From assembly GCA_902541775.1 (NCBI GenBank), contig CACBSE010000010.1, positions 1-36,304 on the forward strand: DNA of 36,304 nucleotides. Reading direction: 5' to 3'. Source of the stretch: an uncultured Litorivicinus sp. (lineage in GTDB: Bacteria > Pseudomonadota > Gammaproteobacteria > Pseudomonadales > Litorivicinaceae). Below, in pieces: positions 1 to 36,304 of this stretch; position 1 is the first letter of the stretch; the number at the start of each line of letters is the position of its first letter. A model generated the notes under the pieces. It was not told the origin of the DNA. It worked only from the letters and a program-made list of their open reading frames with translations, and made no database searches. The translations under genes were made by a program, and so were the position numbers.

Positions 1-823
1 TTTTTAACTCTGGCTCGTCCACTAACAGTTCGGCATTATCGAGAAGTTTGAGTGCTGTCCGCGCATGTAAAATACCAACCAACTGCTCAATGTCCTCGTT
101 AAACACAGGGAGGCGCGTATGTTGCGTTGATCGGAGTTGGCTAACTAATTCGTCGACTCCATCAGTTAGGTCGAGTCCCATGATTTCTCCACGCGGCACC
201 ATAATTTCATCAACTTGAACCTTCTCGAGATCAAGAATTGAGAGCAACATACCGTGGCGCCGCTCTGGAATTCGATGCCCACTTTGCATCATTAACGTGC
301 GCAGCTCTTCTTTCGTCAGTCGATCTCGCTGGGAGTTGTCTGTGTTAATCCCAAGAAGCCGCAGTAAGCCGTTTGAGAGAAGATTTGTTGTCCAAACGAG
401 TGGATATGTAATTCGCAATAGGGGGAGCAAGATAAAACTGGCTGGACGAGCAATCCGTTCTGGATGAAGTGCTGCGAATGTCTTCGGTGTGACTTCAGCA
501 AAGATTAAAATAACGAGCGTTAAAATCCCAGTCGCGATCGCAACGCCAGCGTCACCAAAAATGCGCACCGCGAGCACGGTGGCGATGGCCGACGCCAAAA
601 TATTGACGAAGTTGTTGCCGATTAAAATCAATCCGATTAGCCGATCGGGTCGTTCGAGGAGGGATAGGATTCTGTTCGCTGTCTTTGAACCTTCCTCAGC
701 CTGATGCTGAAGTCGCGCACGATTTATGGCCATCAGACCTGTTTCTGAGCTTGAAAAGAATCCTGATAAAAAAATCAGCAGAACAAGAACGCCGAATAGG
801 ATTTCGTTGGAGATATTACTCAA
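1..823 (-). CDS. corB: CorB/YfjD-like DUF21-CBS domain membrane protein (partial, C-terminus off window)
   Basis: The minus strand holds a continuous frame of about 274 codons that leaves the window at base 1. It has the CNNM/DUF21 membrane domain, with the motif SGFFSSSETGLMAINRARL near the N-terminus, then LIGNNFVNILASA and IFAEVTPKTFAALHPERIA. The CBS pair begins around residue 205 (EIMVPRGEIMGLDL, then THTRLPVFN-type sequence). These segments closely resemble E. coli CorB, a family linked to Mg/Co efflux; that function is family knowledge. The C-terminal CorC_HlyC domain is not visible. In E. coli ypjD also sits next to corB. Only a TTG (821-823) is available as start in this frame. An ATG at 834-836, overlapping the ypjD stop as TGATG, would be in frame only if the G8 run at 825-832 were one base shorter. 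The true start is therefore uncertain. Confidence 0.88.
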   Translation of the reverse strand, partial: MSNISNEILFGVLVLLIFLSGFFSSSETGLMAINRARLQHQAEEGSKTANRILSLLERPDRLIGLILIGNNFVNILASAIATVLAVRIFGDAGVAIATGILTLVILIFAEVTPKTFAALHPERIARPASFILLPLLRITYPLVWTTNLLSNGLLRLLGINTDNSQRDRLTKEELRTLMMQSGHRIPERRHGMLLSILDLEKVQVDEIMVPRGEIMGLDLTDGVDELVSQLRSTQHTRLPVFNEDIEQLVGILHARTALKLLDNAELLVDEPELK

Positions 824-824
824 A

Positions 825-832
825 GGGGGGGG
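825..832. repeat. G8 homopolymer at the corB start
   Basis: Eight consecutive G on the plus strand (C8 in the corB sense) lie between the ATG that overlaps the ypjD stop and the open corB frame. With eight bases the ATG runs MAPPFE then stop. With seven it joins the corB frame directly. This could be a sequencing or assembly length error or a slippage-prone tract. Confidence 0.75.
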
Positions 833-835
833 CCA

Positions 836-1624
836 TCAAAGAACAAATTCCAGAACCGCTTTGCTACCGAGATAGCCAATACAGAGAAGAACAGCTGCGG
901 CGATGGCTGTTTTCCGCATCGTGCGAGTCACGCCACCATCTTGAAAATGTTGCCATAACGCGAGAGCCATTCCGCACCAAGCCAGCACCGATAACGCCGT
1001 TTTGTGCGCGAGTTGCTGCGCCCAGAAGTCGTCGATGTAGATGATGCCTGTAACGAGCGCAATCGTCAGGACAATCCATGCTGTTTGAACGGTTCGTAAA
1101 AAGAGGTACTCCACCGCATCCAATGGGGGGAGGGCAGCGATGAGAGGAGATAACGGCTTTTCTTTTAGTGTCGAGTGTTGCCACGACAGCAAAATCGCCA
1201 GTGTCCCCGAATATGCAATGGCGCCGTAGGCAACAATTGATGTTGCAACGTGCACTGCGGTTTCAAAGTTTAGCGGATTGAGGTGATTCGAGGTCGGATT
1301 CAATACCGACGCGATCAGTGTAAAGAGTCCCGTCAGTGGCGCGACACCAATAAGTAGAGCGTTCACGGGGTGTTTGGAGCTAGTACCAAGAACAAGGAGC
1401 AACAAAAGTGCACCCAGCAATGTACCCATAAGACCAGTGGTAGGTCTCCCACCGTTGTCACCCAAGCCCTGAATTACCAAGATAACTGACAAGACAAACC
1501 CAGCAACGCCCAATAAAAGAGAGGTCGCATCGCGCACTTCGCCTTTCTTGAACACACTAAACTGACGGATTCCCGATGCAAACAGTACTGATGTCGCAAG
1601 TAAACCCGGAACTAATAAAGACAT
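836..1624 (-). CDS. ypjD: YpjD-like inner-membrane protein, CcsA/ResC cytochrome c assembly family
   Basis: The 262-residue protein is almost entirely hydrophobic, with about eight predicted membrane spans beginning at residue 3. The C-terminal half carries histidines typical of the cytochrome c assembly (CcmC/CcsA) family, in AVHVATSIVAYG, LLSWQHS and the WALALWQHF-like segment. Position supports YpjD: in E. coli ypjD is divergent from ffh and followed by corB, exactly as here. The molecular role of YpjD is not settled; heme handling is inferred from the family. The ATG is preceded by AGGAAG on the minus strand, a close but acceptable ribosome site. The TGA stop overlaps a possible corB ATG, suggesting translational coupling. 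Confidence 0.9.
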   Translation of the reverse strand: MSLLVPGLLATSVLFASGIRQFSVFKKGEVRDATSLLLGVAGFVLSVILVIQGLGDNGGRPTTGLMGTLLGALLLLLVLGTSSKHPVNALLIGVAPLTGLFTLIASVLNPTSNHLNPLNFETAVHVATSIVAYGAIAYSGTLAILLSWQHSTLKEKPLSPLIAALPPLDAVEYLFLRTVQTAWIVLTIALVTGIIYIDDFWAQQLAHKTALSVLAWCGMALALWQHFQDGGVTRTMRKTAIAAAVLLCIGYLGSKAVLEFVL

Positions 1625-1651
1625 CTTCCTACTCTGTGTCGATTTTTCGTT

Positions 1652-1680
1652 ATCATAGTGTGTTCGATCGCCATGCTAAA
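1652..1680 (-). promoter_or_regulatory. Candidate promoter for ypjD-corB
   Basis: On the minus strand TTTAGC (1675-1680) and TATGAT (1652-1657) are separated by 17 bases. The -10 is good and the -35 weak. It lies in the 64-base ypjD/ffh divergent gap. Confidence 0.3.
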
Positions 1681-1688
1681 GAGATCAT

Positions 1689-3056
1689 ATGTTTAATTCA
1701 TTAAGTGAACGACTTTCGAAGACATTGCAGTCGATGGGCAAAAAGGCCCGCCTCACGGAAGATAATATAGCGAGTACGCTAAAAGAAGTCCGCAAAGCGC
1801 TATTGGAAGCGGATGTTGCGTTGCCTGTTGTTAAACAATTTATCTCTCAGGTGCGTACCCGTGCTCTGGGTCGCGAGGTGCGAGCAAGTCTGACACCTGG
1901 CCAGCAGTTTCTGAAAGTTGTTCAAAGCGAACTCGAGGCGTTACTTGGTGGTCCGTCTGAATCGTTGAACCTTGCCCAACGTCCGCCAGCAATCATTTTA
2001 CTGGCTGGTATTCAGGGTGCGGGTAAAACGACAACAGCTGCCAAACTGGCTAAAGTTCTCACCAATCGGGAAAAGAAGAAAGTCTTATTACTTAGCGTAG
2101 ACGTATACCGCCCTGCTGCGATGGAGCAACTGACGAGACTGGGTGAACAGATTAAAGTCGACGTGTTCCCATCAACGCCAGATCAGAGTCCCATCGCACT
2201 TGCGCAAGCTGCTTTACAAAAAGCGGAGTCTGCCGCCTACGATGTATTGCTTGTCGATACAGCGGGTCGATTGGGTATCGATGAAGAAATGATGGAAGAG
2301 ATATCAGGCCTTCACCAAGCGCTGAATCCAGTGGAAACATTATTTGTTGTTGATGCAATGACGGGACAAGACGCGGCCAACACAGCGAAGGCTTTTTCTG
2401 ATGTTCTGCCTTTAACCGGTGTAGTTTTAACCAAGGCAGACGGTGACGCACGTGGTGGTGCTGCGTTGTCTGTGAAAACCATTACGGGCCAGCCCATTAA
2501 GTTTGTGGGTGTCGGTGAGACTGTTGACGGATTAGAAGCTTTTCACCCTGATCGTCTTGCATCAAGAATTCTAGGAATGGGCGATATCCTCGGTCTGATT
2601 GAACAAGCGGAGCAAAAACTCGACAAGGAAAAAGCAGAAAAAGTCGCCAAAAAAGTCTTGAAAGGGAAAGGGTTTGATTTGGAAGACTTCCGAGACCAGT
2701 TGCAACAAATGCGCAACATGGGGGGAATGAAAGCTCTCTTGGAAAAGATGCCTGGGATGGGACAGATGGGCGCGCAAATGCAAAATCAAGTGGACGACAG
2801 ACAATTCGCGCGTATGGAGGCGGTTATTAATTCGATGACACCGATTGAGCGTCGTGATCCTGAGGTGATCAATGGTTCTCGCAAGCAGCGAATCGCCGCG
2901 GGCTCAGGCACTGATGTACAGGAGGTGAATAAGGTGCTAAAGCAGCACAAACAAATGTCAAAAATGATGAAAAAAGTCGGCAAAAAAGGCGGTATGCAAA
3001 AAATGATGCGTGGAATCTCTGGAATGATGCCGCCTGGCGGCATGCCGCGGTTGTAA
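1689..3056 (+). CDS. ffh: Signal recognition particle protein Ffh (SRP54)
   Basis: Ffh is the GTPase that binds signal peptides on ribosomes together with 4.5S RNA and docks to FtsY for co-translational insertion into the inner membrane. The 455-residue protein has the N domain (1-90), then the G domain with P-loop GIQGAGKTT at 107-115, DVYRPAA, the DTAGR G3 motif, and TKADGDARGGAAL as G4. The methionine-rich M domain follows from about residue 320 (MRNMGGMKALLEKMPGMGQMG, and a C-terminal KMMRGISGMMPPGGM). Length matches the family. The ATG follows AAGAGA. It is the first gene of a translation/secretion block and is divergent from ypjD. Confidence 0.98.
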   Translation: MFNSLSERLSKTLQSMGKKARLTEDNIASTLKEVRKALLEADVALPVVKQFISQVRTRALGREVRASLTPGQQFLKVVQSELEALLGGPSESLNLAQRPPAIILLAGIQGAGKTTTAAKLAKVLTNREKKKVLLLSVDVYRPAAMEQLTRLGEQIKVDVFPSTPDQSPIALAQAALQKAESAAYDVLLVDTAGRLGIDEEMMEEISGLHQALNPVETLFVVDAMTGQDAANTAKAFSDVLPLTGVVLTKADGDARGGAALSVKTITGQPIKFVGVGETVDGLEAFHPDRLASRILGMGDILGLIEQAEQKLDKEKAEKVAKKVLKGKGFDLEDFRDQLQQMRNMGGMKALLEKMPGMGQMGAQMQNQVDDRQFARMEAVINSMTPIERRDPEVINGSRKQRIAAGSGTDVQEVNKVLKQHKQMSKMMKKVGKKGGMQKMMRGISGMMPPGGMPRL

Positions 3057-3138
3057 GTTGCGTGCAAAGTCATTATCATTGCGCGCCTTTAAATTTTTGG
3101 CTCTTGAAAGATAGGAGCAAACACAGGATTGAGAGAAC

Positions 3139-3387
3139 ATGGTAACGATTCGTCTTTCGCGCGGCGGTTCTAAAAAGCGTCCTTTCTATCACCTCACAGT
3201 GACGGATCACAGAAATGCACGTGATGGTCGCTTCATCGAGCGTGTCGGTTTCTTTAATCCAATGGCGCAAGGACAGGCTGAACGGCTGCGTGTTGACTTT
3301 AAGCGAGTCGATCACTGGATCGGTTTGGGTGCAAAGACTTCTGATCGCGTGAAGCGCTTACTTAAGGACGCGCGTCAGGCAGCTTAA
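3139..3387 (+). CDS. rpsP: 30S ribosomal protein S16
   Basis: The 82-residue basic protein starts [21 protein letters not shown], the hallmark S16 N-terminus, followed by [14 protein letters not shown]16 is an early-assembling small-subunit protein. The gene begins the conserved rpsP-rimM-trmD-rplS operon. An AGGATTGAGAGAAC stretch precedes the ATG, and the TAA shares one base with the rimM ATG (TAATG). Confidence 0.98.
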
Positions 3388-3929
3388 TGGCTGATAGGAT
3401 TGTCGTAGGGAGGATTCGGTCGCCCTATGGCATGCAGGGCTGGGTCTGGATGGACAGTTTTACCAACGATCCAGCCTCTGTGTTCGAGTGGACACCGTGG
3501 GTCTTAAAGCGGGCACCTGATTGTGATAGTGGGCGGCCTGCGATAGAGCCTATTGAGACAGCTCCCGACGTGTGGAAGCTGCGCGGCAAAGGTTATGTCG
3601 CGAGGTTGGCCGGTTTTCCCGATCGTACCAGCGTCGAGTCGCTTGTGAACTGTTGGATTGAAGTAGATAAAAACCATCTTCCTCAACTCAGTGATGATGA
3701 ATTTTACTGGCGTGACCTCGAAGGGTGTCGCGTTAAGACACTCGATAATGTGGTACTGGGTGTCGTAAAGACAGTATTGCCGACAGGCGCCAATGATGTG
3801 TTGGTGGTCGGTGGGGATGCTGAAAGTATTGATCGGAAAGAACGGTTGATTCCGTTTATCAGTCAAGCGGTTTCTGAAATAAATTTGGCTGAGGGTATGA
3901 TCCGGGTTGATTGGGACCCAGAGTTTTAA
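3387..3929 (+). CDS. rimM: Ribosome maturation factor RimM
   Basis: The 180-residue protein has the RimM N-terminal barrel ([21 protein letters not shown]) and the C-terminal PRC barrel ([18 protein letters not shown], then TGANDVLVV and the end IRVDWDPEF). RimM binds S19 and helps mature the 30S head. The start overlaps the rpsP stop by one base and the stop overlaps the trmD ATG by one base, so the operon is translationally coupled. Confidence 0.97.
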
Positions 3930-4666
3930 TGAAGTGGGGCGTGATCACCCTGTTTCCGACCATGGTGGCCGATGCGTTGGCACATGGTGTGATCGGCAGA
4001 GCGATGCAGCGTGGATTGGTTGATATCATGACCTTCAATCCACGGGCACACGCCACTGACTTACACCAAACTGTGGATGATAGGCCCTATGGTGGTGGCC
4101 CTGGTATGCTGATGAAAGTCGAGACGCTGAGAGCCTCGATTGCTGAAGCCAAGAAAATACTACCCGAAGCGCCTGTAATTTATTTGAGCCCTCAGGGTGA
4201 ACCTCTGACACAAGCAGTGGTTAAAGAATTGGCTGTACGACCAGAAGTCATCTTGGTGTGTGGCCGGTATGAGGGAATCGATGAACGAGTGATTGAGCTC
4301 GACGTTGATCATGAAATGTCTCTTGGGGACTTTGTTCTCTCGGGAGGGGAACCAGCAGCCATCGCTGTATTAGATGCAGTGGGCCGATTGGTTCCTGGGG
4401 TACTTGGTCATGCGAGTAGTGCTGTCGAGGATTCATTCAGCGATGGGTTACTGGATTGTCCGCACTATACGCGGCCCGAGGAAATAGCTGGCTTGAAGGT
4501 GCCAGATGTTCTCTTAAGCGGGCATCATGGCGACATCGCTAGGTGGCGCCGAAAGCAGGCGTTGGGACGGACGTGGTTACGTCGGTCTGAGATTTTGGAG
4601 AAGCAGGAACTGTCTAATGAGGATCGGTTACTGCTGGATGAATTTATTAGGGAGTCAAAGCCGTGA
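3929..4666 (+). CDS. trmD: tRNA (guanine37-N1)-methyltransferase TrmD
   Basis: TrmD uses SAM to make m1G37 in tRNAs reading CNN codons and so prevents +1 slippage. The 245-residue protein starts [13 protein letters not shown], matching the usual TrmD start. It carries [16 protein letters not shown], the knot residues [14 protein letters not shown] and [20 protein letters not shown], and the linker HYTRPEE. A TTG 18 bases upstream keeps the frame open, but the ATG at 3929 fits family length and overlaps the rimM stop. The stop TGA overlaps the rplS start as GTGA. Confidence 0.97.
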
Positions 4667-5022
4667 GCATGAATCCGATCATCGAAGCGCTCAATAATGA
4701 GCAAATGAAGACAGACTTACCTGCGTTTGCGCCCGGTGACACGGTAGTGATTCAGGTCAAGGTGAAAGAAGGAACGCGGGAGCGTCTTCAGGCCTACGAA
4801 GGTGTAGTGATTGCGAAATCGAATCGTGGTTTGCATTCGAGCTGTATTGTGCGAAAAATTTCGCACGGTGTTGGGGTCGAGCGTACCTTCCAACTGCACT
4901 CGCCTCTCATCGATTCAATCCAAGTGAAGCGCCGTGGGGATGTTCGCAAAGCCAAGCTTTATCATCTCCGTGAATTGTCTGGCAAGGCAGCGCGTATCAA
5001 GGAGAAGCTGGATACTAAATAG
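4663..5022 (+). CDS. rplS: 50S ribosomal protein L19
   Basis: The protein contains the L19 signatures [32 protein letters not shown] and [17 protein letters not shown], and ends with a basic tail. L19 sits at the subunit interface. Two starts are possible. GTG at 4663 overlaps the trmD stop and lies eight bases after GGGAG. ATG at 4669 is two codons later with looser spacing. I use the GTG. It is the last gene of the operon and is followed by a terminator. Confidence 0.96.
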
Positions 5023-5097
5023 TCCAGTTGAGAGTTCGGGGACAAAGGTGGATAGCTCAATCCTCGGGCAATCGCTTTGAGCTTTGACTTTCATTCG

Positions 5098-5124
5098 AAA
5101 AACCGGCCTAGTCGCCGGTTTTTT
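5098..5124 (+). terminator. Rho-independent terminator after rplS
   Basis: A 10-base stem, AAAAACCGGC (5098-5107) with GCCGGTTTTT (5114-5123), has a 6-base loop and runs into a T tract. It closes the ffh/rpsP operon before xerD. Confidence 0.92.
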
Positions 5125-5211
5125 AATGTACGTGATTAAAATCAACTTGGTTTGGCAGGCCCTGGATCTGCAAAATCAAAAAGGCGTTTCAGAGCATGCT
5201 ACTCTTAGCCG

Positions 5212-6099
5212 ATGGCAATTCGTTCAGATCTCGATGTTTACTTGGACGCGCTTTATCTTGAGCGGGGCTTATCTGAACCAACATTACGCGCTTATCGAGT
5301 CGATCTTGAGGGCGCGGATAGTTACGCACGATCGCTGAATAAAACCATCGATGAGTTGTCGGACGCCCAGATCAATGACTTTATAGGATCACTCTTTGCT
5401 GAGGGTCTAAAAGTGACGTCAATTCAGCGCAAACTTTCCGCATTGCACGGATTCTATAAACATCAAATCAGGCATGGGCGTCGCGACGATGACCCAATGG
5501 CACGAATACACAGACCATCTAAGGGTCGGCCTTTACCAAAGACCCTTTCGGAGAGCGATGTGTCGAAGCTTCTCAAAGCGCCAAACACAGACACATTGAT
5601 CGGATTGAGGGATCGAACGATGTTAGAGGTTCTGTATGCATCTGGCCTGCGTGTCAGCGAACTCTGTGGTCTTGAAAGATCAAGTATTAGTTTGGAGCAA
5701 GGCGTTGTCCGTGTTCTCGGAAAGGGCAGTAAAGAACGATTAGTTCCTCTGGGTGATGCCGCGAGAGATTGGTTGCAACGATATTTTCTCGAGGCGCGCC
5801 TAGAATTTCCTGATCCGAGAGGTCCTGCGGTATTTCCGGGGCGATCTGGGTCACCCATGACGCGGCAGACCTTTTGGCATCGATTGAGGCACATCGCTCA
5901 AATTGCGGGAATTTCAACTGAGTTGAGTCCGCACACATTACGCCACGCCTTCGCCACTCATTTAGTAAATAATGGTGCCGATCTTCGTGTTGTTCAGTTG
6001 TTGTTGGGCCATGAGGATCTGTCAACAACACAGATTTACACTCATGTTGCACGAGAGCGACTGAAGCAGTTGCATTCCACACATCATCCGCGCGCTTGA
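5212..6099 (+). CDS. xerD: Site-specific tyrosine recombinase XerD
   Basis: XerD acts with XerC at dif to resolve chromosome dimers at the septum under FtsK control. The 295-residue protein has the SAM-like N-terminal domain (LDALYLERGLSEPTLRAYRVD) and the catalytic domain with the full set R147 (ASGLRVSEL), K171 (LGKGSKER), H241/R244 (HTLRHAFATH), H267 (LLGHEDLSTTQ) and nucleophile Y276 (IYTH). Each residue is offset by exactly three from the E. coli XerD positions I know. The C-terminus HHPRA is also XerD-like. Neighbouring dsbC and recJ give the conserved xerD-dsbC-recJ context. No strong ribosome site precedes the ATG. Confidence 0.96.
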   Translation: MAIRSDLDVYLDALYLERGLSEPTLRAYRVDLEGADSYARSLNKTIDELSDAQINDFIGSLFAEGLKVTSIQRKLSALHGFYKHQIRHGRRDDDPMARIHRPSKGRPLPKTLSESDVSKLLKAPNTDTLIGLRDRTMLEVLYASGLRVSELCGLERSSISLEQGVVRVLGKGSKERLVPLGDAARDWLQRYFLEARLEFPDPRGPAVFPGRSGSPMTRQTFWHRLRHIAQIAGISTELSPHTLRHAFATHLVNNGADLRVVQLLLGHEDLSTTQIYTHVARERLKQLHSTHHPRA

Positions 6100-6134
6100 G
6101 TTACACTTTCCAATTCATTGAATGAGGGCAAACG

Positions 6135-6848
6135 ATGCGTTGGAATCTATCAATTATCGCACTGGTTTCTATGGCTGCGATCGCCGATCAAGCTCAGATT
6201 GAAAAAGCCATCACAGGCATCAATCCGATGATCCAAATCGAATCTGTTAGGCCAGTCGACGATACGCCATTCTTCGAGGTGACATTAAAGACTGGTGAGC
6301 GGATTTACACCGACTCAAAAGGATCACATTTTGTTGCAGGTGATTTGTATCAAGTCGGTAGTGTTGGTGTAAAAAATCTCACAGACATTGGTCGTCGTGC
6401 TGATCGTCAGGAATTGCTCGCTCAACTTGACGAGTCGAAACTCGTGACATTTTTAGCAAAAGGTGAAGTTAAACACCGTCTTCTTGTATTTACCGACATT
6501 GATTGTGGCTACTGCCGACGCATGCACAGTGAAATCGAACAATTGCAAGAGAATGGTGTCGAAGTGCGATACGCAGCGTTCCCACGTGCGGGAGTTGGCT
6601 CCGATTCGTATAACAAGTATGTATCCGTCTATTGTGCAAAGGATCAAAATGCAACCATGACTTTTGCAAAGGCTGGTGAAACGCCAGAAGCGGCAACCTG
6701 TGACAATCCAGTCGCCGATCAATACCAGTTGGGACAAAAGCTGGGAATCACTGGCACTCCTACGCTCATTTTTGAAAATGGGGACATGCAGCCAGGCTAT
6801 ATACCATGGAACGAGCTCTTAAAGCGTATGAATCAACAGGGTTCTTGA
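6135..6848 (+). CDS. dsbC: Periplasmic thiol:disulfide interchange protein DsbC
   Basis: DsbC is a dimeric disulfide isomerase of the periplasm, kept reduced by DsbD. The 237-residue protein starts with a short signal peptide (MRWNLSIIALVSMAAIA). An N-terminal dimerisation domain follows, then the thioredoxin fold with active site C124-GY-C127 in FTDIDCGYCRRMH and the cis-Pro loop GTPTLIF. A second cysteine pair (SVYCAK and AATCDN) matches the structural disulfide. Its place between xerD and recJ is conserved in gammaproteobacteria. Confidence 0.95.
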   Translation: MRWNLSIIALVSMAAIADQAQIEKAITGINPMIQIESVRPVDDTPFFEVTLKTGERIYTDSKGSHFVAGDLYQVGSVGVKNLTDIGRRADRQELLAQLDESKLVTFLAKGEVKHRLLVFTDIDCGYCRRMHSEIEQLQENGVEVRYAAFPRAGVGSDSYNKYVSVYCAKDQNATMTFAKAGETPEAATCDNPVADQYQLGQKLGITGTPTLIFENGDMQPGYIPWNELLKRMNQQGS

Positions 6849-6887
6849 GCTACAATCGCCAGCTCTGAACGGACTGAGTACGAATAA

Positions 6888-8087
6888 GTGGACACACAAT
6901 TTCCGCGCATTGAGCGCCTGCCTCCTTATGTTTTCAACGTCATTGGTGAAATGCGTCAGAAAGCAAGGGCGGCCGGTGAAGATGTCATTGATTTTTCGAT
7001 GGGAAATCCGGATCAGCCAACCCCCGATCATATCGTCAAAAAGTTAGTCGAAACGGCGAATCGTGAAAACACGCATCGGTATTCTCAGTCCAAGGGAATC
7101 CCTCGTCTGCGTCGCGCAATGGCTAACTGGTATCGGATGCGCTATGACGTTGACTTGGATGCAGAGACTGAGGTCATTACCACCATCGGATCGAAAGAGG
7201 GTCTTGCGCACCTTGCCATGGCAACCCTGGGCCCCGGTGACGCGGTGCTCGTACCAAACCCAGCCTATCCGATCCACCCTTATGGATTCGTTATTGCAGG
7301 TGCTGATATTCGCCACGTTCCACTGCTTCCAGGCGAATATTTTTTTACAGAGTTGGTCAAAGCGATCGAGACCTCCTGGCCTCGACCGAAAATGTTGGTA
7401 TTGAATTTTCCGGCTAATCCGACAGCAATGTGCGTCGAAATTGATTTCTTCAAGAAAGTGGTCGAGATCGCTCGCGAACATGATATTTGGGTCGTTCAGG
7501 ATCTGGCCTATGCTGACATTGTATTCGACGGCCATGTCGCTCCGTCGATTCTGCAGGTTGACGGTGCCAAAGAGATTGCTGTGGAATTCTTCTCGCTTTC
7601 GAAAAGTTACAACATGCCTGGATGGCGAGTCGGTTTTGCCGCCGGGAATAGGGAGTTAATTGGTGCTTTGGCCCGAATAAAGTCATATCTCGACTATGGA
7701 ACATTCACGCCGATTCAGGTGGCTGCTATCGCTGCACTTGAAGGTGATCAAACTTGCGTACATGAAATCCGCGATATGTATCAAGCGCGTCGCGATGTGT
7801 TGTGTGAAGGGTTGAACGCACTGGGATGGCCGGTCGAAAAGCCGAAAGCAACCATGTTCGTGTGGGCAAAAATTCCAGAACAGTATCGTGAGATGAGATC
7901 GCTGGAGTTTGCGAAGAAATTAATTCGTGATGCCAATGTCGCTGTGAGCCCTGGGATTGGTTTTGGCCAATACGGTGATGACCATGTGCGCTTTGCATTA
8001 ATTGAAAACGAACATCGAACACGTCAGGCGCTTCGTAATATCAAACGCCTATTCCGCGTTGACTCGACAATGACAGAAACTTTCTAA
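6888..8087 (+). CDS. alaC: Class I PLP aminotransferase, alanine transaminase AlaC
   Basis: The predicted reaction is pyruvate plus glutamate to alanine plus 2-oxoglutarate. The 399-residue protein matches E. coli AlaC closely through its length: [16 protein letters not shown] near the start, [42 protein letters not shown], the PLP lysine K239 in [15 protein letters not shown], and the end motif [22 protein letters not shown]. The start is GTG at 6888. The gene sits between dsbC and hom, is separated from hom by only 9 bases, and so is probably co-transcribed with the threonine genes. Confidence 0.92.
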
Positions 8088-8096
8088 GGATAGATT

Positions 8097-9407
8097 TTGA
8101 AACCCATTTCTGTTGGCCTCGTAGGTCTCGGTATTGTTGCACAGGGTACCCTCAATGTACTCGCCAATAATCGTGATGAACTGGCGCGCCGGATCGGTCG
8201 CGAAATCCAAATCACCTATGTTGGTGCGCGGAGAGACCGCGACGGTGTGAATTTGTCAGGTATCAAAGTAACCCGAGATTTAATGGACGTTGCCCGAGAT
8301 CCTGATGTTGAAGTGTTCGTCGAACTAATTGGTGGGTGTGATTACGCCCGTGAATTGATTGAGGCAGCAATTGAGTCAGGCAAGCATGTTGTGACCGCGA
8401 ACAAAGCGTTGATCGCAGAGTACGGGAATGCGTTGTTCGAGAAGGCGCAGGCTAAGGGTGTGACAATTGCCTTTGAAGCGTCTGTAGCCGGTGGAATCCC
8501 GGTGATCAAGGCATTGCGTGAAGGTTTAGCGGCGAATCAAATTTATTGGCTTGCTGGAATAATAAATGGTACCGGCAACTTCATCCTGACTGAGATGCGT
8601 GACAAAGGGCGTGATTTTTCGGACGTCTTGGCTGAGGCGCAAGAGCTTGGCTACGCCGAAGCAGATCCGACATTCGATGTTGAGGGTATTGATGCCGCGC
8701 ACAAGCTGAGCATTCTCGCGTCAATCGCATTTGGGATTCCGCTCAATTTTGATGCTGTGTATACGCAGGGAATCTCTAAGATCGATTTGATGGATCTTGA
8801 GTATGCTGAAGAGCTTGGTTATCGCATCAAGCACTTGGGTATTGCACGCCGCACAAAACAGGGCATTGAGATGCGAGTTCACCCAACATTGATTCCTGAA
8901 TCACAGTTACTTGCGAATGTTAATGGCGTGATGAATGCAGTGCAGATTCATGGCGATGCCGTGGGGTCAACATTGCATTACGGACCAGGGGCAGGATCGC
9001 TGCCGACGGCCAGTGCTGTGGTTGCGGATTTGGTGGACGTTGCGCGAGTTTTGACAACAGATCCGACCAATCGTGTTCCGCATTTAGCATTCCAGCCGAG
9101 TCATCTCAACGATCTGCCGATCCTTCCAATTGAAGAGACGGTCTGTCCTTTCTATGTAAGGCTCTCAGTTCGTGATGAGATTGGAGTCCTTGCGCAGATT
9201 ACGCGAACGCTCGCTGATTACAATGTGTCATTGGAAAGCATCATTCAGAAAGATGGGGTCGAAGGTGAGCCTGTCGCGTTGATTCTTTTAACTCACGCTG
9301 TCCGTGAGAAGGATGTCTTGGCAGCCTTGAGTTTGATCGAACAACAAGCGTTCATTGATGGAAGCCCTGTCGTTCTCCACTGTGAGGCTCTAGGGGGTTC
9401 TGCGTGA
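8097..9407 (+). CDS. hom: Homoserine dehydrogenase
   Basis: Homoserine dehydrogenase reduces aspartate semialdehyde to homoserine, the branch point to threonine and methionine. The 436-residue protein has an N-terminal Rossmann motif GLVGLGIVAQGT, the catalytic-domain motifs ANKALIAEYG, EASVAGGIPVIKAL, GIINGTGNFILTEM and EADPTFDVEGIDAAHKL, and a C-terminal ACT domain from about 350 (RDEIGVLAQITRTLADYNVS) that usually mediates threonine feedback. The start is TTG at 8097, with AAGGA six bases upstream. The stop overlaps the thrC GTG by four bases. Confidence 0.97.
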   Translation: MKPISVGLVGLGIVAQGTLNVLANNRDELARRIGREIQITYVGARRDRDGVNLSGIKVTRDLMDVARDPDVEVFVELIGGCDYARELIEAAIESGKHVVTANKALIAEYGNALFEKAQAKGVTIAFEASVAGGIPVIKALREGLAANQIYWLAGIINGTGNFILTEMRDKGRDFSDVLAEAQELGYAEADPTFDVEGIDAAHKLSILASIAFGIPLNFDAVYTQGISKIDLMDLEYAEELGYRIKHLGIARRTKQGIEMRVHPTLIPESQLLANVNGVMNAVQIHGDAVGSTLHYGPGAGSLPTASAVVADLVDVARVLTTDPTNRVPHLAFQPSHLNDLPILPIEETVCPFYVRLSVRDEIGVLAQITRTLADYNVSLESIIQKDGVEGEPVALILLTHAVREKDVLAALSLIEQQAFIDGSPVVLHCEALGGSA

Positions 9408-10783
9408 AGTTTGTTTCGACTCGAGGCCAAGCCCCTGTCTTAGGTTTTGATGACGTTGTACTGACTGGCCTCGCTTCTGATGGTGGACTCTATGTGCCGG
9501 AATCGCTGCCAACAATTTCTGAAGCAACGCTTAGACATTGGCAATCACTTCCGTATGACGAGCTCGCGATCGAAGTGATGTGGCCATTCGTTGACGGATC
9601 CATGCCACGAGAGACTTTTGAGTCGATGGTGAAAAATGCCTACGGTGCATTTCGGCACTCAGCTATTGCGCCAACAAAACAACTTAGCCACGACACCTGG
9701 CTCCTCGAATTATTTCACGGACCAACGTTGGCGTTTAAAGATTTTGCACTCCAGCTACTAGGGCGATTACTCGATTATTTCCTGGCTGAGCGTGGCGAGC
9801 GTGGCGTTGTGATGGGAGCAACATCTGGTGATACCGGATCTGCTGCCATTGAGGGTGCTCGACATTCAGAGCACCTTGATGTGGTTATCCTGCATCCATA
9901 CCAACGCGTCAGTGAAGTTCAGCGGCGACAGATGACAACAGTGTTATCCGAAAACGTACACAATTTGGCTGTCCGAGGGAACTTTGATGATTGCCAAGCG
10001 ATCGTCAAAGCATCGTTCATGGATCAAGCGTTTGTGAGCCCAAATCGGCTACTGGCGGTCAACTCAATCAACTTGGCAAGAATCATGGCGCAGACGGTAT
10101 ATTACATCTACTCCGGACTGCGATTAGGTGCTCTTGATCATGAGATCGCGTACAGCGTTCCATCGGCGAACTTTGGCGACGTGTTTGGTGGGTATCTGGC
10201 GAAACAGATGGGATTCCCAATTGCACACTTCACAGTCGCTACCAACGCAAACGATGCGTTGGTGAGAGGGTTAGGTGGCGATTTATCCAGAAAGTCGTTG
10301 AAAAAGACATTGTCTCCTTCGATGGATATTGTTGTGAGTTCAAATTTCGAACGCTTATTATTCGATCTTCATGGACGGGATGGTTTGAAAATGGCGCAGG
10401 TGATGGAGTCATTCCAGAGTGGTGCGGTGCAGCTGGACAGGTCGGTTGTCGATCAGGCCAAAGCAATTTTCTCAGCGCATGCGGTTGATGACGAGCAAAC
10501 TTGCGCCACCATCTCTCGGATCTTTGAAGAGACGGGCGAATTGATTGATCCGCATACGGCGACAGGTGTTGATGCCCTGCAAGTCACGCCAAACGGAATG
10601 ACGAAGGTTGTCTTGGCGACAGCCCATCCAGCAAAATTTGCTGAAGCGGTTGAAAAAGCAGGTTTCGATGAGGTACCACTTCCCTCTGATATGACAGATT
10701 TGCTCCAGCGTGAAGAGCGCTATACAGTTCTCGCGAGCGACTTGAATGATGTTCAATCATTCGTTCGTTCTGTGATGGGGTAA
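9404..10783 (+). CDS. thrC: Threonine synthase
   Basis: Threonine synthase converts phosphohomoserine to threonine with PLP. The 459-residue protein is the long bacterial form. It starts MKFVSTRGQAP, and the PLP lysine K112 lies in FHGPTLAFKDFALQ. The phosphate-binding GATSGDTGSAAIEGA and the motif NSINLARIMAQTVYYI follow. The start GTG overlaps the hom stop, and the TAA overlaps the recJ ATG. No homoserine kinase gene lies in the window, so thrB/thrH must be elsewhere. Confidence 0.97.
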   Translation: MKFVSTRGQAPVLGFDDVVLTGLASDGGLYVPESLPTISEATLRHWQSLPYDELAIEVMWPFVDGSMPRETFESMVKNAYGAFRHSAIAPTKQLSHDTWLLELFHGPTLAFKDFALQLLGRLLDYFLAERGERGVVMGATSGDTGSAAIEGARHSEHLDVVILHPYQRVSEVQRRQMTTVLSENVHNLAVRGNFDDCQAIVKASFMDQAFVSPNRLLAVNSINLARIMAQTVYYIYSGLRLGALDHEIAYSVPSANFGDVFGGYLAKQMGFPIAHFTVATNANDALVRGLGGDLSRKSLKKTLSPSMDIVVSSNFERLLFDLHGRDGLKMAQVMESFQSGAVQLDRSVVDQAKAIFSAHAVDDEQTCATISRIFEETGELIDPHTATGVDALQVTPNGMTKVVLATAHPAKFAEAVEKAGFDEVPLPSDMTDLLQREERYTVLASDLNDVQSFVRSVMG

Positions 10784-12528
10784 TGCGCGAGTCGCGATCA
10801 ATTGATGCATCGGTTTTTGCCGAGGCACGTTCTCGTGGCTTTGATCCCGTCATTGCCCGGATTGTTGCTGGCCGGATTACGAGCGACACCCCGTTAGAAG
10901 CAGTTCTTGCCCCTCGACTTCAGCATATTGCCCCGCCGTCATTACTGACTGATATCCATCAAGCCGCAAACCGATTGCAACAGGCCATCCTTCAAAACGA
11001 GCGAATTGGCGTGTTAACGGATTACGATGCAGATGGCTTAACAAGTCATGCTGTGATTACCGAATCACTGCTTCGTTTTGGCGTATCGAGACAAAAGCTC
11101 ACGCATTGGATTGGACATCGGCTTGAAGATGGGTATGGAATATCAGAAGCCTTAGTTGATCGATTATTGGACAGTATCCCATTACCAGAGCTACTGATTT
11201 CGGCGGACTGCGGGTCATCTGATGAGGCACAGATCGCGAGACTTCAAGTGGCAGGGATCGACGTCATCGTGACCGATCATCATCAAGTCTCTGATCATGG
11301 TCCACCTTCGAGTGCATACGCTGTTGTCAATCCAAATCGCACGGATTGTCACTACCCTGATAAGGCAATTGCTGGATGCATGGTGTCATGGCTGGTGATG
11401 AGTCATGTTCGCCAAGGACTCATTGATCGGCAAGCGATCGCTGCGGATACGCCAAAGCTGGGCGATCTCCTCGACTATGTGGCTCTTGGTACTATCGCTG
11501 ATTGTGTTTCACTCGGTTCAAGCGAAACCAATCGAGCAATTGTGAAAGCCGGCCTCTCATTAATTCGAAAGCAAAAGCGTCCATGTTGGCAGGTCGCGGT
11601 ATCACAATTGACTCGGTCATCCAGAGACATCAACGCAGATCTCCTGGCATTTCAGTTAGCGCCTCGATTGAATGCTCGTGGCCGGATTGGTCATTCACTT
11701 CGCGGTTATGAATATCTTGTCGCAGAATCGCTTGCCGAAGCGACCGATGCTTTTCTTGATTTAGACGCGGATAATAAAACCCGTCGTATGATTGAGAAGG
11801 AAATGATTGAACAAGCCAAGCCACTGGCTTATCGGCAACATTTACATGGTGGATTGGTGTTGTGCGTCGTTCTCGAAAGTGGTCATGCAGGTGTTCAAGG
11901 AATTGTAGCAAGCCGTTTGGTCGAGGCAGAAGGTCGCCCTTCGATTGTGCTGACTCCCGGAAATGAGCCGGCAATGTTGACGGGCTCAATGCGCTCAGTA
12001 CCCGGTGTCGATGCCAAAGCGTTACTTGATAGGGTCAACGCAAATTTACCAGGGGCTCTGTCGCGGTATGGTGGCCACACCGGGGCTTGTGGTCTGACCA
12101 TCAGTAAAGATGCGCTTTTGGATTTTAGTTGCGAATTACAAGAAATCTATCGAGCGACCTATTCGCACATCGGGCCAAAACCTCGATTTATGATCGACGG
12201 AGAACTCCTCCCCGAGCAACTCAGCGTCACGTGGATCGAACAAATGGAGGCGCTTGGTCCATTCGGACGGGGTTTTGATCAGCCTGTTTTTGTTGGAGTT
12301 TTTCAAGTGGTCGCAGTGCGCCCCGTTGGGCAAGAGAAAACTCACTTGAGCTTGTTGTTACTTATTGAAGGTCGCCAAGTTCGGGCGATTTGGTTTTCGG
12401 CTCAAGAACCGCATCAGCCAGCGCCTTTCAACTCGGGTGATTGGATCGAGTGCGTTTACAGCCCCTCGATCAACACATTCCGTGGTCAGGAAGTCTCATT
12501 AACGATTCTCCATGGAAAGCTGAAATAA
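10783..12528 (+). CDS. recJ: Single-stranded-DNA-specific exonuclease RecJ
   Basis: RecJ is the 5'-3' ssDNA exonuclease of RecF recombination and mismatch repair. The 581-residue protein has DHH-superfamily motifs DYDADG (80-85), SADCGSSDEA (140-148) and TDHH (164-167). The DHHA1 half carries QLAPRLNARGRIG and ESGHAGVQGIVASRLVE, and a C-terminal OB domain follows. Length matches the family. The ATG shares one base with the thrC stop, so it is coupled to the threonine genes, an arrangement also found in Pseudomonas-like genomes. Confidence 0.96.
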   Translation: MRESRSIDASVFAEARSRGFDPVIARIVAGRITSDTPLEAVLAPRLQHIAPPSLLTDIHQAANRLQQAILQNERIGVLTDYDADGLTSHAVITESLLRFGVSRQKLTHWIGHRLEDGYGISEALVDRLLDSIPLPELLISADCGSSDEAQIARLQVAGIDVIVTDHHQVSDHGPPSSAYAVVNPNRTDCHYPDKAIAGCMVSWLVMSHVRQGLIDRQAIAADTPKLGDLLDYVALGTIADCVSLGSSETNRAIVKAGLSLIRKQKRPCWQVAVSQLTRSSRDINADLLAFQLAPRLNARGRIGHSLRGYEYLVAESLAEATDAFLDLDADNKTRRMIEKEMIEQAKPLAYRQHLHGGLVLCVVLESGHAGVQGIVASRLVEAEGRPSIVLTPGNEPAMLTGSMRSVPGVDAKALLDRVNANLPGALSRYGGHTGACGLTISKDALLDFSCELQEIYRATYSHIGPKPRFMIDGELLPEQLSVTWIEQMEALGPFGRGFDQPVFVGVFQVVAVRPVGQEKTHLSLLLLIEGRQVRAIWFSAQEPHQPAPFNSGDWIECVYSPSINTFRGQEVSLTILHGKLK

Positions 12529-12541
12529 GAAGGAAAAATGC

Positions 12542-13278
12542 ATGTCTGAAGAGACTGGTAGGCGGTCAAAAACGTTGGTCCGTGGTTTATCAAATTTGAA
12601 TGCCTGCCCAAGTTCACGTTCGGGGCTGACGCTGGTTGAATTAGCGGATACTACAGATTTTGCGCCCTCAACAGTCCATCGGTTCCTGGCAATACTTGAA
12701 GCGCAGGCATTTTTATCAATCGATCACGAAACTGGTCGCTGGCGAATTGGTGTTTCTGGCTTTCGGATAGGTAATGCCTTTTTACGATTGTTTGATTATG
12801 TTGCGCAACTAAGACTACGGATGATCGAACAGGCGAGACTGTCAATCTCGCAATTCTCTCGGGTAGCAAAGCGCTTTTTGTGTCTTTAATTCAGAGTGCG
12901 AATATGATGCGTATGGTTGCACCGCTTGGAAACTTGTCACCACTGCACGCGTCAGGCGCCGGTAAAGCTCTGTTGGCTGCACTTGACCAAGAGGAGCGTG
13001 CTGAGCTCGTGACTCAGCTGAACTTTGATGTAATAACGCATAAGATATTACGGTCAAGAGCATCGCTGTCTAAAGAAATTGAGCGCATTATTGCTGAGGG
13101 TTGGTCGTATGACCCCGAGGAGTATGTCGATGGAATGCATTGTATAGCGGCTCTTGTATTTCGAGAACTTGGTGCGCTGATAAGCGCGCTGACTGTTAGT
13201 GGATCGAGTGTCCGTGTGACAGAACGAGTCTTTGTTGGTCACGGTGTTACTCCCAAAAATTGGTCCAGTCATGCCTGA
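12542..13278 (+). pseudogene. IclR-family transcriptional regulator, broken by one frameshift
   Basis: Two overlapping frames together give one IclR protein of about 245 residues. The first frame (12542-12889) holds the winged helix: GLTLVELADTTDFAPSTVHRFLAILEAQ and the wing DHETGRWRIGVSGF. The second frame carries the effector domain: TGETVNLAILSGSKALFVSLI from about 12829, then LSPLHASGAGKALLA, EEYVDGMHCIAALVF and LTVSGSSVR. The shift falls within about 12821-12832 and is explained by loss of a single base just before GGCGAGACTGTC. The C-terminus overlaps the following ABC gene by eight bases. It could be a real pseudogene or a base-call error; a conserved effector domain after the shift suggests a recent event. 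Confidence 0.83.
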
Positions 13279-14005
13279 AGTGATTCTTTCGGTCACCGGT
13301 CTTGAGAAGTCCTATGATAAAGTGATAGCGGTCGCTGGTCTCGATTTTGATATCGCAAAGGGTGAGTGTTTTGGGTTGCTCGGACCCAATGGTGCGGGCA
13401 AAAGTACCACTCTTGCAATGCTTGAGGGGATGGAAGATCCCACGCGAGGCACCGTTCAATATTACGGCGGTCCGCTCCCGTCGGATTATCAAACCCGGGT
13501 TGGTATCCAGTTTCAGGCAACAGCCCTGCAAGATTTTTTAACCCCCTTTGACAATCTCAAGTTGTTCTCAAGTTTTTACGATGATCCGATTCCGATGGAT
13601 CACTTGATAGATCAGTTCCGGTTGCAAGAATTTCTTCATAGAGACTCACGACGTCTCTCGGGTGGGCAAAGACAACGATTACTGCTTGCTTTAGCCCTTG
13701 TACATAATCCCGAAATTGTTTTTTTGGATGAGCCAACAACGGGTCTGGACCCCCGATCCCGACGTGATTTATGGGATGTTGTATCCGCTTTGAAAGCGGA
13801 CGGCCGCACGCTGATTTTGACGACGCATTATATGGAAGAAGCTGAAATTCTGTGTGACGAACTGGTGATTTTGTCTCATGGAAAAGCGCTGCTTCAAGGC
13901 CCACCGAAACAACTCATTGCCGATGCCGGTGTTTCAGACTTGGATACACTCTTCCTATCATTGACCGGCGAGACGCTGGTGAAAACACAGGAGGTGATGA
14001 AATGA
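13271..14005 (+). CDS. ABC-2 type exporter, ATP-binding protein
   Basis: This is the nucleotide-binding subunit of a two-gene ABC-2 exporter. From the ATG at 13271 it is 244 residues: Walker A GPNGAGKST, Q-loop IQFQATAL, signature LSGGQRQRL, Walker B EIVFLDEPTTGLD and H-loop LTTHYMEEA. The set is complete, so it should hydrolyse ATP. It resembles the CcmA/DrrA branch that exports drugs, lipids or polysaccharides; the substrate is unknown. An upstream TTG at 13232 is open but would overlap the IclR gene more deeply. The stop overlaps the permease ATG (ATGA). Confidence 0.93.
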   Translation: MPEVILSVTGLEKSYDKVIAVAGLDFDIAKGECFGLLGPNGAGKSTTLAMLEGMEDPTRGTVQYYGGPLPSDYQTRVGIQFQATALQDFLTPFDNLKLFSSFYDDPIPMDHLIDQFRLQEFLHRDSRRLSGGQRQRLLLALALVHNPEIVFLDEPTTGLDPRSRRDLWDVVSALKADGRTLILTTHYMEEAEILCDELVILSHGKALLQGPPKQLIADAGVSDLDTLFLSLTGETLVKTQEVMK

Positions 14006-15012
14006 TATCAATCATGCGGTCAGTGCGACGAATGAGGGCAGTTTTTTTTGCGAGAAACCTCGAATATTTGAGAGATCGGGCAAGTTTTGGTTGGAATCTC
14101 GTCTTCCCTGTATTAATTGTGTTTGCGCTGGCTGTGGTTTTTTCCGGACCACCAAGACCGTTATTTACTGTTACCGCGGTCGCGTCAGATAGCCTCCCAG
14201 AGCTTCTCGAGTTCCCAGGCATTGAGATCATTAGTGCAGACCGCAGCAAAGCACTTGATCGGTTGTCTCGACAACAGACGGATTTGGTCGTTGAGGTGGT
14301 TGAGGATTCTGTCCGCTATTGGGTGAACGGAAATTCTGCCTCAGGTGCGATTTTGGAGCTTCTTCTCAAATATACCGAATCAAGATCACTCGAGCGTGGC
14401 GAAACTGACGGTGAAGCGATTCGATATGTGGATTGGGTTGTACCCGGTATTCTCGGGATGAATATGATGTATAGCGCGTTATGGGGAGTTGGCTATGTCG
14501 TTGTTCGTTATCGACAAGCAGGGTATTTAAGACGCTTAAGGGCAACACCTCTGACAAAATTTGAATTCCTCTCAGCTCAGGTCCTTTCCCGATTATTGGT
14601 CACTCTGACTGCAAGCACGATCGTATTTGTTGGGACGAACCTGATTTTAGATTACAAAATGGTCGGGAGTCTGGGACTCTTATTTATAATCGCTTTGGTG
14701 GGTGGCCTGGCAATGATTACCTTGGGACTCGCGATTGCGTGTCGAACTGAGAGTAAGGAGTTTGCTGACGGGTTGCTAAATGCCATTACATTCCCGATGC
14801 TGCTCTTATCGGATGTTTGGTTTTCACTCGATGGATCACCTTATTGGGTCCAGATGATCGCGCAAGTTCTTCCTTTAACCCATGTATTGGAGGCGGCACG
14901 TGCTGTGATGCTAGACGACGCCGGAGTGACTGATATTGCAATTCATCTCGCAATCCTCGTCGGGTTCTGTACTGTTGGTATGGGACTGAGTATTAAACTT
15001 TTTAAATGGTAA
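14002..15012 (+). CDS. ABC-2 type exporter, permease
   Basis: The 336-residue protein has one N-terminal span (SFGWNLVFPVLIVFALAVVF), a soluble periplasmic part from about 50 to 140, then five clustered spans beginning with VVPGILGMNMMYSALWGVGY. This is the ABC2_membrane/DrrB layout. YRQAGYLRRLRATPLTKFEFL is the characteristic cytoplasmic coupling stretch. It overlaps the ATPase gene by four bases and pairs with it. No substrate clue is present beyond the neighbouring dehydrogenase. Confidence 0.9.
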   Translation: MISIMRSVRRMRAVFFARNLEYLRDRASFGWNLVFPVLIVFALAVVFSGPPRPLFTVTAVASDSLPELLEFPGIEIISADRSKALDRLSRQQTDLVVEVVEDSVRYWVNGNSASGAILELLLKYTESRSLERGETDGEAIRYVDWVVPGILGMNMMYSALWGVGYVVVRYRQAGYLRRLRATPLTKFEFLSAQVLSRLLVTLTASTIVFVGTNLILDYKMVGSLGLLFIIALVGGLAMITLGLAIACRTESKEFADGLLNAITFPMLLLSDVWFSLDGSPYWVQMIAQVLPLTHVLEAARAVMLDDAGVTDIAIHLAILVGFCTVGMGLSIKLFKW

Positions 15013-15016
15013 TGAG

Positions 15017-15751
15017 ATGATACAATCTGCATTGATCCAAGGAGGCTCAGGCGGCTTAGGACGAGCCTTAGTGAATCGGATTCTTCAGTCAAATCAATTT
15101 GATCAAGTCGTCGTAACGGGGCGTGACATCCAGAAAGTCGACTCGAGCGATCCGCGTATCATACCGGTCCAACTTGATCTGTTATCTGATCAATCAGTTG
15201 TCGATGCATCGACAGCAATTGCATCGCAGATCGATAAACTCAATCTAGTCGTGACCACTGCAGGGATTTTGCAAAATGAATCGTTTGGTTTAAAGCCTGA
15301 AAAAAAACTCGCAGATCTCACCCGGTCGAATTTGGAAACAGTTTTTTCCGTGAATTGCTTTGGACCATTTCTTTGGTACGCAGCGCTTGGTCGTTTGATT
15401 CGTCATCGAGAGCCAATCACCATTGCGACTTTGTCAGCTCGAGTCGCCTCCATTGGCGATAACCGATTGGGTGGTTGGCATAGTTATCGTGCAAGTAAAA
15501 CCGCGCAAAATATGCTGACAAAGAATTTGAGTTTAGAGCTTTCGAGAACCAATCCACATGCGATCGTGGTTGGCCTGCATCCGGGGACAGTTGATACTGA
15601 TCTCTCAAAACCGTTTCAGGCTGGGGTTGATCCCCATCGATTATTTACGCCGGAACAATCGGCCGGATATCTTTGGGATACTCTGAGTGAGCTAACGCCA
15701 GAGCGATCAGGTCAAGTGATCGCCTGGGATGGCCAGACGATCACACCATAG
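15017..15751 (+). CDS. Short-chain dehydrogenase/reductase (C-factor-like)
   Basis: The 244-residue SDR carries the cofactor motif GGSGGLGRAL at 9-18, the TTAGIL segment (NNAG equivalent), a serine in ATLSARVASIG and the YRASKTA catalytic YxxxK. The HPGTVDTDLSKPF stretch is typical of the CsgA/C-factor SDR subgroup. The cofactor is probably NAD(P)H; the substrate cannot be told. It starts four bases after the permease stop and probably belongs to the same transcript. It converges on the DoxX gene with a 2-base gap. Confidence 0.9.
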   Translation: MIQSALIQGGSGGLGRALVNRILQSNQFDQVVVTGRDIQKVDSSDPRIIPVQLDLLSDQSVVDASTAIASQIDKLNLVVTTAGILQNESFGLKPEKKLADLTRSNLETVFSVNCFGPFLWYAALGRLIRHREPITIATLSARVASIGDNRLGGWHSYRASKTAQNMLTKNLSLELSRTNPHAIVVGLHPGTVDTDLSKPFQAGVDPHRLFTPEQSAGYLWDTLSELTPERSGQVIAWDGQTITP

Positions 15752-15753
15752 GG

Positions 15754-16194
15754 TTATGCAGTCGCTTGTGCTGCGGTCGATTGAGTGGAATTAAAGTGTT
15801 TCATCCACTCAAGATTATCGATTGCATACTTCCCGGCGCCACCCAACCCAACAGCGATAGCCAACGCGACAAGTAAGAGGGGAAATTCCCAGCCACCACC
15901 CTCGGCTGAAAAGACCCAGTTGTTTCCGAGGTGTATCCAAGTCGCACCGAGAAGGATTGGGATTGAGAGCGATGCCGCTAGGCGTGTGAAGGCACCAAGG
16001 ATTAAGGCGATGCCTCCAAGGGTCTCACCGGCGATCACGAGGTATGCAGCGATAGCGGGAAGTCCAATACTTTCAAAAAATCCGACGGTGCCTTCAATCG
16101 TGAAGGTCTCGACTTTTAAAAAGTAGCCGTGCGCCAACAAAATTATCCCAAGGGCAATATGCGTAATCGCGAGTCCAAGTGCTTGATTTAACAT
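15754..16194 (-). CDS. DoxX family membrane protein
   Basis: The 146-residue protein has four hydrophobic spans (about 8-25, 45-62, 70-88 and 103-120) and DoxX features: LAHGYFLKVETFTIEGTVGFFESIGLP, then AGETLGGIALILGAFTRLAA. Family members are quinone- or redox-linked membrane proteins of poorly defined role, often beside LysR regulators. Here it is divergent from a LysR gene with a palindromic operator between, so it is the likely regulatory target. Confidence 0.88.
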   Translation of the reverse strand: MLNQALGLAITHIALGIILLAHGYFLKVETFTIEGTVGFFESIGLPAIAAYLVIAGETLGGIALILGAFTRLAASLSIPILLGATWIHLGNNWVFSAEGGGWEFPLLLVALAIAVGLGGAGKYAIDNLEWMKHFNSTQSTAAQATA

Positions 16195-16244
16195 GGTTGT
16201 CTCTTGTCTTTCATGTTGAGCAAATGATGACTACCAAATTGATG

Positions 16245-16279
16245 GAATTAAATGATGAGTAAATGCACTTATTTAATTC
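16245..16279. promoter_or_regulatory. Palindromic operator between doxX and lysR-type gene
   Basis: Perfect 9-base arms GAATTAAAT (16245-16253) and ATTTAATTC (16271-16279) are separated by 17 bases. With one mismatch the symmetry extends to 16242-16282. AT-rich interrupted dyads with T-N11-A cores are typical LysR binding sites, and this one lies in the 135-base divergent gap. Confidence 0.65.
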
Positions 16280-16329
16280 TATTTTGGAACTAATGACTGA
16301 GTTAAGATCAATACTTTGACGGAGAGATT

Positions 16330-17217
16330 ATGGATCGTTTGTCGCGCGTACCAATTTTTGTTGCTGTGGCCCGTCACGGAAGTTTTGCGGAGGCGGCTCG
16401 TCGATTGGGAATGACCGGTTCGGCGGTGAGCAAACAGGTTCAGCGCTTAGAAAATGATCTCGGTGTCCGACTATTCCACCGAACAACGCGTCAGCTCAGC
16501 CTAACCGACGAAGGATCATTCCTTTTTGAGCGCTCAGCACCCTTGGTTGAAGGAATCGAAGAGGTAGGTGTAATGCTCGCTGGTCGGAAAGCGAAGCCAG
16601 AGGGCTCGCTTCGGATTTCTGCTCCCGTTGCACTCGCTCAGCGCGTACTCAAAGAGCCACTCACCTCGTTTGTCTCTCATCATCCAGGAATTAATTTGCA
16701 TGTTGAGCTGTCCGATCGATTTGTTGATCTGGTTGGCGAGGGCTTCGACTTGGCGATTCGCATTGGTCACTTAGAGGATTCCTCTTTGGTAGCTCGTCGG
16801 CTATCAGATGTTCCAATGGTTCTTGTTGGTGCACCGATTTTACTGGCTGAGTATGGGACACCAATGACTCCTGAAGATCTCGTCGACATCCCTTTTGTTC
16901 ACTATGCATCGGAGCGCGTCGTACAAAGGTTAAAACTCCAACGTGGTAATGAGGAGCCAGTGCAAGTACTCACACAAGCGAAGCTATCAACAAACAATGA
17001 TCAAATGATGGTATCTTTTGCGCGTGCGGGCCAAGGGCTCATTTTCCTTCCTCAATTTATGGTTGAGACCGAACTGGAGGATGCACGATTACGTGAAGTA
17101 TTGCCTGAATACCGGTTATTTCCAGAGCGAAAAATGTATGCCGTCTTCCCTCATGGTCGCCACTTACCTTTGAAAACACGCGCGTTGATTGATTTTTTAG
17201 TTGAAGAGCTCACATAA
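16330..17217 (+). CDS. LysR-family transcriptional regulator
   Basis: The 295-residue protein has an N-terminal helix-turn-helix (HGSFAEAARRLGMTGSAVSKQVQRLENDLGVRLFHRTTRQLSLTDEG segment, residues about 16-60). The LysR substrate-binding domain includes GSLRISAPVALAQRVL, DRFVDLVGEGFDLAIRIG and GQGLIFLPQFMVE. It is the DhcR/CrgA-like subclass with the aldehyde- or phenolic-responsive look, but the effector is unknown. ATG follows GGAGAG. It is divergent from doxX and probably controls that gene and itself. Confidence 0.93.
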   Translation: MDRLSRVPIFVAVARHGSFAEAARRLGMTGSAVSKQVQRLENDLGVRLFHRTTRQLSLTDEGSFLFERSAPLVEGIEEVGVMLAGRKAKPEGSLRISAPVALAQRVLKEPLTSFVSHHPGINLHVELSDRFVDLVGEGFDLAIRIGHLEDSSLVARRLSDVPMVLVGAPILLAEYGTPMTPEDLVDIPFVHYASERVVQRLKLQRGNEEPVQVLTQAKLSTNNDQMMVSFARAGQGLIFLPQFMVETELEDARLREVLPEYRLFPERKMYAVFPHGRHLPLKTRALIDFLVEELT

Positions 17218-17229
17218 AAACCACCGAGC

Positions 17230-17237
17230 GGGGGGGG
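17230..17237. repeat. G8 homopolymer in the lysR/maeB convergent gap
   Basis: Eight G in the 49-base gap between the LysR and maeB stops. No clear hairpin terminator is seen here. It is the second G8 run in the window. Confidence 0.7.
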
Positions 17238-17266
17238 ATTCGGGCTATTAGTTGTGAATATAGGGT

Positions 17267-19540
17267 TTAGTCTTCGTTACGATTGACGTTAGCGAGAGCA
17301 ACCGCAGCCATGTTAAAGATACCCCGGGGGGAATTAGATGCCGTGGCAACGTGCGCTTCTTTATCAAGACCCAATAATAGTGGCCCGACCGTAACGCCGT
17401 TACCCAACACTTTGAGTAAATTCCTCGCGATGTTAGCCGAGTCCAAATTTGGACAAATCAGCAAATTGGCTTTTCCTGCTAGCTTAGTGGTAGGGAGAAG
17501 ATCGAGACGAACTTTCTCGTCCAACGCTGCATCTGCATGCATTTCACCGTCAGCTTCGATGTCTGGATAACGCTCCAAAAACATTGCAGTAGCTTTACGA
17601 ACCTTCTCTGCAGAAGGTGTGTTCTGGGAGCCAAAATTTGAGTGTGAGAGGAATGCTGCCTTGGGCTGAATGCCAAACCTCCGGATTTCGTCAGCAGCAA
17701 GTTTACCTAGTTCGCAAAGCTGTTCGGCTGTCGGATCAAAATTCACGTGGGTGTCGGTTAGGAAAACCGTTCCTTGTTGCAAAATCAATACAGTTAGAGC
17801 ACCAACGACAGGCGATCCATCTCTGCGCCCAATAATCTCTTCGGCAAGCAGAAGGTGCTTGCTGTAGCTCCCAAAGGTTCCACAAAGCATCGCGTCAGCG
17901 TCACCGCGATGAAGCAGCATTGAGGCGAGCACTGTGGTGTTTGCGCGAACGCGCGTTTGCGCAGCCTTTGGAGTCATGCCCTGACGTGCCGTTAGCGTGT
18001 GGTATTCTTCGCCAATGGGTGTGATGACTACGTCATCCAAGTTGTCGATGATATCAAAGTCCTTATCCGCTTTCATTGAAAGCCCCATTGACTTAATTTT
18101 GTCTATGATCACTTTACGACGGCCAACGAGAGTGACGTCAGCGAGGTTTTCCGAGACGATTAACTGGCAGGCCTGCAGCATTTTTCCACCTTCGCCTTCA
18201 GCCAGCACCAAGCGACGTTTGGTTGCTCGTGCTGCCTCGAACATGGGCTTCATGAGCATCCCTGAGCGGAAAACAAAACGGCTTAAATCGTCGCGATACG
18301 CTTCCATATCTTCGATTGGGCGCATCGCGACACCAGACTCATGCGCCGCCTTGGCAACGTCTAGTGGGATCTCCATAATCAGCCGAGGATCGAATGGCTT
18401 GGGAATTAGATATTCAGGGCCGAATGTGAGTTGCTCGCCTTGGTATGTGTTTAACACCTCATCCGACGGGGGTGTGTGAACCATGGCAGCAATTGCCTCA
18501 GCGCATGCGGCCTTCATTTCCTCGTTGATGACAGTGGCTCCACAATCCAGTGCGCCGCGGAATAGGAACGGGAAGCAGAGAACGTTGTTCACCTGGTTTG
18601 GGTAATCAGAGCGGCCAGTTGCTATCAGGGCATCGGGGCGAACCTCTTTGATAAGCTCTGGCATGAGCTCTGGGGTTGGATTCGCCAGTGCAAAAATTAC
18701 CGGGCGGTCCGCCATTTTCTTGATATCGTCTTGGTCGATGACTCCAGGAACGGATAATCCCAGGAACGCATCCGCTCCAACCATCGCCTCTTTGAGTGTC
18801 TTCAGATCAGTATCTCTGGCGTGTTGCGTTTTGTACTTATCCATCGGTTTTTCACGCCCCAGACGCAGCACACCATGTTGGTCACACACCGTAATATTTT
18901 CTTGTTTTACTCCGAGGGTTTTTAACATATTGAGGCAGGCCTGAGCCGCCGCACCCGCACCCGAACAAACGAGTTTGATTTCACCCATTTCTTTGCCGAG
19001 GTATCGCACTGCGTTGAGCATGCCAGCACCAACAACGATTGCAGTTCCGTGCTGATCATCGTGAAATACAGGGATGTTCATTTTTTCCCGTAGACGGGTT
19101 TCAATTTCAAAACATTCTGGCGCTTTGATGTCTTCCAGGTTGATTCCGCCGAAGGACGGTTCAAGCGCTGACACCACATCGCAGAATCGATCTACATCAG
19201 TTGTGTCAACTTCGATGTCGATCGAGTTAATATTGGCAAATTTTTTAAAAAGTACTGATTTGCCTTCCATAACTGGCTTCGAGGCGAGCGGTCCGATAGC
19301 ACCAAGTCCCAGAACTGCTGTTCCATTCGTGATTACAGCAACCATGTTGCCTCGCGCAGTCAATTCAGCAGCCTTATTGGGATCCTCTGCGATTTCTGTA
19401 CATGCATACGCAACGCCTGGGCTGTATGCCAGTGCTAAATCGCGTTGTGTCGCCATCGGTTTGGTTGCTGCGATCTCTAATTTTCCGGCAGGCTCAGCAC
19501 GGTGATACCGCAACGCCGCTTCACGAAGGTCATTCGACAT
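17267..19540 (-). CDS. maeB: NADP-dependent malic enzyme MaeB (malic-PTA fusion)
   Basis: The enzyme decarboxylates malate to pyruvate and makes NADPH. The 757-residue protein has an N-terminal malic domain: [65 protein letters not shown] and the NADP Rossmann stretch [15 protein letters not shown]. From about 430 comes a C-terminal phosphotransacetylase-like domain ([15 protein letters not shown]) that is regulatory rather than catalytic in this family. An in-frame codon 17 residues upstream (19591) is open, but ATG at 19540 gives the usual MaeB length and N-terminus [13 protein letters not shown], with GGAAA upstream. Confidence 0.96.
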
Positions 19541-19618
19541 AGAAATGATTTCCAATTTGTAGTGAGATGGTTTTGCGGTAGTGTAACGCACTTGGCAAAT
19601 TAGTTAAGAGGACAACGG

Positions 19619-19999
19619 ATGTCGATACGCCGAATGGGGATTGTTTTTGGCCTCGCGCTTGTCGTTGGATCCATCCCATTGATGTTTTTGCCCGAGAGTG
19701 AGTCAACAATTGAAGAACGGCTCCTTTCGGAAATCACCTACCAAATGAGTGAGATCAAAGATTTCACTGATAGTTTGGTTTATGTTCGAGACAAAGTCCC
19801 AGGGACGATGCGGCAACTGATTGATTATTCTTTGCAACAGGCGGCCGAATGGCTCGGTAGCTTTCAGGCAAACGGCGACCCCCGAGAGCATGGCAAAGCG
19901 TTCCTGATTCAGCAACGTGATTACGTGACTCAGATTGTCACGAAACTAAGCCACGTCCGGGATTCGATTTCTCAGTCGAATCACTCCGCAACTCAATGA
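19619..19999 (+). CDS. Hypothetical membrane-anchored protein
   Basis: I do not recognise this 126-residue protein. It has an N-terminal hydrophobic segment (about 7-24, GIVFGLALVVGSIPLMFL) after two arginines, either a signal anchor or uncleaved signal peptide. A mostly helical, glutamine- and charge-rich remainder has no cysteines. ATG follows TAAGAGGAC, a good ribosome site. It is divergent from maeB and 29 bases ahead of the phosphoribosyltransferase, so the two plus-strand genes probably share a transcript. Coding is supported by the ribosome site, the fit between genes and the absence of a competing frame. Confidence 0.72.
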   Translation: MSIRRMGIVFGLALVVGSIPLMFLPESESTIEERLLSEITYQMSEIKDFTDSLVYVRDKVPGTMRQLIDYSLQQAAEWLGSFQANGDPREHGKAFLIQQRDYVTQIVTKLSHVRDSISQSNHSATQ

Positions 20000-20028
20000 T
20001 AAGCTAATATTTTGGAAGGATAGATTCC

Positions 20029-20595
20029 ATGAGTACTCGTCTTCGTTTTTCGTATTCAGACATTCATCAAACGATTGCTGATGGCGTCCAGAAAATTATT
20101 GCTAGTGACTTCCAGTTCGATGTTATTCTGGCAATCGGTGGTGGTGGTTTTATTCCAGCTCGGATCCTCCGAACTTATATTGAAAAACCGCTAATCGCCA
20201 TTTCACTCGCTCGATATCATCCAGACGAACCACCATCTGATGTCCCACATAAAATTCAATGGGTTGAGGGCGTCAACAATATGATCACCGGCAGGCGGGT
20301 GTTGTTAGTTGACGAAGTTGATGACGAGCGTACGACGCTTGCTTTTGCAATTGGAGAACTGCTTGCGGAGAACCCGGCGGAGATCGGCGTGTTCGTGATG
20401 CATAACAAATTAAAAATGAAAAGAGCCGACTTTCCAGATTTGGTTAAACACGTTTTTGTAGGCAAGGATATCGAGGATGTATGGGTTGACTATCCCTGGG
20501 ATGCACGCGATATCGTTCAACATGAACGTGATGCCGCCAAGGGTGGAGTACTTGAGGTTGATGAAGCCGAAGCAAAGGCTGCATATCGCAACTAA
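20029..20595 (+). CDS. Phosphoribosyltransferase family protein
   Basis: The 188-residue protein has a type I phosphoribosyltransferase fold. An N-terminal AIGGGGFIPARIL loop precedes the PRPP-binding motif VLLVDEVDDERTTLAFA (about 90-106). It resembles the xanthine/hypoxanthine PRT group (PF00156), but the hood that sets base specificity is not recognisable to me, so the substrate is left open. ATG follows AAGGATAG. It converges with the importer permease, with a 3-base gap. Confidence 0.88.
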   Translation: MSTRLRFSYSDIHQTIADGVQKIIASDFQFDVILAIGGGGFIPARILRTYIEKPLIAISLARYHPDEPPSDVPHKIQWVEGVNNMITGRRVLLVDEVDDERTTLAFAIGELLAENPAEIGVFVMHNKLKMKRADFPDLVKHVFVGKDIEDVWVDYPWDARDIVQHERDAAKGGVLEVDEAEAKAAYRN

Positions 20596-20598
20596 CGG

Positions 20599-21396
20599 TT
20601 AACATGAACGCCCTTTGAACCAGGGGTCCGACGGTAAACTCTGGAACCAGTATCGCCTGATGACAAAGGCCATCGAGGTCAGCACCGCAGTTAACAAAAT
20701 GTAGAGAATCGCGGCTCCGCCGTAAACCCACAAATCATAACTTCTTGAAAAGACCGTCCTCGCATGTCCCATCAAATCTAATACGGTGATGGTGCTGATA
20801 AGTGCACTAGCTTTCAGCAAGAGGATGCCTTCATTTGCCAGTGCAGGCCAGGATGCTCGAAGCGCCTGCGGAAATAAAATTTTGAAAAAGGCCTGTCGAG
20901 CACTGAGTCCAATGGACTGTGCGCCCTCGAGTTGTCCTTGCGGTAGATTTCGGATTGCGCCAATTAAAATTTTGGTTTGGTAGGCAGCTGAATTGAGTGT
21001 GAGAACGATGAGTCCAACCCACCATCCGCTACCCAGAAACAGCCACGCGGATGATTCGCGAACGAACTCGAATTGAGCAAGCCCATAATAGACGAGCCAT
21101 AACTGAATCAGGATCGGCGTTCCCTGAAAGAGATAAACATAGCCAGTGATGGGTGCTTGGATGAATCGAGGGCCAATAGCTAGCAGCTTTGCAAGTGATC
21201 TGGCCAACAGGAAGGCTAGGATGAGTGCCAAGACGACCAATTCAAAGGTCGTAAATAAGCCATCAACGAAACGAGGACAATGAGGTCCGATGGAATTCGG
21301 AAGCATGGACTCCATCGGTTCACAGACTGATTTACCGACACGGTAGTGCCATCCTTTGAACCAAAGATATGTAAATTTCAAAAAGCCTTCGACCAT
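20599..21396 (-). CDS. Polar amino-acid ABC importer, permease (HisM type)
   Basis: The 265-residue inner-membrane permease carries the His/Glu/Gln/Arg/opine family hallmarks: TTFELVVLALILAFLLA, YVYLFQGTPILIQLWLVYYGL (the RGTP region) and the coupling EAA loop EGAQSIGLSARQAFFKILFPQALR. A longer-than-usual N-terminus of about 45 residues holds the first span and a cysteine pair. It overlaps HisQ by one base (TGATG) and completes the permease heterodimer. The basic amino acid specificity is only inferred from family resemblance. Confidence 0.9.
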   Translation of the reverse strand: MVEGFLKFTYLWFKGWHYRVGKSVCEPMESMLPNSIGPHCPRFVDGLFTTFELVVLALILAFLLARSLAKLLAIGPRFIQAPITGYVYLFQGTPILIQLWLVYYGLAQFEFVRESSAWLFLGSGWWVGLIVLTLNSAAYQTKILIGAIRNLPQGQLEGAQSIGLSARQAFFKILFPQALRASWPALANEGILLLKASALISTITVLDLMGHARTVFSRSYDLWVYGGAAILYILLTAVLTSMAFVIRRYWFQSLPSDPWFKGRSC

Positions 21397-22124
21397 CAGT
21401 TCAGACCCACCATTACCACGCTACCCTCGAGACGTTCTTTCACTCGATTACTAACCGAAGTCATGACAAGGTACAGAATGGCAGCGGCTAGAAAGAAAAT
21501 GAAGGGTTCGCGTTCAGTTTCGCCGGCCACTTTTGCGGTTCGTAGGAGTTCGTCAAAAGCAATGACTGCGACCAACGATGTATCTTTGAGTAGGATAAGC
21601 CACAGGTTCGTCAAACCAGGTAATGCATGCCGCCACATCAGTGGAAGGTGGACTTGTCTGATGGTTTGTCCTTGAGACAGTCCGAGTGCATGCGATGCTT
21701 CAATCAATCCTCGAGGTACTGCCCAATAAGCACCTTTGAATACCTCGGAGGCATAGACTCCGAAAATCAGACCCAGACCAAGCGCGCCTGCCCAAAATTT
21801 TGGAGTTGAAATGGTCAGAGGGATCGAGAGCGTACTCAATAGTGCATTGAGCACAAGATCTAGGCTGAAAAAGACGATTAAGATCACCAGGAATTCTGGT
21901 GTACCTCTGAATAGGAGCGTCAATCCGTTGGCAACACCGCGTAATACCGGGTTGGGCTGAATCTTTAAAATGGCCAATTTGCCCCCGATGAGGAGGCCGA
22001 CAAGCACAGAGGCAACCGCTAAGCTAATTGTCATCAGTGTGCCGAGGAGCAGTTCATCTCCCCAGCCGGATGTGCCGAATGTGAGTTTGCTCAGAGTCTC
22101 CACGAAAGCGGTGGGGAGTTGCAT
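21396..22124 (-). CDS. Polar amino-acid ABC importer, permease (HisQ type)
   Basis: This is the partner permease, 242 residues. It shows GTLMTISLAVASVLVGLLIGGKLA, LFRGTPEFLVILIVFF (the RGTPE signature) and an EAA loop EASHALGLSQGQTIRQVHLPLMWRHALPG. Two starts are close: GTG at 22130 and ATG at 22124, neither with a clear ribosome site. It lies a few bases after the binding-protein stop, so translation may be coupled. No ATPase gene follows in this operon. Confidence 0.9.
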   Translation of the reverse strand: MQLPTAFVETLSKLTFGTSGWGDELLLGTLMTISLAVASVLVGLLIGGKLAILKIQPNPVLRGVANGLTLLFRGTPEFLVILIVFFSLDLVLNALLSTLSIPLTISTPKFWAGALGLGLIFGVYASEVFKGAYWAVPRGLIEASHALGLSQGQTIRQVHLPLMWRHALPGLTNLWLILLKDTSLVAVIAFDELLRTAKVAGETEREPFIFFLAAAILYLVMTSVSNRVKERLEGSVVMVGLN

Positions 22125-22136
22125 CCCCACACAGTA

Positions 22137-22880
22137 TCAATAGATATCAGCGGAAAAATACTTGGCGTTAATCTCTGCGTACTTGCCGTTCGCACGGATT
22201 GCATCGATTGCTTTGTTCAGTGCCGCTTTCAGGTCACCTTCACCTTGGCGGATCCCGATCCCGATTTGGTCATTGATATCAATTTTATCGCCTGCAAGCT
22301 CGTAGCTAGAATTCTCTTTGAGCCAGTCCATCGCAGGATAGATATCAGACACCATCGCGTCCAATCGACCCGCTGAAAGGTCGGCGTAAGCAGCGGTTTG
22401 CGTATCATACAGCTTGACGGATGCCTGTCCCATCAAATTATCTTCAGCCCATTGAGAGGCCAGGGTTGAACGCTGTGCCCCAACGGTTTTGCCAGCCATA
22501 TCCTGAGGACCAGCGACCTGACCTTTGGGTCCAATGACAGTCAGATAATTTGAATAGTACCGATTGGTGAAATCAATCGTCTGTTTACGCTCATCCGTGA
22601 TCGACATTGATGCAATGATTGCGTCGTACTTATTTGCCACTAGTGCTGGAATGATCCCATCCCAGTCTTGGGCAACTAATTCACAATTTGCTTTCATCTC
22701 TTCGCAAAGAGCCATTGCGATATCGACATCGAAACCGATGAGATTGCCGTTGGCGTCAACACCGTTAAATGGAGGATAGGCACCTTCAGTCGCGATGCGT
22801 AATGGATCAGGGATACCTGCTGCCAGCGATGCCGAAGCGACTGCGCTGAATACGACAGATATAAGAAGTTTTTTGATCAT
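22137..22880 (-). CDS. Periplasmic amino-acid-binding protein (HisJ/ArgT-like, SBP family 3)
   Basis: The 247-residue solute-binding protein starts with a clear signal peptide (MIKKLLISVVFSAVASASLAA). Family 3 signatures include LRIATEGAYPPFNGVDANGNLIGFDVDIA, the disulfide pair CEEMKANC, VAQDWDGIIPALVANKYDAIIASMSITDERK and DFTNRYYSNY. It delivers a polar amino acid, probably arginine, lysine or histidine by resemblance, to the permease pair downstream. AAAGGAGC gives a strong ribosome site. Confidence 0.93.
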   Translation of the reverse strand: MIKKLLISVVFSAVASASLAAGIPDPLRIATEGAYPPFNGVDANGNLIGFDVDIAMALCEEMKANCELVAQDWDGIIPALVANKYDAIIASMSITDERKQTIDFTNRYYSNYLTVIGPKGQVAGPQDMAGKTVGAQRSTLASQWAEDNLMGQASVKLYDTQTAAYADLSAGRLDAMVSDIYPAMDWLKENSSYELAGDKIDINDQIGIGIRQGEGDLKAALNKAIDAIRANGKYAEINAKYFSADIY

Positions 22881-22922
22881 GATTCTGCTCCTTTATTCTA
22901 GTTGCTCGAATGGTATCAGATT

Positions 22923-23363
22923 TCACCAAGTGCCTGTGTTGGCCATTGAAATCCACGGTTCGGCCGGTGCAAGTGCATCGCCCGCTTGTAACAGTTCAAT
23001 CGAAATCCCATCGGGACTGCGAACAAATGCCATGTGTCCATCGCGAGGCGGCCGATTGATGGTGACTCCGAGCGTTTGTAAGCGGTCACAGAGCCCGTAA
23101 ATATCATTGACCCGGTAGGCGAGATGACCGAAATTTCGGCCACCGGTGTATTCCTCCGGATCCCAGTTGTAGGTCAACTCAATGAGCGGCGCCTTGTGCT
23201 CTTGCGCACTGCTCAAATCATCGGGTGCCGCTAAGAATACCAGTGTAAATCGTCCCTGATTACTGTCATAACGACGGGTCTCTACTAATCCCAATCCATC
23301 ACGGTAGAACCGTAATGAGGCATCAAGATCGGCGACTCGGATCATGGTGTGAAGGTATTGCAC
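22923..23363 (-). CDS. gloA: Lactoylglutathione lyase (glyoxalase I)
   Basis: Glyoxalase I isomerises the methylglyoxal-glutathione hemithioacetal to lactoylglutathione in the cytoplasm. The 146-residue protein has all four metal ligands of the GlxI fold: H5 (YLHTMIRV), E62 (LIELTYNWD), H80 (NFGHLAY) and E123 ([11 protein letters not shown]). The start is GTG at 23361-23363 with GGAGG upstream; the first ATG would remove the H5 ligand. It precedes the importer genes on the same strand by 42 bases and might be co-transcribed, but a functional link is not evident. Confidence 0.93.
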
Positions 23364-23452
23364 AAAGCCTCCAAATTTTTTTAAAAATCACTTTTATTTG
23401 TTCAAGATAAGGCGCATAAAGCAACCTCAGGTTACTACAGAAGTCGAATGCC

Positions 23453-24532
23453 ATGCGTATTATCTTTACCGTTTTATTGTTGATGTCGTCGCAATCGTTA
23501 TGGGCCGCTGGCATCCTCGTTTACGTCGATCGAGCAACAACGAACGAGGTGCAAACTGGAACAAACGTATCTGGTCGTGTTGTTGCTGGTGTGATTCATA
23601 CTTTGTCCGCTGAAGTGGCAGAAACGGTTTCGACCATGAATGTCCTTGTTGGAGACTCGGTGAAGGCGAATGACGAACTCGCGCGCCTCGATGACACTGA
23701 AATTCGTAACCAGTTGAAGAGCCTCAAGGCCCGAAAAACTTATCTGACGGCTAAACTCGCTTTGTTAGAACAGCGAAAAATAGTTCGTGAGCAACAACTG
23801 GCTCGTGCCGAGAGCTTGAACACCAGAGATTTACTGACACGCGACGTAACCGAGCAAGCGGAACTCAATGTAATTCAGACGGAAAGCGATCTTGTAAAGA
23901 CGCGTTATGAACTGGACGAAGTGAATATCCAGATAACAGATGTTGAACGCCAGCTCAGACAAACTCGTATCACTACAGAGACTGCTGGTCGCGTGATTAC
24001 GATCAACGTGAACGAGGGCCAGTACGTTAAACCAGGTGATCAATTGTTGCGACTATTGCCTGATTTAGGAATTGAAGTTGAAGCTGAAGTCAGGCCAGAG
24101 GCTTATAACTCTATTTCAATTGGACAGATTATTTCCGGGACTCTGCGTAATACCTCTTATGATTTGAAGGTTCGAGCATTAATTGTGGAGCAAAATCAAA
24201 GAACTGGCTCGCGATTAATTCGCTTACAGTTTGTGAGCCCACCCATGGGTCATTTTGTGCTTGGCGAGTCCATTGCCCTCACGCTGCCAATTGGCAAGAC
24301 CTCAGAAAGGATAACGATTGCGAAAGATGCTGTTATTCCGAGTAGAGGCGGGCATCGAGTCGTGGTCATTGTTGATGGAAAAGCAGAACCACGCCGTGTT
24401 GAACTCGGAGCGGGTTTTGGCGACCGGATTGTTGTAACAAAAGGTATTGAGGCGGGTGAGGTTGTCGTAACTCAAGGGCAAGATGGCTTACGCAAGGGGC
24501 AAGACGTCAGTATCGTTGGAGATCAATCGTGA
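23453..24532 (+). CDS. RND efflux periplasmic adaptor (membrane fusion protein)
   Basis: The 359-residue adaptor has a signal peptide (MRIIFTVLLLMSSQSLWAAG) without a lipobox cysteine. The first lipoyl half follows (VSTMNVLVGDSVKANDELARLDD). A long helical hairpin (about 80-160, rich in L, K, E and R) leads to the second lipoyl half (TAGRVITINVNEGQYVKPGDQLLRLLP), then beta-barrel and membrane-proximal domains. It bridges the RND pump to an outer-membrane channel; no TolC-like gene is in the window. The stop overlaps the pump's GTG start by four bases. Confidence 0.93.
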   Translation: MRIIFTVLLLMSSQSLWAAGILVYVDRATTNEVQTGTNVSGRVVAGVIHTLSAEVAETVSTMNVLVGDSVKANDELARLDDTEIRNQLKSLKARKTYLTAKLALLEQRKIVREQQLARAESLNTRDLLTRDVTEQAELNVIQTESDLVKTRYELDEVNIQITDVERQLRQTRITTETAGRVITINVNEGQYVKPGDQLLRLLPDLGIEVEAEVRPEAYNSISIGQIISGTLRNTSYDLKVRALIVEQNQRTGSRLIRLQFVSPPMGHFVLGESIALTLPIGKTSERITIAKDAVIPSRGGHRVVVIVDGKAEPRRVELGAGFGDRIVVTKGIEAGEVVVTQGQDGLRKGQDVSIVGDQS

Positions 24533-27500
24533 ACGGTTTGATACGTAGTGCTATCGCACACCCGATCGGTGTATTGGCGGTTGTGCTATCGATGATCTTA
24601 TTTGGCGTCGCGTCACTACAAACAATCCCAATTCAAATGACGCCCGATATCGATAAACCGATTCTTCAAGTGCGTGTGAGCTGGCCTGGCGCGTCGCCTA
24701 AAGATGTGGAGCAGGAAGTAGTACTTCGGCTCGAGCGCGAATTGACTGGACTTTCGGGTGTACAGAGTGTTCAAAGTGACAGTCGTCGTGGCCAAGCTCG
24801 GGTCACTTTGACCTATGGCGTCGGTCAGGATATGGATGCAGCTTTAGTGAAGCTTCTCGGTCAATTGGCTCGAGTATCTGGCCTACCAAGTGATGCAGAG
24901 CAACCTGAAGTTCGGACATCGAATTCGGATGATTCACCTATTGCCAGAATGGCGCTGGTTGCTCAAGATGGTGTTGAGATTGACATCGATAGGCTTGGTC
25001 AATTTGTGGATACCGTCATCCTTGAACCGCTCAGTCGAATCAGCGGCATCGCTGAGGTGACTTCAAGGGGTGGCGCGGCTCGCGAAATACGTATTGCACT
25101 TGATATCGATCGCGTTGCCGAATTTGGGTTATCGATTGCTGAAGTGGCTGATGCCATTCGCGCGTCGTCCGCTGAGGTTACAGCGGGAGAGATCACCGAG
25201 GGTAACCGCAGTTTTACGCTGAGGACGGAGGCAATCAGTTACACACCGGACACTGCCAAAGAGCTTGTTGTTAGGACCGATCTTCGCGATGGTCGTATTT
25301 TCAATGTCAAGTTGTCAGATATTGCTGATATTGAGTTGGGATATAAGACCCCAAGTAGTTTCCGTCGGCTTAATGGCAAGCCGGCAATTACCTTTGCGGT
25401 GCTCAGAGAACCTGCCTCGAATGTCGTCACGACCCTCGAACGACTTAAAAACGAGGTCGATGCTTTAAACGCAGGCGTGCTTGCTGAGCAAGGCCTCGAT
25501 TTACGTGTCGTTTATGACGAAACTGTGTATATCGGATCAGCTCTGGATCTGGTTCAAAACAACATCATGATCGGCGGTATTTTGGCGATCGTGGTTCTCT
25601 TAACCTTTTTACGCGCGTTAGCGCCAACGGCAATCGTGATGATTGCGATCCCCGTGTCGATTATCTCGACTTTTGTAGTGATCGCAGGACTTGGTTTATC
25701 AATCAATGTGATCTCGCTTGCCGGGCTCGCTTTCGCTGTTGGGATGGTTGTTGATGCATCCATTGTGAGCCTTGAGAACATTTACCGACTGAAACAATCT
25801 GGTTTTCCGACTTTGAAGGCCGCTTACTGGGGTGCGCGTCAGGTTTGGGCGCCAATCTTGGGTTCAGCGCTGACAACGGTTGTTGTGTTTATCCCAATCT
25901 TGATATTAGACCTCCCGGTCGGTCAGCTCTTCAGAGATATTGCAGTCGCTATCAGTGCATCAGTCATTGTGTCTGTGATTGTTTCAGTGACCGTGATTCC
26001 GGCGCTGGGGTCCTGGTTGATTAAACATGTTCAAAGTTTTGATCAGCAAACTCGCATTCCAGTGATCGACACGCTGGCTCGAGGGTTTAAGCGCCTGGTG
26101 CTGTCGTATTGTCGGATTGTTGTGCGGTCAACGGCTGGAGGATTAGTGGTGGTCGTTGCCCTCATCGCAGGCTCGGTCGCGACCCTAATGATGATGATGC
26201 CTCCGTTGGATTATTTACCAGATGGCAACAGAAATTTTGTATTTGGACGCATCTCGGTCCCTCCCGGCTACACTCGTGAAGCAACCGTCAATTTTGCGCA
26301 GTCGATGGAAGATGTCGCCCGCCCACTCTGGGAAAATCCAAATCCAGAAAAGCTTCCGCATATCGATCGATTCTTCTTCGTTGCATACAACGGAGGTGCC
26401 TTTGCTGGCGCTGCGACAGAAGATGCAGGACGAATTCGTGAGCTGATCCCAGTGTTATCTGAACCAGTGGCCAAAGCACCAGGAGCTCGTGCCTTTGTAA
26501 CCCAAGCATCGTTGTTTGGTCGTTCAGTCGGAGGGTCACGTGGCATTTTGATCGATGTGCTCGGACCCGACTACGAAACAGTTGAACCTGCCTTCCGCAG
26601 TATTAGACGACAAATCAGCGAGTTGTTTCCGAGGAAAGCTGGCCACCAAATCCGTGTTCGACCATCAGCAAATGCGTTGAGTCCCGAGTTGGTTGTCAGG
26701 CCAGATCGAGATGCGCTGGCTCGTGCCGGAGTGTCTGCGCGAGATTTTGCGCAAGCTCTCGACGTATACAACGATGGCATTCTGGTCCGAGAGATACCAC
26801 TGGGTGGAGAGCTGGTTAAGTTAGTCTTAACAACAAAGACTCGAGAGACTTCGAAAATCGAAGATATCGCGGACATTCCGGTGATCGCTCGAGACGGATC
26901 TCTGGTAAAAGTCGGTCAAGTTGCCGAGGTATCGATCGAGTCGTCGCCAAATCAATTAATACGAAAAGCCGGTCGTCGTGCTGTGACGATCGAATTACGC
27001 CTGCATGAGTCGATTCCATTGGAAACGGCCATTGCTGAAATCAACGAAAAGGTCGTGACTCCATTCAATATCAATTCGAAAAATGGCGTCAGACTCGCGC
27101 TGTCAGGAGCTGCTGATGAGCTGTCAAAGGCTTGGAATTCGATGCAAACGAACGTTGTTTTTGCGATCGCTGTGATTTACTTGCTGTTGGTGATTTTATT
27201 AAAAAGTTTTGCCTTGCCGCTCGTCATTCTCGTCACTGTGCCAATTGCAGCAACTGGCGGAATACTTGGATTAGCCTTATTGAACCTGTACATCGATCAG
27301 CCATTGGATATGTTGACGATGCTCGGCTTCATTATCCTGACGGGTGTGGTCGTCAACAATGCGATTTTGATGGTTGAGCAAACGCTATGGCATATCCAAC
27401 ATGATGCAATGGATTCGGTTGCCGCAATTTTGGAAGCGACAAGTAATCGGATTCGTCCAATATTCATGTCGACACTAACTAGCCTTTTTGGTTTATTGCC

Positions 27501-27702
27501 GTTGATTGTTCTCCCTGGGGCGGGCTCTGAATTGTATCGAGGGATTGGGATTGTCGTGTTTGGTGGTCTGCTTTTATCGACTGTTTTGGCTTTGTTTTTT
27601 ATTCCACCATTGATGGCTGTTTTGATGAAACGATACAAACCGGGCTCACCGATCGGTGGTATGACGGAAGAGATGACAGCGCCTCTTTCTCAAACTGCCT
27701 GA
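24529..27702 (+). CDS. RND efflux pump, inner-membrane permease
   Basis: The 1057-residue protein is of the HAE-1/AcrB type, with a first span at 10-30 (AHPIGVLAVVLSMILFGVASLQTIPI), two large periplasmic loops, and the usual repeated 6+6 span pattern. Motif GMVVDASIVSLENIYR in TM4 keeps one aspartate (D409) where AcrB has two; residue 410 is alanine. TM10 has VVVNNAILMVEQ. Substrate cannot be read from sequence. The start is GTG overlapping the adaptor stop. Confidence 0.94.
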   Translation: MNGLIRSAIAHPIGVLAVVLSMILFGVASLQTIPIQMTPDIDKPILQVRVSWPGASPKDVEQEVVLRLERELTGLSGVQSVQSDSRRGQARVTLTYGVGQDMDAALVKLLGQLARVSGLPSDAEQPEVRTSNSDDSPIARMALVAQDGVEIDIDRLGQFVDTVILEPLSRISGIAEVTSRGGAAREIRIALDIDRVAEFGLSIAEVADAIRASSAEVTAGEITEGNRSFTLRTEAISYTPDTAKELVVRTDLRDGRIFNVKLSDIADIELGYKTPSSFRRLNGKPAITFAVLREPASNVVTTLERLKNEVDALNAGVLAEQGLDLRVVYDETVYIGSALDLVQNNIMIGGILAIVVLLTFLRALAPTAIVMIAIPVSIISTFVVIAGLGLSINVISLAGLAFAVGMVVDASIVSLENIYRLKQSGFPTLKAAYWGARQVWAPILGSALTTVVVFIPILILDLPVGQLFRDIAVAISASVIVSVIVSVTVIPALGSWLIKHVQSFDQQTRIPVIDTLARGFKRLVLSYCRIVVRSTAGGLVVVVALIAGSVATLMMMMPPLDYLPDGNRNFVFGRISVPPGYTREATVNFAQSMEDVARPLWENPNPEKLPHIDRFFFVAYNGGAFAGAATEDAGRIRELIPVLSEPVAKAPGARAFVTQASLFGRSVGGSRGILIDVLGPDYETVEPAFRSIRRQISELFPRKAGHQIRVRPSANALSPELVVRPDRDALARAGVSARDFAQALDVYNDGILVREIPLGGELVKLVLTTKTRETSKIEDIADIPVIARDGSLVKVGQVAEVSIESSPNQLIRKAGRRAVTIELRLHESIPLETAIAEINEKVVTPFNINSKNGVRLALSGAADELSKAWNSMQTNVVFAIAVIYLLLVILLKSFALPLVILVTVPIAATGGILGLALLNLYIDQPLDMLTMLGFIILTGVVVNNAILMVEQTLWHIQHDAMDSVAAILEATSNRIRPIFMSTLTSLFGLLPLIVLPGAGSELYRGIGIVVFGGLLLSTVLALFFIPPLMAVLMKRYKPGSPIGGMTEEMTAPLSQTA

Positions 27703-27709
27703 CGAGACG

Positions 27710-27737
27710 CTCGAGATTCGTTAGACTCTCGGGCTTT
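27710..27737 (+). terminator. Weak candidate terminator after the RND gene
   Basis: A 7-base stem (27710-27716 with 27727-27733, one G-T pair) with a 10-base loop is followed by CTTTT. It lies in the 56-base gap before prfB. Confidence 0.3.
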
Positions 27738-27758
27738 TCAACTTCACCGAGATAATGC

Positions 27759-28854
27759 ATGGAAATAAATGCCCGTAATACAATGATGGCAGACCTAAAG
27801 GCGCGTACCGACGTGCTGAGGGGGTATCTTTGACTACACAGCGAAGCGTGAACGACTCGACGAAGTCAATCTAGAGCTCGAAGATCCAAACGTCTGGAAT
27901 GATCCGGCCAAAGCACAAGCACTTGGTCGCGAGCGCGCAAGCTTGGAAGCTGTCATCGACACGATTGATGAGTTGGACCAAAGTCTTGCCGACCAGACCG
28001 AGCTGACGGGAATATTGCTTGAAGAAGGCGACCAAGAGGGACTCGTTGAAGTCGACGAAGAACTTGAGCATCTAGAAACCTTGGTTGCTGGTCTTGAGTT
28101 CCGCCGAATGTTTTCTGGCGAAGCTGACGGCAACAATTGTTATCTCGATATTCAGGCGGGTTCAGGAGGAACCGAAGCACAAGACTGGGCCAATATGTTA
28201 CTTCGCATGTATCTCCGTTGGTCTGAGAAAAAAGGTTTTAAGGTTGAGGTCGTCGAGGTTTCAGAGGGTGAGGTCGCAGGGATCAAGAGTGCAACGATTC
28301 ATGTGCAAGGTGAATATGCCTTCGGCTGGCTACGGACAGAGACAGGTGTCCACCGATTAGTTCGTAAAAGTCCTTTTGACTCTGGCGCAAGACGTCATAC
28401 TTCGTTCTCTTCAGTGTTTGCCTCGCCTGAAATCGATGACAATGTGGAAATTGAAATTGATCCATCTGATCTTCGCATTGATACCTATCGAGCGTCAGGA
28501 GCTGGTGGTCAGCATGTCAACAGAACAGATTCTGCGGTACGTATCACCCATGAACCGAGTGGAATTGTGGTGCAATGCCAAAGCCAGCGTTCACAGCACC
28601 AGAATAAGGATTTTGCGATGAAACAACTTCGCGCTAAGTTGTATGAACGCAAGATGGACGAGAGACGTGCTGAAGCACAAGCGCTTGAAGACTCAAAAGC
28701 AGATATTGGCTGGGGTAGTCAGATTCGTTCTTATGTCTTGGATTCCAGTCGGATTAAGGATTTGAGAACAGGCGTGGAGACCTCCAACACGCAATCAGTG
28801 TTGGATGGTGCTTTAGATCCATTTATTGAAGCAAGTTTGAAGCAGGGACTGTAA
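27759..28854 (+). CDS. prfB: Peptide chain release factor 2, with programmed +1 frameshift
   Basis: RF2 releases peptides at UGA and UAA. Zero frame starts at ATG 27759 ([10 protein letters not shown]) and runs 24 codons to in-frame TGA at 27831-27833. Ribosomes must skip one base after CTT (27828-27830) and continue GAC-TAC to give [13 protein letters not shown]. The long frame then carries [20 protein letters not shown], the stop-codon tripeptide SPF in [11 protein letters not shown], and the catalytic GGQ in [10 protein letters not shown]. The N-terminus lines up with E. coli RF2 (MFEINPVNNR...VLRGYL), which fixes the start. The TAA overlaps lysS ATG by one base. Confidence 0.97.
27819..27834 (+). 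promoter_or_regulatory. RF2 autoregulatory +1 frameshift site
   Basis: AGGGGG-TAT-CTT-TGA-C: an internal Shine-Dalgarno-like stretch sits three bases before the CTT slippery codon and the UGA stop. Low RF2 lets the ribosome slip to the +1 frame. It is the canonical arrangement. Confidence 0.96.
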
Positions 28855-30368
28855 TGACTGATCACACCACTCCAGAGATCGAAGTCGATGAAAATCAACT
28901 GATCACTGAGAGACAGAAAAAACTGTCTCTGATCCGCGATGCCGAGGGACCTACATTTCCGAATGACTTCAGACGGAGCCATTTAGCACTTGAGCTTACG
29001 AAAATGCACGGATCTGAAGATAAAGAGACGTTGGCTGAAAACGGTATTGAAGTCGCTGTTTGTGGTCGTGTGATGTTACGTCGAATCATGGGAAAGGCGA
29101 GCTTCCTCACGATTCAGGATACCAGTGGTCGTATCCAACTTTACGCTCGAAAAGCGGATCTTCATGAAGGCGTGTATGAGGATTTTAAGACCTGGGATCT
29201 TGGTGACATTGTTGGTGGCCGCGGGACATTGTTTAAAACCAATACCGGAGAGTTATCCGTTCATTTGACCGAAATTCGGTTACTCACCAAATCATTGCGT
29301 CCTCTGCCAGATAAACATAAAGGCCTGACGGATAAAGAACTATGTTATCGCCAGCGCTACGTTGATCTCATGACCAATGATGAGACACGTCACGTGTTTA
29401 CCTTGCGTTCAAAGGTAATCGCAGCGATTCGTCACTTTTTTGAATCACGTGATTTCTTGGAAGTCGAAACGCCGATGTTGCAAGTGATCCCCGGTGGGGC
29501 AACGGCGCGTCCTTTTGTCACCCATCACAACGCACTTGATATCGATATGTACCTTCGAATCGCGCCGGAGTTGTTCTTGAAGCGACTGGTTGTTGGTGGA
29601 TTCGAGCGTGTATTCGAGATCAACCGCAACTTTCGCAATGAAGGATTGTCGACCCGTCATAACCCGGAATTCACAATGCTCGAATTTTATTGGGCCTATG
29701 CGGATTATCGTGATTTGGTCGCTACAACCGAAATGCTGCTACGCGAAGTCGCACAAAATGTGTGCGGCAAAACTGTATTTACACTTGAAGACGGCTCACA
29801 AGTTGACTTGAAAAAGGCATTCCATACGCTAACGGTTAAAGAAGCAATTTTGAAGTATTGCGATAAAGCAAAAGATGCAATCCTTGATGATCTGGCACAA
29901 GCGACAACGCTCGCCCAATCATTAGGACTGGCAGTAGAGTCGTCGTGGGGCCTCGGCAAAGTACAAATTGAGATTTTTGAAGCGGTAGCTGAAGAGAAAT
30001 TGATGCATCCAACATTTATCACGGAATATCCGGCTGAAGTGAGTCCGCTTGCACGACGTAATGATGAGAATCCGTTTGTCACTGACCGATTTGAGTTTTT
30101 TATTGGTGGACGGGAACTTGCGAATGGGTTTAGTGAGCTCAACGATGCCGAAGATCAGGCGCAACGTTTCCGCGAACAAGTTGCGCAAAAAGCCGGTGGC
30201 GATGTTGAAGCAATGTTCTATGACGATGATTATGTGCGAGCTCTTGAATATGGGTTGCCGCCAACAGCTGGAGAAGGCGTGGGCATTGACCGGCTCGTCA
30301 TGTTTTTAGCTGAGCAGCATTCGATTCGTGATGTCATTCTTTTCCCAGCGATGCGTCCGCAGGGATAA
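28854..30368 (+). CDS. lysS: Lysyl-tRNA synthetase, class II
   Basis: Charges tRNA-Lys. The 504-residue enzyme has an N-terminal OB anticodon-binding domain ([30 protein letters not shown], about 66-95). The class II core has motif 1 around [15 protein letters not shown], motif 2 [23 protein letters not shown] and motif 3 [13 protein letters not shown]. Length is the family norm. It is coupled to prfB by TAATG, the same prfB-lysS order as E. coli. The 65-base gap downstream leads to the unusual ABC-like operon. Confidence 0.98.
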
Positions 30369-30414
30369 CGCGAATCTGGTCATTGGCAACCTCCGGCTGT
30401 TGATTTGTTCGCGT
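30368..30414 (+). promoter_or_regulatory. Long-loop hairpin between lysS and the ABC-like operon
   Basis: Perfect arms ACGCGAA (30368-30374) and TTCGCGT (30408-30414) enclose 33 bases with a small inner stem (CAAC/GTTG). TCTTTCTC follows. It could be a weak terminator or attenuator; evidence is only the base pairing. Confidence 0.25.
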
Positions 30415-30433
30415 CTTTCTCGATGGTGAGTTG

Positions 30434-30844
30434 ATGAATCCGTGGATCGCACATCTTGAAAATCAGGATTTGAAATGGATCGTAGACTATGGTCAAGGGG
30501 TCTATTTGGATCCAGGAATCGATGTGTATTTCCCGAAGCCAACATTGATCCTTGACGGGCAACTTGAGTGTCGAGGTCATGTTCGAGGTAGTGGGGCGTT
30601 ACTGGGAATTTCAGAATGGTATCTTGAGGTCGACCGAGGTGCGCTTTGGAGTGTTATAACACCCGTTTGGGCACTCGAGTTACCACTGACCCGTCAACAT
30701 CGAACGACTTGGAGTGTTGCGATTGCTGTTGCGATGTCCGCTGAAATTCGGCTCGCACAGCCTGATACCCGCGGCCTTGCTGATGTGGAAGCGGCCCGTT
30801 TGAAATTCCGGTATGTTGTGAGTCAGCTAGAGACCACTTTATGA
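30434..30844 (+). CDS. Small cyclic-nucleotide-binding-fold-like protein, first gene of ABC-like operon
   Basis: No family is recognised with certainty. The 136-residue protein has no signal or membrane span. Its middle reads like a degenerate CRP-type beta roll: VYLDPGIDVYF (the LxPGE region), TLILDGQLECRG (LYLVLSGxV region), GSGALLG (GxFGE region) and WSVITPVWALELP (the A-x-TxxxLLxLP strand). The phosphate-binding cassette (RSA/T arginine) is not evident, so cAMP binding is doubtful. The ATG at 30434 has GGTGAG three bases upstream; TTG at 30431 is an alternative. It is followed after nine bases by the mini-HlyD gene. The fold assignment is inference. Confidence 0.6.
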   Translation: MNPWIAHLENQDLKWIVDYGQGVYLDPGIDVYFPKPTLILDGQLECRGHVRGSGALLGISEWYLEVDRGALWSVITPVWALELPLTRQHRTTWSVAIAVAMSAEIRLAQPDTRGLADVEAARLKFRYVVSQLETTL

Positions 30845-30853
30845 GGGACCAAA

Positions 30854-31360
30854 GTGGCTGAAGAAAAGCGCCAATCGGCGACAGATAGTTTAGGATTGCC
30901 TCGCCGAATGTGGTGGCTGTGGCCTTTTGTTGTTCTATTGATTGTGATCTGGGCAATCAGTTTGTGGGTAATTCGAGTTGCAGATACGCAGGCAACGCTT
31001 GGTGTTGTGACTTCACACCGTGGGCTTGGCAATACCGCACGGGCTGAAGTCGCACTATTTGTCCCCTCTACGATGCAATCACGTGTGCTCGGTGAGCGCG
31101 TTGATGTGACATGCCAAGACGTGACACTGATCGGCCAAGTGTTTACCGAGTCGGGCGATATTTTGTCTGTTCAAGATATTCGTGACTGGGTTGGTAGCCG
31201 GTTATTGGCAGAGCGATTGTTTAATCAAGGCGTTCGATTACAACAGGTTGTTACCGAGTCGGATACGAATATCCCCGCGCCAGGCGAACATTGTGACGTG
31301 ACATTGATCAGCGGGCGTGTTCGTCTCATTGATCTATTAGGCCGTAGCTTAAGCCCATGA
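30854..31360 (+). CDS. Truncated HlyD-like adaptor, NHLM-system type
   Basis: The 168-residue protein has a cytoplasmic N-terminus, one span (about 21-42, WPFVVLLIVIWAISLWVI) and a periplasmic part. That part matches the C-terminal half of NHLM bacteriocin-system secretion proteins as I know them: AEVALFVPSTMQSRVLGERVDV, LIGQVFTESGDILSVQDI, and the end GEHCDVTLISGRVRLIDLLG. The coiled-coil hairpin and lipoyl domains of a normal HlyD (350-450 residues) are absent, so it could not span to an outer-membrane channel in the usual way. GTG at 30854 is the start. It overlaps the next gene by four bases. Confidence 0.6.
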   Translation: MAEEKRQSATDSLGLPRRMWWLWPFVVLLIVIWAISLWVIRVADTQATLGVVTSHRGLGNTARAEVALFVPSTMQSRVLGERVDVTCQDVTLIGQVFTESGDILSVQDIRDWVGSRLLAERLFNQGVRLQQVVTESDTNIPAPGEHCDVTLISGRVRLIDLLGRSLSP

Positions 31361-32586
31361 CAGCGACTTTGGATGGCTTTATTGCAACTGGAGCGACTTT
31401 TGAAGCTGTCGCGGATGAAGCTGAATCACTCGGATATCAGTTGAGAGAACGTCGCTTAAAACCGCCAGTTTCTGGATCTATTTTTGTTGATCAAAATGGC
31501 CTCCTGCACCGTGTGCGTTATCAACTCTTTGGTTGGGTTATCAGTATTGATGGCGACTCAAAAATCCATATCGTTCGGTGGCGGAAGGCGTTCACGGTCG
31601 GCGGATACGTGCTTGAGCCTGAGGTAGCCGATTATCGACTGACTATACAATGGCTCGCTTTGACTTTTGTGGTCCTCGCACGATTACTGCTCGTGCTGAT
31701 GGTTAGCATCCTCGGTCAGGTCGATGATTTGTCGTTGACTCCGCTTTGGATTTTAACAGCCCTCATTTTGGCTTCGACGACATACACTTCAATCACATTA
31801 ATTCACAGATCGCAGTGGCGAGACCTTGAAGCAGCGTTAGATGCGATGGCGCCTGATTGGATTCCAAGACTGTCCAGAGACGTTGGTGGCCGTAGCCTAG
31901 CATGTTGCACGATTCTAGGCATGTTGATGCTTGATAGTGTTCTGCAACTGTCCACATCAATTTGGGTGGTGGGGCTTGGTTTCTTGTTTCTTGATCTGAT
32001 GCCGACGCGTCATTTCAAACAAGCGCGAGCGATTGCTCCGAAACCTCGGGTCCGGATCGAACGAAAGCCGAGAAAAATGATGGATGAGCTGCTTGAGCTA
32101 CTTCATCTCAAAGGCGCGGGAGTACACGTGTTACGAACTCAGGTTCCAGAGATACTCTTGCGTGCGAGCGAAGAACTGGTTCGTCAAGGCCAGCCAATTA
32201 CTGTTCTAGGTCCAGAATCCGAGTTCCTGCCGGGTACGTTAAGGAGTAACTTTGCCTGGGATGCGAGTGACGAGGGTGAATACCATTTCGCCAATCTGAT
32301 GGAATTGATTGGATTGACTTATTGGCGAGAACGTTTCGGTGATTCACTCAATTATCAAATCGGACCTGACAATCAAGGTCTCTCATCCTCAGAGGCAGCT
32401 GCGTTGGCAGTCGCTCGAGCGCTGGCACAAGGTGCGGATACGTTAATTTTAGTCGATGCGTTAGCGCCTCTCTCGGCCGATCGGCAAATGGAGCTACTGA
32501 ATCGATTAGGTTCTGCGAATTGTCGTATTTTTGTATTTTCCAGCGTGTCTGACTTATGGGAAGGTGATGTCGTTGGGCTCGATTGA
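31357..32586 (+). CDS. Degenerate ABC exporter-like protein with C39-like remnant
   Basis: The 409-residue protein looks like a shrunken peptidase-ABC exporter. Residues 15-90 resemble the end of a C39 peptidase domain (EAVADEAESLGYQLRERRL then WVISIDGDSKIHIVRW), lacking the cysteine half. Four spans (about 98-118, 130-150, 178-198, 200-216) replace the usual six. From 280 the nucleotide-binding domain is legible only in its second half: VLGPESEFLPGTLRSNFAW (Q-loop region without Q), GLSSSEAAALAVARAL (signature LSGGQ changed to LSSSE) and TLILVDALAPLS (Walker B with alanine for the glutamate). I find no Walker A and no H-loop histidine. ATP hydrolysis is therefore unlikely. The frame is intact. 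Confidence 0.62.
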   Translation: MTATLDGFIATGATFEAVADEAESLGYQLRERRLKPPVSGSIFVDQNGLLHRVRYQLFGWVISIDGDSKIHIVRWRKAFTVGGYVLEPEVADYRLTIQWLALTFVVLARLLLVLMVSILGQVDDLSLTPLWILTALILASTTYTSITLIHRSQWRDLEAALDAMAPDWIPRLSRDVGGRSLACCTILGMLMLDSVLQLSTSIWVVGLGFLFLDLMPTRHFKQARAIAPKPRVRIERKPRKMMDELLELLHLKGAGVHVLRTQVPEILLRASEELVRQGQPITVLGPESEFLPGTLRSNFAWDASDEGEYHFANLMELIGLTYWRERFGDSLNYQIGPDNQGLSSSEAAALAVARALAQGADTLILVDALAPLSADRQMELLNRLGSANCRIFVFSSVSDLWEGDVVGLD

Positions 32587-34405
32587 AGCGCAAATTTTTC
32601 AGCTCGCGGCTGGCAACGTCTCAGCAAACCTTGCTAGGGATCGTTTATGGCAAGTCAAAGAAGGTGAAGCGAGACTCCGTCTGCTGATCTCAGACGATGA
32701 AATTGGAACCATGCCAGTTCCTGAATCAGGTTGGTTCCTAGTTCCTGAGTCGGAGTATTTACATATTCAGTTAATCGCAGACACAGCGATCTCGTTTGAA
32801 AGTCGGCTCCCACTCAGTCTGATCCCGCGGCTGGGTGATCTCGGCCGTAACCAGTTGATTCAACCCATTCGTCAGATGATGTCTGTCGCGGGTGTTGATG
32901 ATGGTGTCATCGACTGGAGTGTAAAATTAGCGCAACCCACATTCCGGTCTTGGTTCGGTGCGTCATTGGATCAGTCGATTAGGCTCGCTCAACCAATGTC
33001 ACCCGATATTATAACGCCACTGATTGCTGATCATGTGCCGCGAACAACGTTGGAGGAGGATTCGCTGCCTGAAGAACGGCGCGCGCTGCCTGTTTTGGTG
33101 ACTGCATCGATCTTATCAATTGTCGCTGTTGTGAGTTGGCTTTGCGCTTTAGTGACCTTTGAAGCACCAGGTTTTGCGCTGAGTTATAAATATTCCACTG
33201 TTGCGCTTGCAAGCCTAGGTATTGTTGTGTTGGCTGTTTGGGTAATTCATTTGTTCGCCCAGTATTATCGTGACGTATCACTTGTTAGTTTAGCGGCTGC
33301 CTTAGCAATGATGATACTGATACTCCTTTTCGAAGCCCCAAAAATTGCCATCTCGTTGATCTTTTCAGGAGGTCTGATCGGCGTGGCATATTGGGTCTAT
33401 GTGCGACGATTGCTCACTGAACTTCCAGCGATTGATCAGCCTATGCGCTGGTTATCGCTTCGGTTATCGCGTGATGGAGTCCCTTCCGTTAGAGAACGTG
33501 TACTCAAAGTTTGGGATCAGGCGCGTCATTGGGTGATCGCACGGATCGAATTGGTGGCTGAATACAGCCGATTTAGCCGCGCAGTGATTGCTGCAAGTTT
33601 GGTGATTCCTGCGATCGCATCAACGGATGAAACCCGACCAGTCGTTTTAACAGGACTGTCACTCGGAGCCCTGCTATTAATAGAACGCTTGCGTGCTGCA
33701 ATGCCAGTGAGTCTCGAGTCAACACCAGAACAGGGCGATAAAAAAACCGTGCGGCCTTTAGTGCTGAGTGGGGAAGTGCAATATGAAGACGTTGTCTTTC
33801 GGCGTCACGCGGGCGAGGCTCCGTTATTCAACCTACTGAGCTTCCATTGTTCTGATGACAGCTTGGTTCGTATCACCGCTGCTGAAGGCGCTGGCCTCTC
33901 AACGCTCAAACATTTATTACTCCGTCAAGTGACTCCAGAGCGCGGTATCGTGCGTGTTGGTGGAATGGATGTCGCACGGCTGGATCCAACTGTGTTGGCT
34001 TATTCTGTAATTATGCTCGATCATCCGCGAGACACCGACGTTACGACGGTCGGGGAGTGGTTGTTTATCGAACCGGGCATCGAGCCATCGACGCTTGAGA
34101 TACACCTGCAAGCATTATCTGCCAGCCATTGGATTGAATCGTTGCATGATCGCTTGAATGCATCATTGGGAGCTTTGCAATCGATCGCGGGTCCGCACGG
34201 GATGAATCGCTTGAAAATTGCAAGGGCGTTGTCAAGAAAGGGTCAGCTGATGTGGCTTGATCATTGGTTAATTGGTCTTGATCAGCGTTCGCGAACACAC
34301 GTCATCGATAGTTTGGTCGAACGCTCAGGGACACGTTTCGTGGTTGATCGCAATGAATTGCTCAAAGGTCAAGCATCGATTCACTGGGAGGTCTTGCGTG
34401 ATTGA
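32567..34405 (+). CDS. Degenerate ABC exporter-like protein, NHLM permease/ATPase type
   Basis: The 612-residue protein has an N-terminal soluble domain (1-165) resembling the cyclic-nucleotide-like region of NHLM ABC proteins (DRLWQVKEGEARLRLL). Spans lie at about 174-195, 210-230, 240-255, 260-277, 338-352 and 355-373. An ABC domain from 398 follows: LVLSGEVQYEDVVFRR. Every active motif is altered. Walker A is AEGAGLST, with L444 for lysine. The Q-loop reads IMLDHP, the signature SIAGPHGMNRLKIARAL, Walker B LMWLDH (H566 for glutamate) and the H-loop FVVDRNE. Architecture is kept while catalysis appears lost. Start ATG 32567 follows GGGAAGG closely; TTG at 32573 is a possible alternative. 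It overlaps its neighbours on both sides. Confidence 0.65.
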   Translation: MSLGSIEAQIFQLAAGNVSANLARDRLWQVKEGEARLRLLISDDEIGTMPVPESGWFLVPESEYLHIQLIADTAISFESRLPLSLIPRLGDLGRNQLIQPIRQMMSVAGVDDGVIDWSVKLAQPTFRSWFGASLDQSIRLAQPMSPDIITPLIADHVPRTTLEEDSLPEERRALPVLVTASILSIVAVVSWLCALVTFEAPGFALSYKYSTVALASLGIVVLAVWVIHLFAQYYRDVSLVSLAAALAMMILILLFEAPKIAISLIFSGGLIGVAYWVYVRRLLTELPAIDQPMRWLSLRLSRDGVPSVRERVLKVWDQARHWVIARIELVAEYSRFSRAVIAASLVIPAIASTDETRPVVLTGLSLGALLLIERLRAAMPVSLESTPEQGDKKTVRPLVLSGEVQYEDVVFRRHAGEAPLFNLLSFHCSDDSLVRITAAEGAGLSTLKHLLLRQVTPERGIVRVGGMDVARLDPTVLAYSVIMLDHPRDTDVTTVGEWLFIEPGIEPSTLEIHLQALSASHWIESLHDRLNASLGALQSIAGPHGMNRLKIARALSRKGQLMWLDHWLIGLDQRSRTHVIDSLVERSGTRFVVDRNELLKGQASIHWEVLRD

Positions 34406-34865
34406 GCAGCAACTGTTCCTGGGTGCATTGACTGAACAGGAATATCGACATTGGTTCGATAACTCGGTCATTAAAGAGTTGCGGCCTGGCGAGACGCTCA
34501 TTGGCGCGGATGATTTTCCCGATATCCATCTCGTTTTGCGTGGTCAATTTGCGATGCGCCGGGGAGAGCGATCGCCGGGTGTGGTCGGTTTGGATGAATT
34601 TCTCACCGGTTGGATGACCGATCGAGAGTGGCTTGCCGATCGGTCAATGGTACTGATTTATTTGGATTCAGGTCGATTTGGACAAACGTTATCGATTGAT
34701 CCACGTCGAAAGCACCTATTTCACCAAAGTGTAACACCCATGCTGGCTGGTCGCTTGTATCGTGATTTATGTGAGAGTCAGACTATTCCTATCGCTCTCA
34801 TGCGCGGATTTGAGCGAGGCGTGACACGTTTCCACGAGCTCCGGCAGACCTTTTTAAAGCGATAA
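34398..34865 (+). CDS. Second cyclic-nucleotide-binding-fold-like protein, last gene of ABC-like operon
   Basis: The 155-residue soluble protein contains KELRPGETLIGADDFPDIHLVLRGQFAMRRGE followed by GVVGLDEFLTG, a recognisable beta-roll core of the CRP/cNMP-binding fold. No DNA-binding helix-turn-helix and no clear phosphate-binding cassette are seen. GTG at 34398 is chosen because GGGAGG lies six bases upstream; an upstream in-frame start would run deep inside the preceding gene. It overlaps that gene's stop by eight bases, so it is translationally coupled. Function is unknown; a regulatory or scaffolding subunit of the membrane complex is an inference. Confidence 0.66.
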   Translation: MIEQQLFLGALTEQEYRHWFDNSVIKELRPGETLIGADDFPDIHLVLRGQFAMRRGERSPGVVGLDEFLTGWMTDREWLADRSMVLIYLDSGRFGQTLSIDPRRKHLFHQSVTPMLAGRLYRDLCESQTIPIALMRGFERGVTRFHELRQTFLKR

Positions 34866-34879
34866 GCGAGCAATCATCT

Positions 34880-35949
34880 AGTCATCAAGAAGGGATTTTT
34901 ATCTGTCAATCATGAGTTGTTTCTGTATGTTGTATGCACCACAACTGATGTTTGTAGAGCTGGCGGCGCGTTCTACGGTTTCAACCTGAAGCCGGTCTCT
35001 TAGTCTTAGTAACTCTGATTCTGCCCGCGATCACACCATTGAGTTACGGGATTTTTATAACAACTTAGCGCGCTCTCTATCCTGAAATGGGCCTTAGCAT
35101 TTTTGGCTATTACCATGGCATGGTCTGGCTTTGTGCATTCCTACGAGGGCATGTTGATCCTTCGTTTAAGTCAGGGTGCGCTGCTTTCCGCGATCATAAC
35201 GGTAACCATGGCTTATTTGACGTTCGGCCGAGAAGGTCGTGTGTTATCGCGAGTCATGGCACTCTATATATCGGCCATAATCTTTGGCAGAATGGCGTTT
35301 CCAATCAGCTGGCTTCATATACCGAGTGGTAATGGGTCGCATCGTTGTGGGCTGCTCTACTTTTGCTGGTGATGATGACTCCATGGAGACGGGCAACGCC
35401 AAAACCGTTGAATTTGATTAAACTGGAAGCGCAGCTCAGTAAACAGGCAGTAACCAGTTGAGGAAATGGCCTGATTTTTCCATGGGTCTTTTATATGTGT
35501 TGGGTGTTTACCGAATACCTCAATTAATTGCCATTTCGGATTAATGAAGTTTATCCAGGTTCTTCGATGGGTTTGGTCGGGCAGAGTTACCTTGGATATA
35601 GTGTCGGGATTTTGTCTGCTTTCACCATTGGTTGGCTAGCCGAACGACTTATTGGGCCGATCCGTTTTGCGATGGCCGCTTTAATGTAATGATTGGAGTC
35701 CTTGTCCTTTCATTGGGCGATATCTGGATGTTGATTGCGCAAGTATTTGTCATATGTCTCGGTATGTTTGTCATCCATCCGTTGGCCGCCTCGGAGGTCA
35801 ATCATAATGCCCGTTCGCTGGGTGGTTTTATCAATGGGCTTTATGTTTTATGTTATTACACTGGAGGGGAGTTTGGCGCTTAGTTGGTGGGATATATCTA
35901 CGAGTTATTTGGCTGGACTCTGTTCTTAATGGCCCTTGCTGAAATCTGA
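34880..35949 (+). pseudogene. Decayed MFS transporter (YnfM-like)
   Basis: Pieces in several frames line up with E. coli YnfM-type major facilitator transporters. They are VIKKGFL near 34880, CMLYAPQLMFVELAARSTVS near 34930, a long stretch ending LYISAIIFGRMAFPISW (35103-35320), SSMGLVGQSYLGYSVGIL near 35565, and VIHPLAASEVNHNARSLGGFINGLYVLCYYTGGEFGA then GYIYELFGW (35690-35945). Between and inside them are several stops (for example at 35881-35883) and frameshifts, and the segment expected after the first spans is missing. It is clearly non-functional as a full transporter. Confidence 0.85.
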
Positions 35950-35990
35950 GGATTGGGTACTTGTTGCATGTGGCTGTATGGCCAGATGCA

Positions 35991-36304
35991 TCAGACACGA
36001 CGACGATAAGTCGCTGCATTTTTGTTGTTTTCACGACACTCAACTTCGATAAGAAAGGATCGGTGATTGGTTTGTTCACGGATCCATTTGTCAACATGGT
36101 CAAATACAAACTCTGCGGTCCGTTCCATACTGACATTTGGTAACACGCGCAGGTCGACAATTTGTTTGTCATGAAGATCCTGAAAAAGTTGTAGTTCGGG
36201 ATCATCTTCATTGATCAGCGTTGTATGGTCAAACCAGTACGAGAGCCAGGATTTGATGTCAGAGAATTCACCAAAATCGATACCGAACCCAGATTCCGTT
36301 AACT
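35991..36304 (-). CDS. queD: 6-pyruvoyl-tetrahydropterin synthase/QueD family protein (partial, N-terminus off window)
   Basis: A minus-strand frame enters from the right edge and runs 103 codons to a TGA at 35991-35993. It has the C-terminal half of the T-fold: GFGIDFGEFSDIKSWLSYWFDHTTLINEDDPE (the DFxxLK and DH motif), then SMERTAEFVFDHVDKWI (the PTxEN helix with altered first residues) and FLIEVECRENNKNAATY (the ET motif). The family makes 6-carboxy-tetrahydropterin for queuosine or related pterins. The zinc-binding histidines would lie off the window, so the exact enzyme is not certain. It converges on the MFS pseudogene. Confidence 0.78.
   Translation of the reverse strand, partial: LTESGFGIDFGEFSDIKSWLSYWFDHTTLINEDDPELQLFQDLHDKQIVDLRVLPNVSMERTAEFVFDHVDKWIREQTNHRSFLIEVECRENNKNAATYRRRV

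Follow-up and report, generated by a model that had tools for sequence, protein, structure and literature searches.

Downstream of lysS, the window (by which we mean the whole stretch of DNA analysed, 36,304 nucleotides) carries a unit of five coupled genes, A to E, that is under purifying selection even though, as read from the sequences, both ATP sites of its two ABC exporter-type proteins are destroyed. We lean slightly towards the view that the operon represents an exapted exporter, which would form an ATP-independent inner-membrane complex with a putative scaffold or signalling role. The unit and its surroundings are organised as follows, with positions counted in the window:

lysS: 28854-30368, + strand, open reading frame, conserved anchor 5' of the unit
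Gene A: 30434-30844, + strand, 136 aa, cNMP-fold-like stand-alone protein, putative paralogue of E
Gene B: 30854-31360, + strand, 168 aa, GTG start, one N-terminal hydrophobic helix plus a small domain (by hydropathy)
Gene C: 31357-32586, + strand, 409 aa, reduced ABC exporter-type protein, probably of C39-ABC (ABC1) type
Pseudo-NBD of C: 32203-32583, + strand, from alignment and column-by-column motif reading
Gene D: 32567-34405, + strand, 612 aa, reduced ABC protein, of NHLM/C39 type as judged by profile
P-loop position of D: 33884-33904, + strand, reading EGAGL(S/T)T
Gene E: 34398-34865, + strand, 155 aa, GTG start, cNMP-fold protein similar to those associated with NHLM systems
Remnant of gene F (MFS transporter): 34863-36009, + strand, pseudogene in the window, bounds read by eye

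The five frames are intact and lie on one strand after lysS, with 9 bases between A and B and overlaps of 4 (B/C), 20 (C/D) and 8 bases (D/E), just as a preliminary description of this DNA had reported. The overlaps recur in relatives: that of B and C measures 4 bp in 18 of 18 genomes, and that of D and E 8 bp in 18/20 and 14 bp in 2/20 (starts chosen by script). The A-E sets were taken from 18 genomes; G006, G007 and G018 provide pieces cut at contig ends. Upstream, prfB precedes lysS, and the order prfB-lysS-A-E is found in relatives wherever the contig reaches.

At least part of the unit is present in 21 of the 22 genomes of the genus Litoricola/OM252, and orthologues free of stops over the matched part were found in 20/22 genomes for D and likewise in 20/22 for C. 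In G018, which has no D match, lysS-A-B-C sits at a contig end, and in G004 (60% complete) the unit was not found, an absence that is uninformative because lysS was unmatched there too. A frame shift of D in G002 was considered and set aside as unproven, the apparent late start being a run of N that interrupts the start of D. The search of related genomes for the five-gene order thus found the operon in relatives, and a MAG artefact is ruled out by the presence of D in the records of HIMB30 (L072, 93% identical) and LSUCC0096 (L075, 83% identical) together with the five-gene order read in G009 and G001. HIMB30 and LSUCC0096 are described as strains in the portion of PMC8269220 available to us, the main text of which mentions, in that portion, neither bacteriocin, HlyD, secretion nor lysS. 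Literature searches by NHLM terms or TIGR03896 retrieved no paper, which does not prove that nobody has described the unit. When E was compared with 273 other genomes of the class, 0 matches were obtained at 1e-4.

Column by column, neither C nor D has an intact Walker A, Walker B, signature or His switch, which bears out the earlier claim that no ATPase motif is intact in either ABC-like protein; intact relatives, in a set preselected for Walker A, have GxxGxGK(S/T) and DE. The P-loop Lys of D is replaced by Leu (L444) in 20/20 orthologues, and L444, D594, W563-x-D565-x-W567 and LDHP at 484-487 are identical in all 20. According to the alignment, C lacks the segment from the first NBD strand (Walker A) to the Q-loop region, with LGP (284-286) continuing into EFLPG (289-293), followed by LSSSE, D367-A368 and S395-S396; GLSSSE, D367-A368 and S395-S396 are identical in 19/19. 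Most replacement residues are invariant, and this fixation holds although the proteins fall to 42-46% identity.

The preliminary description had named dN/dS as a check, with a value near 1 speaking against it, and the medians obtained were about 0.06-0.09 and close to that of lysS (A 0.063, B 0.066, C 0.065, D 0.091, E 0.093; lysS 0.070; 17 genomes, with 17-22 usable pairs of 136 per gene). The A-E trees and the lysS tree are concordant in their main groups, and A-D carry no stops in the orthologues read. In dN, however, D outpaces lysS 2.3-fold and C outpaces it 2.1-fold. The unit is maintained by purifying selection, a constraint that we count as established, and such tight conservation despite the lost ATP motifs suggests a new job for the machine.

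Regarding ancestry, the profile of D matched NHLM ABC2 (E = 1e-13) and ABC1 (E = 9.2e-14) without separating the two, and with equal sets it reached about 1e-12 against six NHLM ABC proteins and 1.4e-5 against CydC. Comparisons of D with CydDC gave 1e-5 or worse, and a CydDC origin of D is ruled out by the far better NHLM ABC fit. The score of D against TIGR03797 (51.6 bits) lies below the curated cut-off of 709.4 bits. The AlphaFold2 model of D consists of an N-terminal beta-roll domain, a shortened TMD and a pseudo-NBD; D has no counterpart to some 47 columns of the membrane domain of ABC2, and several hydrophobic helices are retained. Between the N-terminal domain and the cNMP domain of ABC2 the profile match was not significant (E = 0.038), a different ABC2 region giving the best match (E = 0.0044), and the VIA fold-match list for D leaves residues 1-162 outside its coverage. 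Viral models matched by D are ABC proteins and, at weak E, cupins; a defence system was also considered and discarded, since nothing beyond a weak match to the C-terminal part of D (E = 0.0034) came from PADLOC. The profile matches, then, place the origin of D among C39/NHLM-type ABC exporters.

C is an ABC exporter-type protein, with about four predicted membrane helices and an NBD fold at 230-409, and it is probably, judging by profiles, of the same C39/NHLM-type origin as D. Its match to the ABC1 profile reached E = 1.9e-7 with 18 ABC1 sequences, with deletions in the alignment; with six sequences each, CydD (9e-6) and ABC1 (1.8e-5) were indistinguishable, and in a first small set ABC2 came ahead of ABC1. 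TIGR03796 was absent from the 10 families matched by C at E up to 1. No Pfam C39 match, and so no peptidase domain with the catalytic cysteine, was found in C, whose alignment to ABC1 starts no earlier than residue 53 of L112, beyond the cysteine region. The highest VIA rows for C were ABCD1 and CydDC (Z about 13), tied with NBD-only rows. Overall, the fold check on D and C returned ABC exporters and not unrelated folds, from AlphaFold2 models of intermediate confidence with pLDDT of 71 and 70 that fall under 50 over much of D 383-466 and C 147-177.

B is probably a short HlyD-like subunit: its best profile match was the pooled NHLM HlyD set (E = 0.0054), although a search with the B profile, at E up to 10, missed the HlyD-like genes in 7 genomes that bear NHLM systems. 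Among loci that share the gene order and keep their ABC genes intact, five (L065, L066, L068, L069 and L127) carry a gene of 177-189 aa at the place of B and two (L067 and L128) one of 456 aa, so the shortness of B alone does not amount to degeneracy. In this respect the earlier statement that all three parts are shortened is corrected. As for the proteins at both ends, E is a cNMP-fold protein by profile, with PF00027 matches in 15/19 members (best 5.9e-5; the E of the window itself was unmatched) and TIGR03896 matches in 6/19 (best E = 1.3e-4), the latter below the cut-off of 161.05 bits and hence a resemblance, not membership. Residues 59-80 of E read SPGVVGLDEFLTGWMTDREWLA and appear to differ from the canonical cNMP phosphate cassette, with its arginine. 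A, whose alignment comprised 18 sequences, had no convincing Pfam match of its own and appears to be a paralogue of E with a cNMP fold through an indirect link, the alignment of the A and E profiles (E = 2.2e-5, spanning 129 columns). PDB searches with A, B and E yielded no firm match, the best hit of E being a cGMP kinase (0.0044). Of the cNMP-fold proteins proposed for both ends, E is thus upheld directly and A only indirectly; likewise, the proposed NHLM kinship holds for D and E and is less firm for C, where CydD ties with ABC1, and weak for B.

In the part of PMC2887384 available to us, the NHLM peptide exporter cluster comprises a HlyD-like protein (TIGR03794), a C39-ABC protein (TIGR03796) and an ABC protein (TIGR03797). 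B-C-D is colinear with HlyD-like-ABC1-ABC2 loci, the match of B being weak and the subtypes of C and D unseparated. The unit shares with these exporters the HlyD-like-ABC-ABC order in coupled genes, the profile match of D and a cNMP protein of the associated type, and it differs from them in its dead ATP sites, shortened TMDs, missing C39 cysteine region, scores far below the curated cut-offs and the failure to find a precursor. The preliminary description had seen no leader-peptide precursor nearby, which is supported for TIGR03793: no place exceeded the TIGR03793 cut-off in 25 family genomes, whereas 4/4 intact systems used as positive controls did, and no NHLP precursor was accepted. Places below the cut-off occurred in six genomes (G005, G007, G012, G013, G017 and G021), of which only G021 was read; its whole protein scored 63.7 bits with TIGR03793 (cut-off 50.9) and 260.5 bits as nitrile hydratase alpha (cut-off 249.85), and it was taken as the latter. 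TIGR03896 (cyc_nuc_ocin, a bacteriocin-type transport-associated protein) has two cNMP domains over 317 positions; members of E match it, but the unit has one-domain paralogues, A and E, at its two ends. In the intact locus L113, a relative of 158 aa stands immediately before HlyD-ABC1-ABC2. CydDC, a thiol exporter and ABC heterodimer, has live ATP motifs and is not known to have HlyD-like or cNMP partners; with equal sets, the NBD of C matches CydD no worse than NHLM ABC1, whereas D is much closer to NHLM. A well-studied group of heterodimeric ABC exporters has one degenerate site; its members TM287/288, TmrAB and BmrCD share altered ATP-site residues with our unit, but they keep one active site, while the unit has lost both and C the whole P-loop.

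We infer complex formation, topology and role, together with the precise ancestry of C and B, as follows. A C39/NHLM-type peptide exporter with a short HlyD-like B, the ABC proteins C and D and the cNMP-fold accessories A and E would have been stripped of both ATP sites, of any peptidase centre and of parts of the membrane domains before the genus radiated, and purifying selection would since have maintained an inner-membrane complex that works without hydrolysing ATP. In the membrane, C and D may be permanently paired as a heterodimeric core, their pseudo-NBDs may build a cytosolic platform with A and E, and single-pass B could expose a periplasmic domain. The complex would act as a scaffold or pass signals across the inner membrane, and certain lineages may employ it alongside an AspA/AstE-like hydrolase, X, and the MFS transporter F. 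That a whole export machine was turned into an ATP-free sensing or scaffold complex, fixed in the genus and with its catalytic motifs rebuilt into new conserved motifs, is a tentative proposal to which we give somewhat less credence than doubt. With both sites lost in an exporter-like pair, yet all five genes near the dN/dS of a tRNA synthetase, the unit constitutes a natural test of the purpose of pseudo-ATPases, and its presence in the HIMB30 and LSUCC0096 records makes experiments conceivable. It is also a warning that counts of ABC genes can overstate the number of exporters.

An exporter decaying before its loss, by plain pseudogenisation, could explain the lost motifs, the shortened domains, the breakage of F and the rarity of X, as well as the E of G006, in which several stops and changes of frame interrupt the gene (D is open there as far as it can be read), so that E is not indispensable everywhere. 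Because dN/dS resembles that of lysS, A-D are free of stops and the replacement residues are fixed, this explanation is mostly ruled out and we regard it as highly improbable. The broken E of G006, together with the CydD comparison, slightly reduces our confidence in the exapted-exporter reading. SbmA-like peptide transporters, in which an ABC-type membrane domain works without ATP, offer a different model, in which the unit would still transport with an ion gradient replacing ATP and the NBDs kept as structural parts. SbmA is not known to have an NBD, whereas the unit retains conserved pseudo-NBDs. ATP-independent transport is conceivable because the TMDs are shortened yet present, D still having several hydrophobic helices, and the proton-driven SbmA shows structural kinship with the ABC TMD (PMC13316013, from the part available). 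With about four membrane helices in C and the missing columns in D, the path is doubtful, and we consider such transport rather unlikely.

C and D could instead play a regulatory or structural part beside a different ABC ATPase that is intact, so that transport goes on in trans, CydDC being a candidate. Other ABC exporters are present in the genomes, an intact CydDC pair lies downstream in 6/19 loci read (G001, where the identity of the pair was checked, G002, G007, G011, G014 and G021), the NBD of C fits CydD about as well as ABC1, and pairing of degenerate sites with one active partner is common according to the part of PMC7756269 consulted. C and D are, however, coupled to each other and not to another ABC gene, CydDC lies on the opposite strand and D fits CydDC poorly, which makes the in-trans role improbable. 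Equally improbable, in our judgement, is a small-molecule module in which X cleaves an acylated amino compound, F exports the product and the dead exporter anchors or gates F. X is AstE/AspA-like (PF24827, E = 1.2e-9), and a 4-bp overlap joins it to A in G003, G011 and G021; an overlap of equal length joins F to E in 7 relatives. Nevertheless, X was found in just 5/22 genus genomes (several incomplete) and was missing in 17, and of 20 loci, three have a broken F (the window, G020 and G006) and eight no match to F, one of the latter, G012, stopping just after E, while A-D persist. In the window and its sister genome G020, F is broken while A-E are intact, and tblastn with an intact copy of F resolved the remnant in the window into two frames with 7 and 2 stops. 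The coupling of X and F to the unit in some relatives, like the broken E of G006, was absent from the preliminary description.

Genes A to E occupy 30434-34865 on the forward strand of the window, 3' of prfB-lysS, and reading of the frames reproduced exactly the gaps and overlaps of the preliminary description, which had presented them as a dead exporter-like system. The window is contig C10 of a genome (G000) that is 61% complete and 1.26 Mb long. D orthologues without stops over the matched part were found in this genome and in 19 of the 21 other genus genomes (44-93% identity), and C in 20 of the 22; outside the genus, the best D matches among those listed were at the level of the nucleotide-binding domain (NBD) only, and the sister genus gave one weak C match, also restricted to the NBD. 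D was missed in G018, where lysS-A-B-C reaches a contig end and the rest is cut off, and in G004, which is 60% complete and also has no lysS match. Since G018 holds lysS-A-B-C, the search of relatives proposed earlier found at least part of the unit in 21 of 22 genus genomes. A-E sets were extracted from 18 genomes, the beginning of D being interrupted by a run of N in G002. The genes adjoin lysS wherever the contig extends far enough, with the hydrolase gene X intervening in some genomes, while no A-E operon follows lysS in the sister-genus genomes G022 and G024, in which the next gene is long, on the opposite strand and, judged by eye, RND transporter-like. Database records with D are titled Litoricola, Litorivicinus, HIMB30, LSUCC0096 or merely Gammaproteobacteria, and passages of PMC8269220 place HIMB30 and LSUCC0096 in OM252, 'Ca. 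Halomarinus'. The main groups are congruent between the A-E and lysS trees, a comparison in which five lysS-tree forks stay open and G021 forms a long branch. A-E is a real, well-conserved feature.

Against NCBIfam, D matched TIGR01846 (6.3e-15) and TIGR03797 (5.3e-14), type I secretion/NHLM ABC proteins, chiefly in its C-terminal part, and C matched CydDC and LssB within the NBD (best 3.1e-7); all these matches fall far below the cut-offs. With the phylum NHLM-locus profiles, the alignment of D spanned almost the full protein for both ABC2 (E = 1e-13) and ABC1 (9.2e-14); C fitted ABC1 (1.9e-7) better than ABC2 (1.7e-4), the reverse of a smaller first profile set (ABC2 1.3e-5, ABC1 2.7e-4). 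CydDC of the genus served as control: a CydDC origin of D was rejected because its fit (CydC 1.4e-5, CydD 0.0022) is far worse than to six NHLM proteins (about 1e-12), whereas for C the values for CydD (9e-6) and six ABC1 proteins (1.8e-5) are so close that the profile alone does not settle its origin. The AlphaFold2 models are middling (pLDDT 71 for D, 70 for C). Foldseek places D with ABC exporters and C nearest to the C39-type exporters HlyB (8.6e-7) and PCAT1 (2.8e-6), and VIA-align aligned D 166-609 with PCAT1 4s0f_A (Z 14.7, rmsd 16.1, 413 residues) and C 239-409 with CFTR NBD1 6gjq_A (Z 12.9, rmsd 3.3, 161 residues), so that the structural check suggested earlier points, on predicted models, to ABC exporters. 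Gene order, N-terminal alignment and Foldseek lead us to take C, with some doubt, as ABC1-derived.

The preliminary description had also placed a cNMP-fold protein at each end. For E this prediction agrees with PF00027, which 15 of 19 members match (best 5.9e-5); the window's copy is among those without a hit. Six of the 19 also match TIGR03896 ('bacteriocin-type transport-associated protein'; best 1.3e-4), which E resembles. For A the assignment stands indirectly, through its paralogy to E (profile alignment 2.2e-5 over 129 columns); no other profile comparison involving A, B, E or the N-terminal domains of C and D did better than 0.0044. An intact NHLM locus, L113, carries a stand-alone 158-aa TIGR03896-like cNMP protein (minus strand 6979-7455, 1.5e-30) immediately upstream of HlyD-ABC1-ABC2, the position matching A before B-C-D. 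B has a single N-terminal hydrophobic helix and is probably the HlyD-like subunit, its best profile match being the pooled NHLM HlyD set (E = 0.0054); when B was used to search genomes, the HlyD-like genes of seven NHLM genomes were missed.

The claim that neither ABC-like protein retains an intact ATPase motif was borne out when the motif columns were read one by one. In D, the P-loop reads EGAGL(S/T)T with Lys replaced by Leu (20/20), the Walker-B Glu position holds His (17), Asn (2) or Gln (1), the signature position is GPxG, and the switch position (Asp) and Q-loop region (LDHP) are constant in 20/20. C lacks the segment between the first NBD strand and the Q-loop region, LGP being soon followed by EFLPG (18/18), and its LSSSE signature, D-A Walker B and S-S switch are each invariant (19/19). 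Most replacement residues are conserved like functional residues, and both composite ATP sites of a C-D pair should be non-working; that both are dead, with the dead motifs fixed genus-wide, is surprising. Relative to the ABC2 membrane domain D is also shorter by about 47 columns, a gap expected at the first intracellular loop; C has lost about 105 columns of its ABC1 counterpart, together with the N-terminal part of C39 that bears the cysteine. Because ATP sites, a peptidase centre and an accepted precursor are all lacking and the membrane domains are reduced, NHLM-type export is unlikely; the unit would derive from that exporter type without being a member of it.

Coordinates of neighbouring features:

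Window 34863-36009: remnant of F, the MFS gene after E, in two frames carrying 7 and 2 stops, with a change of frame
L050:11818-12945, minus strand: X, AspA/AstE-like hydrolase
L046:5991-7118: X, AspA/AstE-like hydrolase
L038:1761-4948: CydDC pair downstream of the unit, opposite strand
L050:2838-6106: CydDC pair downstream of the unit, opposite strand
L036, L043, L048 and L051: further CydDC pairs, downstream, opposite strand

Plain decay of the operon is very improbable. Median dN/dS (Nei-Gojobori, 17 genomes, 17-22 usable pairs of 136 per gene) was 0.063 for A, 0.066 for B, 0.065 for C, 0.091 for D and 0.093 for E, near the 0.070 of lysS and not the value of about 1 that the preliminary description had named as refuting its reading, dN itself exceeding that of lysS by a factor of 1.5 to 2.3. 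F was taken as decay control: it is intact and overlaps the E stop by 4 bp in seven genomes, is matched without stops in 9 of 20 loci and unmatched in eight (one ending just past E), and is broken also in sister genome G020 and in G006. A-E are intact in the window and G020 although F is broken. In G006 (L049), E, directly after D, carries several stops and frame changes that disrupt it, and D is open over its available part though E and F are broken; A-D is thus the portion never seen broken, with E excepted by this genome.

Membership of A-E in a module with X and F is improbable. X, of the AstE/AspA family (PF24827 1.2e-9), precedes A with a 4 bp overlap in G003, G011 and G021, so that with the F overlap the fullest coupled arrangement observed is X-A-B-C-D-E-F (G011); X also follows lysS in G006 and, in G007, is on the same contig as the start of C, making 5 of 22 genomes, and was unmatched in the other 17, several of them incomplete. 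We consider equally improbable that the unit helps another ABC protein; 6 of 19 loci have an intact CydDC pair downstream. Ion-driven transport like that of SbmA seems somewhat less remote, though still unlikely. A role at the inner membrane, as scaffold or signal relay, has, in our judgement, slightly better than even chances. Selection keeps an ensemble in which a membrane core and a pseudo-NBD pair stand together with cNMP-fold proteins and a single-pass protein.

Intact NHLM systems were sought in overlapping samples of order, class and phylum. None of 293 order genomes passed the TIGR03797 cut-off, seven holding near full-length matches (none among the 11 genus genomes sampled); 8 of 369 class and 9 of 299 phylum genomes passed it. 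NHLP leaders exceeded the cut-off in all four controls with intact systems and at no place in 25 family genomes, in line with the earlier remark that no leader-peptide precursor was visible; six genomes had sub-cut-off places, and the one examined was nitrile hydratase alpha. This enzyme (L133:535-1158), whose N-terminus is rich in His and Asp, scores 63.7 bits as a whole protein, over the leader cut-off, and is a source of false precursor calls. In L069 (9590-13403), L065 and L066, an NHLM exporter is followed by proteins of 433-455 aa, with a nitrile-hydratase/NHLP-like N-terminus, and 794-798 aa, with a fatty-acid-desaturase domain in L069; an NHLP leader on so large a protein would be unusual cargo. 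G018 has several more ABC-type matches grouped on a single contig (C48, 12184-37169).
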